Shown here: piece by piece, positions 1 to 64,000 of the stretch | Numbering within the stretch: position 1 is the stretch's first letter | Layout of the letters: the number at the start of each line of letters is the position of its first letter | Assembly: GCA_016201065.1 (NCBI GenBank) | Contig: JACQDL010000006.1 | Span: forward strand, 1 to 64,000 | Source: Actinomycetota bacterium | GTDB lineage: Bacteria; Actinomycetota; Actinomycetes; Mycobacteriales; JACQDL01 | Direction of reading: 5' to 3' | Length of the DNA stretch: 64,000 bases | Program-made: the position numbers and the translations under genes | Notes under the pieces: generated by a model | What the model saw: the letters and a program-made list of their open reading frames with translations, nothing else | Databases searched by the model: none | Told to the model about the DNA's origin: nothing

Positions 1-16
1 CAAACTGGGCGGGCAA

Positions 17-73
17 CGAAGCTCCTGTTGAGTCGTCTTGGACTAGTCACCCGACGTCATAGCAGGAGCTTCG
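17..73. repeat. Inverted repeat, 11-bp perfect arms
   Basis: The arms CGAAGCTCCTG (17-27) and CAGGAGCTTCG (63-73) are perfect inverted repeats around a 35-base centre; allowing two mismatches they extend to about 17 bp. It lies just beyond the truncated 3' end of a regulator gene. It could be a stem-loop terminator or the end of a mobile element whose body lies to the left, outside the window. No transposase is visible, so the origin is undecided. Positions 74-147 show nothing recognisable. Confidence 0.5.
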
Positions 74-147
74 CTGCACTCAGGGCACGCGACGACTTAC
101 AGACAGCACCGTTACCAAACCGCAACATTGGCCGATAGAACAGGACA

Positions 148-462
148 TCAACCCACAGAAGTCCGTGAAGTTAAGGGCAGTGGGCCCCGGGGGCCGCCCA
201 AGCCGTCCGCGATGCGGGACAGGAGTTCATACGCCGCGATCGCCCGCTTGCCTCGCATCACCAGGCACACCTCTGGTTGAGACTGTCCGGTCAGTGCGCC
301 GATGTGTTGCTGGCTGAACCCCGCACGGTTGAGGAGCCGGTAGACAGTCGTGATGTCACGGTTGGCGAGTGCCACCCGCATGGTCGGGTCGTGCCACACT
401 GCCGGATCTGGCCGCTGGGGCGGCCACGGCGGGGGCTGGGTGTAGACGCGAGCGGTGTTCAT
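148..462 (-). pseudogene. Truncated XRE-type helix-turn-helix regulator
   Basis: The reading frame from ATG 462 gives about 104 residues. It resembles the N-terminus of actinobacterial XRE/TPR regulators: a lead-in with WHDPTMRVALANRD, then a helix-turn-helix containing RAGFSQQHIGALTGQSQPEV and a closing RIADGLG. In intact members the helix-turn-helix is followed by roughly 300 residues of TPR-like helices. Here the frame ends about 15 residues after the DNA-binding domain and nothing to the left restores it. A frame upstream of ATG 462 stays open back to a TTG at 633, but the ATG fits the family N-terminus better. It is probably a 3'-truncated remnant, though a short DNA-binding protein cannot be excluded. 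The 167 bases up to 629 hold no other gene. Confidence 0.55.
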
Positions 463-629
463 CTCACACCACCCAACCTGGCCCGGTCCGAACCGCACCT
501 GCGTGACGGGGTGTTGCCATACACGGCGCTGTGACCGCGATCCACGTTTCCTCCCCTGACCGACCACCTCTGCCCTGGCGTAGGGAAATCGTGACCGAAG
601 CCAGCGACGAGGCGTTTCCGGACGGAAAC

Positions 630-1646
630 TCAATGTGGAACGCCCATCCGGTAGGCGAGCCCACGCAGATCTCGGCCCACAGCGGCGCGCTGCGCCCGCC
701 CCACCATGCCCGCCACCGCTTCACGGACCAGCGGATGGAGCCGGACCCGAAGCGGCGCCAGGTGCTCGGCGCGGCGTAGTGCGACCACGGCCTGGTCGTC
801 GTGACCCAGAGCGGCGTGCGCCCGACCCAGATCCGCCCAGAACGAGGCCCGCCTCGCGGCGTACGGAATGTCAGCGACCGTGACCTGTCCCGCGGCCCGC
901 ACCGCCTGGTCGGGTTCGCTCAGCTCCAAGGCGGCGGACACCCGATGCACGCCAACGTTGGCGACACCGAAGGCCAGGTGCCGGCCGACCTCCGACCGCC
1001 CGGTCGCACGCAGCGCGACCTGCTGGGCCGCGGCAAGCCGCTCGGCGGAATCCACGGCGCGGCCCGCCGCAGCGAAGGCGAACCCGACAGCCAGGTGCAG
1101 CGAACCGTATGCCGCCAGCGCCTCGGTGCCGGCGACCGGCCGTACGGCGTCGGCGGCGGAGGTGCCGACATCGACCGCCGCGTCGAACGCTGCCGTGCCC
1201 ACCGCCGCGAGGGCGTGTGTACGCGCGAACGCCGCCACCGCGAGAAGAGCCGGCTCCGCCAGCTCCTCGGCGGCCCGTTGGATGACCCCGTCGGCCAGCA
1301 GGGCAAGGTCCGGGTACCCGAGATCGCGGATCAGGTTCCTGGTTTCATAGCAGGTCCACACCAGCAGCCGGAGAACCTCCGGCACCTCGCGCCCGCCGGC
1401 CGCCCGGCTGATACGGAGCCCGGTCAGCAGTCGGGCGGCGATCCGGGCGGCGTCCTCAAGCTGGTAGGCCTGCCGGCGTTCGGTCAGCCGCTCCAGATCG
1501 GCGCGCATCACCTCGTGCGGCAGCCCATCCCCGGAGGGTGAGTCGAGCAACGCCAACTGCACCCCGGCGACCACCTCAAGACTCAGCCCACGGCTCAACC
1601 GCGCCGACCGGGCTGCCGCGCCAATGGTGTGACCGGAACCGTCCAC
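630..1646 (-). pseudogene. TPR-type regulator lacking most of its helix-turn-helix
   Basis: This is about 338 residues of alpha-helical TPR-like sequence matching the C-terminal sensor region of actinobacterial XRE/TPR regulators: RHLAFGVANVGVHRVSAALE, then DLGRAHAALG and a closing LRRAEHLAPLRVR. The N-terminus starts like a helix-turn-helix (ARSARLSRGLSLEVVAG) but jumps at once to VQLALLDSP, which in complete relatives lies after the DNA-binding domain. This looks like an internal deletion of some 50 codons that kept the frame. GTG 1646 is chosen because GGGGG lies 6-7 bases upstream; the frame is open to 1727. Such a protein could no longer bind DNA in the usual way, so it is called a decayed gene, but it may still be translated. 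Confidence 0.5.
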
Positions 1647-1771
1647 CGCAGACCCCCGGGTGACGTCGGGTTGGTCCGGGCACCGAACCGGCCCGAACCC
1701 GCTCCCCCACACGATAGGCAACCCCACCGATCTCGGCTGATGCGTGGTGGGCCGTTCGGTAGGTTGCGAGG

Positions 1772-2653
1772 GTGATTCCTCCTGTGGTTGACCTCGCGTG
1801 GTGGCGGCAGCGCCGGTCCGACATCGTGCTGGCGGACGTCCGGTGGTATCTCGACGGGCGCCGCGGGCAGGACGCCTACGACGCGGGTCACCTGCCCGGC
1901 GCGGTGTTCGTCGACCTCGACCGCTGGTTGGCCGGCCCCGCCAGCCCGGCGGCGGGTCGCCACCCGCTTCCCGACCCGGACGTGTTCGCCGCGGGCATGT
2001 CGCGGCTGGGAATCGGTGACGACGACCCGGTGCTCGCCTACGACGACGCGGGCGGCGTGATCGCGGCCCGGCTGGTCTGGATGCTGCGGGCCACCGGTCA
2101 CGACGCCGCGCTCCTGGACGGGGGAATCGACGCCTACGACGGCCCGCTCGACCAGACCTCGGCGCCCCGCGGCCGGGCTCCCCGCGGCCGGGCTCCCCGC
2201 GGCCGGGCCACCTTCACCGCACGGCCATGGCCCACCGACCGGCTGGCCGACATAGCCAACGACGCCACCGCCACCGATCCGGCCACCGTGCTGCTCGACG
2301 CCCGCGACGGGGACCGCTACCGCGGCGAGCACGAACCGGTCGACCCGCGCGCCGGGCACATCCCCGGGGCGCGAAACCTCCCATGCCGGGAGAACCTCGA
2401 CGCCGACGGCCGGTTCCTGCCGGTGGGCGTGCTCCGCCGCCGTTTCGAGGAGGTCGGGGTCCGCGACGGCGTCCCGGTCGTCTCCTACTGCGGATCGGGC
2501 GTCACCGCCTGCCACAACCTCCTCGCCCTGGAGTACGCCGGCCTGGGTCACGGACGGCTCTACCCCGGCTCGTGGTCGCAGTACAGCCGCGACCTGACCC
2601 GCCCGGTCGAGACCGCCGCGACCGCGCACCCGACTGGTGGGATCAGACCTTGA
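1772..2653 (+). CDS. Two-domain rhodanese / mercaptopyruvate sulfurtransferase
   Basis: Cytoplasmic sulfurtransferase of 293 residues that would move sulfane sulfur from thiosulfate or 3-mercaptopyruvate to an acceptor through a cysteine persulfide. The N-terminal rhodanese domain (about 1-125) lacks the cysteine, as is normal for the structural domain. The C-terminal domain (about 155-280) carries the loop YCGSGVTA with catalytic Cys240. The length is usual for the family. The linker contains three copies of a five-residue APRGR repeat from a 15-bp DNA repeat. The start is GTG 1772; no strong ribosome binding site is seen, and GTG 1784 is an alternative. It faces the methyltransferase gene and overlaps its 3' end by 11 bases. 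The substrate cannot be told from sequence. Confidence 0.9.
   Translation: MIPPVVDLAWWRQRRSDIVLADVRWYLDGRRGQDAYDAGHLPGAVFVDLDRWLAGPASPAAGRHPLPDPDVFAAGMSRLGIGDDDPVLAYDDAGGVIAARLVWMLRATGHDAALLDGGIDAYDGPLDQTSAPRGRAPRGRAPRGRATFTARPWPTDRLADIANDATATDPATVLLDARDGDRYRGEHEPVDPRAGHIPGARNLPCRENLDADGRFLPVGVLRRRFEEVGVRDGVPVVSYCGSGVTACHNLLALEYAGLGHGRLYPGSWSQYSRDLTRPVETAATAHPTGGIRP
2165..2209. repeat. 15-bp tandem repeat x3 inside the sulfurtransferase gene
   Basis: Three consecutive copies of CCCCGCGGCCGGGCT (the last differs by one base). The period is a multiple of three, so the frame is kept and an Arg/Pro/Gly/Ala linker between the two rhodanese domains is lengthened. Copy number may vary between strains. 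Confidence 0.9.
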
Positions 2654-3479
2654 CGGCGACCCCGCAGCCAGCCTGCATGGACCCCGGCGTACCGTCCTTG
2701 CGCCACTGGGTGATGTCGGCGAGGCCGGGCTCGATGAGTTGCAGGTCGCCGAACAGCTCACCGATCTGGGCCCGGGTGCGCAGGTACACCGGGGTCGGGC
2801 TGGCCTCGTAGACCCGCTCCAGGGTGCTCACCACGTCCTTGTCGGCACCTTCGCTCTGGCCGGCGGAGATCGCCACCATCGACCCGGTGACCAGGGGCCG
2901 GACGTACTGGCGCACCACCTCCGGAGCAAGGACATGATCGACGAAGTGCAGCACGGCGATCAGCAGGATCCCGACGGGTTCACCGAAGTCGATCAGGTTG
3001 CCCAGGTCTGGTCGGGCGAGCACCTCACCGGGCATGCGCAGGTCACCGACGACCGTCCGGGTCAGCGGGTCCACGGCGACGCGCGCCCTGCTGTGGGCGA
3101 GCACGAGGGGATCACGATCAACATAGGCCACCCGGGCGTTCGGATGGACCTCCCGGGCAATCTCGTGGACGTTCGGGGAGGTGGGCAGGCCGCTGCCAAG
3201 ATCGATGAACTGGTCGATCCCGGCCTCGGCCATCGTCCGCACGGCCCTGGCCAGGAAGCCGCGGTTCTCCACGGCGAGGTCACGGGCATCGGGAACGACC
3301 TGGATCACCTGGTCGGCGGCTTCACGATCGACGAGCATGTTGTCCTTGCCGCCGAGGTAGTAGTCGTACATCCGGGCCGCACTGGGTGCGTTGTCGCGGA
3401 CGGCCGGCGGCAGCCAGTCGCCGGCATCGTCCACCCAGGCCCAACCAGTCTCGACGTCCGGCGTCTGCGGCTCGGTCAT
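2643..3479 (-). CDS. DUF574-family SAM-dependent methyltransferase
   Basis: Class I methyltransferase of 278 residues of the actinobacterial DUF574 (Methyltransf_19) family; substrates for the family are mostly unknown. Family signatures seen are the N-terminal PSAARMYDYYLGGKDN, the SAM-binding strand FIDLGSGLPTSPNVHE, the acidic VAYVDRDPLVLAHSRA and the later LLIAVLHFV. ATG 3479 is chosen because GAGGGCAGG lies 4-12 bases upstream and this is the usual family N-terminus; the frame stays open far upstream only because the adjacent 13-bp repeats have no stops. Its upstream region holds those repeats (3522-3599). A second member of the family lies at the far right of the window. Confidence 0.92.
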   Translation of the reverse strand: MTEPQTPDVETGWAWVDDAGDWLPPAVRDNAPSAARMYDYYLGGKDNMLVDREAADQVIQVVPDARDLAVENRGFLARAVRTMAEAGIDQFIDLGSGLPTSPNVHEIAREVHPNARVAYVDRDPLVLAHSRARVAVDPLTRTVVGDLRMPGEVLARPDLGNLIDFGEPVGILLIAVLHFVDHVLAPEVVRQYVRPLVTGSMVAISAGQSEGADKDVVSTLERVYEASPTPVYLRTRAQIGELFGDLQLIEPGLADITQWRKDGTPGSMQAGCGVAVKV

Positions 3480-3521
3480 GATCCTGCCCTCGCGCATCTG
3501 GCGGTCAGTTGGGCGGCCCCA

Positions 3522-3599
3522 GGACGGTGGTCCAGGACGGTGGTCCAGGACGGTGGTCCAGGACGGTGGTCCAGGACGGTGGTCCAGGACGGTGGTCCA
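3522..3599. repeat. Six tandem copies of a 13-bp repeat
   Basis: Six exact head-to-tail copies of GGACGGTGGTCCA fill 78 bases. Each unit has GGAC and GTCC arms around four bases, so it is itself a small dyad. The array sits 43-120 bases upstream of the methyltransferase ATG and about 225-300 bases upstream of the divergent helicase gene. As 13 is not a multiple of three it is unlikely to be coding. It could be an array of regulator binding sites or a slippage-prone repeat. Otherwise the 344-base gap between the two genes shows nothing recognisable. Confidence 0.95.
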
Positions 3600-3823
3600 A
3601 GGCGATCGGTCCCTGAGCCGACCCGCGGCCACAGTAGCGAACCACCACGACGAGGGGCAATCCGTCCAGCAGGTACAGTCCGGGCGCGGTCCCGCGCGGT
3701 TCCGGTCCGGTGCAACGCGGGGCGCTACGGGGCACCAGTGATGGTAGGAGGACCTCACCCGGCGGAATAGAGTGTCCGCCAACGGCTCCGCTAGTCCACC
3801 GGGTGCCGCCGGAAAGAGGGTCC

Positions 3824-6800
3824 GTGTTCGTTCTGCATGGCTGCTGGCAGGCCGGCCTGATGCTGTGGGCCGAGGGTCCAGCTCGCCAGCCCGCCATGGC
3901 GGCCGACCATCCGTTCGCGGTCGATCCGGTGGCCTCCGGCGCACTCGTTCTCGCCGCCGGCGACGTCGAAGGCGCCCGCACCGCGGCAGTGGCGCTGCGG
4001 CTCCCGACCTCGCGCGGCGAGCCGTCGCCGTCGCCGCTGCTCCCACTCGACGAGCCGGCACCGGAGCCGACCTCGATCCGCGCCTGGCAGGTGCCGGCGC
4101 TGCACCTGCCACCGCCGGCCGCGCTCGCGGTGCTGCGAGACCCGGCGGCGGCAGCGGGCGACGGCGTGGCCGTCGGTGACGGGTTGCGCTATCTCGGCGC
4201 GCTCACCGCGTTCGCCCTGGAGCTGGCCCGGCGCGGTCGGGTCCTACCGTGGGCGGTGCCCGACGGGCCGGCCGGACCCGGGTACGCCCGGGCGGTCTGG
4301 CGGCCGGTGCTGCTCGCCGCTGACGCGACCCGGACCCGGGCCTTCGTGACGGCGATGCCGGACGCCGTTCACGCCGCCAGCCGGCCGGGCGAACGGGATC
4401 AGCCGAGCGCCGCAGCGACCGTCGCCGATGCCCTCGACCAGCTCACCGACGCCGCGGTGCGCGCCAGCCTGGCCCGGACGCCGGCCGCGCGGCGCCGCCG
4501 GCCGGCTGGGTCGGACCCGATGGGTGGCATCGCCGGCGCGTGGCGGGCCGCGCTGACCGGCGAGGCGCGGTTCCCGGCCACACCGGAACAGCTCACCGCC
4601 CTCGTCGCGACCCTGGCCGGGTGGCAGCGCGAGGTGGCCGGCGGTGCGGTGCGGGCCCGGTTCCGCCTCGTCGAGCCCCCGACCGCCGACGCCGCCGACG
4701 CCGACGGGACCCCCGTGGCCGCACCGGCCGCACCCGAGGGGCCGTGGCGGGTCGAGCTGGGGCTCGCCGTCGCGGACGAGCCGAGCCTCGCCGTGGACGC
4801 CGACCGGGTCTGGCGCTCCCGGGGCACGCTGGTCGCCCTCGCCCGGCACGTCGACGCGCCCCAGGAAACCCTCCTCGCCGAGCTGGGCCGGGCGTTCCGG
4901 CTCTGGCCCGGACTGGAGCCGGCGCTGCGCACGGCCCGCCCCACCCACGTGGAGCTCGACGCGGCCGGTGCCCACGCGTTCCTCATCGACGCCGCGCCGT
5001 CGCTGGCCGCCGCCGGCTTCGGCGTGCTCCTCCCGTCGTGGTGGGGGCAGGCGGCGGCCCGGGTCGGCGTACGCGCGGTCGCCTCAACTCCTGGCCAACC
5101 CGGTGCCGCAACCACCGAGGCCAAGCTCGGCCAGGACGCCCTCGTCGACTTCCGGTGGCGGCTCGCGATCGGTGACGAGGTGCTCACCCAGGCCGAGATC
5201 GACGCGCTCGCCGAAGCGAAGCAGCCGCTGGTCCGGCTGCGCGGGCAGTGGGTCAGCGTCGACGAGAAGCGGCTGCGGGCCGGCCTCGACCTGGTCACCC
5301 GGGGCGACCAGGAGCGCAGCGGCCTCGGCGACCTGCTGCGCGCCGTCGCCGCCGGCGACGACGAGGAGCCGGACACGGTGCCGCTGCTCGGCATCGACGC
5401 CGACGGCTGGCTCGGGGACCTGCTCTCCGGCGCGGCCAGCCAGGGCACCCGGGCCCGCACGGCGCCGGCGTCGTTCACCGGGGTCCTCCGCCCGTACCAG
5501 GAGCGTGGCCTGTCCTGGCTGGCGTTCCTGGAGTCCGTCGGGCTCGGCGCGATCCTCGCCGACGACATGGGGCTGGGCAAGACGGTGCAGCTGCTGGCGC
5601 TGTTCGACGGCGACGACTCGCGCACGCGGGATGCCGCCGGGCCGACCCTGCTGATCTGCCCGATGTCGCTGGTCGGGAACTGGTGCCGGGAGGCCGCCCG
5701 GTTCGCCCCGCGGCTGCGGGTGCATGTCCACCACGGCACCGAGCGGCCGCGCGGAGCGGCGTTCGACACCGCGGTCGCCGGGGCCGACCTGGTGATCACG
5801 ACCTACGCGCTGGCGGCCCGCGACGCGACCGCGCTGGCCAAGGTGCACTGGCGGCGGATCGTCCTCGACGAGGCCCAGGCGGTGAAGAACGCCGCGACCA
5901 AGGCCGCGACGGCGATCCGGGGGCTGCCCGCCCGGCACCGGATCGCGGTGACCGGCACGCCGGTGGAGAACCGGCTCGCCGACCTCTGGTCGCTCATGCA
6001 GTTCGCCAACCCGGGGCTGCTCGGCACGGCCCCGGCGTTCCGGCGCCGGTTCGCGGTGCCCGTCGAGCGCAACGGTGACGCCGAGGCCGCGGCCCGGCTG
6101 CGCGCGGTCACCCAACCGTTCATCCTGCGGCGGCTGAAGACCGACCGGTCCATCATCGCGGACCTGCCGGAGAAGCTGGAGATGGAGGTCGCCTGCACGC
6201 TGACCCGCGAGCAGGCCTCGCTCTACCAGGCCGTCGTCGACGACATGCTCGCCCGCGTCGACGAGAGCGAGGGGATGGAACGGCGCGGCCTGGTGCTCGC
6301 GACCATGACCAAGCTCAAGCAGGTGTGCAACCACCCGGCGCACCTGCTGCGTGACGGTTCCCGGATCGGCGGACGCTCGGGGAAGCTGGAGCGGCTGGAG
6401 GAGACCCTGGAGGAGGTCCTCGCGGCCGGCGAGAAGGCGCTGCTGTTCACCCAGTTCGCTGAGTTCGGCGGGATGCTGCGGGCACACCTGGCGGCCCGGT
6501 TCGGCTGCGAGGTGGCGTTCCTGCACGGTGGCGTCGGCAAGCGGCAGCGGGATGCGATGGTGACCCGCTTCCAGTCCGGTGAGGCCGACGCGCCGCCGCT
6601 GCTCGTGCTCTCCCTCAAGGCTGGCGGCACCGGGTTGACGCTCACCGCGGCCAACCACGTGATCCACGTCGACCGGTGGTGGAACCCGGCCGTGGAGGAC
6701 CAGGCCAGCGACCGCGCGCACCGGATCGGGCAGACGAAGACGGTGCAGGTCCGCAAGCTGGTCTGCGCCGGCACGCTGGAGGAGAAGATCTCGGCGATGA

Positions 6801-6922
6801 TCGCGAGCAAGCGTGACCTGGCGGAGTCGGTCGTCGGCTCCGGCGAGTCGTGGCTGACCGAGCTCAGCACCGACCAGATCCGCGAGCTGATCACGCTGGA
6901 GGCCGGGGCGGTGGTGGAGTGA
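3824..6922 (+). CDS. SNF2-family DEAD/DEAH-box helicase
   Basis: Large ATP-dependent DNA translocase of the bacterial SNF2/HepA group, about 1032 residues. The N-terminal half (to about 540) is the variable SNF2-associated region. The ATPase core follows: Walker A DDMGLGKT with Lys586, Walker B variant DEAQ near 682-685, TGTPVENRLADLW, and motif VI DRAHRIGQ near 963-970. The start is GTG 3824 after GGAAAGAGGG; the frame is open to 3710 but without a better site. The stop overlaps the next ATG by one base (TGATG), so the SWIM proteins are probably co-translated. Such translocases remodel nucleic acid-protein complexes in transcription recycling, repair or defence; the role here is not known. 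No defence-system partner other than the SWIM genes is nearby. Confidence 0.93.
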   Translation: MFVLHGCWQAGLMLWAEGPARQPAMAADHPFAVDPVASGALVLAAGDVEGARTAAVALRLPTSRGEPSPSPLLPLDEPAPEPTSIRAWQVPALHLPPPAALAVLRDPAAAAGDGVAVGDGLRYLGALTAFALELARRGRVLPWAVPDGPAGPGYARAVWRPVLLAADATRTRAFVTAMPDAVHAASRPGERDQPSAAATVADALDQLTDAAVRASLARTPAARRRRPAGSDPMGGIAGAWRAALTGEARFPATPEQLTALVATLAGWQREVAGGAVRARFRLVEPPTADAADADGTPVAAPAAPEGPWRVELGLAVADEPSLAVDADRVWRSRGTLVALARHVDAPQETLLAELGRAFRLWPGLEPALRTARPTHVELDAAGAHAFLIDAAPSLAAAGFGVLLPSWWGQAAARVGVRAVASTPGQPGAATTEAKLGQDALVDFRWRLAIGDEVLTQAEIDALAEAKQPLVRLRGQWVSVDEKRLRAGLDLVTRGDQERSGLGDLLRAVAAGDDEEPDTVPLLGIDADGWLGDLLSGAASQGTRARTAPASFTGVLRPYQERGLSWLAFLESVGLGAILADDMGLGKTVQLLALFDGDDSRTRDAAGPTLLICPMSLVGNWCREAARFAPRLRVHVHHGTERPRGAAFDTAVAGADLVITTYALAARDATALAKVHWRRIVLDEAQAVKNAATKAATAIRGLPARHRIAVTGTPVENRLADLWSLMQFANPGLLGTAPAFRRRFAVPVERNGDAEAAARLRAVTQPFILRRLKTDRSIIADLPEKLEMEVACTLTREQASLYQAVVDDMLARVDESEGMERRGLVLATMTKLKQVCNHPAHLLRDGSRIGGRSGKLERLEETLEEVLAAGEKALLFTQFAEFGGMLRAHLAARFGCEVAFLHGGVGKRQRDAMVTRFQSGEADAPPLLVLSLKAGGTGLTLTAANHVIHVDRWWNPAVEDQASDRAHRIGQTKTVQVRKLVCAGTLEEKISAMIASKRDLAESVVGSGESWLTELSTDQIRELITLEAGAVVE

Positions 6923-7902
6923 TGGCCCGCTGGAACGACCGATCGAGCAGCCGTGGCTTCCCGCCGCCCTCGACGCCACGCCGCGTCGAGGGCGGCATCG
7001 TGGCGAGCAGCACCCGCGGTGACATCGGGACGTCGTGGTGGTCCAAGCGGTTCCTCGCCGTGTTGGAGTCCTTCGCGCTGGGGTCGCGGCTGACCAGGGG
7101 CAAGCGGTACGCCCGGCAGGGTCAGGTCATCTCCCTCGACGTGCTCCCGGGGGTCGTCTCGGCCCGGGTGCAGGGCTCGCGGCGGACGCCGTACAAGGTG
7201 GTCATCGGGCTGGCCCCGTTCACCGACGCGACCTGGGAGGTCGTCGACGGTGCGCTGGGCGGGCAGGCCCTGTTCGTCGCGCAGCTGCTCGCCGGACAGG
7301 TCCCACCCGAGCTGGAGGAGCTGCTGGCCGGGGTCGGCGTGCCGCTGTTCCCGCGGGCCGCGCGGGAGCTCCGGATGACCTGCTCCTGCCCGGACTGGGA
7401 GGTGCCGTGCAAGCACCTCGCCGCGACGTTCTACCTGCTCGCGGAGCGGTTCGACAGCGACCCGTTCACGATGCTGCACTGGCGTGGCAGGTCCCGGGAG
7501 GCGCTGCTGGCCCGGCTGCGAACGCTCCGCGATGAACACCCCGGACCGGGGCCGGCCAGCGGCACGGGTGACGGCACGGCGCCGCCGCCGGTGACGGGCA
7601 CGGCGCTGGCGCTGGCCGACCTGCTCGACCCGGCCGAACCCGGTCCGGAGCTGACGGCGGCCCGGTACTGGCACCCACCGGTCCCGCTGCCGCCGCCCGT
7701 GCCGCAGCTCGCCGTCCCCGCCGACCTGCTGCTCCGCCAGCTCCCCGACGCTCCGCTGGCCCTCGGTGGGGCCGACCTCACCGGGCAGCTGCGCGCCCTG
7801 TACCTTGCGCTGCCAGGCGAGGAGGCCGAACCCGCCCCGCCACCCACTGCCCGGTCCCGCACGCAGGCGGGCGCACCCTCCGGAGGCACCCGTGCCAGGT
7901 AA
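6922..7902 (+). CDS. SWIM zinc-finger protein, helicase partner
   Basis: A 326-residue protein with one SWIM zinc finger, Cys154-x-Cys156-x6-Cys163-x-His165 (CSCPDWEVPCKH). SWIM domains bind zinc and are thought to mediate DNA or protein contacts; pairing of SWIM proteins with SNF2 helicases in bacterial operons is established. The N-terminus (STRGDIGTSWWSKRFLAVLE) and the region before the finger match the conserved part of this helicase-linked group, while the C-terminal third is proline- and alanine-rich and probably disordered. ATG 6922 overlaps the helicase stop by one base, and the 3' end overlaps the next gene by 11 bases. It probably targets or regulates the helicase. Confidence 0.88.
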   Translation: MARWNDRSSSRGFPPPSTPRRVEGGIVASSTRGDIGTSWWSKRFLAVLESFALGSRLTRGKRYARQGQVISLDVLPGVVSARVQGSRRTPYKVVIGLAPFTDATWEVVDGALGGQALFVAQLLAGQVPPELEELLAGVGVPLFPRAARELRMTCSCPDWEVPCKHLAATFYLLAERFDSDPFTMLHWRGRSREALLARLRTLRDEHPGPGPASGTGDGTAPPPVTGTALALADLLDPAEPGPELTAARYWHPPVPLPPPVPQLAVPADLLLRQLPDAPLALGGADLTGQLRALYLALPGEEAEPAPPPTARSRTQAGAPSGGTRAR

Positions 7903-8599
7903 CCCGCCCGGCGGGCAGGAGCCCACCTCCGGCACGCCGTGCCGGAGCCTCGCGCAGCTCACCGAGAGCGTGGCCGAGGCGACGTTCCTGCATGCGCTCA
8001 CCCACGTCGGCGCGGGCCATGTGCGGACCACCGGCCGCAGCGGGGACGGCTCCGCTGCCGTCGTCACCGCGACCGTCGACGACCAGCCGCAGCGCACCGT
8101 CCGGCTCACCGCCACGACCGCGACCTGCGGCTGCACCGAGGGCCGCCGCCGCGACGGGTTCTGTGAGCACGCCGTCGCGGTGGCCATCACGGACATCGTC
8201 GCGGTGACGGGAACCTCGCCGGCCGACCTGACCGCCCAGTGGTTCGCCGCCCCGCCGCCCCGCCGCCCGCTGGCGGCCGCACCCGTTCCGGACCACGACT
8301 GGGACGACGAGGACGACGTGTGGGACGAGGACGAGGACTGGGACGACGAGGAATGGGACGACGAGGATGAGGATGACGACGAGGACGAGGACGAGGACGA
8401 GGACGATCCGGAGGAGCTGGGTGGGCTGGAGCTGCGCGAGCCGGCGGAGCGGGCCGCGGTCCAGCGGTTCCTCGACGGCCTGTCCGAGGTGCAGCTCCGC
8501 TCGCTGCTGCATGCCATCGCCATGGATCTGCCCGCCGTCGCCAGCGTCCTGATCGACCTCGCGCACCTCATCCACGTGGACCCGACCAAGACCGGGTGA
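7892..8599 (+). CDS. Second SWIM zinc-finger protein with acidic tract
   Basis: A 235-residue protein starting at GTG 7892, with CGGAGG five bases upstream and inside the end of the previous gene. A SWIM finger is visible at Cys79-x-Cys81-x9-Cys91-x-His93. Between about residues 135 and 175 there is an almost pure Asp/Glu/Trp tract, then a short helical domain (RFLDGLSEVQLRSLLHAIA). The acidic tract could mimic DNA or bind basic proteins; this is inference. It is the third gene of the helicase operon. The intergenic DNA that follows is AT-rich, marking the operon's end. Confidence 0.82.
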   Translation: MPGNPPGGQEPTSGTPCRSLAQLTESVAEATFLHALTHVGAGHVRTTGRSGDGSAAVVTATVDDQPQRTVRLTATTATCGCTEGRRRDGFCEHAVAVAITDIVAVTGTSPADLTAQWFAAPPPRRPLAAAPVPDHDWDDEDDVWDEDEDWDDEEWDDEDEDDDEDEDEDEDDPEELGGLELREPAERAAVQRFLDGLSEVQLRSLLHAIAMDLPAVASVLIDLAHLIHVDPTKTG

Positions 8600-8625
8600 C
8601 GGCCCGGGTCGATCAGCCAAATTCT

Positions 8626-8670
8626 GGTGGATTTTAGTTGTATAACCTCACATAACTTCATATATTGGCT
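8626..8670 (+). promoter_or_regulatory. AT-rich promoter candidate before the YeiH gene
   Basis: A short AT-rich island in otherwise GC-rich DNA, with several -10-like hexamers (TATAAC, CATAAC, CATATA) some 60-100 bases before the ATG at 8732. No convincing -35 element can be fixed. It is offered as the likely promoter of the exporter gene because it is the only such island between the two operons. Confidence 0.35.
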
Positions 8671-8731
8671 TGCCAGACCCATTCGCACTGCGGGGGACTC
8701 TCGGGGCATTCGTGCCACGAAGGGAGCTGGC

Positions 8732-10111
8732 ATGACCGGCATGGAGACCGAGGCGGACCAGGTAGGAAGCCGCTGGCGCGATCTGTATCGCAAGGAAGAC
8801 TGGTGGGCGGTCTGGGTCGGCGTCGGCCTGACCGCCATCGCGGTCGTCCTGTTCGAGACCGGCGCCACGAGCGCGCTCACCACGCTCGCCACCAGCGCCA
8901 GCAAGCTGCAGTGGACGCACCTCTCCCAGGTGGGTCACCATTTCGTCGACAAGGCCGGGGTGTACGCGGTCGCCTTCGTGTTCTGGGCGCTCATCCTCGG
9001 CGTCACCAGCCGGATCATGGGGGTGCGGCTGAGCAGGTTCCTGCCCGCGTTCGCCGTGGTCTTCGTGCTCAGCGCCGTGATCTTCGCGGTGTCCGGCTGG
9101 AAGAACGCCCGCACCTTCAACCTGGAGGCGCCACTCGTCGCGCTGCTCGTCGGCCTCCTGCTGGCCAACACGGTCCGGCTGCCGCAGTGGATGGACGACG
9201 GCTTCCGCGTCGAGTACTTCATCAAAGTCGGCATCGTGCTGCTCGGCGCCGGCTTCCCGATCACGCTCGTGCTCACCGCCGGCCCGGTCGCCCTGCTCCA
9301 GGCGACGATCATCTCGCTGGCGACCTGCCTGCTCATCTACTGGGTCGGTACCCGGGTGTTCAAGCTGGACCGACGCCTGTGCGCGGTGCTCGGGGTCGGC
9401 GGCGCGGTCTGCGGCGTGTCAGCCGCGATGGCGATCGCCAGCTCGGTACGGGCGAAGCGGGAACACGTCCTCACGACCGTGAGCCTGGTCGTCGGCTGGG
9501 CGCTGGTGATGATCGTCGCGCTGCCGCTCGTCTCCCGGTGGATCGGGCTCAGCGCCGGGGTGGCGGGCGCCTGGATCGGCACCTCGGAGTTCGCCGACGC
9601 CGCCGGTCTCGCCGCCGCGACGTCGTACGGGCACACGGCCGGGAACGAGCAGCAGGCCGTCCAGGCATTCACCCTGATGAAGGTCATCGGCCGGGACATG
9701 TGGATTGGCATCTGGGCCATCGCCTTCGCGCTCATCTCGACGATGTCCTGGGAGCACGACCGGGCGGCCGTCCGGCGCCGCGTCCACCTGGCGGAGATCT
9801 GGTGGCGCTTCCCCAAGTTCGTCTTCGGATTCTTTCTCGCCTCGATCGCCGTCACGCTGATCACCAACGGCTACCCCGACGCCGAGTTCACCTCGAAGGT
9901 CAAGCCGGGCCTCGTCGATCCGCTGAACGCCGTGCGGACCTGGGCATTCGTGTTCTGCTTCCTCAGCATCGGGCTCACCACCCGGCTGCGGGAGCTCCGC
10001 GGCGTCACCCGGAAGGAGTTCGCGACGTTCACCAGCGGCGTCGGGCTCAACGTCGTGCTCGGCTTCGTACTCTCGGTCATGGTCTTCGGCAGCTACTGGG
10101 CGGCCCTGTGA
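8732..10111 (+). CDS. YeiH-family putative anion (sulfate) exporter
   Basis: Polytopic membrane protein of 459 residues with about ten to eleven hydrophobic segments, matching the YeiH family (PF03601), annotated as putative sulfate exporters although the substrate is not well established. Family landmarks are EAPLVALLVGLLLAN, YFIKVGIVLLGAGF, VCGVSAAMAIAS and the closing LSIGLTTRLRELR. The start ATG 8732 follows AAGGGAG at a good distance; the frame is open to 8627 but the added residues are not family-like. The GTGA overlap at 10108-10111 couples it to a small cysteine protein. The nearby phosphoesterase and thioredoxin-like genes hint at sulfur metabolism, but that is only context. Confidence 0.88.
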   Translation: MTGMETEADQVGSRWRDLYRKEDWWAVWVGVGLTAIAVVLFETGATSALTTLATSASKLQWTHLSQVGHHFVDKAGVYAVAFVFWALILGVTSRIMGVRLSRFLPAFAVVFVLSAVIFAVSGWKNARTFNLEAPLVALLVGLLLANTVRLPQWMDDGFRVEYFIKVGIVLLGAGFPITLVLTAGPVALLQATIISLATCLLIYWVGTRVFKLDRRLCAVLGVGGAVCGVSAAMAIASSVRAKREHVLTTVSLVVGWALVMIVALPLVSRWIGLSAGVAGAWIGTSEFADAAGLAAATSYGHTAGNEQQAVQAFTLMKVIGRDMWIGIWAIAFALISTMSWEHDRAAVRRRVHLAEIWWRFPKFVFGFFLASIAVTLITNGYPDAEFTSKVKPGLVDPLNAVRTWAFVFCFLSIGLTTRLRELRGVTRKEFATFTSGVGLNVVLGFVLSVMVFGSYWAAL

Positions 10112-10356
10112 CCTCCGGCCGGACGGCGGCGGATGGCCGGCGACCGTCCTGCCGGGCCTGCGCGCGTTTCGTCGACGGGCCACGTGCCCTGGAGCGGGAG
10201 CTGCCGGGACTGAACGTCCTCAGCTCAGGCTTCGGGTCGGCCCGGGCCGACACCGGACTGTGCCTGGCCTGGGACCGTTTCCAGCCCGCCGGCCAGGCGT
10301 GTGAGCGGTTCACAGCGCGGCCCGGCGGTCCCGCACCTCGTGCGCCAGCGCGATGA
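10108..10356 (+). CDS. Small cysteine-rich protein coupled to the YeiH gene
   Basis: An 82-residue protein whose GTG start overlaps the exporter stop (GTGA), the classic arrangement of coupled translation. Four cysteines are spaced as CRAC near the N-terminus, then GLC and QAC, each followed by an aromatic-rich stretch (CARFVDGP, CLAWDRF, CERF). This suggests a bound metal or Fe-S centre. The pattern resembles small conserved actinobacterial proteins I cannot name. Its last 47 bases overlap the 3' end of the convergent LuxR gene; the cysteine part lies outside that overlap except for the final Cys-Glu-Arg-Phe. Coding is supported by the overlap and cysteine pattern, not by homology search. 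Confidence 0.6.
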   Translation: MTSGRTAADGRRPSCRACARFVDGPRALERELPGLNVLSSGFGSARADTGLCLAWDRFQPAGQACERFTARPGGPAPRAPAR

Positions 10357-11194
10357 GCTCCTCCCGGGTGTCCAGCCCCAGCCTGACCCTCATGTTGTGC
10401 ACGTGGTTGCGCACCGTGCTCACCGTGACGTGAAGCTCGGCCGCGATCTGCCGGCAGCTCGCGTCCCGCCCCAACAGCTCGAAGACCTCCCACTCGCGCC
10501 GGGTGAGACCGACGCCGTCGCGGGCGTGGTCGAGCCGGACCGCGAGGCGCGCGGCGAGACCCGCCGCCCCCGCGGCTGGCTCCCCCAGATCCGGCTCCCC
10601 CAGATCCGTCCCCCGACCGGCGGGCAGCTCCGGCCGGCGGGGCGGCTCGGACCCCGAGTCCTCGTCCGGGGGCGGCCGGTGGTGGACCCGCAGCTCCAGC
10701 GCCAGCGCCACCGTCACGGCCGCGGCAACCACCCAGACCAGCAGCACGGCCGGGCGGACCTGCCCGTTCTCCAGGACCCAGAGCTTCGTGACGGCACGTA
10801 ACGCGACGGCGACCGTGAACAGCCCCACCCCCGCCACCGCGCCCCACCGGCCGTACCGCGCGGTGAGGCGAAAGATCAGGATGGGGAACAGGACCGGGGG
10901 GATGGCCTCCGGATCCGGGATGAAGAGGGCGTAGCACGCGGTGGCGAGTCCCGCGTCCACGACCAGCGACAGGTGGTGCAGGCGCGGCGGAGCGCCACCG
11001 GGCCACGAAGCCGCCCGGGCCACGAAGCCGGTCCAGGCGGCACCTGCGCCGGCGACCGCGAGCGGGGTCCAGCCCGAGGGTGGATCAAAGACCACAGCCA
11101 TGATCACCAGCAGCGCCGACCCGACCAGCCGCAGCTGGCCGGCGATCCGCTCCTCATGTCGCAGGTACGCACGGTCGTGCCGGAGTTCGGTCAT
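10310..11194 (-). CDS. Membrane-anchored LuxR-family regulator
   Basis: A 294-residue protein with four to five hydrophobic segments in residues 20-165 and a C-terminal LuxR/GerE helix-turn-helix (about 228-290: LTRREWEVFELL, then CRQIAAELHVTVSTVRNHVH). A proline- and acid-rich linker joins them. There is no histidine kinase or receiver domain, so it looks like a one-component membrane sensor. ATG 11194 is preceded by GGGAGG at ideal spacing. It is divergent from the phosphoesterase gene, 169 bases away, and may control it; no operator can be singled out there. Confidence 0.88.
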   Translation of the reverse strand: MTELRHDRAYLRHEERIAGQLRLVGSALLVIMAVVFDPPSGWTPLAVAGAGAAWTGFVARAASWPGGAPPRLHHLSLVVDAGLATACYALFIPDPEAIPPVLFPILIFRLTARYGRWGAVAGVGLFTVAVALRAVTKLWVLENGQVRPAVLLVWVVAAAVTVALALELRVHHRPPPDEDSGSEPPRRPELPAGRGTDLGEPDLGEPAAGAAGLAARLAVRLDHARDGVGLTRREWEVFELLGRDASCRQIAAELHVTVSTVRNHVHNMRVRLGLDTREELIALAHEVRDRRAAL

Positions 11195-11363
11195 TTTTCC
11201 TCCCGGTAACCGTGCGGTCGCATTTCGGAGGATAAGCGCGACATTACGTCTAGTAAACTTCCGCGCCCCCGTCTATTGAGGCTGGACGCCCTTCCGGGCT
11301 CTGCTGTCCGCACGCGGACGGCCGTGGCCGGGCGAATGCCCATCAGGACTGACGGGAGCGACC

Positions 11364-13154
11364 ATGACAGGTCCCACGCACGACGCACTCCACAGCGACG
11401 CCTGGTCGGCGGCTCGACGACTCGCCCGGACCGGGCTGACCCGGCGGAACATGCTCCGGGCGGCGGGCACCGCTGGCGTGGCGCTCGGTGCGGGTGCCGC
11501 CGCGGCCCTCCCGGCGGCGGCGGCCGAGAGCGGCAGCGCGGCCGCGATGGCGCGCAGCGAGGCGGTGCGGCGCGGCAGGGCCACCCACCTCACCATCCTG
11601 CAGACGGCCGACATCCACGGTCAGCTGGAGACCCACGACGAGTTCTTCTGGGAGAACGGCGCACCGGCCTACCGGCGCACCGGCGGCATGGCCCGGATCA
11701 AGACCCTGGTCGACCGGGCCCGGGCGGAGAACGAGGACGGGACCCTGCTCATCGACGGCGGAGACTGCATCCAGGGCAGCGGGTGGGTCGCGCTGAGCCG
11801 CGGTGGCGTGATCCCGCCGATCATGCGCGCGATGGAGTACGACATGGTCGCGCCCGGCAACTGGGAGGTCGTGTACGGCAAGCAACGGCTGGTCGAGGTG
11901 ATCAGCGACTACGACGCCCCGGTCATCTCGTCGAACATGTTCCACGATGTCAACGGCCAGCCCGGGGGCTACCTGTTCACCCCGGCGTACGTGAAGGTCG
12001 TCGGCGGCGTGCGGATCGGCTTTGTCGGCTTCAACGACCCGGCCGTGCCGACCCGCCAGTCCCCCGCCTACAGCGTGGGCATCAAGTTCACCACCCCCGA
12101 TGTCAACGCCCAGCAATGGATCACCTGGCTGCGCGAGGACCAGCAGTGCGACCTCGTGTTCGCGCTGACCCACATGGGGATCACCCGGCAGGTCGACCTG
12201 GCCAGCGCCGACTACATGGTGGGCGTCGACTACATCCTGGGTGCGGACACCCACGAGCGCATCCGCACCCCGATCCACGGCACGCACTCGGCGGTGACCG
12301 AGCCCGGCGCGTTCGGGTCCTTCGTCGGTCGGCTCGACCTGGTCGTCGAGAACGGCGTGGTCAAGGAGCAGGACTACGCGCTCGTCGAGGTCGCGGAGAA
12401 GGACTTCCGGGAGAACCGGAAGGTACGCCGGACCGTCGCCCAGGTGACCGCGCCGTACCGCGCCGAGCTCAGCCAGGTCATCGGCACGACGCGGACCCCG
12501 CTGCTGCGCTACTACGTCCTCGAGACACCGATGGACAACCTCATCACCGACGCGGTGCACGAGGTCGCCTCCGGGTTGCTCGCCAAGCAGGGCGTGACCC
12601 TGGACGTCGCGCTGTCGAACGGGTTCCGCTTCTGCCCTCCCCTGGCCCCACCTGCCGGCGGCACCGCGCCGATCACCCGCGAGTTCCTCTACAGCATGCT
12701 GCCGATCGACTCGAACCTGAAGGTGGCCACCGTCCCGGGCAGCCTGCTGCGCCCGTGGATGGAGAAGGAGCTCAACAACGTCTTCGCCACCGACCCGAAC
12801 CAGGTCTTCGGCGGCTGGGTGGTCCGGATGTCCGGGATGTCGGTGCGGTTCACGTTGGGGCGCCCCTACGGCCAACGGGTCGACAGCATCTCCATCGGCG
12901 GCACACCGCTCGACGAGACCCGCAGCTACGTGTTCTCCGCCTGCGACCGCGACGGCGACCCGCCGACCGTGCTCTGCCGGCTCAAGGGCGTGCTGAACCC
13001 GATGGTCCTGCCGATCACGCTGCACCAGGCGATCGAGACCTACCTGGCCGCGCACTCACCGGTGGCGCCACGGGTGGAGGGGCGGGTCAGCGCGAGCGAC
13101 CTGCCGCAGCTCCTGCTCGGCCAGCTCACCGGCACCGGCTACCAGTTCCGCTGA
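11364..13154 (+). CDS. Tat-exported SoxB/5'-nucleotidase-like metallophosphoesterase
   Basis: Secreted two-domain enzyme of 596 residues. A twin-arginine motif (TRRNML, Arg27-Arg28) precedes a hydrophobic stretch ending near Ala54. The metallophosphoesterase domain shows Asp83-x-His85, Asp134 (GGDCIQG), Asn166 in GNWE, His270 (LTHMG) and GADTHE at 293-298. In classic 5'-nucleotidases the Asn is followed by His; Trp here recalls the SoxB branch, whose members hydrolyse thiosulfate bound to SoxYZ. Asp295 stands where family members usually have His. The rest (about 340-590) fits the 5'-nucleotidase C-terminal domain. No soxYZ, soxA or soxX genes are near, so the substrate is open. It heads a set with the beta-propeller gene 9 bases downstream. 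Confidence 0.85.
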   Translation: MTGPTHDALHSDAWSAARRLARTGLTRRNMLRAAGTAGVALGAGAAAALPAAAAESGSAAAMARSEAVRRGRATHLTILQTADIHGQLETHDEFFWENGAPAYRRTGGMARIKTLVDRARAENEDGTLLIDGGDCIQGSGWVALSRGGVIPPIMRAMEYDMVAPGNWEVVYGKQRLVEVISDYDAPVISSNMFHDVNGQPGGYLFTPAYVKVVGGVRIGFVGFNDPAVPTRQSPAYSVGIKFTTPDVNAQQWITWLREDQQCDLVFALTHMGITRQVDLASADYMVGVDYILGADTHERIRTPIHGTHSAVTEPGAFGSFVGRLDLVVENGVVKEQDYALVEVAEKDFRENRKVRRTVAQVTAPYRAELSQVIGTTRTPLLRYYVLETPMDNLITDAVHEVASGLLAKQGVTLDVALSNGFRFCPPLAPPAGGTAPITREFLYSMLPIDSNLKVATVPGSLLRPWMEKELNNVFATDPNQVFGGWVVRMSGMSVRFTLGRPYGQRVDSISIGGTPLDETRSYVFSACDRDGDPPTVLCRLKGVLNPMVLPITLHQAIETYLAAHSPVAPRVEGRVSASDLPQLLLGQLTGTGYQFR

Positions 13155-13163
13155 GGGGGAGCG

Positions 13164-14459
13164 ATGCGAACATCCATCCGCAGGCGGCCCGTCCTGGCGG
13201 CCGCGCTGACGGCCGCGCTGGCCGCCGTCCTCGCCGCCGGCACGGCGGCTCCCACCGTCTCCGCGGTCGCCGCTCCGGCCCGGGCCGATGAGCCCGGCCG
13301 GCACGACGACGCGCTCGCACCACGCCTCTACGTGATCTCGCCGTCGTCCGACCCGGACACGATCACGACGTGGTCCACCATCTCCGTCCTCGACCCGCGA
13401 ACCCAGCAGGTGACCAAACAGATCCCGACCCTCGGCTTCAAACCGCACAAGTTCTACCCCATCCCGGGCCGGAACATCGCCTACATCACCCACTTCGGCG
13501 GTCCCGGGACGCCAGCGGCGATCGAGGTCTTCGACATGGTGCGCAACGAGGTCGTCGGCACCATTCCCACCGGCGGTGACGGCCCACGGCACATGGGGTT
13601 CAGCCCGGACTACCGGCACGGGTACACCGCGAACCTCGACGGCGGGAGCATCAGCGACATCGACGTCGCGGCCGGGCGGACCGTCCGCACCGTCCCCACC
13701 GGGAAGAAGCCGAACTACATCAGGTACGTCGAGACCCGGGCCGGTCCGCGGTTGTTCGTGGTCAACTTCGGCGAGGACACCATGACGGTGCTGGAGGCCC
13801 GCACGCTCGCCCCGATCGCCACCGTCACCGTGGGCAATGGGCCGTACAGCCTGATCGCGACCCCCGACCAGCGCGAGGTGATCACCGCGAACGCCAGGGA
13901 CAACACGGTGACCTTCGTCGACGCGGTGAGCCTGAAGGTGCGGGCCACGGTGCCGATCGGGGGCGTCCACGAACCGATCCCGAACAATGTCCAGCGGCTG
14001 AACCTGCGGATCTCGCCGGAGGGCCGCTGGCTGTGGGTCGGCAACCAGGACGCCTCGGTGATGAGCATCGTGGACCTCCCGAGCCGCCGTCTGGTCACCC
14101 AGATCCCGGCCGGTCGCGGCGCGGACATCGCGTTCTTCCCCGCCGAGGGTCCGGCGAAGGGGTACGCGCTGGTCACCAGCCGGTACGACTACTTCGTCGT
14201 GGTGGCGAAGCTGAACGGCCAGCAACCGCCGACGTTCGTGAAGAGAATCAACCAGACCGCGCGGGGCTCGCACTTCATCACCTTCGACGAGGACTTCGAG
14301 AAGGGGTACCTGTCCCAGCGTCCCGGCGGCGCGTTCTCGGTCCTCGACCTGGCGAGCCTGACCACCATCGCCGACAGCGTGCCGGTCGGGCCGAGCCCGG
14401 AGCAGGCGACGTACGTCTGGTTCGAGCACGGCGTGGCGAGGTTCCACCTCGAGCACTGA
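13164..14459 (+). CDS. Secreted YncE-like beta-propeller protein
   Basis: A 431-residue exported protein: an N-terminal signal sequence with Arg-rich start and a long Ala/Leu core to about residue 42, then repeated blades of the YncE/NHL-like type, such as IEVFDMVRNEVVGTIPTGGDG and SISDIDVAAGRTVRTVPTGK. Propellers of this type bind ligands or partner proteins outside the cell; no catalytic function is assigned. ATG 13164 follows GAGGGGGA. The 9-base gap from the phosphoesterase gene implies one transcript, so it may act on the same substrate or as its scaffold. Confidence 0.87.
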   Translation: MRTSIRRRPVLAAALTAALAAVLAAGTAAPTVSAVAAPARADEPGRHDDALAPRLYVISPSSDPDTITTWSTISVLDPRTQQVTKQIPTLGFKPHKFYPIPGRNIAYITHFGGPGTPAAIEVFDMVRNEVVGTIPTGGDGPRHMGFSPDYRHGYTANLDGGSISDIDVAAGRTVRTVPTGKKPNYIRYVETRAGPRLFVVNFGEDTMTVLEARTLAPIATVTVGNGPYSLIATPDQREVITANARDNTVTFVDAVSLKVRATVPIGGVHEPIPNNVQRLNLRISPEGRWLWVGNQDASVMSIVDLPSRRLVTQIPAGRGADIAFFPAEGPAKGYALVTSRYDYFVVVAKLNGQQPPTFVKRINQTARGSHFITFDEDFEKGYLSQRPGGAFSVLDLASLTTIADSVPVGPSPEQATYVWFEHGVARFHLEH

Positions 14460-14577
14460 GGCGGGCCGGGCAGGGACACCGGGCAGGGACCCCGGGCACT
14501 GCGGTCGGTCGAGACGTCGGTTCGTAGCATGTGACGACGGGCCGGCGCGAGACCGGCCGCACGCGGAGGGAGTGCCG

Positions 14578-15156
14578 ATGGTCTCGGTGCCGTCGACCAT
14601 GATGGAGCTGGGGACCCGCGCCCCCGGGTTCCGCCTGCCCGACCCGGACGGCCGGTACCACGAGCTGGCCGACCTCGCCGATGCGCCGGTGCTGGTTGTC
14701 GCGTTCATCTGCAACCACTGCCCATACGTGCAGCACATCCGTACGGTCCTGGCGGAGGTGACCGGCCGGCTCATCGATCGCGGGGTGGCCGTCGTTGGGA
14801 TCAACAGCAACGACACGACCGCGTACCCGGACGACGCGCCGCCACGGATGGCCGAGGAGGCCGCGACCTTCGGGTACCGGTTCCCGTACCTGGTCGATGC
14901 CGACCAGAGCGTCGCCAGGGCCTACCGGGCGGCCTGCACGCCCGACTTCTTCGTCTTCGACGCCGGGCGTGCCCTGGTGTATCGGGGGCAGTTCGATGCC
15001 AGCCGACCGCGCAACGACACGCCGGTGACCGGCGCCGACCTGACGAGCGCGGTGGACGCCGCACTCGCCGGCCGGCCACCCCTGCCCGACCAGTGGCCGA
15101 GCCTGGGCTGCAACATCAAGTGGCAGCCCGGCACCGAGCCTGACTACGCACCGTGA
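14578..15156 (+). CDS. Thioredoxin-family protein, CNHCPYV type
   Basis: Thioredoxin-fold protein of 192 residues. The redox site is CNHCPYV, and the family pattern follows in order: INSNDTTAYPDD, FPYLVDADQSVARAY, CTPDFFVFD, YRGQFD-SRP, and near the end PSLGCNIKW. This is a widespread family of uncertain substrate, related to AhpC/TlpA proteins. No signal peptide is seen, so it is probably cytoplasmic. ATG 14578 is preferred over GTG 14572 because GGAGGG ends immediately before the GTG and is 6-7 bases from the ATG. It overlaps the convergent membrane-protein gene by 13 bases. Confidence 0.88.
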   Translation: MVSVPSTMMELGTRAPGFRLPDPDGRYHELADLADAPVLVVAFICNHCPYVQHIRTVLAEVTGRLIDRGVAVVGINSNDTTAYPDDAPPRMAEEAATFGYRFPYLVDADQSVARAYRAACTPDFFVFDAGRALVYRGQFDASRPRNDTPVTGADLTSAVDAALAGRPPLPDQWPSLGCNIKWQPGTEPDYAP

Positions 15157-15743
15157 CCAAACGGCGGTCTCGATCCCGCGGCGGTCAGCCTGCCGTCCCC
15201 CTCCCAGTGGGCCAGCGGCGCCGCGTACTTGCGCGTGTCGCGGGCCACCACGGCGCCGAGCACGAGGCCGTAGACGACATGCACCAGCAGGCTCGGCCAG
15301 ATCGCGTCGATGCCGAGCTGCCACGGCGTGGGCTGACCGAACGCCAGCGGCAGGGCCAGCGAGTTGACCGCGAGCCAGGCGAACGCGCCGTACCCCGCGC
15401 CGAGCAGGACCGGGTGCCGCATCGGGCGGCGGGCCAGCACCGCGACGAACGGGACGGCCATCCCCACGCTGATCGCGAAGTGTTCGATCGCCATCGCGCT
15501 GTAGAGGAACTGACCGAGCAGCTGCCGAATCACGAGCTCGCCGTACTTGTTGACCTCGTAGCCGGCCGACAGCAGGACCATCCCGACCGGCACCATCGCC
15601 ATCCCGCCGAGGGTTCCGGCGGCGATGCTCCGCCCGGCCACGACGGCCGGGTAGGAGCTGGACCGGCGGCGCCGCAGCAACCACCACAGCGTGGTGGCGA
15701 TCAACCCAGCGGCCACCATCATGGCGAGCACGATGAGCACCAT
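15144..15743 (-). CDS. Integral membrane protein, DUF6789-like
   Basis: About 199 residues with five to six hydrophobic segments: at the N-terminus (MVLIVLAMMVAAGLIATTLW), GTLGGMAMVPVGMVLLSAGY, a conserved-looking middle (LYSAMAIEHFAISVGMAVPF), and a last helix in LVHVVYGLVLGAVVARD. The ending resembles small actinobacterial proteins with a histidine in the last helix (DUF6789), but that assignment is weak. ATG 15743 is used; a GTG at 15836 would add 31 unhydrophobic residues. No ribosome binding site decides between them. Its role is unknown. The 282 bases to the next gene start hold nothing recognisable. Confidence 0.65.
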   Translation of the reverse strand: MVLIVLAMMVAAGLIATTLWWLLRRRRSSSYPAVVAGRSIAAGTLGGMAMVPVGMVLLSAGYEVNKYGELVIRQLLGQFLYSAMAIEHFAISVGMAVPFVAVLARRPMRHPVLLGAGYGAFAWLAVNSLALPLAFGQPTPWQLGIDAIWPSLLVHVVYGLVLGAVVARDTRKYAAPLAHWEGDGRLTAAGSRPPFGHGA

Positions 15744-16025
15744 GCGTTCGGCCGGACCACCGGCAAGACCGCCGAGGTCGCTCGTGCCGCGGCGGGCGCA
15801 GAGTCTGGGGAATCGGGAACAGTCGGGGGTCGGCACCTGCGGTCTCGCTCTCTGTCCATCGGTAGGTCAGCCGGTCGGTCGATCGCCTGGCCGGCGACCT
15901 TTCGGTCACCCGAGTGGCGGGTGTGTCCTCTCCATTAGAACCAACTGCCCGAGCCGGTTGGCCAGCGCTCGATGAGGGGAATGTTCGGATCTGGTGAGCA
16001 CCGGAACGTCAGGGCCACCGGAACG

Positions 16026-16868
16026 TCAGCGCCGCCGGATGACGTCGACGGACCGGTCCACCCGTCGGCGCTGCTTCATGGTGTACATGTCCAGGTCGGC
16101 GGGGGCGATGGCGGCGTCGATGGACTCCCCGACGGTGAGTGTCGCCACGCCGACCGACGCCCCGACCACGACCGCTGTCGACGTCGACAGCGTGATCGGC
16201 AGGCTGGCCAGACCGGCGCGGACCCGCCCGACCGCGTCCTGGTCGGCGCCGTCGACGACCGCGATGAACTCGTCGCCGCCGAGCCGGCCGACCAGCGCGT
16301 CCTCGCCGGCCGCGCGCGAGAGCATCCCGGCGACCTCGCGCAGCACGTCGTCCCCGACGGAGTGCCCGAAGCGGTCGTTGACCTGCTTGAAGTCATCGAT
16401 GTCGACGCTGATGACCAGCAGGTCACGGCCCGCACCGAAGGCACCCGCCCGGTCGAAGAACCCCCGGCGGTTGAGCAGCCCGGTCAGCGGGTCACGCAGG
16501 GCCTGCCACTCGAGCTGGGCGTGCAGGCGGTCCCGCTCGACCGCCTCGGCGAGCAGCTGACGGCGCACCCGGTCCACGTCGTCGAGCAGCCCCGAGATCA
16601 CCGTGATCGATGCGGCGAGGTACCAGTTGAGCGGTGGCGCGACGAGCAACGGGACGGCGACCGGAGCCGCCAGGGCGATCTGTGAGCTGATGCTCCCGTC
16701 GAGAACCGGCACGCCGAACGCGCAGTACGACAGGTAGCAGATCGCGGTGGAGGCGAGCACTGCACCGCCCGTGGTGAGCACGACCATCCGCAGCGTGCCC
16801 GCCCGTTGCGCCGACCGAGCCAGGACACGCAGCACCCGGCGGCCGCGGTGTCGCTCCACTGCGGTCAT
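16026..16868 (-). CDS. Membrane GGDEF diguanylate cyclase
   Basis: Enzyme making cyclic di-GMP from two GTP. About 280 residues: two hydrophobic segments in 28-92, a short coiled linker (about 95-120) and a GGDEF domain from RDPLTGLLNRRGF (125) to the end. The active-site loop GGDEF is intact at 197-201, with the metal-binding strand VDIDDFKQVND before it. The positions expected for the inhibitory RxxD site (188-191) read GEDA, so product feedback through that site seems absent. ATG 16868 is the first ATG and has no clear ribosome binding site. The gene is divergent from a TetR gene with a dyad between them. Confidence 0.9.
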   Translation of the reverse strand: MTAVERHRGRRVLRVLARSAQRAGTLRMVVLTTGGAVLASTAICYLSYCAFGVPVLDGSISSQIALAAPVAVPLLVAPPLNWYLAASITVISGLLDDVDRVRRQLLAEAVERDRLHAQLEWQALRDPLTGLLNRRGFFDRAGAFGAGRDLLVISVDIDDFKQVNDRFGHSVGDDVLREVAGMLSRAAGEDALVGRLGGDEFIAVVDGADQDAVGRVRAGLASLPITLSTSTAVVVGASVGVATLTVGESIDAAIAPADLDMYTMKQRRRVDRSVDVIRRR

Positions 16869-16917
16869 ATCGGCAGTCGGAGCAACAGAGCTGAGGTTGC
16901 GGGCTGTCTCCTCATCG

Positions 16918-16940
16918 ACTAAGTTGGTCAACTAACTAAG
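16918..16940. promoter_or_regulatory. Candidate TetR operator between divergent genes
   Basis: AGTTG (16922-16926) and CAACT (16929-16933) form a dyad around two bases, embedded in three copies of ACTAA. It lies 28-50 bases before the TetR start codon and 50-72 before the cyclase start, where an autoregulating repressor would bind. The assignment rests on position and symmetry only. Confidence 0.4.
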
Positions 16941-16967
16941 AGTCTACGAGTGTTGGGTGGAGCCACC

Positions 16968-17567
16968 GTGCCGACCACGAACAAACGCGACCGCCTCGTC
17001 GACGCAGCCCGGACCCTGGCCTACCGCCAGGGATTCCGCGCCACGACGCTCGCCGACGTCGCCGCCGAGGCGGCCGTACCCCTCGGCAACGTCTACTACT
17101 ACTTCCGTACCAAGGAGTCCCTCGGTGCGGCGCTGGTGGACCGTTGGGCCGCGGAGTACAAGACGCTGCGGACACGGTGGGACGCGCTCCCCGACCCGCG
17201 GGACCGGCTGCTCGCCTTCGTCGAGATGACCGTTGCCAATCGGGACGGCCTTGCCCGCAGCGGATGCCCGATCGGCACGCTGTGCACCGAGCTCGGCAAG
17301 GAGGGCGGGCCACTGGCCGACCGCGGCGCGCGGATCTTCGGCGACCTGCTGGTCTGGCTCGCCGACCAGTTCCGGGCGCTCGGCGGTCCAGCAGACCCGG
17401 ACGAGCAGGCCCTGCAGCTGCTGTCGGCCACCGAAGGCGCCTCGGTGCTCGCGCACAGCCTCGGTTCGGCCACGCTGGTCAGCCGGGAGGGCGCCCGCCT
17501 GACCCGCTGGATCAACGACCTGGCGGCGGCGCCGGCACACCACACCCCAGCGAAAGGAACCGGATGA
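16968..17567 (+). CDS. TetR/AcrR-family transcriptional regulator
   Basis: A 199-residue one-component regulator. The N-terminal helix-turn-helix reads ATTLADVAAEAAVPLGNVYY with the following YFRTKESL, typical of the family; the C-terminal ligand domain includes SGCPIGTLCTELGKEGG, as in a common redox- or aldehyde-responsive subgroup, though the ligand is unknown. GTG 16968 follows GGGTGGAG. The stop overlaps the reductase ATG (ATGA at 17564-17567), so the regulator heads a three-gene operon with an NAD(P)-dependent reductase and a peroxiredoxin-like gene, which it probably controls along with itself. Confidence 0.93.
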   Translation: MPTTNKRDRLVDAARTLAYRQGFRATTLADVAAEAAVPLGNVYYYFRTKESLGAALVDRWAAEYKTLRTRWDALPDPRDRLLAFVEMTVANRDGLARSGCPIGTLCTELGKEGGPLADRGARIFGDLLVWLADQFRALGGPADPDEQALQLLSATEGASVLAHSLGSATLVSREGARLTRWINDLAAAPAHHTPAKGTG

Positions 17568-18613
17568 CCACGAACGAGGTGGGGACCCCCGCGTCCCCAC
17601 GAACCACGGTGCTCGTCACCGGGGCGACCGGATTCCTCGGCCGCAACGTCCTCGCCGCGCTGTCCCGCCGGCCGGACGTCACCGTGGTGGCGGCCTGCCG
17701 GACCCCGGACCAGCTGCCGGCGGACTTCACCGGCGAGGTCCGGCCCGGTGACCTGCTCGACCCCGAGTACCGGCGGACGGTGGTCCGCGGCATCGACGTG
17801 GTGTGCCACGCCGGTACGAGGGGAACGCTGTGGCGACACGCGGCGCATGCGCGGGACGACTTCTACCGACCGACCATCGACCTCATGGAGCAGGCCATCC
17901 AGGCCGGGGTCACGAGGTTCCTGTTCACCGGCACGGTCGTGGTGGCGACGGTCCGCCGCGACGGCGGGCCGAGCATGGACGACTCGCCGGTCCAGCGGGC
18001 CCCCGGCTGGCCGTACCAACGCCAGATCGGCGCGGTCGAGGAGTGGATGCGCGCCAACAGCCATCGCGGCACCCAGCTGGTCGCGATGCGGTTGGGTGCC
18101 TTCGTCGGCGCCGGAAACACGGTCGGGCTCGTGCCGCTGCTGGTGCCTCGGCTGCGCACCCGCCTGGTGCCGTGGCTGGCCGGCGGACACAGCCGGCAGG
18201 CGCTGGTCGCCGACACCGACCTGGGTGAGGCGTTCGCGCTGGCCGCGACCGCTCCCGGGCTCGGTGACTACGAGTCCTTCAACATCTGCGGCCCGGAGTT
18301 CCCCACCACCCGGGAGGTGGTGACGTTCCTCGCCGAACAGACCGGCGTGCGCCTTCCGTGGTACAGCGTGCCGTTCGCCGCCGGATACGCCTTCGGCTGG
18401 CTGATGGAGGCCCTGCACCCGGTGCTTCCCGGCGACGTGCCGTTCCTCACCCGATCGATCGTGCGCCTGAGCGAGGACTGGTACTGCCCGAACGATCATG
18501 CCCGCGACACGATCGGCTACCGGCCGACCAAGGACTGGCGGCAGGCGATCCGCGAGGCGCTCGCCGACGCTGCCGCCGAAGCCACGACCACGACATCACG
18601 GAGCGCACCATGA
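17564..18613 (+). CDS. NAD(P)-dependent extended short-chain reductase / epimerase
   Basis: A 349-residue Rossmann-fold protein. The nucleotide-binding loop is TGATGFLGRN near residue 20. The usual YxxxK site is represented by PYQRQIGAVEEW rather than a textbook YxxxK, so catalysis may be altered or the family may be an atypical SDR (3-beta-HSD/epimerase-like). Later features include MRLGAFVGAG and NICGPEFPTTREVV. ATG 17564 overlaps the TetR stop and has AAAGGAA upstream; the stop overlaps the next ATG. It likely reduces a carbonyl or acts on an activated sugar or sterol-like substrate; the operon suggests a stress- or detoxification-linked role. Confidence 0.88.
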   Translation: MTTNEVGTPASPRTTVLVTGATGFLGRNVLAALSRRPDVTVVAACRTPDQLPADFTGEVRPGDLLDPEYRRTVVRGIDVVCHAGTRGTLWRHAAHARDDFYRPTIDLMEQAIQAGVTRFLFTGTVVVATVRRDGGPSMDDSPVQRAPGWPYQRQIGAVEEWMRANSHRGTQLVAMRLGAFVGAGNTVGLVPLLVPRLRTRLVPWLAGGHSRQALVADTDLGEAFALAATAPGLGDYESFNICGPEFPTTREVVTFLAEQTGVRLPWYSVPFAAGYAFGWLMEALHPVLPGDVPFLTRSIVRLSEDWYCPNDHARDTIGYRPTKDWRQAIREALADAAAEATTTTSRSAP

Positions 18614-19173
18614 CGACCCGGATCCAGACCGGATCGGTGCTCGCCCACCGCGAGCTGACCGCGATCGACGGTACCCTCGTCAGCCTTCCCGACCCACAGT
18701 GGATCACACACCTCCAGTTCCGCCGGTTCGCCGGCTGCCCGTGGTGCAGCCTGCACCTGAACTCGGTGGCGGCGCGGTACGAGGAGATCCAGGCCGCCGG
18801 GGTCCGGGAGATCGCTGTCTTCAACTCCTCCGCCGCGGATCTGCTCGCCTACGAGGGAGGGATGCCGTTTCCGGTCGTCGCGGACCCGAGCCGCCGGCTC
18901 TACACGGACTTCGGTGTCGACCGGTCGCCGAGGTCCCTGCTCAGCCCGCACGCGTGGCGGTCCGGGGTCCGCGGGCTGCGGGCCCAGTACGCCCGCCCGG
19001 CGGGCAGCAACGGTCGCCACCGGCCGTTGGCGCCCGGCATGGCCGCGCTCGGTCTGCCGGTGGACCTCCTGATCGCCCCGGACGGTCGGGTGCTCGCCCG
19101 TCACGACGGCACGCACGCAGGCGACCAGTGGTCGGTCACCGAGCTGCTCGCGCGGGTCGGAGCCCTGGCGTAG
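18610..19173 (+). CDS. Peroxiredoxin-like AhpC/TSA-family protein
   Basis: A 187-residue thioredoxin-fold protein with the motif FRRFAGCPWCSLHL, which carries a CxxC site in the position of the peroxidatic cysteine, then IAVFNSSAADLL, and FPVVADPSRRLYTDFGV. This matches the peroxiredoxin-like family that pairs an AhpC/TSA fold with a thioredoxin-type CPxC. It could reduce peroxides or protein disulfides. ATGA overlap with the reductase gene shows tight coupling, suggesting a redox operon under the TetR protein. The next gene converges 23 bases away. Confidence 0.87.
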   Translation: MTTRIQTGSVLAHRELTAIDGTLVSLPDPQWITHLQFRRFAGCPWCSLHLNSVAARYEEIQAAGVREIAVFNSSAADLLAYEGGMPFPVVADPSRRLYTDFGVDRSPRSLLSPHAWRSGVRGLRAQYARPAGSNGRHRPLAPGMAALGLPVDLLIAPDGRVLARHDGTHAGDQWSVTELLARVGALA

Positions 19174-19195
19174 CCCGGCGGCCGGGCCCCGGCCC

Positions 19196-22100
19196 CTAGA
19201 CCGGCCGGACGGTGGTGGTGGTGACCAGGCTGAGGGCGACGGTCACCGCCTCGCTGCCCACCGACCGGTACCCGACCGGGTCCGGCGCGTCACCGATGCG
19301 CGCGCCGGCGGCCACCAACGCCTGCCGGAGCTGCCGCCCCACCGCGGTCCAGTTCACGTCCTCCCAGCGGCCGGTACCCGCCGGCCGGCCTGGCAGCTGG
19401 ACGATGAAGCGGCCGGCCATCGCCCCTCCCTCGACGACCTGCACCTGGGCGAAACGAAGCACGAGCTGGCTGTCCCGGGACATCGGCGGTGGGAGGCGAT
19501 GCGGCAGCCGCTCAAGCTGGTGCCAGAGCTCGGCCAGGAACCGTTGCAGCAGACCCGTCCGGTCGGGAGCCGTCAGGTAGGCGCGCAGCAGCTCGGTGTG
19601 CCCGCCGTCGTCGGTACCGTGCCGGAGCTGCGGCAGGTCGACGATCTGGATCACGTCGGTGCCCAGCCGGGCCCGGAGCTGGGCCCGGAACGTGTCGGGT
19701 GGCGGAAGGGCCTCCGACTCGCCGCCGTAACAGACGATGAAGAGCACCGCCAGGCCGTTGAACACGCCGCCGACCGCACCCGCGAGCCGCAACGACGGGC
19801 GCTCCGCCGACAGCGCCTCCACCAGCCGCGCGAGCACTCCCGGCCTGGCCGCGGCGCACACCGGCAGGACCAGACGCTGTGGTGGGGTGCCCGCCGCGCC
19901 GGGCCCGGACACCGGCAGGGCGGGCAGCTCGCGATCCTGAAGCGGGCGCCGCACCAGCGACCCGGCGGCGTCGAGGCGGAGCGTGCCGGCGTCCGCGAGC
20001 GGGATGTCGAAGTGGTTCTGCGCGTCCTCGGTGGTCCCCACGGTCGGCACCTCGAACACGTCGACGAGGCAACCCTCGGCGCGGAGCCGACCCACCGCCG
20101 CGAGAAACGCGCGCAGCCGGCGCAGGGTGCGTTCCGGCCGGTAGTCGACGCCGACCCTGGCCCGCAGCCAGGCCCGCGGCGCCGCCGCATGGTGGTCCGA
20201 CGGTGGCAGCGCCGGAAACTGCGTGGTCAGGTTGACGAACCGGCAGCGCGTGGCAGCCCGAGTGATCACCCGCAACGGGTGCTCGCCCACGGAGGTGAGA
20301 TGCCCGGCCGGAATGCCGACGAAGACGTCGAGCACCCACTCCGGCGGTTCGGTGAGCGGGATGCTGACCGGGACCGGCACCGGCCGCACCTGCCGGCCCC
20401 GGTCCCACCTCGGGTCCGGCCGCGGCCGGTGCCAACCGTCGGCGGGCTCGTGCCGGAAGAGCAGGAAGGTCAGCGCCTCACCGGCCAGGCCGGCCCGCAT
20501 CAGGCCGATCAGGTCGCCATCGGTGCTGGTCGCCCGCCGACCGTCATCCGGTGACCGGCTACCACCGGTCGGCTCCCGTCGCTGGAAGTCCTGGAGCAGG
20601 CGATCCAGCGCGCCCGGCCGGTCCCGCTCCCAGCACAGGTACGGATGGACGCTACGGCCCAGGTTCAGCGCGTCGGCGGTCAGCCGCCGGCACCAGGTGT
20701 CCCGCAGCACGTCGAAGCGGAAGTGCTGCGGACCGGCGGCCGTCGTGAACCGCATCGTCGGCTCGCCCCGGCCGCGCCGATGCCGCGGCGACCTCCGCAA
20801 CGGGAGGTGGATGCCGGCCTGCACGACTGTGAGGCCCGCCGCCACGCCCACCGGCCACAGTCCGTCGGGTTTGAAGGCGACGAACGCCGCGAGCAGGAGA
20901 CTGGGGATCACCGTCAGCATGCCCCACCGATGGTGGCGCATGCTGAGCAGGCCGAGCAGCCGGGTGGTGTCCGGCCGGGGTACCCGGGTGGCCTGGATCG
21001 TCGGGAAGATCGCGAGCAGGGTGGCCAGGACGTCGGGTCGGGCACCCAGCTCGTCGGGTGGGGTGGCCTGGCCGAACCAGAGCAGGGTGGTAAGCGCGCC
21101 GAGCAGGACCAGGTTGATCAGGTTCACGGTCCGTGCGGTGGCGACCGTCTCGGGATTGTCCAGCACGAGGTCGAGCTCGATCTCGGCCGTGACCGGCTCC
21201 GCCCGCAGCGACGGCTCCTCGACCGCCGGTATCCGCACCTCCACGGTTCCCGGTGTGCCGGTGTCGACGACGTGCCGACGGCGCAGGAAGTCCGGCACCT
21301 GCGGGTCCAGGTCGAGCGATGGCCGGCTGGCGGGTGGCTCGTCCACGCCGCGCCGGCTGAAGTCCGTGAGGATGTGGCCGCAGGCGTCGATCTCCGCTGC
21401 CAGGTCCGATGAGCCCGACTGGTAGCAGTGCCGCAGGCATTCCGCCGTCAGGTCGGCCCGGCGAGCCGCGAGGTGGGCGAGCACCACCGCGGCCCACGGG
21501 TCGTGCTGGCGATCCGCCGTGGTCGCCGCCCGGCACAGCTCGCGGAACTGGTGGAACTGCCGGGGCGTGGCAACCTCGAAACGGCCCCGGGCGCCGAGAT
21601 CGGCATCGGATCTGCGGGGAATGACCCCCTCGGGCAGGGTGATCCGGATGATCCGGTCCGTGTGGGTGGTCGCCACCATGGCCGCGACGGTGAGCCGCGC
21701 GAGCTGCTCCGGTCGTCCGAAACGCGCTCGCCGCCGCGCCGGGTCGACCGGTTGCCCGGTCAGCCGCCGGGACGGCATCCGGATGGTGAAGCTGGCCCGG
21801 GGTCGCGCCCACGGCACCGGCACGACGACGAGGAGGAGGTCGCACAGCGCCCGCAGCACCTCGACGATCCGCGACTCCAGCACCGAGGACGGTGGCAGAC
21901 CCTGGTCGTCGACGGGAGATGCGCCGGCCGGACCGCCCACCATCAGCGACTGCTGCCGCTCCAGGGCCTGGATCAGGCGGGCGCGCGCGCTGGCCGCGGG
22001 CGGTCCCGTCGAGGGGTGCTGGGCCGGTGGGTCGGAGGGGCGGAGGAGCCGGTTGACCGCGGCCGCGAGGAGCGCATGCTGGTTGTGCTCGGTGGAGCCG

Positions 22101-22681
22101 AGACCGTACGGGGCGTGCAGGAGCAGGTCGAGCAGGATCTCGGCCACCGCGGCCGACAGGCCGCGCCGGATGTCGGTCACCGGCACCTCGGCGACGTGAC
22201 GGTCCGCGTGGTCGTGGATGTCGACGCCGAGCAGCTGCGGCGGTCTCGGGTCAGGGTGGGCTGCCCACGCCGCCGGATCGTGCTGGGCCAGCCTCGCCAG
22301 CGGCAGCACCAGCAGCGGGACCAGCACCTCGTCGTGGGTGGATCGGAACGCGTCGTGGGCGACCCGGGTCAGGTCGATGTCGACGAGCACCCTGGTCTCC
22401 ACCGAATCTGCCTGATCGACATCCACGTGCTCGACCGTCCGGACCGTCCACTCGGTGTGGGAGATCAGGAAGAGCAGCTCCCGGCCCCGACGGGAGTCGG
22501 ATTCCAGGCTGCGGGCGGCCTGCCGGATCTCCTCCAGGGTGACCCGGCGAACCGCCGCGATCAGGCCCGCGGCGAGCTTCTGGAACGGCGCCTCCGGAGC
22601 GAGATAGTCACGCAGGCAGGGCAGCATCACCGCCCGCCCGGCACCACCGCTGTCGGCGGCGTCTGATCCAATGTCTCCCAT
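19196..22681 (-). CDS. Large membrane protein of unknown function
   Basis: I do not recognise this 1161-residue protein. Residues 1-510 are soluble-looking and start with a helical stretch (FQKLAAGLIAAVRRVTLEEI). Four hydrophobic segments lie at about 515-537, 550-566, 586-603 and 608-626, followed by an Arg-rich cluster (RRSPRHRRGRG). The C-terminal half is soluble; around 925-985 the run RLVLPVCAAARPGVLARLVE and what follows looks like an ACT-type ligand-binding fold, and PVGYRSVGSEAVTVALSLV closes the protein. No catalytic motif is evident. ATG 22681 has a weak GGGGG upstream; Met19 is an alternative start. It is a single gene, convergent with the peroxiredoxin gene and divergent from the PAC2 gene. 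Confidence 0.75.
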   Translation of the reverse strand: MGDIGSDAADSGGAGRAVMLPCLRDYLAPEAPFQKLAAGLIAAVRRVTLEEIRQAARSLESDSRRGRELLFLISHTEWTVRTVEHVDVDQADSVETRVLVDIDLTRVAHDAFRSTHDEVLVPLLVLPLARLAQHDPAAWAAHPDPRPPQLLGVDIHDHADRHVAEVPVTDIRRGLSAAVAEILLDLLLHAPYGLGSTEHNQHALLAAAVNRLLRPSDPPAQHPSTGPPAASARARLIQALERQQSLMVGGPAGASPVDDQGLPPSSVLESRIVEVLRALCDLLLVVVPVPWARPRASFTIRMPSRRLTGQPVDPARRRARFGRPEQLARLTVAAMVATTHTDRIIRITLPEGVIPRRSDADLGARGRFEVATPRQFHQFRELCRAATTADRQHDPWAAVVLAHLAARRADLTAECLRHCYQSGSSDLAAEIDACGHILTDFSRRGVDEPPASRPSLDLDPQVPDFLRRRHVVDTGTPGTVEVRIPAVEEPSLRAEPVTAEIELDLVLDNPETVATARTVNLINLVLLGALTTLLWFGQATPPDELGARPDVLATLLAIFPTIQATRVPRPDTTRLLGLLSMRHHRWGMLTVIPSLLLAAFVAFKPDGLWPVGVAAGLTVVQAGIHLPLRRSPRHRRGRGEPTMRFTTAAGPQHFRFDVLRDTWCRRLTADALNLGRSVHPYLCWERDRPGALDRLLQDFQRREPTGGSRSPDDGRRATSTDGDLIGLMRAGLAGEALTFLLFRHEPADGWHRPRPDPRWDRGRQVRPVPVPVSIPLTEPPEWVLDVFVGIPAGHLTSVGEHPLRVITRAATRCRFVNLTTQFPALPPSDHHAAAPRAWLRARVGVDYRPERTLRRLRAFLAAVGRLRAEGCLVDVFEVPTVGTTEDAQNHFDIPLADAGTLRLDAAGSLVRRPLQDRELPALPVSGPGAAGTPPQRLVLPVCAAARPGVLARLVEALSAERPSLRLAGAVGGVFNGLAVLFIVCYGGESEALPPPDTFRAQLRARLGTDVIQIVDLPQLRHGTDDGGHTELLRAYLTAPDRTGLLQRFLAELWHQLERLPHRLPPPMSRDSQLVLRFAQVQVVEGGAMAGRFIVQLPGRPAGTGRWEDVNWTAVGRQLRQALVAAGARIGDAPDPVGYRSVGSEAVTVALSLVTTTTVRPV

Positions 22682-22912
22682 GGCGGCACGACCCCCAACC
22701 CTGGTCTGTCACTGATCGTAATTAGCCGCACACATTGAGGAGGAGTTTTCTGGTTGTCTCCGGCGGCCGAGATCCGTCCCCAAAAGCCGGGGATGACCCG
22801 AACGGGCGCCACGATGACCGAACCCACGCGGCCTGCCATAGCATCGGAGCTGGGCTCGCGCCGGCTGGCACCCTGGCCGGCGGCACTCGTGCCGGACTGG
22901 AGGATGGAGACC

Positions 22913-23833
22913 GTGCCTGGTCCCGACGATCTGTACGAGGTCAGCGCGGACCTGCCGGAGCTGCACCGCCCGGTGCTGCTGTGCAGCCTGGACGGCTTCG
23001 TGGACGCCGGAGCGGTGGCCGGCCTGGTCCGCGAGCAGGTGCTGGCCGACCTGGACAGCAAGCCGGTGGTCACCTTCGACGTGGACCGGCTCGTCGACTA
23101 CCGGGCGCGCCGGCCGCTGATGAGCTACTCCGAGGACCACTGGGAGAGCTACGACGCCCCCCTGCTGGCCATGCACGCCGTGCGGGACTCCGTCGGCGCA
23201 CCGTTCCTCCTGCTGACCGGGCCGGAGCCGGACTACGCCTGGGACCGGTTCACCGCGGCCGTCGGCGACCTCGTCCAGCGGTTCGACGTCCGGTTGACGG
23301 TGAATGCGCACGGCATCCCGATGGCGGTGCCGCACACCCGGCCGATCGGGTTGACCGCCCACGCCACCCGGCCGGAGCTGGTCACCGGTTACCCCCGCTG
23401 GCTCAACCAGGTGCAGGTACCGGGGAGTGCGGCGGCCCTGCTGGAGCTGCGGCTGGGTGCGGCCGGCCACGACGCGATGGGGTTCGCCGTGCACGTGCCG
23501 CACTACCTGGCGCGCGCGGCGTACCCGGCCGCCGCGCTCGCCGCCGTGGAGGCGATCTCCACGGCGACCGGCCTGGTGCTGCCGACCGGGTCCCTCCGCA
23601 CGGCCGGGGACCAGGCCGACGCGCAGATCACGGAGCAGATCGAGGACTCGCCGGAGGTCGCCGCCGTCGTGCGCACCCTGGAGGAGCAGTACGACGCCTA
23701 CCTCGCCGCCCGCGAGCACGACGACCTGCTCGCCGAGCAGCTGGCCGGGCTGCCCACCGCCGATCAGCTCGGCGCGGAGTTCGAGCGGTTCCTCGCCGAG
23801 CGCCAGGGGCGCCGCGACTCCCCGGACCTGTAA
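22913..23833 (+). CDS. PAC2-family protein (proteasome-assembly-chaperone-like fold)
   Basis: About 306 residues of the PAC2 family (PF09754), common in actinobacteria and named after eukaryotic proteasome assembly chaperones; the bacterial role is not settled. Typical features are VLLCSLDGFVDAGAVAGLV, YRARRPLMSY, LLLTGPEPDYAWDRF, GIPMAVPHTRP and a helical C-terminus. Start choice is uncertain: GTG 22913 gives the common family N-terminus (VPGPDDLYEVS) after GGATGGAG, but a TTG at 22754 has a very strong GAGGAGGAG upstream and would add 53 residues. It converges with the TauE gene 14 bases away. Confidence 0.87.
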   Translation: MPGPDDLYEVSADLPELHRPVLLCSLDGFVDAGAVAGLVREQVLADLDSKPVVTFDVDRLVDYRARRPLMSYSEDHWESYDAPLLAMHAVRDSVGAPFLLLTGPEPDYAWDRFTAAVGDLVQRFDVRLTVNAHGIPMAVPHTRPIGLTAHATRPELVTGYPRWLNQVQVPGSAAALLELRLGAAGHDAMGFAVHVPHYLARAAYPAAALAAVEAISTATGLVLPTGSLRTAGDQADAQITEQIEDSPEVAAVVRTLEEQYDAYLAAREHDDLLAEQLAGLPTADQLGAEFERFLAERQGRRDSPDL

Positions 23834-23847
23834 GCACGGCCGGTGGC

Positions 23848-24606
23848 TCAGCCGTAGCTGCGCGCGGCGAGGACCGCCGCCACCACCAGCCCGCCGCCAC
23901 CCGCCAGCCACCGCAGCGCCCCGCCGGGCAGACGGCGGACCAGGGCCGGCCCGACCAGCCCGCCGAGCAGGAACCCGGCGGCCAGCGGTGCCACGGCGCC
24001 CCACCGGACCGGGCCGAACACCATGAAACCCACGGCCGCGACCGCGTTGGCGACCCCCGCCACGGCGTTCTTCATCGCGTTGATCCGCGCCAGCGGCTCG
24101 TCCAGCATCGCGATCAGGATCGCCAGCGTCAGCACCCCACCGGCCGCGCCGAAGTACCCGGTGTAGACCGCCAGCACCAGCAACCCGACCCGCAGCCCGC
24201 GGCTGTCTTCCCGGCCCCCCGGACCGGCGACCCCGAACCGCCCCAGCCGGGGCTGCACCAGCAGCACCAGCGAGGCCACCGCGACCAGCCCCGGCACGAC
24301 CAGCTCGAACCCGCGGGCCGGCGTGAGCAGCAGCAGCGCCGCCCCGCACGCACCGCCGAGCCCGGTCAACAACCCCAACCGCCGCACCCGGACCCGCTGA
24401 CCGACCAGCTCCGGCCGGGAACCCGCCGCCGACCCGAGGCCGGCGAACACCAGGCCGACCGTGTTCGTCACGTTGGCGGTGACCGGTGGCAGGCCGACCG
24501 CGAGCAGCGCGGGGTAGGAGACGAGGGAGGCGAAGTTGACCACCGTGCCCACCGCCCCGGCCAGGGCGCCGGCTCCTAGCAGGAACGCGAGGTCGGTCGC
24601 GGTCAC
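23848..24606 (-). CDS. TauE/SafE-family membrane exporter
   Basis: A 252-residue polytopic protein with about eight hydrophobic segments, matching the sulfite exporter TauE/SafE family. Characteristic parts are the first-half motif NFASLVSYPALLAVGLPPVTA followed by NVTNTVGL, and the second-half TGYFGAAGGVLTL with NAMKNAVAGVANA. Substrates include small anions such as sulfite or sulfonates in characterised members; the substrate here is unknown. The start is GTG 24606, preceded by no strong ribosome binding site. It is divergent from the F420 genes, 126 bases apart. Confidence 0.88.
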   Translation of the reverse strand: MTATDLAFLLGAGALAGAVGTVVNFASLVSYPALLAVGLPPVTANVTNTVGLVFAGLGSAAGSRPELVGQRVRVRRLGLLTGLGGACGAALLLLTPARGFELVVPGLVAVASLVLLVQPRLGRFGVAGPGGREDSRGLRVGLLVLAVYTGYFGAAGGVLTLAILIAMLDEPLARINAMKNAVAGVANAVAAVGFMVFGPVRWGAVAPLAAGFLLGGLVGPALVRRLPGGALRWLAGGGGLVVAAVLAARSYG

Positions 24607-24732
24607 CGGGAAACCCGCGGGCGGTAACCCGGCATCAACACCGCGTCCGGCGCGTTGGGGGTCATGGCTGGGTCACCGGACGGATCGTACGCTGACCCGA
24701 GGAGGCCGCCGGAGCTACCGGAAGGGTTGGTC

Positions 24733-25749
24733 GTGGGCATCCGATTCGGCTACAAGGCGTCCGCTGAGCAGTTCGGTCCGCGCGAGCTGGTGCGGCTGGC
24801 CGTGCGGGCCGAGGAGCGTGGGCTGGACAGCGTGCTGATCAGCGATCACTTCCAGCCGTGGCGGCACCACGGCGGGCACGCCCCCGCCGCCCTCGCCTGG
24901 CTGGGCGCGGCCGGCGCGCACACCTCCCGGGTGCTGCTGGGCACCAGCGTGCTGACCCCGACGTTCCGCTACCACCCTGCCGTCGTGGCGCAGGCGTTCG
25001 GCACCCTCGCCTGCCTGTATCCGGACCGTCTCCTGCTCGGGGTGGGGAGCGGCGAGGCGATGAACGAGGTCGGGGTCACCGGCGTCGAATGGCCGGGCTT
25101 CGCCGAGCGGTTCGCCCGGCTGCGCGAGGCGGTGGAGCTGATCCGGGCGCTGTGGCGGGAGGAGCGGGTCAGCTTCGACGGGACGTACTACCGGACGTCC
25201 GGGGCGACCGTCTACGACCGGCCGGACCGGCCGGTGCCGATCTACGTCGCGGCCGGTGGCCCGGTGATGGCGAAGTACGCCGGCCGGGTCGCGGACGGGT
25301 TCATCTGCACCAGTGGCAAGGGGATGGAGCTCTACCGGGACACCCTGCTGCCGGCGGTGGCCGAGGGGATGGCCGCCGCCGGCCGGGACCGCGCCGGCAT
25401 CGACCGCATGATCGAGATCAAGCTCTCCTACGACACCGACCCGGACCGGGCGCTGGCCAACACCCGGTTCTGGGCGCCGCTGTCGCTCACCGCCGAGCAG
25501 AAGGCCGACCTGCACGACCCGGCCGAGCTGGAGCGGGCCGCCGACGCGCTGCCGATCGAGCAGGTTGCCCGCCGGTGGATCGTGTCGGCCGACCCCGACG
25601 ACGCGGTCGCCCGCATCCGCGGCTACCTGGACGCGGGCTTCACCCACCTGGTCTTCCACGGCCCGGGCCAGGACCAGGACCGCTTCCTGGCGCAGCTCGC
25701 CGACCACCTGCTGCCCCGGCTGCGGGCGAGCACGGCGACCGCACCGTGA
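24733..25749 (+). CDS. fgd: F420-dependent glucose-6-phosphate dehydrogenase
   Basis: Enzyme of 338 residues that oxidises glucose 6-phosphate to 6-phosphogluconolactone while reducing coenzyme F420, the main source of F420H2 in actinobacteria. It matches mycobacterial Fgd1 almost end to end: [30 protein letters not shown] with the active-site Asp-His, [24 protein letters not shown] with the catalytic Glu, [19 protein letters not shown], and [14 protein letters not shown] 24733 follows GAAGGG and gives the family length (Fgd1 is 336). The stop overlaps the fbiC start (GTGA), placing F420 reduction and F420 synthesis in one transcript, unlike M. tuberculosis where the genes are apart. Confidence 0.96.
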
Positions 25750-28190
25750 CGGCCGGCGCGCCCGACCCGACCGGGCTGCTCGGGCTTCCGCTGCCGGAGC
25801 TCGCCCGGCGGGCCCGCGAGATCCGGGACAGCCGGCACGGCACCCGGGTCAGCTACTCCCCGAAGGTCTTCATCCCGCTGACGAAGCTGTGCCGGGACCG
25901 GTGCGGGTACTGCACCTTCGCCCGCCCACCCCGGCAGGTGGCGGCGGCGTTCCTGGAGCCGGCGGAGGTCCTGACGATCGCGCGGCACGGCGCGGCGGCG
26001 GGTTGCCACGAAGCGCTGTTCACCCTCGGCGAGCGACCGGAGCTGCGCTACCCGGTGGCCCGGTCCTGGCTGACCGAGCATGGCTACGCCTCCACCGTCG
26101 ACTACCTGGTGGCGATGTGCCAGCTGGTGCTGGCGGAGACCGGGCTGCTGCCGCACGCGAACGCCGGCGCGCTGCACGCCGACGAGCTGGCCGCGCTGCG
26201 CCCGGTCACCGCGAGCCAGGGGATGATGCTGGAGTCGGTCAACCCGACCCTGGCGGCGCACCGTGGCGCCCCCGACAAGGCGCCGGACCGGCGGCTGGCG
26301 ACGCTGGAGCACGCCGGCCGGCTCGGCATCCCGTTCACCACCGGCCTGCTGGTCGGGATCGGCGAGACGTGGGCCGACCGGGTGGCCACCCTCACCACGA
26401 TCGCGGCGGCACACCGCCGGCACGGTCACGTGCAGGAGGTGATCGTGCAGAACTTCCTCCCCAAGCCCGGCACCGCGATGCGGGACACACCGGCCTGCCC
26501 GCCGCGGGAGCACCAGCGCGCGGTCGCGCTGGCCCGGTTGCTGCTGCCAGCCGAGATCCACCTGCAGGCCCCACCGAACCTGTCCGACGACTTCGGCACG
26601 CTGCTGGACGCCGGCATCGACGACTGGGGTGGGGTGTCCCCGGTGACCGCCGACCACGTCAACCCGGAACGCCCGTGGCCGGCGGTGGACCGGCTGCGCT
26701 CGGTGACCGAGCAGCACGGCAAGGTGCTCGCGGCACGGCTGACCCTCTACCCGGAGTTCGCCCGGAACCCGGACCGGTGGCTGGCGGAGGAGCTGCGCTT
26801 CCCGGTGATGGACCGTTCCGACGCCGAGGGGATGGCCCGCGACGATCCCGGTGCGCTGTTCCCGGAGCGGTACCGGGCCGCGCGCAACGTCGGCGACGGT
26901 GCGGAGGTGCACATCGTCGGGCGCCGGTCCACCGCGTGGTACTCCGGCGCCGGCACGGCACCACCGCCGTTGCTGCCCGGCGACCCGACCCGCGGTGCCA
27001 GTGGCGGCGCGGTCGCCGACGTGCTGGCCGGCGTCCGCCTGGGGCAGGAGCTCGGCATCGAGGAAGTCGAGCTGCTCCTCGGTGCGCGCGGCGTCGAGGT
27101 GGCCGCCGTCGCCGGGCTCGCCGACGAGCTGCGGGCCGCCACGGTCGGCGATGCGGTCACCTACGTGCGCAACCGCAACATCAACTACACCAACGTGTGC
27201 ACCTTCCGCTGCGGCTTCTGCGGCTTCTCCAAGGGTCCGCTGTCGCTGAACCTGCGCGGCACGCCGTACCTGCTCGAGACCGAGGAGATCATCGAGCGGG
27301 CCCGGGAGGCGCAGCGGTTGGGTGCCACCGAGGTGTGCCTGCAGGGGGGCATCCACCCCAGCTTCGACGGCGAGTACTACCTGGCGGTGTGCCGGGCCGT
27401 GGCCCAGGCCGTGCCCGGGGTCCACCTGCACGGCTTCACCGCGCTGGAGGTCACCGAGGGTGCCCGCCGGCTGGGCGAGCCGCTCGCGGACTACCTGGGG
27501 CGGCTGAAGGAGGCCGGGCTGCGCTCGCTGCCCGGCACCGCCGCCGAGATCCTCGACGACGAGGTGCGGGCCGTACTCTGCCCAGACAAGATCAACACGG
27601 AGGAATGGCTGGAGTGCCACCGGGTCGCCCACTCGGTGGGGCTGCGCTCCAACGTGACGATGATGTTCGGCGCGGTGGAGCGGCCCGTGCACTGGGCCCG
27701 GCACCTGCTGCGCACCCGCGACCTGCAGCGCGAGACCGGGGGCTTCACCGAGTTCGTCGGCCTGCCGTTCGTGCACATGGCCGCCCCGATCTACCTCAAG
27801 CGGCGGGCCCGGCGCGGGCCGACCTGGCGGGAGGTGATCCTGGTGCACGCCGTCGCCCGGATCGTCTACCACGGGCTGATCGACCACATCCAGGGCTCCT
27901 GGGTGAAGCTCGGCACCGACGGGATGCGGCAGCTGCTCGCCGCCGGGGTCGACGACCTCGGCGGCACCCTGATGGACGAGAACATCAGCCGGGCCGCCGG
28001 GGCGAGCCACGGCCAGCAGGTCGGCGAACCCGAGCTCGCCGCGCTCGCCGCCGGCGCCGGCCGGGTGCTGCTGCGCCGCAGCACGCTCTACGACATCCTC
28101 GACGCGGACCCGACCGGCACCCTCGCCCACGCCGGCGCCCCCGCCCCCGCCCACGCCCCCGCCCACGCCGGGGGTCGTCAGGGACCGTAG
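25746..28190 (+). CDS. fbiC: FO synthase, two-domain radical SAM enzyme
   Basis: An 814-residue fusion of the CofG and CofH activities that makes 7,8-didemethyl-8-hydroxy-5-deazariboflavin (FO), the chromophore of coenzyme F420, from tyrosine and a ribityl pyrimidine. Both radical SAM clusters are intact: Cys49-x3-Cys53-x2-Cys56 (CRDRCGYC) and Cys485-x3-Cys489-x2-Cys492 (CTFRCGFC). The middle ([12 protein letters not shown], then [14 protein letters not shown]) and the C-terminal half ([20 protein letters not shown]) match FbiC throughout. GTG 25746 overlaps the fgd stop. The last 25 residues are an Ala/Pro/His-rich low-complexity tail. It overlaps the convergent MBL gene by 13 bases. Confidence 0.96.
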
Positions 28191-29092
28191 CTCGCCACCG
28201 ACGCCTCGACGTCGTAGTCAAAGCCCCCGGTGCGCACCCGCACCCGCACCGGGTGGAGCAGGTGGCTGGCGAGCACGAGCGCGCGGTCACGAGCTGCCCG
28301 GCCGAGGAGCCCGACCCGGGTGGCCGCCGCCTCGGCGGGTGCGACGCACATGGCGGTGGAGATCTCGGGGCGCTCGATCTGGAGCGGATGGTGCACCAGG
28401 TCACCGACGAGCAGGGCGGTCCGGCCGCCGTCGGTGACCTCGACGATCCGGTGCCCGGGGGTGTGCCCGGGCGCGAGCCGGTAGGTGATCCCCTCGTCGA
28501 TCTGGTGATCGCCGTCGACGAGGTCGAGCTGCCCCGCTTCGGCGATGGGGGTGACCGAGTCGGTGAGGTAGTCACCGACCCGGTCGAGCATCGCCCGCGC
28601 GGCCGGGCTGGTGAGGTACCCGTGCTCGGTGCGACCGAGCAGGTAGCGGGCGTTCGGGAAGGTCGGACGCAGTCGTCCGTCCGGGGTGAGCGTGGTGTTC
28701 CACCCGACGTGATCGTGGTGCAGGTGCGTGGTGACCACGGTGTCCACCTCCGCGACGGTCACCCCGGCCTGCTCCAGCTGGTCCAGCCACCGCGAGACGA
28801 AGCCCGGCATCGGTGGCTGGCGATCGGGCTTGGGGCCACCGACGCAGGTGTCGACGATGATCGTGCGGCCGGGTCGGCGGATGAGGTACCCCTGCGACGC
28901 GACGTTCAGGCGGGTCCGGGAGGGGTCGGCGTAGCTCTCGCCGTGCCGGTCGAGCAGGCGGGTCAGCTCGCTGGCGTCCAGCATGGGGAAGACGGTCGCG
29001 GCGTCGAGAAACGGGCCGAACGCATCGCGCAGCGGGGTGATCTGCCAGCGTCCCATGGTCAGCGGCTGGCTGGTGCGATCGGCGGCGGTCAT
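28178..29092 (-). CDS. MBL-fold metallo-hydrolase
   Basis: A 304-residue metallo-beta-lactamase-fold enzyme. Zinc ligands are visible in order: THLHHDHVGWN (HxHxDH), APGHTPGH, the bridging Asp in GDLVHH, and the last His in LASH. The N-terminal residues (WQITPLRDAFGPF) and size fit the lactonase/AHL-acylase-like branch, but the substrate cannot be read from sequence. ATG 29092 follows AGGAGG by six bases; GTG 29095 just before it is in frame. Its 3' end overlaps fbiC on the other strand. It is probably a single gene. Confidence 0.88.
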   Translation of the reverse strand: MTAADRTSQPLTMGRWQITPLRDAFGPFLDAATVFPMLDASELTRLLDRHGESYADPSRTRLNVASQGYLIRRPGRTIIVDTCVGGPKPDRQPPMPGFVSRWLDQLEQAGVTVAEVDTVVTTHLHHDHVGWNTTLTPDGRLRPTFPNARYLLGRTEHGYLTSPAARAMLDRVGDYLTDSVTPIAEAGQLDLVDGDHQIDEGITYRLAPGHTPGHRIVEVTDGGRTALLVGDLVHHPLQIERPEISTAMCVAPAEAAATRVGLLGRAARDRALVLASHLLHPVRVRVRTGGFDYDVEASVASYGP

Positions 29093-29388
29093 CACGGGCC
29101 TCCTGGGTGACGGTGCGACGGCGGGTGCGGAGTCTTACGGAACGGCGACGCCACTACCGCACAACCTGTTCGGTTACAGGGGTAGCGGTGCCGGCGCGGC
29201 ACCGTCAAGTGGCCGGAGCTCCCCACCCGTACGACACCGAACACCCGGGCCGGATCTGTCCGGAAACGCGGCGTGCGACCGGGAGATGGCTCCGCTCCCA
29301 GGATTCTCGAAGGATCCCGGTGCATCATCGGTCCAGACGGGCAGCCGGCGGGTCCGCGGCACGCCACCGGACCGGAAGGGAGCACCAG

Positions 29389-29712
29389 ATGGACCGTTCG
29401 CTACGGCACCGGGTGACGATGCGGGACGCCGGCCGGCAGCGGGTCCGCTCCGTCACCGCGCTCACCGCGATGGCCGGAACGGCGTTGACCGCGCTGTTCG
29501 GCGTGGCGTTCGCACAGACGCCGTCCGCCGCGACCACGACGACCTCCGACCAGCTCTCCGGCGGTGCGGCAGCCGGAGGTGCGGCAGCCGGTAGTGGCCA
29601 GACCGGCACCGGCGGGCGCGTGCTGCCGCCGGTTCAGGCGCCCAACAGTGGTGGTGGTCTCGGCGGCGGCACCGTGCCGACGATTCCCCCGGTGGTGTCC
29701 GGGGGATCGTGA
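29389..29712 (+). CDS. Small exported protein, Gly/Ala/Pro-rich
   Basis: A 107-residue protein: a basic N-terminus (RHRVTMRDAGRQR), one hydrophobic segment at about 27-45 (TALTAMAGTALTALFGVAFA) ending in a possible signal peptidase site, then a low-complexity Gly/Ala/Thr/Pro tail with GGAAAGGAAAG. ATG 29389 follows GGAAGGGAG at good spacing. Related small proteins appear upstream of membrane redox or FMN-binding proteins in actinobacteria; here the next gene codes for an anchored Gmad2-like protein. Function unknown; the 296 bases upstream, to the MBL gene, hold nothing recognisable. Confidence 0.6.
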   Translation: MDRSLRHRVTMRDAGRQRVRSVTALTAMAGTALTALFGVAFAQTPSAATTTTSDQLSGGAAAGGAAAGSGQTGTGGRVLPPVQAPNSGGGLGGGTVPTIPPVVSGGS

Positions 29713-29841
29713 CGGCGGCGTGTCGCGCTGACGCCACGCCGAAATGTCCGTAGCATCTTCCACGCCAAGGACCTTCGCCGCTGCCCCGGCATCGACGCCG
29801 GGGTGCACCAAGGCGAGGGCACACGAGGGGGCGATGCCGGG

Positions 29842-30723
29842 ATGTTCGCCGATGCTTCCCAAACCCCGCCGCCGAGCGGCCGCCGCACCCAGACCCGGAT
29901 CATCCTGATCATCGCGGCCGCCCTGGTCGCCATGCTCGCGGGCGTGACCGCCGTGGTGCTGACGCGGTCCGGCTCGCCGACCAACCCGCCCGGCGCGACC
30001 GCGAACCCCACCTCCACCGGTTCGCCAACCCCCACCGGGTCCCCGGCACCGTCGGCAACCGGGTCGCTGTCACCGACCCCCACCTCCGCCGTACCGAGCG
30101 CCGCGCCGGTGTTCGCGTACCAGCCGTTGTGGCCGTTCGCCGGCACCGCCGACGCTGCGGCCTGGCAGCGCGCCTACCGCAGCGGTGGGCACCAGCCGTG
30201 GCACCTCGACGCGGGGCAGACCGCGCTGCTCTTCACCCGCAACTACCTCGGCTACACCGACATCGACCGGGTCGTCCGGGTCACGGTGACCGGTCGCGAG
30301 GCCATCACGACCGTCGGATTCTCGGCCGGTCCCGGCCACCTCGCGACCGCCGCCGCGATCCACCTCGCGCGGCTGGGCGTCGGCGCGGACGCGCCGTGGG
30401 AGGTCGTCGGCACCCGTGACACGACGCTCAGCCTGACCACGCCCGGCTACGGTTCGCCCGTGACCTCCCCGGTGACCGTAGGCGGCCGGATCACCGGCGT
30501 GGACGAGAGCCTCGTCGTCCAGGTCCGGGCGCTCGGCACGCCGAGGCTCGCCCAGACCGCCGGCATCCCGGCGGGCGGCGAGAACACCCCATGGTCGACG
30601 CCGGTCAGCTTCACCGCACCCATCGGCACGGTGCTCACCATCGCGGTCTCCACCGGCGGGCACGTGACCGGCGTCGAGCGGTTCGCGATCACAGGGGTCC
30701 GGGTGGGCGGCTCGACGTCCTGA
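29842..30723 (+). CDS. Anchored extracellular protein with a Gmad2-like domain
   Basis: A 293-residue protein with a cytoplasmic Pro/Arg head, one transmembrane helix at about 20-43 (IILIIAAALVAMLAGVTAVV), a Ser/Thr/Pro stalk, then an extracellular part. Residues about 200-290 (SPVTSPVTVGGRITG, LVVQVRALGTPRL, then WSTPVSFTAP) look like the immunoglobulin-like Gmad2 domain found with sporulation and germination proteins. The preceding block around YQPLWPFAGTADAAAWQRAY is a conserved-looking companion. ATG 29842 is chosen; GTG 29803 is in frame. It converges with the oxidoreductase operon and stops 3 bases from it. Function unknown. Confidence 0.7.
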   Translation: MFADASQTPPPSGRRTQTRIILIIAAALVAMLAGVTAVVLTRSGSPTNPPGATANPTSTGSPTPTGSPAPSATGSLSPTPTSAVPSAAPVFAYQPLWPFAGTADAAAWQRAYRSGGHQPWHLDAGQTALLFTRNYLGYTDIDRVVRVTVTGREAITTVGFSAGPGHLATAAAIHLARLGVGADAPWEVVGTRDTTLSLTTPGYGSPVTSPVTVGGRITGVDESLVVQVRALGTPRLAQTAGIPAGGENTPWSTPVSFTAPIGTVLTIAVSTGGHVTGVERFAITGVRVGGSTS

Positions 30724-30726
30724 CGG

Positions 30727-32352
30727 TCATGTCTCCTCCGGCTCCATCACGATCGCGCCGCAGGGGCACTCGGCGACGCAGATGCCGCACCCCTTGCAGT
30801 AGTCGTAGTCGAAGGCGTACCGGTTGCCCGGTCCCAGCTTGATCACGGCGTTGTCCGGACACATCCCGTAGCAGTTGTCGCACTCGAAGCAGTTGCCGCA
30901 GGACAGGCACCGGCGTGCCTCGAACAGTGCGGTCTCCTCATCGAGCCCGCCGACGATCTCCTCGAACCCGGTGGTCCGGCGGGCGTCGTCCAGGCGGGGT
31001 CGGACCGTCCGCGGCGCGTCGGCGTAGTAGTGGGTGTGCAGCGCCTCGAACGTCGCCAGCGGCAGGACCGGTGCCGGCTGGTACCGGACGCCGCGCAGCC
31101 AGGCGTCGATGTGCCTCGCGGCGAGCCGCCCGTGACCGACCGCGGTGGTCACCGTCCGGTCGGCGGGCACCATGTCGCCGCCGGCGAAGATGCCGGGCGC
31201 CCCGGTCATCAGGTCCGTTCCGACGGTGACGCGGCCCGCGTCGACGGCCACCCCGGGCGCGGCGGCCAGCAGCGAGGAGTCGACGTCCTGGCCGAGGGCG
31301 AGCACCACGGTGTCGGCCTGGAGCTCCTCGAACTCCCCGGTCGGCTGCGGGAAGCCGGTCTCGTCCAGCCGCATCTTCTCCACCAGCACGGTGCCGGAGT
31401 CGGCCTGGCTGATCGTCGACAGCCACCTGACCACCACCCCCTCCGCCAGCGCCTCGGCGAGCTCGGACGGGTGCGCGGGCATCCGGTCCTGGGTCCGCCG
31501 GTAGACCACGACGGCGTCGGTGGCGCCCAGCCGCTTCGCGCTGCGGGCGGCGTCCATCGCGGTGTTGCCGCCGCCGTAGACGACGACCCGCCGTCCCAGC
31601 TGTGGTGGCTCGCCGTCGGCGACGTCCCGCAGCAGGGAGACCGCGTCGAGGATCCGGGCGGAGTCGCCGGCCGGGATGTACGCCCGGTGCCCGATCTGCG
31701 CCCCGACGGCGAGGAACACCGCGTCGAACCCGCCCTCGTCCCGGGCCGCCAGCACGTCGTCGACCCGCTGGCCGAGCTCGAGCCTCACCCCGAGGTCGAG
31801 GATGCGGCCGACCTCGGCGTCCAGCACCTCGCGGGGCAGCCGGTACTTCGGGATGCCGTAGCGCATCATCCCGCCCGGCTTGTCGCCGGCGTCACGCACC
31901 GTGACCTGATGCCCGAGGCGGGTCAGGTGGTAGGCGGTGGACAGCCCGGCCGGACCGGCCCCGACGACGAGGACCCGCCGGCCGGTCGGCTCGGCGTCCA
32001 CCGGCACCGTCCAGCCGGAGCGGATCGCCTCGTCACCGAGGAACCGCTCCACCGAGTTGATCCCGACCGCCTCGTCGAGGGTGCCCCGGTTGCAGGCCGT
32101 CTGGCAGGGGCGGTAGCAGATCCGCCCCATGATGGCCGGGAACGGGTTGTCGGCCATGATCCGTTCCCAGGCCGCCCGGTAGCCGCCGTCCTCGGCGTCG
32201 TAGAGCCAGCCCTGGATGTCCTCACCGGCCGGGCAGGCCTGGTTGCAGGGGGCGAGGCGGTTGACGTACACCGGCCGCTCGGTCCGCCAGGAGCCGGTGT
32301 GGTTGGCCAGGCTCGACCCGACGTCGAGGGTGATCGCGAACGGTAGCTCCAT
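30727..32352 (-). CDS. NAD(P)-binding Fe-S oxidoreductase fused to a two-cluster ferredoxin
   Basis: A 541-residue electron-transfer subunit for the 2-oxoacid oxidoreductase. Residues 1-115 carry the N-terminal Fe-S region of glutamate synthase small subunits (Cys36, Cys40, Cys79, Cys83, Cys87). Two Rossmann folds follow: VVGAGPAGLS near 130 for FAD and VVYGGGNTAMD near 265 for NAD(P). The C-terminus has two ferredoxin motifs, CLSCGNCFECDNCYGMCP and CKGCGICVAECP. It would pass electrons between ferredoxin-type clusters and NAD(P)H. ATG 32352 follows GGAGG and overlaps the porB stop (TGATG). The domain order is also found in other por operons; the redox direction is unknown. Confidence 0.9.
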   Translation of the reverse strand: MELPFAITLDVGSSLANHTGSWRTERPVYVNRLAPCNQACPAGEDIQGWLYDAEDGGYRAAWERIMADNPFPAIMGRICYRPCQTACNRGTLDEAVGINSVERFLGDEAIRSGWTVPVDAEPTGRRVLVVGAGPAGLSTAYHLTRLGHQVTVRDAGDKPGGMMRYGIPKYRLPREVLDAEVGRILDLGVRLELGQRVDDVLAARDEGGFDAVFLAVGAQIGHRAYIPAGDSARILDAVSLLRDVADGEPPQLGRRVVVYGGGNTAMDAARSAKRLGATDAVVVYRRTQDRMPAHPSELAEALAEGVVVRWLSTISQADSGTVLVEKMRLDETGFPQPTGEFEELQADTVVLALGQDVDSSLLAAAPGVAVDAGRVTVGTDLMTGAPGIFAGGDMVPADRTVTTAVGHGRLAARHIDAWLRGVRYQPAPVLPLATFEALHTHYYADAPRTVRPRLDDARRTTGFEEIVGGLDEETALFEARRCLSCGNCFECDNCYGMCPDNAVIKLGPGNRYAFDYDYCKGCGICVAECPCGAIVMEPEET

Positions 32353-33374
32353 CACGGTGCCTCCTGCGCGGTCGGTGCGGGCTCGGCGGCGAGCAGCCCG
32401 AACCGGCGGATGTTGCGGTCCGCGATCTGCTGGATCCGCGCGACGACGTCCGGCCGCGGGGACGCCCCGAACAGGTGCCGGTACCGCCGTTGCGGCCTCA
32501 GGTACTCCGCCACCGGTACCTGCCGGGGGATCCGGGTGACATCCACGACCTCGCCGTGCTCGGCCTCGAACACCGGGAACAGCCCGGTGTGCACGGCGAG
32601 CCGGGCGATCCGGATCGTGTCGCACGACGCGGTACCCCACCCCAGCGGGCAGGGGACGAAGACGTGCAGGTAGCGCGCGCCCCGGAACTCCATCGCGCGC
32701 CGCACCTTGTACTCCAGGTCGCGCAGGTCGGCCACGGTCGCGGTCGCCACGTACGGGATCTCGTGCGCCATCGCGATCAACGGCACGTTCTTGCCCTGGC
32801 CGAACCGGTTTCCCGGCTCGGGGCCGACCGCCTGGGTGGTCATGGTGGTCGCGGCCGGTGGGGTGCTCCCCGACCGCTGCACCCCGGTGTTCATGTACGC
32901 CTCGTTGTCGTAGCAGATGTAGAGCACGTCGTCGTTGCGCTCGAACATCCCCGACAGGCAGGCGAAGCCGATGTCGACGGTGCCGCCGTCGCCGCCCTGC
33001 CCGACGACCCGGACATCCGTGCGCCCCTTGGCCTTCAGCGCGGCGGCGACCCCGGTGGAGACCGCTGGCGCGTTGCCGAACAGCGAGTGCAGCCACGGGA
33101 TCTGCCAGGAGGTCTCCGGGTACGGCGTGGAGAACACCTCCAGGCAGCCGGTCGCGTTGACCGCGATCAGCTGGTTGTTGGTGGCCCGCATGGCGGCGTC
33201 CAGCGCGTACCGGGCGCCGAGCGCCTCACCGCACCCCTGACACGCGCGGTGCCCGGAGTTCAGGGAGTTGGTCCGGTTCGGATCGGCCTGCACCGAGCGC
33301 TGGTCGGGGTCGAGCAGCCGGTTGCCCACCACGAAGCTGCCCGACTGATAGAACTTGATCGGTTGTACCGGCAT
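32352..33374 (-). CDS. porB: 2-oxoacid:ferredoxin oxidoreductase, beta (TPP) subunit
   Basis: A 340-residue thiamine-diphosphate subunit. The TPP/magnesium motif is GDGGTVDIGFACLSG with GDGG at 128-131 and DNEAYMNTG closing it. Cysteines for the proximal 4Fe-4S cluster are Cys45 and Cys48 (ACQGCGE) and Cys77 (TGCLEV), with a later Cys in TASCDTI. This composition matches the beta subunit of pyruvate:ferredoxin oxidoreductases, which decarboxylate a 2-oxoacid to acyl-CoA. The exact 2-oxoacid is not decided by sequence alone. ATG 33374 follows GAGGAG. The gap to porA is 9 bases. Confidence 0.92.
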   Translation of the reverse strand: MPVQPIKFYQSGSFVVGNRLLDPDQRSVQADPNRTNSLNSGHRACQGCGEALGARYALDAAMRATNNQLIAVNATGCLEVFSTPYPETSWQIPWLHSLFGNAPAVSTGVAAALKAKGRTDVRVVGQGGDGGTVDIGFACLSGMFERNDDVLYICYDNEAYMNTGVQRSGSTPPAATTMTTQAVGPEPGNRFGQGKNVPLIAMAHEIPYVATATVADLRDLEYKVRRAMEFRGARYLHVFVPCPLGWGTASCDTIRIARLAVHTGLFPVFEAEHGEVVDVTRIPRQVPVAEYLRPQRRYRHLFGASPRPDVVARIQQIADRNIRRFGLLAAEPAPTAQEAP

Positions 33375-33383
33375 GGGGTCTCC

Positions 33384-34640
33384 TCACCCGATCCACGGCG
33401 TGGCCGGACCGGCGTCGCGCAGCATGTTCTCGGCGGCCGGACCGGACATCCGACGCTCGCCCGCCCGGGCCAGCTCGCGCTCCACCAGCGGCCGGTTGAG
33501 GTCCAGGAAGGTCAGCGGCTCCAGCCGGTCCGCCTCCGCCGCGAGCAGCATCTCGCGCAGCGACGCCCGGGTGATCGCCCGGCCGCCCAGGCCGGCGATG
33601 ACCGTGTAGTCCCGGGTGCCGTTGCCGGACAGCGCCATCCGGACGTTGGACGTGACGATCCCACCGATGCCGACCGCCAGCGCCCGCTCCAGCACGACCA
33701 CCCGTGCGGCCTGGCCGACCGCGGCGCGGACATCGGCCAGCGGGAACGGCCGGAAGGAGATGATCCCGAGCACCCCGATCCGGTGCCCCTGGTCGCGCAG
33801 CTCGTCGACGGTGTCCTTGAGGGTGCCCAGCACCGAGCCGAGCGCCACGACGACCGTCTCGGCGTCCTGGGTGCGGTAGGGGCGGACCAGCCCGCCGGAG
33901 GAGCGGCCGAAGACGCGCTCGAAGTCCGCGGCGACCCGGGGGATCAGCTCCAGGGCCTGCATCTGCCGGGCGTGCGCCAGGTAGCGCACCTCGGTGAACG
34001 CCTCCGGACCGACCATCGCGCCGATCGACACCGGCTCGGCCGGGTCGAGGAGCTGCCGCGGCTGGTAGGCCGGCAGGAAGGCGTCGACCTGCTCCTGCTC
34101 GGGTACGTCGATGCGCTCCACGGCGTGGGTGAGCACGAAGCCGTCCATGCAGACCATCACCGGCAGCGACACCTCCTCGGCCAGCCGGAACGCCTGGACG
34201 TGCAGGTCAACGGCCTCCTGGTTGGTCTCGGCGTAGAGCTGGACCCAGCCGCTGTCGCGCTGCGACATCGAGTCGCTGTGGTCGTTCCAGATGTTGATCG
34301 GCGCGCCGATCGCCCGGTTGGCGACGGTCATCACGATCGGCAGGCCGAGACCGGAGGCGTTGTAGATCGCCTCGACCATGTAGAGCAGCCCCTGGCTTGC
34401 GGTCGCGGTGTAGGCCCGCGCGCCGGTCGCCGACGCGCCGATGGCCACCGACATCGCGGCGAACTCCGACTCGACCGTGACGAACTCGCACGGCGCCAGC
34501 GCGCCGGACTTCACCTGCGCGGACAGCGCCTCGACGATGTGCGTCTGCGGTGAGATCGGGTAGGCGCAGATCACCTCGGGCCGGCACCGAGCCACGGCCT
34601 CGGCCACCCCACGCGACCCTTCGATCTGCCTAAGCACCAT
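33384..34640 (-). CDS. porA: 2-oxoacid:ferredoxin oxidoreductase, alpha subunit
   Basis: A 418-residue alpha subunit with the pyrimidine-binding and transketolase C-terminal regions: AYPISPQTHIVEALS, FVTVESEFAAMSVAIGAS, YTATASQGLLYMVEAIYNAS, and the C-terminal VVVALGSVLGTLKDTVDELR. This fits the four-subunit pyruvate-type enzymes rather than the two-subunit KorAB of other actinobacteria, which has its gamma domain fused to alpha. ATG 34640 follows GGGAG and lies inside the end of porC (11-base overlap), so the subunits are made together. With porB and porC it forms the catalytic core. Confidence 0.92.
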   Translation of the reverse strand: MVLRQIEGSRGVAEAVARCRPEVICAYPISPQTHIVEALSAQVKSGALAPCEFVTVESEFAAMSVAIGASATGARAYTATASQGLLYMVEAIYNASGLGLPIVMTVANRAIGAPINIWNDHSDSMSQRDSGWVQLYAETNQEAVDLHVQAFRLAEEVSLPVMVCMDGFVLTHAVERIDVPEQEQVDAFLPAYQPRQLLDPAEPVSIGAMVGPEAFTEVRYLAHARQMQALELIPRVAADFERVFGRSSGGLVRPYRTQDAETVVVALGSVLGTLKDTVDELRDQGHRIGVLGIISFRPFPLADVRAAVGQAARVVVLERALAVGIGGIVTSNVRMALSGNGTRDYTVIAGLGGRAITRASLREMLLAAEADRLEPLTFLDLNRPLVERELARAGERRMSGPAAENMLRDAGPATPWIG

Positions 34641-35232
34641 GGGAGCTCCCGAAGTTCGCGGGCACCGCACTCTGGGCCCGGACCTCATCGAACGCCGCCC
34701 GGGCGGCGGCCTCGTTGCCGTCGGCCACCGCTCCGGCGAACCGCTCCCGGATGGCCGCCACGACCGACTCGATGGAGACCTGCCCGGTCAGTGCGGCAAA
34801 CCCGCCGAGCAGGGCCGCGTTGGGTACCGGACGGCCGATCTCGCGCAGCGCGAGCTGGGTCGCCGGCACGACCGCCGCGCGGCTCGGGGTGAAGCCGGCC
34901 GCGAACCCGGACAGTCCGAGCTCGGCCCAGGTCCTCGCGGAGTTGACCAGGAGGTATCCGTCGGGCCGCAGGCCGTCGAAGACCGCGACCTGGTGCAGCA
35001 GGGTGGCGTCCTGCACGATCACCGTGTCCGGATCGGTCACCGGCTCGCGCAGCCGGATCTCACGATCATCGAGCCGGCAGAAGGCCACCACGGGAGCGCC
35101 GGTGCGCTCGGAGCCGAAGCTGGGAAACGCCTGCGCGTGCCGACCCTCCATGAACGCGGCGACCGACAGCAACTCAGCCGCGGTGACGACGCCCTGCCCC
35201 CCGCGCCCATGCACCCGTACCTGGAACATCAC
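34630..35232 (-). CDS. porC: 2-oxoacid:ferredoxin oxidoreductase, gamma subunit
   Basis: A 200-residue gamma subunit. Family features are VHGRGGQGVVTAAELLSVAA at the N-terminus, then FPSFGSERTGAPVVAF, and the later VPNAALLGGFAAL. It is the first gene of the operon (gamma, alpha, beta, then the NAD(P)/Fe-S subunit), all within 4.5 kb with overlaps. The start is GTG 35232 or ATG 35229; GAGGGGA lies upstream at a distance that suits the GTG. The 209 bases to the divergent epimerase gene must hold both promoters; I see no clear box there. Confidence 0.9.
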   Translation of the reverse strand: MMFQVRVHGRGGQGVVTAAELLSVAAFMEGRHAQAFPSFGSERTGAPVVAFCRLDDREIRLREPVTDPDTVIVQDATLLHQVAVFDGLRPDGYLLVNSARTWAELGLSGFAAGFTPSRAAVVPATQLALREIGRPVPNAALLGGFAALTGQVSIESVVAAIRERFAGAVADGNEAAARAAFDEVRAQSAVPANFGSSHGA

Positions 35233-35441
35233 CGTGCCGTTCCCCTCTCCACTCAGCTGCCTGGTCGTGGTGTACCTCGGCGGCGGGCGGCCGGCACAGG
35301 GGCATCGGCCACCCGGAGTCGGGATCTTCGGCCCGCGACCCCACCGTGGTGGTCGGGGGCGCCCAGGCGACCCTATTACCGTTTCCTGACGCCCGGCGCG
35401 GGACCCGCCGCCACCGGTGCCGGGCCCATATCGTCTCGGCC

Positions 35442-36542
35442 ATGCGAGTGCTGGTCACCGGCGGTGCCGGGTTCATCGGGTCACACGTGGTGGCCACCGT
35501 GGCGGCCGACCACGAGGTGGTGGTCCTCGACGCGCTGCTGCCCGAGGTGCACCCGGCCGGGCCGCCGGAGCTGCCGCCGGGGGTCCGGCTGGTCGTCGGC
35601 GACGTCCGGGACCGGGCTACCGTGGACGCCGCGCTGGCCGGCGTGGACGCCGTGCTGCACCAGGCGGCGATGGTCGGTCTCGGGGTGGACGTCCAGGACC
35701 TTCCGGACTACGCCGGGTGCAACGGCGTCGGTACCGCCGTGCTGCTGGCGGCGATGGCAGCGGCGGGCGTGCCACGGCTGGTGCTGGCCAGCTCGATGGT
35801 GATCTACGGCGAGGGGCGGTACCGGTGCGCCGAGCACGGCGTGGTGCGCCCCGGCCCGCGCCGCCCCGCCGCGTTGGACGCCGGCCGGTTCGAGCCACCG
35901 TGCCCGGCCTGCGGCAGCGGCAGCGCGCTGGCCGCGGAGCTGGTTCCCGAGGACGCCGCGTCGGACCCACGCAACGGGTACGCCACGACCAAACTCGCCC
36001 AGGAGCACCTGGCCAGCTCGTGGGCGCGGGTGACCGGTGGACGCGTCGCGGCGCTGCGCTACCACAACGTGTACGGGCCGCGGATGCCGCGGGACACGCC
36101 GTACGCCGGGGTGGCGGCGCTGTTCCGTAGCGCGCTGGAGCGCGGCGAGGCGCCCCGGGTCTTCGAGGACGGCGGGCAGCGGCGGGACTTCGTGCACGTG
36201 CGGGACATCGCGGTGGCCAACGACGCCGCGCTGCGCTGGACGGCGGCCGCGGAGCCGGGGACCAGCCGCGCCTTCAACATCGGCAGCGGCACGACCCGCA
36301 CGGTCGGTGACCTCGCCGCCGCGCTGGCCACGGCCCGCGGCGGGCCGGCACCCGTCGTCACCGGGGAGTACCGGCTGGGCGACGTCCGGCACATCACGGC
36401 AGACTCCTGCCGGGCCCGCGCCGAGCTCGGCTGGCGACCCGAGGTGGACTTCGGGGCGGGCATGGCGGAGTTCGCCACCGCGCCACTGCGCGCTGCCAGC
36501 ACGGCGCCACTGCGCGCAGCCAGCACGGCGCCACGGCGGTGA
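35442..36542 (+). CDS. NAD-dependent sugar epimerase/dehydratase
   Basis: A 366-residue extended SDR enzyme acting on nucleotide sugars. NAD-binding TGGAGFIGSHV is at residue 7 onward; the active site is YATTK; RYHNVYGPRM and VHVRDIAVAN are typical of UDP-glucose 4-epimerase relatives. An insert with CAEHG and CPACG around residue 128-160 could bind a metal. The C-terminus is a low-complexity tail from a 24-bp repeat. ATG 35442 is the family start; no strong ribosome binding site is seen. The GTGA overlap with the next gene makes it the head of a four-gene glycan-type operon. The sugar is unknown. Confidence 0.9.
   Translation: MRVLVTGGAGFIGSHVVATVAADHEVVVLDALLPEVHPAGPPELPPGVRLVVGDVRDRATVDAALAGVDAVLHQAAMVGLGVDVQDLPDYAGCNGVGTAVLLAAMAAAGVPRLVLASSMVIYGEGRYRCAEHGVVRPGPRRPAALDAGRFEPPCPACGSGSALAAELVPEDAASDPRNGYATTKLAQEHLASSWARVTGGRVAALRYHNVYGPRMPRDTPYAGVAALFRSALERGEAPRVFEDGGQRRDFVHVRDIAVANDAALRWTAAAEPGTSRAFNIGSGTTRTVGDLAAALATARGGPAPVVTGEYRLGDVRHITADSCRARAELGWRPEVDFGAGMAEFATAPLRAASTAPLRAASTAPRR
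36480..36527. repeat. 24-bp tandem repeat x2 at the epimerase 3' end
   Basis: Two copies of a 24-bp unit (one base different) plus a partial third encode a repeated APLRAAST tail. The period keeps the frame. The tail lies beyond the enzyme fold. Confidence 0.85.
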
Positions 36543-37255
36543 GCCGCCGACCCGCACCACCGCCCACAATCGACCTGATCCTGCCCTGCCTGGACGAGGC
36601 CGCCGCGCTGCCGTGGGTGCTGGCGCGGGTCCCGCCCGGGGTGCGGGCGGTTGTCGTGGACAACGGCTCGACCGACGGTTCGGCGGAGGTCGCGGCCCGG
36701 CACGACGCGCTCGTCGTGCACGAGACCCGTCGCGGCTTCGGGGCCGCCTGCCATGCCGGCCTGCTGGCGGCGACCGCGCCGTACGTCGCGTTCTGCGACG
36801 CCGACGCCTCGCTGGACCCGGCGCAGCTCGACCTGGTCACCGGTCCGGTCCTCGGCGGTGCCGCCGACCTGGTGCTCGGCCGGCGGGTGCCCGCCGGTCG
36901 CGGTGCCTGGCCGGTGCACGCCCGGCTGGGCAACCGTGCGGTCGCCTGGCGGCTGCGCCGCCGGACCGGTCTGGCGGTCCGGGACCTTGGTCCGATGCGG
37001 TGCGCCCCGCGCGAACGGTTGCTCGGGCTCGGGGTCACCGACCGCCGCTCCGGATACCCGCTGGAGGTGGTGCTGCGGGCGGCGCTGGCCGGCTGGCGGG
37101 TGGTCGAGGTGCCGGTGGGCTACCGGCCGCGGACCGGCCGGTCGAAGGTCACCGGGACGGTGCGCGGCACGCTCCAGGCGGTCCGTGACATGGACCGGGT
37201 GCTGCGCGCGGCGGCACGGGTCGAGGGCGGGCTGGATCTGGCGGGTGCCGGGTGA
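36539..37255 (+). CDS. Family 2 glycosyltransferase
   Basis: A 238-residue inverting GT-A transferase, with LILPCLDEAAALPWVL, the nucleotide-sugar strand VVVDNGSTDGSAE, and the metal-binding CDADASLDP. No transmembrane segment is seen, so it is cytoplasmic or peripheral. It resembles the polyprenol-phosphate sugar transferases in overall size. GTG 36539 overlaps the epimerase stop; its own stop overlaps the next start. It may transfer the sugar made by the epimerase; donor and acceptor are unknown. Confidence 0.9.
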   Translation: MSRRPAPPPTIDLILPCLDEAAALPWVLARVPPGVRAVVVDNGSTDGSAEVAARHDALVVHETRRGFGAACHAGLLAATAPYVAFCDADASLDPAQLDLVTGPVLGGAADLVLGRRVPAGRGAWPVHARLGNRAVAWRLRRRTGLAVRDLGPMRCAPRERLLGLGVTDRRSGYPLEVVLRAALAGWRVVEVPVGYRPRTGRSKVTGTVRGTLQAVRDMDRVLRAAARVEGGLDLAGAG

Positions 37256-37893
37256 GCGCCGGCACGACGCTGCTGGTGCTGGCCAAGGAGCCGGTACCGG
37301 GGCGGGTGAAGACCAGGCTGCATCCGGCGTTCAGCCCGGCCGAGGCCGCCAGGCTGGCCGCTGCGGCGCTGGCCGACACCCTGGACGCGGTGCGGGCCAC
37401 CCCGGCCGCCCGGCGGGTCCTGGTGCTGGCCGGCCGCCCCGGCCCCTGGCTGCCACCGGGTTTCGAGGTGCAACCGCAGGTCGCGGGCGGGCTGGATCGG
37501 CGGCTCGCGGCGGCGCTGGGTGGGTGTGCGGGACCGTGCCTGCTCGTCGGGATGGACACCCCGCAGCTCACCCCGGCGCTGCTGGATGTCGGCTGGGGCG
37601 AGGTGGACGCGTGGTTCGGGCCGGCCGCCGACGGTGGCTACTGGGCGCTCGGGCTCCGCTCCCCCACCCCGGAGCTGGCCGGCCGGCTGCTGCACGGCGT
37701 GCCGATGTCGAGCATCGGCACCGGCGCGGCGCAGCGCGACCGGCTGCATGCGGCGGGCCTGCGGGTCGGGCTGCTGCCGATGCTGCGGGACGTGGACACC
37801 GTGACCGACGCGGATGAGGTGGCCGCGCTCGCGCCGGCCACCCGCTTCGCCCGCACCCTCGCCGATCTCACCCGCCAGCCGGCCGCCCGATGA
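37252..37893 (+). CDS. DUF2064 / TIGR04282-type glycosyltransferase
   Basis: A 213-residue protein of the DUF2064 family, which has a nucleotidyltransferase-like GT-A fold. The signature LAKEPVPGRVKTRLHPAFS opens the protein, followed by LLVGMDTPQLTPALL and FGPAADGGYWALGL. Family members often sit beside GT2 genes, as here. Activity is unproven; it may activate or transfer a sugar phosphate. GTGA and ATGA overlaps on both sides show it belongs to the same operon. Confidence 0.88.
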   Translation: MSAGTTLLVLAKEPVPGRVKTRLHPAFSPAEAARLAAAALADTLDAVRATPAARRVLVLAGRPGPWLPPGFEVQPQVAGGLDRRLAAALGGCAGPCLLVGMDTPQLTPALLDVGWGEVDAWFGPAADGGYWALGLRSPTPELAGRLLHGVPMSSIGTGAAQRDRLHAAGLRVGLLPMLRDVDTVTDADEVAALAPATRFARTLADLTRQPAAR

Positions 37894-38519
37894 CGGCGTG
37901 GACCCTCTACGACGAGGCGCTGGCCCACCGCACCCCCTACGACCTGGTACTCCGGGCCAGCGACGGGCGGCGCTGGCCGTTCCCGGTGAGCAGCTGGTGC
38001 GCGACCGTGAACCGCTCCGACCGGGCCCTGATCGCCCGGTGCACCGGCCCGACGCTGGACGTGGGGTGTGGACCCGGCCGGCTGGTCGCCGCGCTCGCCG
38101 GGCGCGGCGTGCCGGCGCTCGGCGTCGACCCGAGCCCGGCGGCCGTACGCAGCACCCACGCCCGGGGCGCGGTCGCGCTGCGCCGCAGCATCTACGACCG
38201 GCTGCCCGGTGAGGGCCGCTGGAACCACGTCCTGCTCATCGACGGCAACATCGGCATCGGCGGTGACGTGCCGCGGCTGCTGGCCCGGGTCGGTGAGCTG
38301 CTCGGCCCGGCCGGCGAGGCGCTGGTGGAGGTGCACCGTTCCGACACCCACGAGGTGCTCGACGTGCGGTTGGAGCATCCCGATGGCCGGTCCGGTCCGG
38401 CCTGGCCGTGGGCCCGGGTGGGGTTGACCGCGCTGCGCGGGATCGCCGCCGGGACCGGTCTCAGGGTGACGGGTCACTGGCGGCGCGGCGGGCGCCGTTT
38501 CGCCGTGCTCGCCCGCTGA
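37890..38519 (+). CDS. Class I SAM-dependent methyltransferase
   Basis: A 209-residue methyltransferase with SAM-binding motif I in LDVGCGPGRLVAALAGRG and a following acidic VDPSPAAV. The rest (LLIDGNIGIGGDVPRLLARV, and EVHRSDTHEVLDVRLEHPDG) is distinctive for this cluster's enzyme. It is the fourth gene of the epimerase operon (ATGA overlap with the third) and may methylate the glycan product. Its last 59 bases overlap the convergent membrane-protein gene, where a 15-bp repeat array begins just after its stop. Confidence 0.88.
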   Translation: MTAWTLYDEALAHRTPYDLVLRASDGRRWPFPVSSWCATVNRSDRALIARCTGPTLDVGCGPGRLVAALAGRGVPALGVDPSPAAVRSTHARGAVALRRSIYDRLPGEGRWNHVLLIDGNIGIGGDVPRLLARVGELLGPAGEALVEVHRSDTHEVLDVRLEHPDGRSGPAWPWARVGLTALRGIAAGTGLRVTGHWRRGGRRFAVLAR

Positions 38520-38973
38520 GCCGCCCCGCGCCGGGCCGCCCCGCGCCGAGCCGCCCCGCGCCGGGCCGCCCCGCGCCGAGCCGCCCCGCGACCAGGTGCG
38601 CGGCGCCGAGCACGCCGACCGCGGCCAGGCCGGCCCCGACCAGCTGCCCCGCTGACGCGGCCGGGTGCACGGTCGGGTTGCCCGCCCCGGCCGGGCTCTG
38701 CCATGCCGGCACGACCAGCAGCAGGCACACCCCGGTGAGCACCAGCAGCGGCCCGAGCAGCCGCGGTACCCGCCGTACCCGGCTGCGGGCCAGCAGCCAG
38801 CCGGTGCCGAACACCACCGGCGCGAGGACCCCGTCGTGCCCGACCACCCCGGCCGCCAGCCAGGTCAGGACGTCCTTCGAACCGGTGACACCGGCCTGCG
38901 CCAGCAGGCTCCAGACGCCGAACCCGAGCGCCACCACCCCGGCGAGGACGAGCAGCACCCGGCCGGCGCGCAT
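38461..38973 (-). CDS. Small membrane protein downstream of the molybdenum enzyme
   Basis: A 170-residue protein with four hydrophobic segments: at the N-terminus (RVLLVLAGVVALGFGVWSLL), about 40-62, about 70-95 (LGPLLVLTGVCLLLVVPAW) and about 110-130. The C-terminal 35 residues are a Gly/Ala/Arg/Pro repeat made by the 15-bp array at 38521-38590. ATG 38973 overlaps the oxidoreductase stop (TGATG), so it is translated with it and may serve the same electron path. The 3' end overlaps the methyltransferase gene by 59 bases, so the tail may be a recent extension by repeat growth. Confidence 0.65.
   Translation of the reverse strand: MRAGRVLLVLAGVVALGFGVWSLLAQAGVTGSKDVLTWLAAGVVGHDGVLAPVVFGTGWLLARSRVRRVPRLLGPLLVLTGVCLLLVVPAWQSPAGAGNPTVHPAASAGQLVGAGLAAVGVLGAAHLVAGRLGAGRPGAGRLGAGRPGAGRLSGRARRNGARRAASDPSP
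38521..38590. repeat. 15-bp tandem repeat, about 4.7 copies
   Basis: Units CCGCCCCGCGCCGGG and CCGCCCCGCGCCGAG alternate, giving a 30-bp superunit. It starts two bases after the methyltransferase stop and encodes, on the minus strand, the repeated tail of the small membrane protein. Confidence 0.9.
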
Positions 38974-40112
38974 CAGATCACCTCGATCCGGGTCAGCCAC
39001 TTGGTCTGCAGCACGCCGGGGCGGTTCGGGGCGATCAGCCGGGCAGGGTAGCCATGGTCCGGGTGCAGCGGCGCACCGCCGACGGCGAGCGCGATCAGGG
39101 TGTCGGGATGCGCAGCCTGGGTCGGGCCGACCATCGAGGTGCGGTACGGGCCGGACCGCTCCAGCGACCCGACCCGCGCCGATGCCCCGGTCGGGGCGCC
39201 GGCCAGTGCCAGCAGCTCCCGCAGCGGCACCCCGGTCCACACCACGGTGCTGCTCCACCCCTCCACGCAGGCGATCGGCAGCGCCACCGTCCGCTGCGGG
39301 AGCTCCCGCAGCTCGGCGAGGGTGAGGGCGAGCGAGCGGGGCCCGATCACCCGCAGCCGGTACGCCGGGTCGCCGAGGGCGGCTCGCACACCGGCCTGCG
39401 CCGCGGTCTTGTTCACCGGCAGCCGTTGCGGCCCGACGCCGGCACGGCGGGGTGCCAGCACCGCCAGCGGCGCCAGCGGCCGCACGGTCTGCCCGGCCGA
39501 GAGCAGGGTGACGGCACCAGCCGTCCCGAATGCGGTGGCCAGGAACCGGCGCCGCCCCTGGGCGACCCCGGCGGGCTCCGGGTCAGGCTCCGGGTCACCC
39601 GCCCCGCCGGGTCCGCCGCCCGCCCGCCGCGGTGTCAGCGGCAGCCTGGCCGCCAGATGCAGGCACAGCGCCCCGGCGGCCACCCAGGCAACGGCGTAGT
39701 GCGCCGCGGTGAAGGAGAACGGCCACGGGTACCACTGCGCGGCGTTCGCCACCCCGGTGACCAGCTCGAAGATCACCGCCGCGACGAGCGCGGCGACCGA
39801 GGCGCGCTCGGCGGCGTGCCCGAGCGAACGCAGCGGCGGCCAGGCGAAGAGCCGCGGGTAGACCACCCACAGCTTGGCGAGCAGCAGCGGCACGGCGGCG
39901 AACCCGCTCGCCACGTGCAGCCCCTGGGAGAGCTGGTACCCCCAGGCGGGGCTCGCCGGCAGGTCGAACCAGCCGGGTGGGTGCTGGAGGAGGTGCGACC
40001 ACAACCCGGTGAGGAAGCATGTCGCGATCGCCGCGCCCAGCCAGCGTCCCACCGCCGTCGCGGTGCGCGGCTCATGCAGGTCGACGGCGAAACGGGGACG
40101 TGGTGGCCTCAC
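38973..40112 (-). CDS. Membrane molybdopterin-dependent oxidoreductase
   Basis: A 379-residue fusion. Residues about 20-160 hold four membrane helices with conserved-looking histidines (TGLWSHLLQH, LHVASG, AAHYAVAWV), as in b-type cytochrome or DUF4405 domains. A further hydrophobic, Arg-rich-led segment (QGRRRFLATAFG) at about 187-207 leads to an extracytoplasmic sulfite-oxidase-type molybdopterin domain. The molybdenum-ligating cysteine is probably Cys282 in ALPIACVEGWS; the end GYPARLIAPNRPG is typical. It would oxidise or reduce a small molecule outside the cell, passing electrons to the membrane domain. GTG 40112 lacks a clear ribosome binding site. It is 101 bases from a divergent GT-C gene. 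Confidence 0.87.
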   Translation of the reverse strand: MRPPRPRFAVDLHEPRTATAVGRWLGAAIATCFLTGLWSHLLQHPPGWFDLPASPAWGYQLSQGLHVASGFAAVPLLLAKLWVVYPRLFAWPPLRSLGHAAERASVAALVAAVIFELVTGVANAAQWYPWPFSFTAAHYAVAWVAAGALCLHLAARLPLTPRRAGGGPGGAGDPEPDPEPAGVAQGRRRFLATAFGTAGAVTLLSAGQTVRPLAPLAVLAPRRAGVGPQRLPVNKTAAQAGVRAALGDPAYRLRVIGPRSLALTLAELRELPQRTVALPIACVEGWSSTVVWTGVPLRELLALAGAPTGASARVGSLERSGPYRTSMVGPTQAAHPDTLIALAVGGAPLHPDHGYPARLIAPNRPGVLQTKWLTRIEVI

Positions 40113-40213
40113 GTGCCGACGGTACGGCGCCGCGGGCGGCCAGGAGCCTTACGGATCACGGACGTGTCGCGGCGGAGCCGGTCGACGCCGCCCGGCCGTG
40201 CCAGGGTGGCCGC

Positions 40214-41545
40214 GTGGTGACCCAACGCAGGTGGTCGGTCCTCGCCGCGGCCGGGTTCGCCGGGCTGCTGGTCTGCTCGGTGGTCGGGTGGCGGCTGGGT
40301 GGGTTGGACCACGCCCGGTGGCCCCGGGCCTGGGTGTACGCCGGGCAGTGGACGGCGTTCGTCGTCGGGGCGCTGGCGATCCGCCGGGTCAGCGGGTCCC
40401 GCGTGGTCTCGCTGATCGTGCTGGGCGGCGCGCTGCTGCAACTGCTGGCCGTCCTCTGGCCGCCGCGCACCACCGACGACTTCTACCGCTACCTCTGGGA
40501 TGGCCGGGTGCAGGCGCACGGCATCGACCCGTACCGGTACGCCCCGATCGACCCCGCGCTGACCAGCCTGCGGGACCCGTGGCTGTTCCCCGGACCGGGC
40601 GATCACACCCTGATCAACCACCGCGCCGTGCCGACCATCTACCCGCCGGTGGCCCAGCTCTACTTCCTGCTGGTGCACCTCGTGCCCGGTGAACGGCGCC
40701 TGCCGCTCCAGCTGGCCGCCGCGCTGCTGGCGGTGGCGACCTCGATGCTGCTGGTGGTGGCCACCCGCCGGACCGGTGTCGACCCCCGGGCGGTGGTGTG
40801 GTGGGCGTGGTGCCCGACCGTCGTGCTGGAGGCCGGCAACGACGCGCACGTCGACGTCCTCGGTGCGTTCTTCTGCGTGGCCGGGCTCGCGGTCCTGGCG
40901 GGACGGATCGGCGAACGGTCCGCGGGCCGGTCACGAGCCGGGCTCGCCGCCGGGGCGCTCCTGGGCGCCGCCGTCGGGGTGAAGTTCCTGCCCGGACTGC
41001 TCGGCCCGGCGCTGGCCCGGCACCGGTGGCGGTGGGCGCTGCTCGGCGGCGCGACGGCCGTGCTCGCCGGCAGCTACCTGCCGCACCTGCTCGCGGTGGG
41101 GCCGCGGGTGTTCGGTTTCCTCCCCGGTTACCTCGCCGAGGAGCGGTTCTCCGGGGCGGACCGGTACCCGCTGCTCGGTCTGCTGCTCCCCGGACCGGTG
41201 GCCGCGGTGGCCGGTGTCGCCGTGATCGCCGCGGTGGCGCTCGCCGTCTGGTGGCGGGCCGACCCGGCCCGGCCGGTCGCGGGCGGTGTCGTGCTGGTCG
41301 GCGTGACGTTCTGCGTGCTGGCGCCGGAGTACCCGTGGTACGCGCTGGTGCTCGTCGTGCTCGCGGCGCTCGCCGACCAGGCGCGCTGGCTGGCGATCGC
41401 CGCCGCGGGCTGGCCGGCGTACCTGGTGGGCTCGCTGCACCTGCCGATCGTCGGTACCCGGGCGGTCAGCTACGGCACGGCCGCACTGCTGGTGCTCGCG
41501 GTGTGGCTGATCCGCCGCCGGGTCGGAACAGTCACCGGCTGCTGA
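40214..41545 (+). CDS. Polytopic GT-C type glycosyltransferase (GT87/DUF2029-like)
   Basis: A 443-residue membrane protein with ten or more hydrophobic segments. The early loop TTDDFYRYLWDGRVQAHGID has the acidic pair typical of GT-C polyprenol-phosphate-sugar-dependent transferases, followed by YPPVAQLYFLLVH and the conserved-looking EAGNDAHVDVLGAF and VKFLPGLLGPA. Such enzymes add mannose or another sugar to lipid-linked or cell-wall glycans at the outer face. GTG 40214 follows CAGGGTGG. It stands beside the epimerase cluster and may act in the same pathway. Confidence 0.83.
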   Translation: MVTQRRWSVLAAAGFAGLLVCSVVGWRLGGLDHARWPRAWVYAGQWTAFVVGALAIRRVSGSRVVSLIVLGGALLQLLAVLWPPRTTDDFYRYLWDGRVQAHGIDPYRYAPIDPALTSLRDPWLFPGPGDHTLINHRAVPTIYPPVAQLYFLLVHLVPGERRLPLQLAAALLAVATSMLLVVATRRTGVDPRAVVWWAWCPTVVLEAGNDAHVDVLGAFFCVAGLAVLAGRIGERSAGRSRAGLAAGALLGAAVGVKFLPGLLGPALARHRWRWALLGGATAVLAGSYLPHLLAVGPRVFGFLPGYLAEERFSGADRYPLLGLLLPGPVAAVAGVAVIAAVALAVWWRADPARPVAGGVVLVGVTFCVLAPEYPWYALVLVVLAALADQARWLAIAAAGWPAYLVGSLHLPIVGTRAVSYGTAALLVLAVWLIRRRVGTVTGC

Positions 41546-41570
41546 GGCTGGACCTGGTCACCGCGCTCAG

Positions 41571-41608
41571 ATACAGTCCCGTATCCGAGATCACATACAG
41601 GGCTGTAT
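41571..41608. promoter_or_regulatory. Two TetR-type operators before the TetR gene
   Basis: Two 14-bp dyads, ATACAGTCCCGTAT (41571-41584) and ATACAGGGCTGTAT (41595-41608), lie with centres 24 bases apart. The second has perfect ATACAG/CTGTAT arms; the first has one mismatch. Outer arms CTCAGATACAG and CTGTATCTGAG also pair exactly over 41566-41613. The pair ends 23 bases before the TetR start, so the regulator very probably represses its own transcription here. Confidence 0.75.
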
Positions 41609-41631
41609 CTGAGTTGCGGAACGGAGCCTCA

Positions 41632-42249
41632 GTGGTGCGACGGAGCGAGCAACAGGCGCAGACCCGAAGGCGCCTCGTGGACTCGGCAGAGCGGGCCTTC
41701 GTGGCCCACGGCTTCGACGTCGCCTCGCTGGAGCAGATCACCCGGGACGCCGGCCTCACCCGGGGCGCGTTCTACGCGAACTTCGCCGACAAGGGCCAGC
41801 TGCTGGCGGCGGTCGCCGAGCGGGTGTTCGCCCGGCACGCGACGGCACTGGACGCGGTCGACGTGCGTGCGCCGGCCCAGACCTGGTTTCGGGCGATCCC
41901 GCGCCGTGGACCGTGGTTCGCCCTCTGCCTGGAAGCCGTCCGGGCCGGAATCGACGAGCCGACCGTCCGGGACCGGATCGAGGCTGCCTGGGGGCTGCTC
42001 AGCGCGGCCGTCGAACGGCTGGTCGAGCGGGCGATCGCCGCCCACCAGCTGCGCCCGCTGCTGCCGGCGCGCGACCTGGCCGCCGTTCTCGTGGCGGTGC
42101 GGATCGGTGTCCTGGTCGAACGCGAGCTGACCGCAGATCCGCTGGCGCCGGGAACCTACCCGCTGGTCGTCGCCCAGCTGCTCGGTCTGGTCGAGGGCGG
42201 CGGACGCGAGGCGAGCCCCGGGCCGGCGGTACCACCCACAGCTGGCTGA
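41632..42249 (+). CDS. TetR/AcrR-family transcriptional regulator
   Basis: A 205-residue repressor. The N-terminal helix-turn-helix is clear: RRRLVDSAERAFVAHGF, ASLEQITRDAGLTRGAFYAN and FADKGQLLAAVAERV. The C-terminal domain (about 75-195) is helical and binds an unknown ligand. GTG 41632 has ACGGAG five bases upstream; GTG 41635 follows directly. Two matching operators precede it. The repeat-protein gene follows 56 bases later on the same strand and could be a target. Confidence 0.92.
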   Translation: MVRRSEQQAQTRRRLVDSAERAFVAHGFDVASLEQITRDAGLTRGAFYANFADKGQLLAAVAERVFARHATALDAVDVRAPAQTWFRAIPRRGPWFALCLEAVRAGIDEPTVRDRIEAAWGLLSAAVERLVERAIAAHQLRPLLPARDLAAVLVAVRIGVLVERELTADPLAPGTYPLVVAQLLGLVEGGGREASPGPAVPPTAG

Positions 42250-42305
42250 CCGGGTCACCGGTGCCGGCAAGCGCACCTTCCGACAACACGCAGAGGAGCC
42301 ACGTG

Positions 42306-44579
42306 ATGCGACATCGACTGCTCTACCTGGGTGGTGTGGCGGCGCTCCCGCTGGTCTGGACCGGCACCGCGGCCTCAGCCGGGGCGCCGACCCTGTTCGG
42401 CCAGGCCGCAGCGATCCAGCACGCCACGCCAAACACCGACAAGTACGGCGTCCCGACCGGCACGGTCACGAACAAGGGCGGCGAGGCGGTCGCGGTGCTC
42501 GACGCCAACGGCGACGGCGTCGACGACTTCGTGGTCGTCAACGGCACCGAGTACTACCACGTGGTGCTCACCCACCCCGGTCCCGGTGGCGTGCCCACCT
42601 TCCAGTCCGCACCGGCCGCGCCGATCGGGCCGGAGACCGACCGGGTCGCCAACCAGGCCAAGGGCCTGGGCACCCACGACCTCGACCGGGACGGCCGGCT
42701 CGACCTGTACTTCGGCAACCAGGGACGCGGCGCCCTGAACGCCATCAACCCCCGCGATCTGGACACCATCCTCGACCCGGCCAACATCGAAGACCACAAC
42801 CGGTACCGCGATCATGGCTACCGCACCCAGCTCGCTGCCGGCGACGGCACCTTCACCCCGGTCGCGCTCGGCGCCAACGGCGACGGTGGCACCCGCACCG
42901 CGGTCTTCGCCGACTTCGACGGTGACGGGCACGACGACGTGTACCTGTCCAACGCGGCCTACTACGGGATCTGGTGGGGCAGCAGCAGCGCCCCCAACCA
43001 GCTGCTGCCGGGACGGGCGGACGGCACCTTCGGCCCGGACCTGCTGCGCCGGGCGGTGCCCGGCGGTGGCGATGTGTTCGCCGACTCCCTGGGCCGGGCG
43101 GCGGCGGACTTCAAGGGCGCGATCGTGCGGGACTTCGACGGTGACGGCCGTCCCGACCTCGTCAACGCGGCCTACGCCGACGTCTGGGACAGCGTCGGCA
43201 CGCCGCCGCTGGCGCCCGCCCAGCCGGCCGGCGGGCAGGTCGACCTGGACGGCGACGGACTGCCCGACGGGGGCTACCAGGGCACCTGGTCACGGGGCCT
43301 GCTCGTGCTGCGCAACGTCTCCGAGCCGGGCCACATCCGGTTCGCCAACGTCAGCGAGACCGCCACCGACAACGGCCTGGCCGGCGCGGACCGGATGCAC
43401 GTCTACGTGACCGCCCCCGCCGACATCGACCACGACGGCGACCTGGATCTGCTCGCCTCGGGGCCCCGCAACTTCACCGCCCAGGGCAGCCTGGAGCAGC
43501 ACACCGACATGGTGCGGGTCTACCGCAACGACTCCACCCCGGGCACGATCCGGTTCACCAACGTCACGGCCCAGTCCGGGGTGGCGTTCCTCAACAACGA
43601 CGACACCCTGCGGGCGGCCACCGGCGGGCTCTACCCGATCCGGATCCCCAAGCTGATGGCCGACGGGACCGACTTCCTCATGTACCCGCTGCTGAGCTCG
43701 GCCGCGGCGGTGGACATCGACAACGACGGTGACATGGACTGGATCGCGGTCGACCGCCAGTTCACCAGCCGCAACCCGCTCACCGGCAAGGAGTTCGACC
43801 TGTGGGTCTTCCGCAACGACGGCACCGGCCACTTCGACCTCGTGCCGCCCGCCGAGCACGGCCTGCGGCACACCGCCCGCGACCTGTCCTACGCCGACCT
43901 CAACGGTGACGGGCGGCTGGACATCATCACGGTCAACGGCAGCGGCGGCGGGCAGACCGTCGACGACAACAGCTACGTCTTCCTCAACAAGATCGTCAAC
44001 GACAACCACCACCTCGACGTGGCGGTCGGCCTGCCCGGCAACCCGTTCGGCATCGGCACCAAGGTCACCGTGCTGGGCGCCGGCGATCCAGGGGTGATCG
44101 GATACGAGGAGCTGCGCACCGACTTCGGGTACCGGTCCAAGCGGGCGCCCAAGCTTCACTTCGGCCTGGGCCCGGCGACCACCGTCGACCTCCGGCTGGC
44201 CACCCCGGACGGTCAGCGGCTCACCGTCACCGGTGTCGCCGGCGACCGGGCGGTGCGGCTGGTGGGCGTCGACGTGCAGCGCACCCCGGGGCTGGGGGGC
44301 GCACCGGCGTACCCGGACCGGCGTCGCGGTGTGGTCACCCTCGCCCTGCTGGGCTCCACCGCGCTCGACGTGAGCACGCTCGGTGACCTCACGGCGCACC
44401 CGGCCGGCTCCACCATCGAGGATCGCCAGATCCGCGACGTCAACCGGGACGGCGTGCCCGACCTGGTCGTCCGGATCCGGCCGGCGGGCTCGGGTCCGGT
44501 CTGCGTGAGCGGGTGGGCGCAGCCGAACGTCGTGGCGTTCGGCTGCCTGCCCGAGACCGACGAGCACGACCGGCGGTGA
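42306..44579 (+). CDS. Secreted FG-GAP repeat protein with ASPIC/UnbV C-terminus
   Basis: A 757-residue exported protein: signal peptide to about residue 26 (ALPLVWTGTAASAGA), then about eight FG-GAP/VCBS-type calcium-binding repeats with DxDxDGxxD loops, for example DANGDGVDDFVVV, DRDGRLDLYFGN, DFDGDGHDDVYLSN and DHDGDLDLLASG. Near the C-terminus GYRSKRAPKLHFGLGPAT resembles the ASPIC/UnbV domain of CRTAC1-like proteins. These form integrin-like propellers used in adhesion or matrix contact; no enzyme activity is expected. ATG 42306 follows GAGGAG by seven bases. A strong stem-loop follows the stop. Confidence 0.88.
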   Translation: MRHRLLYLGGVAALPLVWTGTAASAGAPTLFGQAAAIQHATPNTDKYGVPTGTVTNKGGEAVAVLDANGDGVDDFVVVNGTEYYHVVLTHPGPGGVPTFQSAPAAPIGPETDRVANQAKGLGTHDLDRDGRLDLYFGNQGRGALNAINPRDLDTILDPANIEDHNRYRDHGYRTQLAAGDGTFTPVALGANGDGGTRTAVFADFDGDGHDDVYLSNAAYYGIWWGSSSAPNQLLPGRADGTFGPDLLRRAVPGGGDVFADSLGRAAADFKGAIVRDFDGDGRPDLVNAAYADVWDSVGTPPLAPAQPAGGQVDLDGDGLPDGGYQGTWSRGLLVLRNVSEPGHIRFANVSETATDNGLAGADRMHVYVTAPADIDHDGDLDLLASGPRNFTAQGSLEQHTDMVRVYRNDSTPGTIRFTNVTAQSGVAFLNNDDTLRAATGGLYPIRIPKLMADGTDFLMYPLLSSAAAVDIDNDGDMDWIAVDRQFTSRNPLTGKEFDLWVFRNDGTGHFDLVPPAEHGLRHTARDLSYADLNGDGRLDIITVNGSGGGQTVDDNSYVFLNKIVNDNHHLDVAVGLPGNPFGIGTKVTVLGAGDPGVIGYEELRTDFGYRSKRAPKLHFGLGPATTVDLRLATPDGQRLTVTGVAGDRAVRLVGVDVQRTPGLGGAPAYPDRRRGVVTLALLGSTALDVSTLGDLTAHPAGSTIEDRQIRDVNRDGVPDLVVRIRPAGSGPVCVSGWAQPNVVAFGCLPETDEHDRR

Positions 44580-44587
44580 GTCGGGAC

Positions 44588-44631
44588 GGCGCCCCGGCCC
44601 CGCTGGGGGTCGGGGCTGGGGCCGGGGCGCC
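44588..44631. terminator. Bidirectional stem-loop between convergent genes
   Basis: Perfect 14-bp arms GGCGCCCCGGCCCC (44588-44601) and GGGGCCGGGGCGCC (44618-44631) enclose 16 bases in the 56-base gap between two convergent genes. There is no U-run, as is common in actinomycetes. Confidence 0.75.
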
Positions 44632-44635
44632 GGGC

Positions 44636-47353
44636 TTAGTGGCAGCTCGCCGAGCCGGAGTCGGTGCCGCCGCCGGCGTTGACCGGAACGAAGTTCCAGC
44701 CATAGCCGCCATCCGAGAGGGTCATCCGGAGCACCCCGAAGGTGTTCGGGATGCGGGCGACGCTGTTGGCCGATGCGGTGGCCCGGATCGAGAAGAAGCT
44801 CTTTCCACCGCTGCCGACGATGAGCTCCGAGATGCCCTTGGTCGGGTCGGCGTTGCCCGCGGCGTCCTGCGGTCCGAACCGCTCGTAGAAGTGCGCGTGC
44901 GCGCTGAGCACCACATCGGCACCCTTGGTGTAGAGCAGCTGGTAGATGGACTGCATGTCGGGCTGGTGGTCCTGGCTGCTGGAGAACAGGGGGATGTGCC
45001 AGTAGGCCAGCACGCACCGCTTCGTGGTCGCGTTCAGGTCGGCCAGCAGCCACTGGTACTGCGGGTTGCCCGGGTTGCAGCCGCCGACCACGCCGCACTG
45101 GCTGTCCAGCGCGATCATGTGCCAGCTCCCGATGTCCCAGCTGTACCAGGAGGTGCACTGGCTGGTGCAGCCCGGCTGCAGCGGGTGCGAGCGGTCACCG
45201 AAGTAGCTGAAGTAGCCCGCCCCCCCGGTGGGTTGGATCGCCGTACCGATGTAGCCGTACTCGTGGTTGCCCGGGATCGGGCGGGAGATCTGGCTCAGCC
45301 GGCCCCAGGACGGGTCGTACACGGCCTGGAAGGCGCTCAGCGCCCCGAGGTCGTACTGGTTGTCGCCGAGCGGTAGCACGGCGTCCGGGTGGAGCGACAG
45401 CGCCACCTCGCTGGTGGCGACCTGGGCGCAGCTCGTCGAGGTTGGGGTGCTGCCCGCGGTGCAGGCGATGTCGCCGGTGGCGACGATCGTCGGGTCGGTG
45501 TTGGTCAGCGTGAACGCCGCGGTCTGCGTCGTGCTGCCGGTCGTGGCGGTCACCGGGTAGCTGCCGGCGGCGGGGCCAGCGGTGAACGGCGGGCTGACGG
45601 CCACGCCTACCGCGTCCGTGCTGACCGTGATCGTGCCGGCGCCGCCGGGGAAGCTCCCGGTCGGGCCGGTGGCGGGTGCGGCGAAGGTGACCGCGGCTCC
45701 GCTGACCGGGACGCCGTTCGACGTGGTGACCGTGGCGGCCAGCGGCGCGGCGAAGGTCGTTCCGGCCAGCGCCGACTGGCCGCTGCCGCCGGTCGCCGCG
45801 ATCCCACCGCCCGGCGGCTCCGTCGGGGTCGGGGTCGGGGTGGTCGAGGGAGTCGGGGTGGTCGAGGCGGTCGGGGTGGTCGAGGGAGTCGGGGTCGGGG
45901 ACGGCGTCGCGGTCGTCGTCGTGATCACCAAGGTGGGTGGCGTGGCGGCGGACTCCCGGGCCGCGAACTTGTTGTTCCCGGTCCGGGTCGTGGTCACCGC
46001 GAGCTCGACCGTGCCGCTTCCGGTCACCGCCGGGGTCACGTCGATGGATGCCCACGTGTTCACCACGATGTTCGGGCCCTTCCCGACGACCGCGCCGATC
46101 GGCGGCGCCGTGGTGAAGGTGAGCCCGCTCTCGGTCCAGGCACCCGGCGCGGCGGAGACCACCAGCCCGAGGCTGGATGTGGCATAGGTGTAGACCTGGA
46201 GCGTGGCCGAGCTCACGGTCCCGGACAGCCCGGTGACCGGGAACCGCAGGTAGCTGTTGATCGTCGGCGTGCTTGCCGAACCCGCCTCGCTGCCAAGCAC
46301 GTAGTCGGCACCGAAGTTGGAGTCCGGCAGGTCGGAACGCACCGACGCGTCCGCGGCCACCTTGACGGAGTACGTCGTGGTCGTCGGGGTCGGGGTGGCG
46401 GTGGCGGTGGGAGCCGAACCGTTGGTGAGCCCGAACCCGGCCGACCCGGCCGACCCGGAGGCGGTCGCCGTCACCTGGTAGGAGCCAGCCACGGCGTTGG
46501 CGGTGAGCGCTGGCGACTGGGCCACGCCTGCGGCGTCGGTGTTCACCGTCGCCGCGCCCGAGCCGCCCGAGCCGCCCGCGAAGGTCGCCGAGGCACCGCT
46601 GCTCGGTGCGGTGAAGGTCACCGGCGTGTTCGGCACCGGGGCGCCGGACCCGTCGGTGACGGTCGCGCTGAGCGGCGCCGCGAACGCGGTCCCGACCGGC
46701 GCGGCCTGCCCCGACCCGGAGGTCGCGGCCACCGCACCCGGTGCCGCCTCGGTGATCACCAAGCGGGGTGGCGTCGCGACCACCTCCCGGCTGGCCAGCT
46801 TCTTGCTCAACGTCGAGGTGGTCGTCAGCACCAGCGTGTACGTGCCGTTGCCGGTGACCGCGCTGCTGACATCCGCGGCGGCCCAGCTGCCGACGGCGAT
46901 GTTCGGGAGGTTCGCCACCATCGTCGAGCCGACCGCGGGGGCGGTGTTCCAGGTGATCCCGGACTCCGTCCAGGTGCTGGGTGCGGTGAAGACCTGCACG
47001 CCCGTCGACGACGACGCGTAGCTGTAGAGCTGGAGCTGCACGCTCGACGGCGCCCCGCTCAGCCCGCTCACCGTGAACTTGAGATAGCTGACGGCGGCCG
47101 CCTTGAGCGCCGACGCGGCCCGGGCGGCCAGCTCGGTCGCCGCGCCGTAGTTCGTGTCCGGCGCGTCGCCCTGCACGTACGCGTCGGCCGAGGCCGTGAC
47201 GGTGATCGGTGCCGCCGCCAGGCTCGGGTTGACCGCACGGACCGCGGCCCAGGTGCCGGGCAGCAACGCGGCGGTCACGAGCACCGCCCCCGTGCGGGCG
47301 ATCCGGGTCCGCGCCGGTCGCGAACGGCCTGCGGCGGATGAGGTGATGGTCAT
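44636..47353 (-). CDS. Modular secreted metallophosphoesterase with DNRLRE domains
   Basis: A 905-residue exported protein. After a signal peptide (about 10-48) come a DNRLRE module (ASADAYVQGDAPDTNYG), an Ig-like module (SATVTDGSGAPVPNTPVTFT), a Thr/Pro linker, a second DNRLRE module (ADASVRSDLPDSNFGADY), a Thr/Pro/Ser linker from a DNA repeat and a second Ig-like module (AATVTTSNGVPVSGAAVTFA). The C-terminal third is a calcineurin-like phosphoesterase with GDIACT, GDNQYD, PGNHEYG, YWHIPLF and SAHAHFYER, the full metal-ligand set. The duplication DNRLRE-Ig is clear. ATG 47353 follows GGAGGGG. It lies 64 bases after the polysaccharide operon on the same strand and may be its last gene; the substrate is unknown. 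Confidence 0.87.
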   Translation of the reverse strand: MTITSSAAGRSRPARTRIARTGAVLVTAALLPGTWAAVRAVNPSLAAAPITVTASADAYVQGDAPDTNYGAATELAARAASALKAAAVSYLKFTVSGLSGAPSSVQLQLYSYASSSTGVQVFTAPSTWTESGITWNTAPAVGSTMVANLPNIAVGSWAAADVSSAVTGNGTYTLVLTTTSTLSKKLASREVVATPPRLVITEAAPGAVAATSGSGQAAPVGTAFAAPLSATVTDGSGAPVPNTPVTFTAPSSGASATFAGGSGGSGAATVNTDAAGVAQSPALTANAVAGSYQVTATASGSAGSAGFGLTNGSAPTATATPTPTTTTYSVKVAADASVRSDLPDSNFGADYVLGSEAGSASTPTINSYLRFPVTGLSGTVSSATLQVYTYATSSLGLVVSAAPGAWTESGLTFTTAPPIGAVVGKGPNIVVNTWASIDVTPAVTGSGTVELAVTTTRTGNNKFAARESAATPPTLVITTTTATPSPTPTPSTTPTASTTPTPSTTPTPTPTEPPGGGIAATGGSGQSALAGTTFAAPLAATVTTSNGVPVSGAAVTFAAPATGPTGSFPGGAGTITVSTDAVGVAVSPPFTAGPAAGSYPVTATTGSTTQTAAFTLTNTDPTIVATGDIACTAGSTPTSTSCAQVATSEVALSLHPDAVLPLGDNQYDLGALSAFQAVYDPSWGRLSQISRPIPGNHEYGYIGTAIQPTGGAGYFSYFGDRSHPLQPGCTSQCTSWYSWDIGSWHMIALDSQCGVVGGCNPGNPQYQWLLADLNATTKRCVLAYWHIPLFSSSQDHQPDMQSIYQLLYTKGADVVLSAHAHFYERFGPQDAAGNADPTKGISELIVGSGGKSFFSIRATASANSVARIPNTFGVLRMTLSDGGYGWNFVPVNAGGGTDSGSASCH

Positions 47354-47417
47354 CGGCCCCTCCACGATGTCGAGCGTGCGATGGCAGCTCGCCGGCGTTC
47401 CGGCGAACTCTTCACGG

Positions 47418-47996
47418 TCAGTCGTCCTCGATCAGCCCGGCCGTGCCGCAGGATCGCAGCGCCGGGTCCCGCCACTGCCAGGCCAACGCGGCCCGCAGGT
47501 CGGCATGCCCACGCCGGGGGCTGAGGTAGGCGCCCTCGACCCGGATCGGGACCGAAGTGTCCGCCGTGACCGTGCGGGGGGCGCCCATCGCCGACCGCCA
47601 CCGGGTGCCGCCCACGGTGAGGTCCACCGCGCGGACGGTGATCGGCATGGTGGTCCCGTTTGTGATCACGCCACGCAGGGTGATCCGGTAGCTGCCGGCG
47701 GCGAACATGGTGCCGCCGGCCAGCGGGGGTTCGAAGACCGCGTCGGTGAGGTGCACCGCCGGCACGGCGCCGCGCGGGCAGACGATCGTCCGGCCCGCCG
47801 GCCCGGCCACCCGGATGGGTGGCGGCTCGGTGGCCGCGGCCAGCCGGGGCGGTTCGGTGTGACCGGCGTGGACATCGGGCCCGACCGGACCGGCACCGGA
47901 ACCGGACCCGAGGGTCGCGCCGGCACCCGTGGCGAGCACGGCCACCGCACCAAGGGTGATCCAGAACCGCGACCCTGGGACGCTGCGCAGGTTCAT
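47418..47996 (-). CDS. Exported protein of unknown function, beta-rich
   Basis: A 192-residue protein with an N-terminal signal or anchor (FWITLGAVAVLATGAGATLG), a short His/Pro-rich stretch, then a beta-rich domain (FEPPLAGGTMFAAGSYRITL, ITNGTTMPITVRAVDLTVGG). Two cysteines (in TIVCPRG and RSCGTAG) could form a disulfide. I do not recognise a family. ATG 47996 overlaps the hydrolase stop (ATGA) and has GGGAGG upstream. It is the fifth gene of the operon and may hold or modify the exported polymer, by inference from position only. Confidence 0.7.
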   Translation of the reverse strand: MNLRSVPGSRFWITLGAVAVLATGAGATLGSGSGAGPVGPDVHAGHTEPPRLAAATEPPPIRVAGPAGRTIVCPRGAVPAVHLTDAVFEPPLAGGTMFAAGSYRITLRGVITNGTTMPITVRAVDLTVGGTRWRSAMGAPRTVTADTSVPIRVEGAYLSPRRGHADLRAALAWQWRDPALRSCGTAGLIEDD

Positions 47997-49288
47997 GCTG
48001 GTCGACCTCCCGTCCCGGCCAGGGCGGACATCCGGTGGCACGCCGGCGGAGGGGCGAGCTCGGCCGCCCGCAGTGCTTCGGCGTAGCTGGCGGCGTAGTG
48101 CCCGCTGCCGTCGGCGTCGAAGTAGGCGTGCGCGTCGTAGCGCACCAGCCCAGCCGGGTCCTGGATCCACGCGCGCGGATGCATGCTTCCCCACCTCGCG
48201 GGCGAGGTGGAGCCGTACCCCGCCACCAACACCAGACCCGCGCCGCCGGCCTGCCGGATCGCGGTGACGGCCTGCTGGGAGGCCCGCTCCCACAGCCGGG
48301 CGCCAGCCATGCCCCGCTCCGCGAGGGTGACCGGCTCGTTCAGCAGGCCGTAGCCGATGACGGCCGGAAGACCCGCCACGGCCGGCACCGTCCGCCGCCA
48401 GAAGTCCGCCAGCGCACCGGTCGGGAGCCCGGCCGAGCCCAGCAGGAGCCGCCTGGCCTGACCGGCTCCGGGGCCCGGCCCGGCGGCGAACGCACCGTAG
48501 CCGTGCAGATCGACGATCACCCGTAGGCCGGCCCGGCCGGCATGGTCGAGGGCCCGGCGCAACGTGCTGACCGCGGTCGCGTCCAGCGGCCCGCCCGGAA
48601 CCGGCTGCAGCCGCTCCCAGGCCACCGCCATCCGGACCAGCCGCACCCCCCGCCGGGCCAGGTACTGGTAGCTGGCCGGCGACTCGTAGCTGTAGTCGTA
48701 GCCGTAGCGGCCGGGGCGCAGGCTGCCGAACGCCGGGTTCGTGTCGGCGGCCCCGAACGAACCGCCCGCGAGCACCACGCCACGCAGGTACCCGCGGGTG
48801 CTCCCGTGCGCCTCCACGATCCCGGCCTGCGGCCCCCGGCTGTCCAGCTCGGTGGAGCCGGTCCCGGCCCGGTAGACGGACATCGGGTAGCTCGCCGGCC
48901 ACCGGGCCGCCGACCAGGCGGTGACCGGCAGCCCCAACGTGTCGGCGGCCGAGTACCAGGTGTCGGCCAGCGCGTTCCATCGCTGCGCGTCCGGTCCCGA
49001 CGGCCAGCCGACCTCGCCGACGTACCCGGCCGAGTGGTTGGCCGACAGCCACTGCGCGAAGTGCGCCAACCCGTCCACCGCGGCCGCCTGCAACGCGTCC
49101 GCCCCGCAGATCTCCCGGGACCCCCGGTCCAGGGACTGCGGGAGCAGTACACCCGCGGTCACGGCGACGCCGAGCACGATCGCGACGGCTCCGCGCCGAC
49201 CCCAGCGCGCCGACCGGGCCGCCACCATCGGCCGCGGCCCGCGAGCCGTACCCGCGTCCGCGCTGGGTGGCGCCGAGGAGAGCGTCAT
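47993..49288 (-). CDS. GH5-like cellulase-family glycoside hydrolase, possibly inactive
   Basis: A 431-residue protein with a membrane anchor or signal at about 35-52 (GAVAIVLGVAVTAGVLLPQS) and a TIM-barrel resembling family 5 glycosidases. The acid/base glutamate lies in GYGLLNEPVTL, and DAHAYFDADGSGHY gives the conserved His/Tyr strand. In GH5 enzymes the nucleophile glutamate follows some 30-60 residues later in a motif such as GEFG; here only about 40 residues remain and no such motif is seen. It may be inactive, or use another residue. The start ATG 49288 is the best of several. It follows the GT39 gene by 16 bases and couples to the next by ATGA. Confidence 0.75.
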   Translation of the reverse strand: MTLSSAPPSADAGTARGPRPMVAARSARWGRRGAVAIVLGVAVTAGVLLPQSLDRGSREICGADALQAAAVDGLAHFAQWLSANHSAGYVGEVGWPSGPDAQRWNALADTWYSAADTLGLPVTAWSAARWPASYPMSVYRAGTGSTELDSRGPQAGIVEAHGSTRGYLRGVVLAGGSFGAADTNPAFGSLRPGRYGYDYSYESPASYQYLARRGVRLVRMAVAWERLQPVPGGPLDATAVSTLRRALDHAGRAGLRVIVDLHGYGAFAAGPGPGAGQARRLLLGSAGLPTGALADFWRRTVPAVAGLPAVIGYGLLNEPVTLAERGMAGARLWERASQQAVTAIRQAGGAGLVLVAGYGSTSPARWGSMHPRAWIQDPAGLVRYDAHAYFDADGSGHYAASYAEALRAAELAPPPACHRMSALAGTGGRPA

Positions 49289-49304
49289 CGCCGCAGCACC
49301 CCCC

Positions 49305-51083
49305 TCACCGCGCCGTCCGCCGCGCACCGGCTGGCTGGCTCGCCGGATGCGCGCGGGTCGCCGGAAGCGCGCGGGTCGCCGGAAGCGCGCGGGTCTCCGG
49401 ACGTACCTCGCGGACGGTGATCGTGTCCAGCCCGACGCCGAACCGGGCCACCGGCACCGAGTGCCGCAACGCCTGGCCGAGAGTGGGGAACATCCGCAGG
49501 GTGTCCGCGGAGGGGCGGCCGTCGGCCTGCACGTGGGAGGCGAGGTCGTCCTGCTGGTCCAGCACGACGTAGCTGATGCCGGTCCAGCTCGGCGAACCGG
49601 GAATCTTCACGTCACGGTCCACGTCGAGCTTGGTGAACCAGATCACCCGGTCGGCCGGGTGGCCGGCCCGTACCAGGTCCACCCAGAGCGAGTCATCGAC
49701 GACGACGTACGCCGAGTTCGGCACCCGGTCCCGGACCCAGGCCAGCGCCTGGGCCTTGCCCGCGTCGCGGTTCACCTCGCGGAGGTCCCGCAGCGGGATC
49801 GACCAGGCATGGCCGACGGCGAGCAGCAGCCAGCCGCAGAGCCCGGCGACCGCGACCTGCCAGGCTCGCCGGCGCGCGGTGGCGGGCCGGCGGGCGCCGG
49901 TGGGCCGCGCCTCTCCCCACCGCCACAGGTGGTCCGCCACGCCGCCGATGGTCAGCGCGGCGAACGGGATCATCGCGATCACATACGGATACGGCAGGTA
50001 CCCGGACCGCAGCAGCAGCACCACCTGGATCGCGAACGCCAGCGCCACCGCCCGGGTCCGCCGCACCAGCAGGCCGGGCACGACGAGCAGCAGGGCCAGC
50101 TGGGGCAACCACGGATCCTGGGCCAGCCAGCTGTGGATCACCGCGCTTGCCGTGCTCGCCGGGTCGAAGATGCTGCCGCTGCCGGTGCGCTCGAACAGCT
50201 GCCAGCGCACCGCCCACTCAAGGCTCACGTGATCCGGACCGACGAGCAGCTCGTTCTTGATCAACGCGTACAGCGGGAAGGCGGCGCACAGCAGGATGAA
50301 CCACGCGGCGAAGAGCGCCGTGGTGAACCGGCGGTTGCGCCGGTCCGCCCGCTGCCACAGCAGCACCACGACGGCCGGCAGGTAGAGCAGCGCGGTCTCC
50401 TTGGTGAGCACCGCGACGGCCAGGCACCCGGCGCTGGCGACCGCGGCGCCGATGCTGCGCCGCGGCGAGGCGGCCAGGAGGAACGCGGCGACCAGCCACG
50501 GCGTGACGACGTTGTCCAGCAACGCGGCCCGGGTGAAGTAGACCGCCAGCGGGCTGAACACGAAGACGGTCACCCCGAGCACCGACCCCGGCCGGCCGAG
50601 GCCGAGGCGCCGGCCGAGCGCGTACAGCAGCGGGATCGTCACCAGCTTGCAGACGAGCATGAACTCCCGGGCCGCGCCGACCGCGTACGGCGCCCGATCG
50701 AACCCGTCGGTCAGCCACGTCCACAGCGAGATCTGCAGCCACCCCAGCGGCGGATGCGCATACCAGTACGTGTAGTGCCCGAGGGTGTGCCAGTTCGCGA
50801 CCGCCCAGGCATAGGCGGTATAGGTGCCCTCGTCGTCGAAGCGGGCCGGCGAGGTGTACATCCCGGCCGCGTGCACCAGGCCACCGGCCAGCAGCAGGAC
50901 CGCGACCAGCACCAGGTCGATCCGGTGGCGGCGGGCCCGCCGGGCCAACGCCGGTGCGACCCGATGCCGGAGCCGGGGACCGGCGGCGACCACGCCGTCG
51001 AGGGAGATGTCCAGGGGCGGCAGGGGCTGCTCGGGGCTGCGTGGCTCCGGCAGCCGCGGGCCGGGTCGGGTCGAGGCGGTCAT
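49305..51083 (-). CDS. Membrane glycosyltransferase, GT39-like
   Basis: A 592-residue polytopic protein with about ten to twelve hydrophobic segments and the GT-C signature in the first external loop: SPARFDDEGTYTAYAWAVAN, containing the Asp-Asp-Glu catalytic group. YWYAHPPLGWLQ and DNVVTPWLVAAFLL are further family features. Such enzymes use polyprenol-phosphate-linked sugars at the outer membrane face. The tail RALPATRALPATRAHPAS is from an 18-bp repeat. ATG 51083 overlaps the previous gene's stop (ATGA). Within this operon it could decorate the polymer with the sugar supplied by the first gene's transferase domain. Confidence 0.87.
   Translation of the reverse strand: MTASTRPGPRLPEPRSPEQPLPPLDISLDGVVAAGPRLRHRVAPALARRARRHRIDLVLVAVLLLAGGLVHAAGMYTSPARFDDEGTYTAYAWAVANWHTLGHYTYWYAHPPLGWLQISLWTWLTDGFDRAPYAVGAAREFMLVCKLVTIPLLYALGRRLGLGRPGSVLGVTVFVFSPLAVYFTRAALLDNVVTPWLVAAFLLAASPRRSIGAAVASAGCLAVAVLTKETALLYLPAVVVLLWQRADRRNRRFTTALFAAWFILLCAAFPLYALIKNELLVGPDHVSLEWAVRWQLFERTGSGSIFDPASTASAVIHSWLAQDPWLPQLALLLVVPGLLVRRTRAVALAFAIQVVLLLRSGYLPYPYVIAMIPFAALTIGGVADHLWRWGEARPTGARRPATARRRAWQVAVAGLCGWLLLAVGHAWSIPLRDLREVNRDAGKAQALAWVRDRVPNSAYVVVDDSLWVDLVRAGHPADRVIWFTKLDVDRDVKIPGSPSWTGISYVVLDQQDDLASHVQADGRPSADTLRMFPTLGQALRHSVPVARFGVGLDTITVREVRPETRALPATRALPATRAHPASQPAGARRTAR
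49340..49393. repeat. 18-bp tandem repeat x3 at the GT39 3' end
   Basis: Three copies of TCGCCGGAAGCGCGCGGG (first copy one base different) plus a partial copy. The period keeps the frame and gives the repeated RALPAT tail. Confidence 0.9.
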
Positions 51084-52351
51084 CGGGCGCTACCCACGGA
51101 CACGCCGACGTCGCCGCGGTGCGCACCGACGTGCATGGTCTTCTCCCAGCCGCCCTCGCCGCGCAGCTCCCGCCACACCGCCCGGACCGCCGCAGCGGAC
51201 AGCACGAGCTGGTAGGGCACCGCCCCAACGACCAACTTGGCGTAGTCCCGGAGCCGGGCGTCGAGGCCGAACATCCGGTCGAACTCGGCCAGCCCGACGA
51301 CCTCCATGACCAGCGTGGCGACCGTCGGCACCAGCGGGACGAACGTCGCGAGCACGAACAGCACAGGCGCCTTGACCACGATCATCGTGACCAGCGACAG
51401 CGGCAGCAGCACACCGGCGAGGGCCTGCACGAACGGCATGGCCAGCAGGTAACGGGCCATCATCCGCCGGCCGAGGGTCGGCAGCCGCCGCCACTCCCCC
51501 TTGCGCAGCACCTGCAGGTAGCCCTGGTTCCACCGGCTGCGCTGGCGGACCAGGCCGCCCAGCGTCGGCGGGGTCTCCTCGCGGGTGGCCAGCTGCGGGC
51601 TGTACGCCACGGCGACCTTGGCGCCGGCCACCGACAGCCGGATGCCCAGCTCACAGTCCTCGGCCAGGCACGCCACGTCCCAGCCGCCGACCATCTTCAG
51701 CAGGTCGGTCCGGACGAAGACGGTGTTCCCGCCCAGCGGGATGAAGCCGTTGCGGGCGTGGAAGTGCAGCCGGGAGGCGAACCAGAAGAAGTACTCCAGC
51801 GTGTTGCGCAGCGCCCACCAGCTCGACCGGTAGTTCATCAGCTGCACGCCGCCCTGGACCACGTGGGCGCGGGTCGTCCGGAAGCAGGTGTCCACGTGCC
51901 GGAGCAGGTCCGTGGCGACCTCGTCCTCGGCGTCGAAGACGCCGACGATCTGCCCGGTGCACTCCGGCAGCGCCCGGTTGAGCGCGCGCGGCTTGTTCTT
52001 CGGCTCGCTGTCGTCGACGACGACCCGCACCCGGGGGTGTTCGGCGGCCAGCCGGTGCGCCACCTCGGCGGTGCCGGGGTCGTCGTGCCCGACGATCACC
52101 AGCACCTCCAGCCACGGATGGTCCTGCTGGAGCAGCCGGTGGACGGTCTGCGGCAGGACCGCCTCCTCGTGCCGGGCCGGCACGAGGAGGGAGAAGGTCA
52201 GCTGCGGCGCATCCGCGACCGGGAACGGCATCTGGCCGCGGGCCCGGGGGGTCCGCCACGAGTCGACCATCCACGCCAGGGTGCTCACGGCGACACCGAA
52301 GAGCACCAGGGTGGCGACCAGGTAGCCGGCCATCAGGACGGCCGAGATCAC
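51080..52351 (-). CDS. Processive family 2 glycosyltransferase (polysaccharide synthase-like)
   Basis: A 423-residue membrane GT2 enzyme. One N-terminal helix (SAVLMAGYLVATLVLFGVAV) precedes the catalytic domain with SLLVPARHEEAVL, VDDSEPKNKPRALN, the metal-binding FDAEDEVATD, GFIPLGGNTVFVR, the acid ED in CLAEDCEL, and QRSRWNQGYLQ. The QxxRW motif marks processive synthases such as cellulose and hyaluronan synthase. Three further helices lie at about 310-400. It very likely builds and exports a beta-linked polymer. GTG 52351 follows GGGGTGG and overlaps the previous stop (GTGA). Confidence 0.9.
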   Translation of the reverse strand: MISAVLMAGYLVATLVLFGVAVSTLAWMVDSWRTPRARGQMPFPVADAPQLTFSLLVPARHEEAVLPQTVHRLLQQDHPWLEVLVIVGHDDPGTAEVAHRLAAEHPRVRVVVDDSEPKNKPRALNRALPECTGQIVGVFDAEDEVATDLLRHVDTCFRTTRAHVVQGGVQLMNYRSSWWALRNTLEYFFWFASRLHFHARNGFIPLGGNTVFVRTDLLKMVGGWDVACLAEDCELGIRLSVAGAKVAVAYSPQLATREETPPTLGGLVRQRSRWNQGYLQVLRKGEWRRLPTLGRRMMARYLLAMPFVQALAGVLLPLSLVTMIVVKAPVLFVLATFVPLVPTVATLVMEVVGLAEFDRMFGLDARLRDYAKLVVGAVPYQLVLSAAAVRAVWRELRGEGGWEKTMHVGAHRGDVGVSVGSAR

Positions 52352-54987
52352 GCGGCACCACCCCGCGCGGGCACGGCAACACCACGGGTGGACGCCACGC
52401 CACCCCGCACGGACGCGGCGCCGTCCCACTGCGGCCAGCGGTCGTCGGCGTCGGCCGGTGGCCGCACGGCGGGCACGCGGTGCGCCGAGCCGCCGGCGGC
52501 GCCGGTGGCGCCGGCCGCTGCGGGCCCGGAGCCGGCGAGGAGCCGCGGGATCTCATCCGCCCAGCCGTAGCAGTCCGAGGCGAGGACCCTGGTCCGGATG
52601 CCGGACAGGAAGCCGCCGAGGATCTCCTCCTCCCGGCGCCGCAACGCCGCGTAGTCCTGGCCGTGCAGGGCGATCGCCGGGGCGAGGTAGCGGAACGGCG
52701 GGAAGCCGTAGGCGTCGTCGGTGTTGGCCAGCATCCGGCTGACCGTGCTGGCGTGGTCGACGTCCCGCAGCGCGGGGGCGCCCCGCTCGATGATGAAGAG
52801 CTCCTGCACCCGGGTGGTGGACCCGAACTGGCACGGCACCAGCCGGTCCACGGTGTACTTCGGCGGTGGCACCAGAATCTGGGTCAGCGCGTTGATACCC
52901 ATGATCGGAAGGTTGAACCGGCTGAGGGTGAGCGCGATCGACCGGCCACCCTTGGAGTGCAGCCGGCTCTGCAGCTGCAGCCGTCGCCACTCCCGGCTGG
53001 TCAGGTCGTCGGCCCGGACCGCGCGCAGGGTGTGCGCGCTGATGGTCAGCGGCTTCGGGAAGCACACCGCGTTCCCGGCGGCGTCGACCACGGTCATGTC
53101 ATCGGAGAGGAAGCGGCCGCCGTGCTCGCGCAGCAGCCGCAGCACGGTCGCGGTCTTGCCGGTGTCGGTCAGCGCCGAGAGCATCACGCCGACGCCGTCG
53201 AGGCTGACACACGCCGAGTGCAGCAGCATCCGGTCCCGGTCGATGAGCACGAAGCGGAGCAGGGCCTCGATGATGTTGGTGTAGACCACGTGCGGCGACC
53301 TCGCCAACAGCGGCCCGACCTCGACCGTGATCGGGTCGCCGAGGTCCACCCGGAAGTTCGCCCCGAGCCGCCCCAGGTGTTCCTCGTACCGCAAGGTCGG
53401 CGCGGGCTGGCCGTCCCGGTCCGGTACGCCGCCGTTGAGCTGCTCGGTCATCTCCGCGCGCCGCCGGGGCCGGCGCGAACCCACGTCGCCGACCCGCACC
53501 GCGATGTCGACCTGCCGGTCGGAGACCCACTGCGCGCGGAAGAACTCCAGCTCCGGCAGCCTGATCTGGGACCCGATGCTCACCACACCGGCCACGTCGT
53601 ACCGGTAGGGCAGGTGCCGCGAACGCCGCCGCTGCGGGGCGGCCGGGGCCGCCGTGGGTGCGAGGTCAACGAGCACCCGGACCGGATCGCGACCCGGGCC
53701 GTCGCCGGTGGGCCCGTAGATCACCCGGTCGGCCACCAGGAACCGGACCAGGAAGAGCGCCATGAGCGTGGCCGCGTTGGCCACCAGCAGGTCGACGCCG
53801 GAGGAGAGCAGCGCCTGCAGCACCGGCAGCCGGGCGAGCAGCAGCAGGTTGTTCATCGCCACGAACCGGACCGCCCGGCCGCGCCGCCGGCCCTGCCCGC
53901 GGCCCCGGTAGACCACGGCCTCGACGAGCACGAAGTTCCACAGCGTCGAGGCCTGGGTGGCGAGCGCGGCGGCGGCCAGATGGTGCATCCCGGCCATCGA
54001 GTGCAGCAACCACAGGGCGAACGTGTTGACCGCGACTCCGGAGAGCCCGACCAGGCCGAAGGCGAGCATCCTGGCGAGCTGGCGGACCCGGTCGGTCGTC
54101 CCGGACGGGCCACGCCGAAGCTGGCGGACCAGCAGCTGGTGGCGCAGCCGGCCGAGGTGCCGGACGAACCGGCCACCTTCCCGCAGCGACGCCTTGGACC
54201 TCCCGGCCTGCCGGGGTCCGAACTGGTAGGCCACCTCGGCGACCCGCACCCGCGGATGCCGGACCAGGATCTCCAGCAGGATCTTGAACCCCAACGGGTC
54301 CAGCAGCTCCAGGTCGATCGCCGACCGGCGGAACGCGAAGAGACCGCTCATCGGATCGGTGACCGTGGCCAGCCGCCTGGGGAACACCGCCCTCGCCAGC
54401 CGGGTGGCTCCCGAGGAGGTGGCCAGCCGACCTGAGCCGGCGAGCCCGCCAGCTGAGCCGCCGCCCGCCCGTCGGGTCCCGATGACCACGTCGACCTCGT
54501 GCCGGATGGCCCGTCTCGCCAGCGCGGCCGCCGCCTCCGGCGGGTGCTGTAGGTCGGCGTCCATGACCAGGACCCACTCGCCCCGCGCGTGGCGGGCCGC
54601 CGCCACCACCGCGCCGCCCAGACCTCCCCGCCGGGTCCCGGGGTGTCGGCGGATCAGCCGCACGGGCACCGGACAGCCGACGGCCTGCCGGCTGATCACC
54701 TCCGGTGTCTCGTCGTCGCTGTCGTCGACGAAGATGATCTCGGCGCCCAGTGGTGCGAACGCGGGTCCGAGCAGCTCCAGCAGCAGCGGGACGGTCTCGG
54801 CCTCCTGCCGTGTGGGTACCACGACCGAGAGCCGGACCGGGCCGCGCTGGGTTCCTTCGTTCACCGTCTCGATCGCATCCGGCTCGTGACCGGCGGCCGG
54901 CCACGGCATGCGAGGTTCGGGCGTCGACACGGCCACCGAACCGGATCCGATCCGGTCCAGTGGGCGCGCGTCGGCAATTTCGGTCAT
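52348..54987 (-). CDS. GT2 - GtrA - HPr-kinase-like three-domain fusion
   Basis: An 879-residue protein with three parts. Residues about 52-290 are a DPM1-like GT2 transferase: SVVVPTRQEAETVPLLLELL, FVDDSDDETPE, the metal-binding DAD at 143-145, and DPMSGLFAFRRS. Residues about 303-425 are a GtrA-type domain with four membrane helices. Residues about 460-830 form a soluble domain with a P-loop SALTDTGKTATVLRLL (Lys611), a following FLSDDMTVVD, and KPLTIS, as in HPr kinase/PEPCK-like kinases. The first two parts together make and flip a polyprenol-phosphate sugar; the third could sense or phosphorylate a partner. ATG 54987 is chosen; GGGGGGG lies six bases upstream. It is first in the operon. 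Confidence 0.88.
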   Translation of the reverse strand: MTEIADARPLDRIGSGSVAVSTPEPRMPWPAAGHEPDAIETVNEGTQRGPVRLSVVVPTRQEAETVPLLLELLGPAFAPLGAEIIFVDDSDDETPEVISRQAVGCPVPVRLIRRHPGTRRGGLGGAVVAAARHARGEWVLVMDADLQHPPEAAAALARRAIRHEVDVVIGTRRAGGGSAGGLAGSGRLATSSGATRLARAVFPRRLATVTDPMSGLFAFRRSAIDLELLDPLGFKILLEILVRHPRVRVAEVAYQFGPRQAGRSKASLREGGRFVRHLGRLRHQLLVRQLRRGPSGTTDRVRQLARMLAFGLVGLSGVAVNTFALWLLHSMAGMHHLAAAALATQASTLWNFVLVEAVVYRGRGQGRRRGRAVRFVAMNNLLLLARLPVLQALLSSGVDLLVANAATLMALFLVRFLVADRVIYGPTGDGPGRDPVRVLVDLAPTAAPAAPQRRRSRHLPYRYDVAGVVSIGSQIRLPELEFFRAQWVSDRQVDIAVRVGDVGSRRPRRRAEMTEQLNGGVPDRDGQPAPTLRYEEHLGRLGANFRVDLGDPITVEVGPLLARSPHVVYTNIIEALLRFVLIDRDRMLLHSACVSLDGVGVMLSALTDTGKTATVLRLLREHGGRFLSDDMTVVDAAGNAVCFPKPLTISAHTLRAVRADDLTSREWRRLQLQSRLHSKGGRSIALTLSRFNLPIMGINALTQILVPPPKYTVDRLVPCQFGSTTRVQELFIIERGAPALRDVDHASTVSRMLANTDDAYGFPPFRYLAPAIALHGQDYAALRRREEEILGGFLSGIRTRVLASDCYGWADEIPRLLAGSGPAAAGATGAAGGSAHRVPAVRPPADADDRWPQWDGAASVRGGVASTRGVAVPARGGAA

Positions 54988-55587
54988 GAGAGGCCCCCCC
55001 GGGCGAAGATCGACGAGCCGGCAGGCCGGCGAACCGGCATGCCGCCTGCGGAAGGAGTTCGCGCAAAGATATGGCCGGTTGCTCACCGGCGAGTTCGTAC
55101 GATCGCGCCGTCACGCAGCGCGAAGTCTGACCGAAACGGTTTCGGTCAGTGTCGAGTCATTGCACGCAGCAACGGCGTGATGGAATGTGGAGAAAAGAAG
55201 CGGACCACACCCCGCGGTGGCAGCCGAGCACGATCGAAGGGCGTGCAGGCCCTGCCGGGTACGGACTCGACCCGGAAGTATGGGTATCCCCTGGGTAAAC
55301 CACTGCTGGTTTCCCGCGAACAGCCCTGCTCGGCCAGCAGGCTGGCCGGGCCATCTCGTGGGACCGCCCGGCTCACTAAAGCTACCAGCACGCTCCGGCC
55401 ACCCCGCGTTCGCCGGACGGAAACCCCCGACCGGGTGAGCGATCGGCTAGACAACGCAGACAATTTCCGCTATCGCGACGAGCCATAGCGACAGTGGCTG
55501 ACGCGATGGTCCGCGCGACGACCCATCATGAGCTGAGATTTCCCGACGCCGGCTGCGGATTGGATTGCGGTTCACCATAATGACGCC
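54988..55587. other. 600-base divergent intergenic region
   Basis: No protein-coding or RNA gene is supported here; the short frames have no ribosome binding sites or recognisable motifs. It must contain the promoter of the polysaccharide operon (leftward) and that of the ANTAR gene (rightward). Two features stand out: a 23-bp palindrome at 55127-55149 and a CATAAT box at 55576-55581 before the ANTAR start. The length suggests a long leader or complex control. Confidence 0.6.
55127..55149. promoter_or_regulatory. 23-bp palindrome upstream of the polysaccharide operon
   Basis: CTGACCGAAAC (55127-55137) and GTTTCGGTCAG (55139-55149) are perfect arms around a single base, 140 bases upstream of the operon's first start codon. 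The inner GAAAC/GTTTC recalls LacI-type operators, though those usually have an even centre. It is probably a repressor site; a short-loop hairpin is unlikely with one central base. Confidence 0.5.
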
Positions 55588-56016
55588 ATGTCTCCCGCAT
55601 CCTCCCGCGATCCGAGAGCGAGCCAGGTCGTCCGCGTCGAAACGCTCCTCGCCGCGGTGCAGGACATGGTGTCGTCCCTCCGCACGGTCAGCGACCAGCT
55701 CAGCAGGGAGATCTGCGTGCTGACCGAACAGTCCGGCACCGAGGTCGGCGCGACGCGCACCGACCTCGAGGTGCTGCGGACCGAGAACTCCCACCTCAAG
55801 GAGGCGCTGCAGGGCCGTTCGATCATCGAACGGGCCAAGGGCATGCTCATGGCCAAATATGGCTGCGCCGAGGAGGCCGCCTTCCAGATGCTGGTCTCGG
55901 TGTCCCGCGAGGAACGGCGCAAGGTGCGCGACGTTGCCGCCGACATGGCCACCATGATCCCGACCGCCCGCACCGGTGAGGGTGCCGCCGACCGTCCGGG
56001 TCAACGCGCCCGTTGA
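55588..56016 (+). CDS. ANTAR-domain antitermination regulator
   Basis: A 142-residue RNA-binding regulator. Residues about 10-75 form an amphipathic coiled-coil region (TLLAAVQDMVSSLRTVSDQL, EVLRTENSHLKEALQ), followed by the ANTAR domain, with IIERAKGMLMAKYGCAEEAAF and REERRKVRDVAADMA. ANTAR proteins bind pairs of RNA hairpins with six-base loops and release terminators. There is no GAF, PAS or receiver domain, so the signal probably comes through a partner. ATG 55588 has no ribosome binding site, but a CATAAT box ends six bases before it, so the message may be leaderless. The stop codon lies inside a 19-bp stem. Confidence 0.85.
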   Translation: MSPASSRDPRASQVVRVETLLAAVQDMVSSLRTVSDQLSREICVLTEQSGTEVGATRTDLEVLRTENSHLKEALQGRSIIERAKGMLMAKYGCAEEAAFQMLVSVSREERRKVRDVAADMATMIPTARTGEGAADRPGQRAR

Positions 56017-56030
56017 CCCGGACGGTCGGC
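55987..56030 (+). terminator. 19-bp perfect stem-loop spanning the ANTAR stop codon
   Basis: Arms GCCGACCGTCCGGGTCAAC (55987-56005) and GTTGACCCGGACGGTCGGC (56012-56030) pair perfectly around the six-base loop GCGCCC. The stop codon of the ANTAR gene (56014-56016) lies in the right arm. No U-run follows. It could be a terminator, an RNA stabiliser, or a site for RNA-level control of the ANTAR gene itself; the loop does not have A at position 1 and G at 4 as known ANTAR loops do. Confidence 0.75.
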
Positions 56031-56033
56031 GGG

Positions 56034-56087
56034 CGCGTCGACCCGGACCCGGCAGCGCCGCGACCGGTGCCCTGCCGGGTCGACGCG
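56034..56087 (+). terminator. Second stem-loop after the ANTAR gene
   Basis: CGCGTCGACCCGG (56034-56046) and CCGGGTCGACGCG (56075-56087) pair over 13 bp, and an inner ACCCGGCAG/CTGCCGGGT can extend or compete with it. It starts 4 bases after the first hairpin and shares the GACCCGG core, so alternative pairing between the two is possible. It ends about 100 bases before treZ. Confidence 0.65.
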
Positions 56088-56187
56088 GGCAGCCGCCGGG
56101 CGGAGGATGTCACCCAGCGCACCGCCGCCGGGACAGTCCGGTGGCAGCAAGGCGGACGCGGCGCACGAGTGGGGCGAGAGGGGCACC

Positions 56188-57951
56188 ATGGCGGGCTTCA
56201 CGGTCTGGGCTCCGGCCGCTGGGCGGGTACGGCTGTGGCTGGGCGACCGGGAGCTGCCGATGCGCGCCGACGACAACGACTGGTGGCGGCTGGACGTCCC
56301 GGACGCCAGCGCCGGCACCGACTACGGCTTCCTGCTGGACGACGACCCCACGGTGCTGCCCGACCCGGCTTCCCGCTGGCAGCCGGTGGGCGTGCACGGG
56401 CCGAGCCGGTTACACGCCCCGGGCAGCTACCGGTGGGGTGACGGCGGGTGGACCGGGCGGGCGCTGCCCGGCAGCGTGATCTACGAGCTGCACGTGGGCA
56501 CCTTCACCCCGGCCGGTACGTTCGACGCCGCCATCTCGCGGCTGGGACATCTGGTCGAGCTCGGCGTCGACCTGGTGGAGCTGCTGCCGGTCAACGCCGT
56601 CAACGGCACCCACAACTGGGGCTATGACGGCGTCGGCTGGTACGCCGTGCACGAGCCCTACGGCGGGCCGGACGGCCTGATGCGCTTCGTCGACGCCTGC
56701 CATCAGCACGGCCTCGGCGTGCTTCTCGACGTCGTCTACAACCACCTCGGCCCGTCCGGAAACTATCTGGCCCGGTTCGGGCCATACCTGAAGGAGGGCC
56801 GCAACACCTGGGGGGAGCTGACCAACCTGGACGGGCCGGGCGCCAACCAGGTCCGCCGGTTCATCATCGACAACGCGCTGATGTGGTTCACCGACTATCA
56901 CCTCGACGGGCTCCGCCTCGACGCCGTGCACGCGCTGTCCGACAGCAGCGCCACCCACCTGCTCGAACAGCTCGCCGCCGAGGTGGACGCGCTCTCCACG
57001 CACGCCCGCCGGCCGCTGTCCCTGATCGCCGAGTCCGACCTGAACGACCCGCGCCTGGTGACGTCCCGGGACGCCGGCGGCTGCGGCCTGGCCGGGCAGT
57101 GGAACGACGACGTCCATCACGCGCTGCACGTCCTGCTCACCGGCGAGACCCAGGGCTACTACACCGACTTCGCCGCCCCGGACGCGGTGGCCAGGACGTT
57201 CACCGACGCGTTCTTCCACGACGGCTCCTACTCCAGCTTCCGCGGTCGGGCGCACGGCCGCCCGGTGGACCGGAGCCGCACGCCCGGCCACCGGTTCGTG
57301 GTGTGCCTGCAGAACCACGACCAGATCGGCAACCGCGCCTTCGGCGACCGGCTCACCAGGCTGGTCTCCCCCGGCCTGCTCAGGGTCGGGGCGACCCTGC
57401 TGCTGACCGGGCCGTTCACCCCGATGCTGTTCATGGGTGAGGAGTGGGCGGCCGGCACACCGTGGTTGTACTTCACCAGCCACCCCGAACCGGAGCTGGC
57501 GGCCGCCGTGGGCCGGGTCAGGCGGGAGGAGTTCGCCCGGCACGGCTGGCCGGAGGAGGAGGTGCCCGACCCGCAGGACCCCCACACCTTCACCCGCTCC
57601 ACGCTGGACTGGTCCGAGCTGAACGCGCCAGCGCACCGCGCGATGTTCGACTTCTACCGCCGGCTGATCGCGCTGCGGCGTACCCACCCGGAGCTGTCCG
57701 ACCCGCGGCTGGACCGGGTCCGGGTCCGCCACGCGGAGCTGGCCGGCAACAGGTACCTGGTGGTGTATCGCGGCCGGTTCGCGGTGACGTGCAACCTGTC
57801 CCGCCGGCGGCTGCGCATCCCGCTGGACGGCACACCGGTGACCGTCGCGCTGGCCAGCGATCGTGGCTTCACCTTCCGCGACGGCGAGGTCGAGCTGCCC
57901 GCCGAGTCGGTGGCGATCGTCGATCTGGGTGTCCATCCGGACGGTCGCTGA
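56188..57951 (+). CDS. treZ: Malto-oligosyltrehalose trehalohydrolase
   Basis: A 587-residue GH13 enzyme that releases trehalose from maltooligosyl trehalose. Residues 1-90 are the N-terminal CBM48-like domain (FTVWAPAAGRVRLWLGD), followed by the barrel with ELHVGTFTPAGTFDAAI, VYNHLGPSGNYL, the nucleophile Asp245 in GLRLDAVHAL, Glu282 in LIAESDLNDP and Asp378 in QNHDQIGN. MLFMGEEWAAGTPWLYFTSH is a family hallmark. ATG 56188 follows GAGAGGGG. The usual partners treY and treX are not in the window; a near-perfect stem-loop follows the gene. It serves trehalose synthesis from glycogen in the cytoplasm. Confidence 0.94.
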   Translation: MAGFTVWAPAAGRVRLWLGDRELPMRADDNDWWRLDVPDASAGTDYGFLLDDDPTVLPDPASRWQPVGVHGPSRLHAPGSYRWGDGGWTGRALPGSVIYELHVGTFTPAGTFDAAISRLGHLVELGVDLVELLPVNAVNGTHNWGYDGVGWYAVHEPYGGPDGLMRFVDACHQHGLGVLLDVVYNHLGPSGNYLARFGPYLKEGRNTWGELTNLDGPGANQVRRFIIDNALMWFTDYHLDGLRLDAVHALSDSSATHLLEQLAAEVDALSTHARRPLSLIAESDLNDPRLVTSRDAGGCGLAGQWNDDVHHALHVLLTGETQGYYTDFAAPDAVARTFTDAFFHDGSYSSFRGRAHGRPVDRSRTPGHRFVVCLQNHDQIGNRAFGDRLTRLVSPGLLRVGATLLLTGPFTPMLFMGEEWAAGTPWLYFTSHPEPELAAAVGRVRREEFARHGWPEEEVPDPQDPHTFTRSTLDWSELNAPAHRAMFDFYRRLIALRRTHPELSDPRLDRVRVRHAELAGNRYLVVYRGRFAVTCNLSRRRLRIPLDGTPVTVALASDRGFTFRDGEVELPAESVAIVDLGVHPDGR

Positions 57952-57987
57952 CCGCATGACCGCCGCACCGGAGCCGGGGAAGCCGCA

Positions 57988-58051
57988 GCGGGGGAACCGG
58001 TCGGGAGCCGACCGAAACCACCGGCCAGCGCTCCCGACCCCGTTCCCCCGC
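57988..58051 (+). terminator. Stem-loop after treZ
   Basis: Two 21-22 base arms (57988-58008 and 58030-58051), beginning GCGGGGGAAC and ending GTTCCCCCGC, pair with one bulge around 21 bases, 37 bases beyond the treZ stop. It is a likely terminator. The rest of the 321-base gap to the next gene shows nothing recognisable. Confidence 0.65.
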
Positions 58052-58272
58052 AGTCGCCGCAGGCGGCCTCCCCTCGATACCACCTGCTCGCGGCAGCGCA
58101 CCCCGGGCCGTGGCCCGGTGGCCCCCCTTGGTACGCGGCCGCGGCGCACACGCTGCCGCACCCGGCCGCGGGCTGGGAAGGGGTTCGGGCCGAAATGATT
58201 CGAAGTGACCAGCACTGCCGGCGCCAACTGCCGCACCCCGTGCGCCATTCGCCGATCTGCTGAGATGCACCC

Positions 58273-59031
58273 ATGCACACGCTGCTCCCGATGCCGAACC
58301 AGGGACCCGACCGTCCTGAGCTCACCGAGGACGAGCTCACGGCCCACTACGAGGTGGTCACCGACGACCGGCCACACCTGCGGCTGAACTTCGTGGCCAG
58401 CGTGGACGGCGCCGCGTCGGTCCACGGCCGCTCCGCCGGCCTGCAGACACCAGCAGACGGCCGGGTCTTCGCGCTGCTGCGGGACCTCGCCGACGTCGTC
58501 CTGGTCGGCGCCGGGACGGTCCGCGCGGAACGGTACGACGCCCTGCGCCCCGGGGCGGCACGGCAGGCCCGGCGAGGAGCGCTGGGGCGGGCCGCCGTGC
58601 CGACCCTGGCCATCGTGAGCGCCGCGCTGGACCTCGACCCCGCCGCCACACCGTTCACCGCGACCGGACCGCGCACCATCGTGATCACCCACGCCAACGC
58701 ACCGGAGCAGCGGCGGCGGGTCCTCGCCGAGGTCGCCGACCTCGTGGTGGCCGGCGAGGATCGGATCGACCTTCCCGGGGCGCTGGCGGAGCTGGCCGGC
58801 CGTGGGCTTTCCCGGGTCCTCTGCGAGGGGGGTCCCCAGCTGTTCGGTGCGCTGCTGGCTGCCGGCTGCGTGGACGAGCTGTGCCTGACCGTCTCGCCCC
58901 TGCTGGCCGGCGCCGCCGCCGGCCGGATCATCGCGGGCCCGCCGCTACCCCACCCGGCCCGGCTGCGGCTGACCCACCTGCTCACCGAGGACGGCGCGCT
59001 GCTGTGCCGGTACCAGATCGTCGCCGGCTAG
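58273..59031 (+). CDS. RibD C-terminal-domain reductase (dihydrofolate reductase fold)
   Basis: A 252-residue stand-alone RibD_C protein, a pyrimidine reductase-like NADPH enzyme. LNFVASVDGAASVHGRSAGL carries the substrate Asp, ADVVLVGAGTVRAERYDAL binds the nucleotide, VLCEGGPQLFGALLAAG is the glycine-rich phosphate loop, and ELCLTVSPLLAG closes the fold. With no deaminase domain it need not act in riboflavin synthesis; many actinobacteria have such paralogs of unknown substrate. ATG 58273 has no clear ribosome binding site. The stop is 15 bases before the ligase start. Confidence 0.9.
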   Translation: MHTLLPMPNQGPDRPELTEDELTAHYEVVTDDRPHLRLNFVASVDGAASVHGRSAGLQTPADGRVFALLRDLADVVLVGAGTVRAERYDALRPGAARQARRGALGRAAVPTLAIVSAALDLDPAATPFTATGPRTIVITHANAPEQRRRVLAEVADLVVAGEDRIDLPGALAELAGRGLSRVLCEGGPQLFGALLAAGCVDELCLTVSPLLAGAAAGRIIAGPPLPHPARLRLTHLLTEDGALLCRYQIVAG

Positions 59032-59046
59032 GTGCAGGATGTGCGG

Positions 59047-60135
59047 GTGGACCTGCCCGTCATGCCTCCCGTCGCGCCGATGCTCGCCAGGTCGGTGAAG
59101 GCGGTACCGGCCGGCCCTGGCTACGCCTTCGAGCCGAAGTGGGACGGCATCCGCTGCATCGTCTTCCGCGACGGCGCCGAGGTCGAGCTCGGCAGCCGCA
59201 ACGAGCGGCCACTGACCCGGTACTTCCCCGAGCTCTGCGATGCTTTCCGCACGCACCTGCCGCCGCGCTGCGTGATCGACGGCGAGATCGTCATCGCCAC
59301 CGACGGCCGGCTGGACTTCGACGCCCTGCTCAGCCGCATCCATCCGGCCGACTCCCGGGTTCGGCTGCTCGCCGAGCAGATCCCCGCCTCGTTCGTCGCC
59401 TTCGACCTGCTGGCCCTCGGCGAGGAGAGCCTGCGCGACGCTCCGTTCCGGACCCGGCGGTCCCGGCTGGTGGCGGCGCTGGCCGGCGCGGCGCCGCCGG
59501 TCCACCTCACCGTCGCGACCGAGGACGCCCGGCTGGCGCAGCGCTGGTTTCACACCTTCGAGGGCGCCGGGCTGGACGGGGTGATCGCCAAACCGCTCGA
59601 CCTGCCCTACCGATCCGACCAGCGGCTGATGCTGAAGATCAAACACGAGCGAACCGCGGACTGCGTGGTCGCCGGCTACCGGTGGCACAAGTCGAGCACA
59701 GCGGAGCTGCCGGCGGTCGGCTCGCTGCTGCTCGGCCTGTACGACGCCGACGGCGACCTGCAGCATGTGGGGGTGGTCGCAGCCTTCACCGCGGCTCGCC
59801 GCGCCGAGCTGGTCGCCGAGCTCGCACCGTGGGCCAGCGTCGGCCCGGACCATCCGTGGGCCGGCTGGTCCGGGACCGGCACCGGCACCGGAACTGGGAC
59901 CGGTCCGGAGCGGATGCCGGGTGCGCAGAGCCGGTGGAACGCCGGCAAGGACCTGTCCTGGCAACCGCTGCGCCCCGAGCGGGTGGTCGAGGTCCGCTAC
60001 GACCACATGGAGGGGCGCCGGTTCCGGCACACCGCGCAGTTCGTCCGGTGGCGGTCGGACCGGGACCCCCGCTCGTGCGACTACGCGCAGCTCGCCGAAC
60101 CGGTCCGCTACGACCTCTCCGACGTGCTCCGGTGA
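59047..60135 (+). CDS. ligC: ATP-dependent DNA ligase, LigC type
   Basis: A 362-residue DNA ligase that seals nicks with ATP. The start LPVMPPVAPMLARSV and FEPKWDGIRCIVFRDG match mycobacterial LigC; Lys31 in EPKWDGIR is the adenylated residue. Further motifs are SRNERPLTRYFPEL, CVIDGEIV, FVAFDLLALG, LDGVIAKP and LMLKIKHERTADCVVAGYR. The C-terminal OB-fold (SRWNAGKDLSWQPLRPERVV) is present after a Gly/Thr repeat insert (GTGTGTGTGTG). LigC takes part in repair side pathways and is not essential in mycobacteria. GTG 59047 is preferred (AGGAT six bases upstream, family N-terminus) over GTG 59032. Confidence 0.92.
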   Translation: MDLPVMPPVAPMLARSVKAVPAGPGYAFEPKWDGIRCIVFRDGAEVELGSRNERPLTRYFPELCDAFRTHLPPRCVIDGEIVIATDGRLDFDALLSRIHPADSRVRLLAEQIPASFVAFDLLALGEESLRDAPFRTRRSRLVAALAGAAPPVHLTVATEDARLAQRWFHTFEGAGLDGVIAKPLDLPYRSDQRLMLKIKHERTADCVVAGYRWHKSSTAELPAVGSLLLGLYDADGDLQHVGVVAAFTAARRAELVAELAPWASVGPDHPWAGWSGTGTGTGTGTGPERMPGAQSRWNAGKDLSWQPLRPERVVEVRYDHMEGRRFRHTAQFVRWRSDRDPRSCDYAQLAEPVRYDLSDVLR

Positions 60136-60690
60136 CCCGCCGCGCGGCTGGGTGCCACCCGCATCGGCTCGCCGTCCATCTTGGGATTGCTGGCCCAGTT
60201 GCGCCGTGCGGCTCTACATAACCGCTGGTCACGATGGTGCGTCATGCGCGAGGTTGTCTGGCGAGTGAACGGGCCTTGTTGCGCGCTTGGGTCCCTACAC
60301 TCGGCCCAGACCGCTGTGGCACGCCATTGCCTCCGGGTCGGTTGGTTGACGTGTCACAGCGGCGCACAACCCGGCGACCCCGACGCCGGAGCCGGAACAT
60401 CCCGCGCGGCAGACGCTACAACCGATCACGTGGCGTAGCCTCTCGAAGTCAGCGCAAACTCGTCCGGCTACGTCATGACTTGTCACATGGTGCCGCGATT
60501 GCCGAATGAAGTTAGGCCATCCGGGTTACCGTCGATCACTGTGGGGTGCCTACCGGTCGGAGCGCGGGTACCGTCGGCGCGAAGCGGCCCCCAGCGCGTC
60601 AACGCCCGGGGACGGCCGAGACGGTCGGTGCTAGGCCGAGACGGTCGGTGCCATCGATCTGGATCTGACGAACGGTCCTAGGCTGCCACC
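60136..60690. other. 555-base intergenic region
   Basis: No gene is supported. The GC content is visibly lower than in the neighbours and the short frames on both strands lack motifs and ribosome binding sites. The only structure is a 20-bp-period direct repeat near its right end. It may be the remnant of a deleted gene or a regulatory leader of cutA. Confidence 0.55.
60614..60651. repeat. 18-bp direct repeat x2 upstream of cutA
   Basis: GGCCGAGACGGTCGGTGC occurs at 60614-60631 and 60634-60651, separated by TA, ending 39 bases before the cutA start. Spacing of 20 bp puts the copies nearly two helical turns apart. It may be a regulator site or a simple duplication. Confidence 0.8.
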
Positions 60691-61032
60691 ATGGGTGACC
60701 CGCGAGTGTGGTTGGTGACCTCCACGGTGCCGACACGCGCTGATGCCGTCGACCTCGCACGGGCGGTGGTGCGGGAGCGTCTGGCGGCGTCGGCCGAGGT
60801 GAACGGCCCAACGGTGTCGATCTTCTGGCACCTGGGAGAACTCGGCGAGGGCGAGGAGTGGCGCGTCGTGGCCCGCACCGGCACCGCGACGCGAGACGCG
60901 CTCACTGCCCGTCTTGCTGAGATGCATCCCTGGGAGAACCCGGAGATCTCGGCGATGCCGCTGGCGTGGTGCCCGGACGCCTACGCCGAGTGGGTAGAAC
61001 GCGCTACAGGCTCGCAGGGATCGGGGGATTGA
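60691..61032 (+). CDS. cutA: Divalent-cation tolerance protein CutA
   Basis: A 113-residue CutA1-family protein, ferredoxin-like fold, usually trimeric and linked to copper tolerance, though its biochemical role is debated. Family features are VTSTVPTRADAVDLARAVVR, ERLAASAEVNGPTVSIFWH, and HPWENPEISAMPLAW with YAEWV. The metal-binding cysteine often found after ERLAAC is replaced by serine here. ATG 60691 follows no strong ribosome binding site. Its end overlaps the convergent XRE regulator by 29 bases. Confidence 0.9.
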   Translation: MGDPRVWLVTSTVPTRADAVDLARAVVRERLAASAEVNGPTVSIFWHLGELGEGEEWRVVARTGTATRDALTARLAEMHPWENPEISAMPLAWCPDAYAEWVERATGSQGSGD

Positions 61033-62140
61033 TCCTCGTGAGGCGGTCTGCGAGGTGGGGCGCGCCTGGTGCTTTGAGGTCGGTCAGGCGCCGGGAGATG
61101 CGCTTCGCGTATGCGACGGGTCGTGCTGAGGCGACCGGTGCGGCCAGACAAACGGCATTCATGGCTACCGTCGTGGCTTGGTCGAGTTGGCCTTGCTCCA
61201 GATAGGCGTCGGCCAGATGCAGCGTGTAGAGCGCCTTGTCTCTGGCCCAACCGTCGGGGTAGGTCGCCAGCGCGGTCTCAAGGGCGGGGACTGCACGGCA
61301 GAAGTCTCGAAGTACGCACCACACGCGGCCGGCCATGAGGTCAAGTTCAGTCGAGTCCATCCAACCTGACCAATGGGGCGACGGCGCGCCGTCGGCGTCA
61401 CCGAGTGCGTCGCGGGCCTGGTCGAGCGCACGGGAGGCCCCGTCGGCGTCGCCGGTGGCGGCGAGGGACCACGCGCGGCGGGATTCTAGAAGGGCACGGG
61501 TTCGAGCAGACGCGGTGCTGCTGCCACCGCAGGCGGCATCGGCGGCGTCAACCGAATGCGGGGTTGCTGCCGCGTAAGAGATGTGGATCAGTGCGTTCGC
61601 CGCCAGATCATCGCTCTTGCCCTCGACCGCCGCGTACCGGCTGTACCGGTAGAGGCGCAGCGCCGGCTCGGTGTGTCCCGCATCGAACGCCGCCCATCCG
61701 GCCTGTTGTGCCTGCTCAGCGGCCAGGGACGCCAATGCGTCGCGTGTGGATGAGTTGTAGTGGCTGTGGTCGAGAGCATGTTCCGTGCGGGCCAGTTCAG
61801 AGCTGTAAAGGCGATAGGTATCCGCGCCGCCGAGGTGGTTATCGAGATCACGGAGGCGCGCGAACATCTCCCGCATCTCATCGACATCACGTAGACCGAC
61901 GTGTCTGGGCGCGACGTCCGCCAGGACGATCCCGGCGACGGTGAGGAAACTCCGGCGGTTCACGTCATGCCCGAACGCGCGCTTGTAGGCGACAACGACC
62001 TCTGGGGTCGCCCGCCGGCTCCCGTTCTCGATGTTGGACAGGTAGCCCCGGCTGTAACTGGTACGCCGGGTCATCTCCGACAGGCTCAAACCCGCCGCCT
62101 CGCGCGCCTTGCGCAGTCTCTCGCCGATCTCTTCATCCAT
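61004..62140 (-). CDS. XRE-family regulator with TPR-like C-terminus
   Basis: A 378-residue regulator. Residues 4-58 form a complete helix-turn-helix (RLRKAREAAGLSLSEMTRRT, SYSRGYLSNIENGSRRATPE). A short hydrophobic, Arg-rich link (VNRRSFLTVAGIVLAD) leads to a long helical TPR-like region (about 85-370) that may sense a peptide or small molecule. This is the intact counterpart of the decayed regulators at the left end of the window. ATG 62140 is chosen at the family N-terminus; the frame is open further upstream. It is divergent from a small zinc-ribbon gene, with 251 bases between them. Confidence 0.88.
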   Translation of the reverse strand: MDEEIGERLRKAREAAGLSLSEMTRRTSYSRGYLSNIENGSRRATPEVVVAYKRAFGHDVNRRSFLTVAGIVLADVAPRHVGLRDVDEMREMFARLRDLDNHLGGADTYRLYSSELARTEHALDHSHYNSSTRDALASLAAEQAQQAGWAAFDAGHTEPALRLYRYSRYAAVEGKSDDLAANALIHISYAAATPHSVDAADAACGGSSTASARTRALLESRRAWSLAATGDADGASRALDQARDALGDADGAPSPHWSGWMDSTELDLMAGRVWCVLRDFCRAVPALETALATYPDGWARDKALYTLHLADAYLEQGQLDQATTVAMNAVCLAAPVASARPVAYAKRISRRLTDLKAPGAPHLADRLTRINPPIPASL

Positions 62141-62391
62141 CGTGGCCGCCCGGGAGTGGATACACCGTGGATACAACTGCTCGCGATTCTCACCGTCCGT
62201 CCTCGTGAGACTACCGGCATGGACCACGGCATCGTCTCGACGAAGCCGAGCACACTCCCCGGCCGGCCGCGCCCGACGCGGGTAGACCCGTCCGGTCGGG
62301 TGAAGGGGGTCGTGGCGGTGGCACCCCCGGCCGCCGCCACGGCCCCATCTGGTGACTGCGGCCATGCGGCCGTGCATCTTGGAGGTGAGTG

Positions 62392-62802
62392 GTGACCGAT
62401 CGGATCGCTGAGACCGCGACCCGGCTGCGGGCTGCCGTCAGCGTGCTGGATGCGATCGCCCACGACCGGACCATGGCGTCCACTGTCGACCCGATCGTGG
62501 CAGCGGTCACCGACCTGGCCGTGCAGATCCGGGCATTGATCGCGGATGTTGAGCGCCGGGACATCCCACCGGGGGCCTGCTCACTGGGGTGGGGGGTGTG
62601 CCCGGAGCATGGCGCCACTCTGGTGACCAGCCGGGGCCGGTCCCGGTGCCGGGTATGTGACGCGAGCTGGGACTACGACCGGGAGAACCAGCACTGCCGG
62701 GAACCAGCGACCTTCCTGCTCCACACCGCACCGGTCTGCCGGGCGCACGCCGAGGCGGCGCCGGCCAGCGCGCGGCTCACCCCGATCGAGGCCAGGTCAT
62801 GA
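62392..62802 (+). CDS. Small protein with putative zinc ribbon
   Basis: A 136-residue protein of unknown function. The first 60 residues are helical (TRLRAAVSVLDAIAHD, AVTDLAVQIRALIADVE). The second half has CPEHGATLV, CRVCDASWDY and a later CRAHAEA, spaced as one zinc ribbon plus extra ligands. GTG 62392 follows GGAGG by six bases. Small proteins of this kind often lie beside XRE/TPR regulators in actinobacteria, as here, and the pair may act together; that is context only. Confidence 0.7.
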   Translation: MTDRIAETATRLRAAVSVLDAIAHDRTMASTVDPIVAAVTDLAVQIRALIADVERRDIPPGACSLGWGVCPEHGATLVTSRGRSRCRVCDASWDYDRENQHCREPATFLLHTAPVCRAHAEAAPASARLTPIEARS

Positions 62803-62848
62803 TCACCCACTGATGAGAACGCCCGCTCACGACACGCCCGGGAGCGTC

Positions 62849-63310
62849 CTAGCACCAGCTGCGGTAGAGCTTGTGCGGACCCTCGGTGGAGGCGAGCCTG
62901 CCCTCCCAGCCTTTGATGATCAGCTCCGCTTTGAGGTTGGTCGCCGTGCGGATCACCGCCTGACACCGCCTCCAGCGTAATCCGGCCGGTGAGGATGTGG
63001 GTCTTCCTGCTCAATACGGCGCCCTCGGTGAGCTGGGTTGCTCCGAGGTGGAGGTGTGGCATCACCTCGTCGGACTGTCCCGTTGGGTGCCAGTGGTAGT
63101 CCAGCATCGCCTGGCCACCCGAACCCTGCAGCGAGTAGATGTACCCCTGGTCGTGGCCCGGTAGGGGCCGTCCGAGCACTGGAACTTGACTGTGGCGATA
63201 CAGCCGAGGGCCGCCGCCAACGACGCGACGCGGCCTAGCCTCGCCCGATCGGGTGGACATGAACCGCTGACGTGCGCGAGGCGGACGAGCCGACGGCGCT
63301 GCGGGGCCAT
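62849..63310 (-). pseudogene. Frameshifted gene of unknown family (HWHP / HLHL motif)
   Basis: Three frames read in series give one protein-like sequence: LGCIATVKFQCSDGPYRATT, then YIYSLQGSGGQAMLDYHWHP and HLHLGATQL up to RITLEAV, then VIRTATNLKAELIIKGWEG to a stop at 62849. The first shift lies near 63144-63147 in a C-run; the second at 62954-62971, where CACCGCCT is present twice 10 bases apart, so removing one 10-bp copy restores the frame. It resembles a histidine-motif protein family found near XRE regulators, whose function I do not know. The start (ATG 63310) is uncertain. Two shifts mean it is almost certainly inactive. Confidence 0.6.
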
Positions 63311-63420
63311 GCGTACCCACACGCTGCCCACGGTCCTACTCCTTGCGACGCTCGCCACGGCCGACTGCTCGTCAACGGCGCCGGCCGCACAGCGACCGGC
63401 GGCGATCGCCGCGGTCGCCG
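63309..63420 (+). pseudogene. Lipoprotein N-terminal remnant
   Basis: ATG 63309 starts MRTHTLPTVLLLATLATADC, a lipoprotein-like signal with a cysteine, followed by Ser/Ala/Pro-rich sequence. The residue before the Cys is Asp, which a functional lipobox would not have. After about 37 codons the frame runs into the antisense of the methyltransferase, where it looks like noise. It is probably the 5' end of a lost lipoprotein gene. Confidence 0.35.
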
Positions 63421-63421
63421 G

Positions 63422-64000
63422 TCAGGACAGACGCGCCAGACCACCCATGAGCCGGGCCTTGCCGCCATGGAGATCGACCAGACCCGGCGGAAGCAGCTCG
63501 AACCCGTCGAAGAGTTCCTCGATCTCCGCCATGGTCCGCGCCACGATCGGGTACGGCAGGCTGGCGGCCACCTCCTCCGCCTTCCGCAGGGTCTCCAGGT
63601 CCATGCCGTCCCGGCACCCCGTCGAGATCGCCAGGTAGCTACCCGGCGCCAGGGCCACCCGGTAGGCCGCCACGATCGCCGGCGCCAGGTCCAGGCGGAC
63701 GAAGTGCAGCACCGCGATCACGAGCAGGCCGATCGGCTGGTCGAAGTCCAGGTGGGCGCGCACCACCGGATCACCGAGTACCGCGGCTGGTTCCCGCAAG
63801 TCATGCGGGACGGTCAGGATCCCAGGCGTGACCGCGCGGCGGGCCCGGTTGTGGGCCATCACGATCGGGTCGTTGTCGACGTAGACGATCCGAGCGTCGG
63901 GGTGGATGGTGCGAGCCACCTCGTGCACGTTCGGGGAGGTCGGGATGCCGGTGCCCAGGTCGAGGAACTGCCGCACCCCGGATTCGGCCATCGTCTGCAC
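63422..64000 (-). CDS. DUF574-family SAM-dependent methyltransferase, 5' end beyond the window
   Basis: The last 192 residues of a second DUF574 methyltransferase; the start lies to the right of the window. Seen are FLDLGTGIPTSPNVHEVA, IVYVDNDPIVMAHNRA, LLVIAVLHFV and YLAISTGCRDG, aligning closely with the copy at 2643-3479. The N-terminal PSAARMYDYYLGGKDN region is not visible. It and the left-end copy are paralogs, about 60 kb apart. Substrate unknown. Confidence 0.9.
   Translation of the reverse strand: MQTMAESGVRQFLDLGTGIPTSPNVHEVARTIHPDARIVYVDNDPIVMAHNRARRAVTPGILTVPHDLREPAAVLGDPVVRAHLDFDQPIGLLVIAVLHFVRLDLAPAIVAAYRVALAPGSYLAISTGCRDGMDLETLRKAEEVAASLPYPIVARTMAEIEELFDGFELLPPGLVDLHGGKARLMGGLARLS

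Follow-up and report, generated by a model that had tools for sequence, protein, structure and literature searches.

The question raised by this locus is whether the short open reading frame directly behind an exporter gene of an Actinomycetota bacterium encodes a protein, and if it does, how that protein is related to the exporter. The window, as the term is used here, is the whole stretch of DNA that was analysed, 64,000 nucleotides long (contig JACQDL010000006.1, positions 1 to 64,000). An earlier note on this DNA had singled out the frame as a small four-cysteine protein and a possible accessory or sensor subunit of YeiH-family exporters. The relevant features are the following; loci collected in the searches are cited by L-numbers.

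8732..10111, forward strand: exporter of the PSE / Cons_hypoth698 (PF03601) branch outside canonical YeiH, 459 amino acids, assigned from PF03601, the TIGR00698 score and the exporter tree
10108..10356, forward strand: gene of the four-cysteine small protein, 82 amino acids, C-x2-C-x33-C-x12-C, with homologues behind the same exporter branch and purifying selection among relatives
10108..10111, forward strand: GTGA, the small-gene start overlapping the exporter stop (exporter TGA at 10109-10111)
10150..10161, forward strand: CxxC (C15, C18), invariant in 69/69 distinct cores
10261..10263, forward strand: third cysteine, C52, invariant in 69/69 distinct cores
10300..10302, forward strand: fourth cysteine, C65, invariant in 69/69 distinct cores

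In the reading of the open frames of the window, the small frame starts with the GTG at 10108-10110 and stops at 10354-10356. It encodes exactly four cysteines, C15, C18, C52 and C65, in the contexts CRAC, GLC and QAC. These had been described as regularly spaced; the three contexts are present, but the wording is loose, as the real spacing is C-x2-C-x33-C-x12-C. The last 47 bases of the frame cover the 3' end of the neighbouring gene (10310-11194, opposite strand), which encodes a LuxR-type regulator (GerE, E 4.1e-11). The overlap with the next gene, correctly remarked on before, is convergent because the LuxR-type gene is on the opposite strand. A scan for terminators and promoters in window positions 8500-11300 revealed nothing above chance. 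Further upstream, a long acidic run (E, D) was seen at approximately 8340-8450 of the window, in the frame 7766-8599.

The exporter in front is a member of PF03601 (149.7 bits, E 1.1e-43; the Pfam gathering cut-off is 24.5 bits). It had been called a YeiH exporter, a name that has to be given up, since its score against the YeiH model TIGR00698 is 75.7 bits and the curated cut-off of that model is 232.6; it represents a distinct PF03601 branch rather than canonical YeiH. Two of its relatives, L129 and L084, reach 72.5 and 88.4 bits against the same model. Searching the PDB by sequence with the exporter of the window gave no match.

Relatives of the small protein were searched for starting from the small protein itself. 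The first to be found were on two Caballeronia plasmids (E 1e-3, plasmid search), with three more in the phylum of the window (genome search). A search of 396 genomes with the window protein gave matches in 20 genomes at E 0.01 or less, and a strict motif scan of the 24 loci collected by then found the pattern only in L001, which is the window itself, L003, L004 and L005; the remaining matches of that search were treated as noise. A family pattern, derived from an alignment of five relatives and the kin of the window and holding no exporter sequence, was then scanned against genomes of 84,980 species, where 46 stretches matched and 29 loci were returned. They belong to Paraburkholderia, Burkholderia, Caballeronia, Nitrospirota, Actinomycetes and one Deltaproteobacterium, with one further locus. 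Each of the 29 loci from this exporter-blind scan has a same-branch exporter (49-59% identity to that of the window) just upstream on the same strand. Measured from the end of the exporter stop, the first usable start of the small gene ranges from 24 bases before to 98 bases after it; L055 is an exception, since the stretch examined contains none of the starts ATG, GTG and TTG.

To look for small genes standing on their own, a profile was run against two sets of genomes (138 and 150) from two phyla that the exporter searches had also covered, and no such orphan was seen among the 19 matches. Sixteen of these (E 2.5e-17 or better) are all located behind an exporter, including L158, where an exporter end lies at the contig start. 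The weak matches L171 and L172 are frames overlapping other long frames, as judged by eye, and L173 has an internal stop; another profile match, L165, reads through one stop. No relatives of the small protein were found in viral contigs and phages, the phage search having been made with one member only.

The reverse test started from the exporter alone and returned 60 exporters whose identity is about 40% or higher (L130, 39.95% identical by tblastn, is counted as about 40%). Three came from 198 genomes of the phylum of the window, three from plasmid records, 15 from 245 genomes of the phylum of L029, seven from 148 genomes of the phylum of L054, and 11 from 398 genomes of the phylum of L028, with 21 more from 150 genomes of the family of L028. 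Weak exporter relatives are under-sampled in this set because the E limits of the searches were 1e-40, 1e-60 and 1e-20. A small frame is located directly behind the exporter in 56 of the 59 testable cases (profile E 1e-15 or better, and also by pattern; L115 ends inside the exporter and is untestable), where the detection profile had been built from loci of the first scan, so that some matches are the profile's own members. For 11 of the 60, the small-gene DNA is the same as in a locus found through the small protein, and three more (the window and the two Caballeronia plasmids) were also already known; after removal of these 14, the small frame is present behind 42 of 45 exporters. The clade exporters that have no partner are L084, L128 and L129, and reading their downstream DNA in six frames by eye revealed no degenerate copy of the small gene. 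Since these three exist without a partner, the exporter fold can exist alone.

In a tree of 104 distinct exporters, the 76 members of the window's branch form one group (SH-aLRT 100), 72 of them with a partner, three without and one untestable; the tree was quickly built and contains several long branches, that of the window's exporter among them. The partial exporter L085 was omitted from the tree and has the partner, as does L026, the twin of L025. Outside the clade, the small frame was found behind none of 28 exporters (26 scanned by profile, two paralogues covered by the pattern scan). The small protein thus represents a conserved family whose gene order links it to one exporter branch. 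The expectation of the earlier note that a similar frame follows exporter homologues in other genomes is borne out for the window's PF03601 branch by both searches (29/29; 56/59). The proposal of an accessory partner of YeiH-family exporters holds as far as the gene-order link is concerned, but it has to be narrowed to this one branch.

Some loci hold additional copies. On the Caballeronia plasmids (L025, L026 6929-7390), about 2 kb beyond the intact pair, an exporter end with its small frame is present a second time in degenerate form, the last cysteine of the small frame being absent. Two loci, L034 (1848-2999) and L053 (4332-5489), carry behind the small gene a second gene resembling the exporter, with 27-28% identity to the exporter of the window.

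Alignment of the small proteins revealed no variation across the 69 distinct cores at the four cysteines, at one E and at one S. Three positions beyond the last cysteine, 64 cores have F, four have Y and one has H. In the pattern used for collecting the cores, the first cysteine, the third cysteine and an intervening G were obligatory, whereas the second position could be C or S and the fourth was left free. That G is not counted as invariant because the pattern required it, and L127, which was found by profile, is without it. The arrangement C-x2-C-xn-C-xn-C is present in all 69 distinct cores, and by eye also in the later members L126, L127, L130 and L131. In the true frame, comparison of 150 pairs of relatives (75 with distinct DNA) gave a median core pN/pS of 0.19, with 0.48 as the highest value; the window takes no part in this set, its nearest relatives being 57% identical in core DNA. 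For the same 150 pairs the medians in the two shifted frames are 2.03 and 1.67. The substitution pattern, which had been named as a test of the earlier proposal, therefore speaks for coding constraint.

The small frame sits inside an open stretch of 566 codons, and such stretches are common at high GC content, as would be expected if it were a chance open frame in GC-rich DNA. We give this explanation practically no weight, and reject it, in view of the homologues in several phyla, their linkage to the exporter (56/59), the invariant cysteines and the purifying selection expressed in a pN/pS of 0.19. The short frame reported earlier, with its four cysteines and the overlap of its GTG with the TGA of the exporter, is a real gene, as shown by homologues with invariant cysteines and by the coding constraint among relatives.

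A start codon overlapping the exporter stop is found in 39 of 69 distinct loci (ATGA in 21, GTGA in 17 and TTGA in one). This overlap is present in the window, in most Burkholderiales, and in Sphingobium and further loci drawn from the phylum of L028. It is present in none of the 15 listed loci from the phylum of L029 or its kin, where the first starts lie between 24 bases before and 82 bases after the exporter stop. No signal peptide was seen in the small-protein family. A hydrophobic helix C-terminal to the cysteine domain is encoded by L029 (one of 69 loci) and also by the later-found L158; the lysines preceding this helix would fit a cytoplasmic location of the cysteine domain. With the partner so regularly placed, we predict that the small protein is likely a dedicated subunit of the exporter. 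It would be made together with the exporter by coupled translation, would stay in the cytoplasm, given that no signal peptide was seen and that two members carry a C-terminal membrane helix, and would dock on the cytoplasmic side of the exporter.

The small protein could not be placed in a named family, as no convincing Pfam, NCBIfam or PHROG model was found: the matches to Pfam and PHROGs were weak and involved one to three members each (best E 0.03), and NCBIfam gave none. The sequence search of the PDB returned a single match to a lysine-tRNA ligase (E 0.76). Literature searches on YeiH and on sulfate/sulfite exporters, in which subscription journals were mostly outside the coverage, returned no title or abstract opening on such a partner. 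As far as the libraries and the literature searched go, the small protein is undescribed. On the Sphingobium plasmid pKN1 (L060 6333-6592), the small gene is located between the exporter and ferredoxin genes and is absent from the PLSDB gene table, which is stated to be incomplete.

The four invariant cysteines suggest a metal. An AlphaFold model of the window protein is of low confidence (pLDDT 62.7, pTM 0.45). When the 25 best Foldseek chains were re-aligned to it, five reached Z 2 or more: the HiPIPs 1isu_A (Z 2.5) and 1hlq_C (Z 2.1), and the glycyl radical enzyme chains 2y8n_B (Z 3.7, rmsd 1.6, 38 aligned), 9pzj_B and 4pkf_B (both Z 2.6). According to the warning of the alignment tool, a Z under 8 may reflect merely a common arrangement, and values of 2 to 4 are weak. 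Foldseek's own ranking puts 2y8n_B, which we take to be HPAD, first (prob 0.87, E 0.23), and the other 16 rows are unrelated. Judging from chain length and from residues named in the literature on such enzymes, chain B of 4pkf and 9pzj is presumably BSS beta. A second model, of L032 (30 sequences, pLDDT 67.4), gave no HiPIP-like or usable structural match. At the level of sequence, the HiPIP model PF01355 matched none of 24 members at E 10 or less with the HMMER filters on. An hhalign comparison with nine HiPIPs aligned 16 columns, which comprise the CxxCxxF turn only (probability 10%), with a score of 19.2; the best of 60 column shuffles scored 16.9. Direct homology to HiPIPs is not established, since the profile alignment is confined to the CxxC turn. 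Iron-sulfur is our leading guess rather than a result, because the Z values are weak, L032 is unmatched and the hhalign match does not extend beyond that turn.

The same accessory subunit could instead hold a structural zinc site, acting as a zinc clip that keeps the exporter together. One CxxC and two further invariant cysteines suit zinc equally, the family is present in soil Paraburkholderia, which are aerobes, and the L032 model has no HiPIP-like match; yet the rows at Z 2 or more of the window model are HiPIPs and glycyl radical enzyme chains, though at low Z. We consider zinc possible, but on the unlikely side. The explanation that we favour overall, and hold to be fairly probable, is a dedicated small cytoplasmic metal-holding subunit of the exporter, whose metal is most likely [4Fe-4S] and otherwise zinc.

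What the exporter carries may be approached through its relatives and neighbours. In Salmonella, YeiH is reported to be required for resistance to sulfite and to be the main factor in it, with its mechanism left open (PMC12880088). For Hyphomicrobium, passages of two others give yeiH as up-regulated 526-fold on thiosulfate and propose sulfite export (PMC11582611, PMC12423496). Within the window's branch, the L084 exporter is preceded by DsrC (124.2 bits, cut-off 53.5) and a DsrP-like frame (293.9 bits, cut-off 350), and the L129 exporter is followed by a DsrA-like frame (383.6 bits, cut-off 392.85); both the DsrP-like and the DsrA-like frame are cut off by the locus end. In these two loci (L084 2922-4343; L129 1-786), exporters of the branch thus stand beside genes of dissimilatory sulfite reduction, an arrangement that speaks for sulfite. 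As both exporters are without the small partner, they inform on the exporter branch and not on the pair. The exported ion would most likely be sulfite or a related sulfur oxyanion.

Also in keeping with sulfite, three Nitrospirota loci have a tandem rhodanese immediately in front of the exporter (L030 1435-2562, L033 1611-2543 and L047 1446-2411), with an export signal seen by eye in L033 and L047. A serine acetyltransferase, EpsC, is encoded upstream of the exporter on a Sphingobium plasmid, and in Paraburkholderia the pair is flanked by genes that by eye have no evident sulfur role. The rhodaneses, together with the dsr genes next to two closely related exporters without the partner, would fit a role in thiol chemistry rather than metal binding, in which the cysteines take sulfite or persulfide to the exporter or form a disulfide switch. 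Thiol carriers usually need one or two cysteines, and four that are invariant in 69 of 69 cores are a better fit to a metal site; this explanation appears improbable to us.

In Nitrospirota, the region upstream of the exporter holds genes for a response regulator of the sigma-54 type (scanned, L039) and for a histidine kinase (scanned, L048), with similar arrangements elsewhere by eye, and the operon is therefore regulated. The small protein might then be a regulator encoded together with the exporter, for instance a small sensor controlling the operon with no contact to the exporter. Against this speculation, Pfam and NCBIfam gave no DNA-binding signature, and the link is to the exporter, the other neighbours varying between lineages; we regard it as very improbable.

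Returning to the metal-holding subunit, the four cysteines would hold one metal centre, most likely [4Fe-4S] in a HiPIP-like fold and otherwise zinc. The subunit would probably serve in stabilising or assembling the exporter, which it would keep competent only as long as the metal centre is intact. A bolder and rather doubtful version is that a small HiPIP-fold subunit senses sulfite or redox damage through its [4Fe-4S] and gates the exporter directly, without transcription.

For this exporter branch, which rarely occurs without the second small gene, the finding provides a handle, as the pair can be expressed, purified and tested jointly. The small protein itself adds a family that is conserved over several phyla and missing from the libraries searched (Pfam, NCBIfam, PHROG). 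If the cofactor is iron-sulfur, the pair would represent a secondary transporter with an Fe-S accessory subunit, and we know of no other such case.

Compared with the canonical YeiH / PSE exporters (PF03601, TIGR00698, TC 2.A.98), the exporter of the window is likewise a PF03601 protein, but its branch forms a clade of its own with signature residues such as SEF.DA and GRD.W, a comparison that left out six rows (L059, L072, L073, L115 and two paralogues). Furthermore, this branch has a small partner, whereas the passages on YeiH mention none. With the HiPIPs (PF01355) the small protein shares a CxxC followed by two single cysteines, as well as the CxxCxxF turn aligned by hhalign. It differs from them in the gap between the second and third cysteine, which is 8-13 residues in the HiPIPs compared and x33 in the window protein, in being without GWC, and in the N-terminal export signals that those HiPIPs carry, by eye, and that the small-protein family is without. 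A further parallel is offered by glycyl radical enzymes, which according to passages of two papers have HiPIP-like [4Fe-4S] accessory subunits of 7-10 kDa (PMC12358834, PMC12590467). These subunits gave the best structural matches of the window model, a resemblance that is weak and absent for the L032 model. The partner of the small protein is a membrane exporter and not a radical enzyme, and by sequence the small protein has no match in the PDB beyond the one at E 0.76. Nevertheless, like HPAD gamma and the beta and gamma subunits of BSS and MASS, it is small and accessory to a large partner, and the C-x2-C-xn-C-xn-C stated in these passages for MASS beta is the same pattern as in the small protein (PMC12358834, PMC12590467).

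Follow-up and report, generated by a model that had tools for sequence, protein, structure and literature searches.

Why should a membrane-bound glycosyltransferase carry a kinase-like domain at its C-terminus? The question is raised by a single open frame in the window, by which we mean the whole 64,000-nucleotide stretch of Actinomycetota DNA analysed here. The frame (52348..54987, with its ATG at 54987 and its TGA at 52350-52348) lies, like every other feature located below, on the minus strand, and encodes an 879-aa protein in which a GT2 domain, a GtrA-type membrane domain and an HprK-like P-loop domain follow one another. The same fusion order recurs in ~40 independent loci, from isolates as well as MAGs, so that the sequencing error against which the first-pass annotation of this DNA had warned, a frame error and the chance joining of two genes are all ruled out.

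The synthase part of the fusion protein

The GT2 (GT-A) domain, of the polyprenyl-phosphate-mannose synthase type (54319..54828; DADLQHPPE motif), scores 80 bits against Pfam Glycos_transf_2 (PF00535, cut-off 23.3), and the GtrA/DPMS transmembrane domain (53719..54060) scores 54 bits against GtrA_DPMS_TM (PF04138, cut-off 26.1). Hydrophobic segments occupy residues 307-325, 376-394 and 400-418. Both domains had been proposed at first pass and both are confirmed by these scores, the DPM1-type assignment of the GT2 domain also by an end-to-end alignment (E=1.6e-43) of the GT2-GtrA part with the dolichyl-phosphate-mannose synthase of Pyrococcus furiosus (PfDPMS; PDB 5mlz). The match spans residues 11-383 of the 403 aa submitted and takes in the GtrA domain.

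The fusion protein keeps the equivalents of PfDPMS Glu12, Asp39, Asp89/Asp91/Gln93/His94, Arg117, Ser135, Phe177-Lys178, Arg202 and Lys208, which are the GDP-mannose and lipid-phosphate residues of that enzyme (residue roles from PMC5526996). The DADLQH motif, the lipid-phosphate-binding Arg117/Ser135 and the A-loop Arg202/Lys208 are thus all present; Arg131 is one position off in the alignment. With GT2 and a GtrA-like membrane domain in one chain, both above their family cut-offs, the pair is, on sequence grounds, more aptly called a P. furiosus-type DPMS, and the enzyme in all likelihood transfers mannose to a lipid carrier.

Affinities of the C-terminal domain

The third domain comprises ~390 aa (residues 446-845; 52453..53652). 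Its match to Pfam Hpr_kinase_C (E=1.4e-3) is below that family's cut-off, and its NCBIfam matches are all weak: HprK_rel_A and HprK_rel_B (HprK-related kinase A/B; TIGR04352, TIGR04355) give 24-26 bits against a curated cut-off of 200, and HPr(Ser) kinase/phosphatase (TIGR00679) gives 21 bits against 240, scores far below what either family demands. The weak HprK_rel_A match is found in each of the 36 aligned homologues, and hhalign relates the domain to HprK-related proteins with E=3e-14 and Prob 98. A profile search of the domain sequence against the PDB found nothing real. The AlphaFold model of the domain (pLDDT 88, pTM 0.86) matches PEPCK at E about 2e-6 and HPrK/P at about 2e-3 in Foldseek, both with probability 1.0, so that a P-loop kinase fold is predicted; TM-scores to PEPCK among the best Foldseek hits are only 0.37-0.47.

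An alignment of 62 homologues covering two phyla shows H590, the P-loop, DD629-630, K645, R675, H677, S678, G681, R682, K710, D758 and Y760 to be invariant in all 62. In the P-loop (Walker A, A605-LTDT-G610-K611-T612; 53152..53175) the invariant residues are A605, G610, K611 and T612; in the putative metal-binding or catalytic motif S628-D629-D630 (53098..53106) they are both aspartates. These are the SALTDTGKT and FLSDDM motifs singled out at first pass. One diverged paralogue, L071, has lost both the P-loop and the DD motif. With P-loop and acidic motif in place, and judging from profiles, hhalign and the predicted fold, we assign the domain to the HPr-kinase/PEPCK superfamily, as had been suggested from the motifs; next to HprK-related kinases A/B it would rank only as a related superfamily member.

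We reject both a PEPCK proper and an HPr kinase proper as the domain's identity. It shares with ATP-PEPCK the best Foldseek matches, over nearly the whole domain, with the P-loop and the following Lys strand aligned; however, identity is 8-12%, hhalign gives Prob 22, and PF01293 has no Pfam match in the fusion protein or the genome. With HPr(Ser) kinase and HprK-related kinases A/B it shares the P-loop, the preceding His, the DD motif and a PKP-like strand, together with profile and fold similarity, but it differs in scoring ~1/10 of the curated cut-offs, in being fused to a membrane protein, and in the QSRLHSKGGR and VPPPKY segment, which is missing from, or unlike, the aligned relatives. HPr itself (PF00381) has no match in the genome, which is 97.8% complete and in which control families were found. 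An HPr kinase proper is rejected on this absence and on the scores.

The gene neighbourhood in the window and across genomes

Downstream, the GTG start of a second GT2 membrane glycosyltransferase gene (PgaC/CelA-like; 51080..52351; PF13641, 157 bits) overlaps the stop of the fusion gene, as read at the junction; this second gene is 77% identical to the neighbour gene in another locus, L022. A putative multispanning GT-C-like transferase, a divergent PMT/ArnT relative with a DDE motif (49305..51083), matches PF02366 only at E=0.011; it shows 68% identity to the L022 gene at the same position, and the cassette PMT profile picks up that L022 gene as well. There follow a GH5 glycoside hydrolase (47993..49327; PF00150, 71 bits), present in L022 too; a small protein with an N-terminal hydrophobic segment (47418..47996; 192 aa if the start is the MNLRS inferred from the frame), with a 41% homologue at the same place in L022; and an exported protein combining CBM96/DNRLRE repeats with a calcineurin-like phosphoesterase domain (44636..47365; PF24517, 178 bits; PF00149, 28 bits), with a 69% homologue there. 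The window holds a variant operon, made up of second GT2, divergent PMT, GH5 and CBM96-phosphoesterase. Since PF04185 and GH99 genes are absent from the window and its candidate GT-C gene is only a weak PMT match, the cassette reading here leans on relatives.

In these relatives, from Chloroflexota and Actinomycetota, the domains occur as three separate genes, as GtrA~kinase, as GtrA~kinase~GT-C or as GT2~GtrA~kinase, in collinear order, as in Rosetta-stone fusions. Among the 47 loci whose downstream sequence extends for 6 kb or more, a PMT-type GT-C gene is found in 42 (43 with the divergent type counted), PF04185 in 39, an exported phosphoesterase of at least one of two kinds (PF04185 or metallophosphoesterase) in 45, and a GH99-like gene in 32. 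GT-A, GtrA and GT-C, the parts of a three-component system, therefore stand together in 42/47 loci, PMT_2 being above its cut-off. A reverse search from the PMT matched 15 of the 299 genomes of the order, and a kinase-domain fusion was nearby in 15/15. One seemingly kinase-less cassette (L134) has its fusion on the same contig, at a distance of ~6 kb; two loci (L040 and L043) have the fusion and lack the cassette. The cassette PMT is closest to Pmt4 and the GH99 protein to endo-alpha-mannosidase, a shared mannose theme. The joining of a third domain, which the first-pass annotation did not know from other GT2-GtrA fusions, is real and not isolated: GT2~GtrA~kinase is one state of a GT2-GtrA-kinase-PMT-phosphoesterase-GH99 cassette in two phyla.

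Possible roles of the kinase-like domain and known systems

On balance we think it probable that these genes form a dedicated polyprenyl-phosphate-mannose glycosylation cassette, like the three-component systems, to which an HprK-type kinase has been added. A DPMS-type membrane synthase (GT2 plus GtrA transmembrane domain) would bear the P-loop kinase domain at its cytosolic end. At the inner leaflet the GT2 domain would transfer mannose from GDP-mannose to polyprenyl phosphate, a step well supported by the residues kept; the GtrA domain would act as anchor and may assist flipping of the lipid-linked sugar. The HprK-like domain, whose activity we infer from fold and motifs, would phosphorylate a hydroxyl specific to the cassette at the expense of a nucleotide triphosphate; as carrier of this hydroxyl, a lipid-linked sugar or polyprenol, rather than HPr, is our tentative first choice. 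Judging by its family, the PMT-type GT-C enzyme would pass the sugar to an exported acceptor, and exported phosphoesterases (PF04185/metallophosphoesterase) and hydrolases (GH99/GH5) may process the product or liberate the phosphate. In the window these last steps would fall to the variant set described above.

The substrate that we favour would be an intermediate linked to lipid, which would lose its phosphate again once outside. Against this choice, the HPrK-fold kinases described so far are protein or peptide kinases (HPr, lasso peptides) and are not known to accept sugars or lipids. Spelled out as a four-component system, in which the kinase phosphorylates a lipid-linked sugar or polyprenol inside before PMT-type transfer and the phosphate is taken off outside by an exported phosphoesterase, the scheme is doubtful; if true, surface glycan assembly would run through a phosphate 'tag' cycle, with the phosphate put on by a fold that to our knowledge has so far been known for proteins, peptides and PEP. 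As for the first-pass suggestion that polyprenol-sugar supply is coupled to a phosphorylation or nucleotide signal, coupling to phosphorylation is plausible; as no HPr was found in the genome, an HPr signal of the classical kind is unlikely.

The domain might instead be regulatory, a serine kinase (perhaps also phosphatase) acting on the cassette's own proteins or on another cytosolic protein, so that polyprenyl-phosphate-mannose supply is tuned to energy or sugar state. In profile comparisons the domain stands nearest to HPr(Ser) kinase and HprK-related kinases, canonical HPrK phosphorylates protein serine, lasso-peptide kinases of the HPrK kind phosphorylate peptides, and fusion to an enzyme would put a kinase at its target. 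We nevertheless regard this reading as rather unlikely, given the missing HPr and given that regulation alone leaves the exported phosphoesterase in 45/47 loci unexplained.

A direct role in carrier supply, in which the domain phosphorylates free polyprenol to make acceptor on site for the GT2 domain, as dolichol kinase does for DPMS, would suit both its presumed cytosolic side and the fact that in every architecture it is fused or adjacent to an enzyme that consumes polyprenyl phosphate. However, we know of no polyprenol kinase with an HprK-type fold, and the known three-component systems have no described dedicated kinase, their review (PMC8035078) mentioning neither kinase nor fusion; we consider this role improbable. 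Less probable still is a domain that has lost catalysis and serves only as nucleotide sensor or scaffold: the Walker A motif is unusual (ALTDTGKT rather than GxSGxGKS/T) and L071 has shed its motifs, but a dead domain is not expected where all 62 homologues, drawn from two phyla, keep the P-loop, H590, DD and further charged residues unchanged.

Returning to the preferred reading of an added kinase, the recurrence of these parts, variously fused, in a conserved two-phylum surface-glycosylation set points to a kinase step, so far uncharacterised, in the attachment of sugars at the outer surface. Lineages differ in what the kinase domain is fused to, be it the synthase, the GtrA domain or the GT-C enzyme, and this argues strongly for either a direct biochemical step or tight control, which current models of extracytoplasmic glycosylation do not contain. 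Widespread as such glycosylation through GT-A/GtrA/GT-C sets is, we know of no kinase that forms part of it. HprK-related kinases, whose annotation is loose, thereby gain a concrete pathway, which can be tested in tractable hosts, Streptomyces and Micromonospora among them.

We found no description of an HPr kinase fused to GtrA or to a glycosyltransferase in the open-licence literature. The Actinoplanes missouriensis gsf cluster (PMC13390465) is a different GtrA cluster, whose published annotation does not include the domain described here. UshA/UpsH (PMC11898649) brought up a role in lipid-carrier release for the cassette phosphoesterases; since UshA/UpsH act in the cytoplasm, we keep this as background only.

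The fusion protein resembles PfDPMS in its GT2 catalytic domain, GtrA-like transmembrane domain and substrate-binding residues, including the mannose-contacting His94; PfDPMS, however, stops after the membrane domain, where the fusion protein adds its P-loop kinase-like domain. In actinobacterial Ppm1/Pmt protein O-mannosylation (PMC5882110), too, a polyprenyl-phosphate-mannose synthase supplies a PMT-type transferase, whereas the synthase here comes with GtrA and kinase domains and belongs to a cassette of its own that includes phosphoesterase and GH99/GH5. With three-component systems of the CsbB-GtcA-YfhO type the cassette shares a co-encoded GT-A enzyme for the lipid-linked sugar, GtrA-type membrane protein and GT-C transferase; it differs in a fourth element, the HprK-like domain, fused or encoded in between, and in its genes for exported phosphoesterases and hydrolases.

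A probable synthase fused to a kinase-like domain, at the head of an apparent operon

The fusion gene (52348-54987, minus strand) is a single unbroken frame of 879 residues, with a G-rich stretch immediately upstream of its ATG at 54987. Because the GTG start of the next gene overlaps its TGA, and start/stop overlaps recur in later genes at 51083/51080 and 49327/49305, the fusion heads an apparent operon from 55.0 to 44.6 kb. Adjoining the operon start is a divergent 142-residue protein (55588-56016, plus strand), which by eye only resembles ANTAR-type RNA-binding regulators and could regulate the operon.

Residues 11-383 (403 residues submitted) align to the Pyrococcus furiosus dolichyl-phosphate-mannose synthase (PfDPMS, PDB 5mlz) with E=1.6e-43 in phmmer. 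The GDP-mannose- and lipid-phosphate-binding residues of PfDPMS, defined by its structure (PMC5526996), are kept, including the mannose-contacting His of DADLQH. By sequence, the GT2-GtrA part is one of those polyprenyl-phosphate-mannose synthases that have their own GtrA-like membrane domain; since PfDPMS-type synthases already carry such a domain, the GT2-GtrA fusion itself is not new. A search of the window's genome with query P0001 yielded no other DPMS-like GT2 at E<=1e-3 (several relatives have 4-6 matches), and the fusion may be its sole enzyme of this kind.

Glycos_transf_2 and GtrA_DPMS_TM pass their Pfam cut-offs, and Hpr_kinase_C falls short of its threshold; the HprK-related matches in NCBIfam are weak. 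The first-pass annotation had proposed an HPr kinase/PEPCK-like third domain, quoting the motifs SALTDTGKT and FLSDDM, and both the motifs and the assignment are borne out. Homologues of the domain match HprK_rel_A (36/36), HPr(Ser) kinase (35/36) and Pfam Hpr_kinase_C (33/36), all weakly; profile-profile comparison gave Prob 98, E=3e-14 against the HprK-related proteins gathered here, but only Prob 22, E=9e-4 against ATP-PEPCK. With an AlphaFold2 model (pLDDT 88, pTM 0.86) as query, Foldseek ranked ATP-PEPCKs top (E about 2e-6, TM to query at most 0.47) and returned HPrK/P entries at E about 2e-3, with probability 1.0 for both.

Sixteen residues are unchanging in 62 homologues (H590, A605, G610, K611, T612, D629, D630, K645, R675, H677, S678, G681, R682, K710, D758 and Y760), and the 36-homologue alignment contains the invariant runs SPHV.YTN, LLHSA, A.TDTGKT, F.SDD, PKP.T.S.HT, QSR.HSK.GR, PPPKY and NTDDAYGFPP. 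The kinase domain is, as judged from these comparisons, a separate branch of the HPrK/PEPCK superfamily with motifs that look catalytically intact; the QSRLHSKGGR/VPPPKY segment is peculiar to this branch. The domain follows the GtrA helices and is expected on the cytosolic side, provided that the topology is PfDPMS-like. The window's genome encodes three more HprK-related proteins without membrane domains (L095, L097, L098; contig 35:19435-19971 and contig 34:2723-3807), two of which adjoin each other.

Distribution and neighbours of the kinase domain

A GTDB scan yielded 50 loci, from Chloroflexota, Streptomycetaceae, Micromonosporaceae, Streptosporangiaceae, Jatrophihabitans, Pseudonocardiales and Frankiales MAGs, and Thermoleophilia. 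In evenly drawn samples the full kinase domain is sparse (2/396 genomes of the window's phylum, 13/301 genomes of the Chloroflexota reference), weaker matches being ordinary HprK-related proteins. GT2, GtrA and kinase are separate genes in L085-L089 and L093; GtrA and kinase are joined beside a GT2 gene in L056-L059, L072 and L094, and extended by a PMT in L060, L063, L065 and L070 (L038 is doubtful, its label coming from stop-to-stop frames). The full GT2-GtrA-kinase chain is found at the majority of the Actinomycetota loci and in L091/L092. The tree requires 8 architecture changes, a rough figure because the tree is a quick one in which several branches are long and some contigs are cut short. 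In Streptacidiphilus sp. 4-A2 (L067:6159-8906) the kinase and downstream genes seem split across several frames, probably through assembly errors or decay of the copy. One Chloroflexota locus (L071) has, beside the intact cassette, a diverged kinase-domain paralogue (2703-5297, plus strand) in which the P-loop and DD motif are lost and a long C-terminal extension is present, possibly a pseudo-kinase partner.

Downstream, a PMT_2 GT-C enzyme, a PF04185 phosphoesterase and a GH99-like hydrolase follow in fixed order across loci, with CBM96 and calcineurin-like phosphoesterases nearby; the closest solved relatives of the cassette proteins are Pmt4 (PMT), the AcpA acid phosphatase and endo-alpha-mannosidase (GH99). 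Over the 47 loci where 6 kb or more of downstream sequence was available, the cassette PMT profile matches in 41 (42 including the window's divergent type), PF04185 in 39 and GH99 in 32, and 45 carry one or both phosphoesterase kinds. Because these loci had been picked by the kinase domain, we ran the reverse search, using the PMT of locus L028 against 299 genomes of the window's order (E<=1e-30). Fifteen genomes matched; in 14 the kinase domain lies directly upstream or one gene off. In the fifteenth (G871, contig 39; L134) PMT, PF04185 and GH99 share one strand and the GT2-GtrA-kinase fusion sits some 6 kb further along the same contig, on the opposite strand, a rearranged cassette order. 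A distant PMT paralogue (L133) is without a kinase domain. Within the window's order, the association of PMT and kinase domain runs both ways.

The window shares with Peterkaempfera griseoplana (L022) a downstream set unlike that of other loci: a PgaC-like GT2, a divergent PMT-like membrane protein, a GH5, a small exported-looking protein, and CBM96 with a metallophosphoesterase. No protein encoded in the window's genome matches the cassette PMT strongly, and PF02366 picks out a single PMT there, on contig 31. Given this variant set and the missing PMT match, the window's fusion may serve a related yet different product.

Possible role and relation to known systems

Sequence comparison shows a DPMS-type synthase, an HPrK-superfamily domain with intact motifs and a stable association with GT-C and phosphoesterase genes. 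We propose that the donor would be polyprenyl-phosphate-mannose, that the GT-C enzyme would transfer the mannose on the outside of the cell, and that the kinase domain would phosphorylate some cytosolic target. HPr as that substrate is ruled out in the window's genome, within the reach of a 97.8% complete assembly. An exported phosphoesterase is near-constant at these loci, which weighs toward a phosphorylated intermediate rather than pure regulation, but a regulatory kinase domain would have precedent in the HPrK family, which phosphorylates serine in proteins and peptides. We lean slightly toward the intermediate, at somewhat less than even odds, with regulation not far behind.

Of known systems, three-component transmembrane glycosylation comes closest; the text of its review (PMC8035078) mentions neither a kinase nor a fusion, and in the open-licence literature we found no description of an HPr kinase joined with GtrA. 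The kinase step is putative and the parts are ordinary; their combination is new and recurrent.
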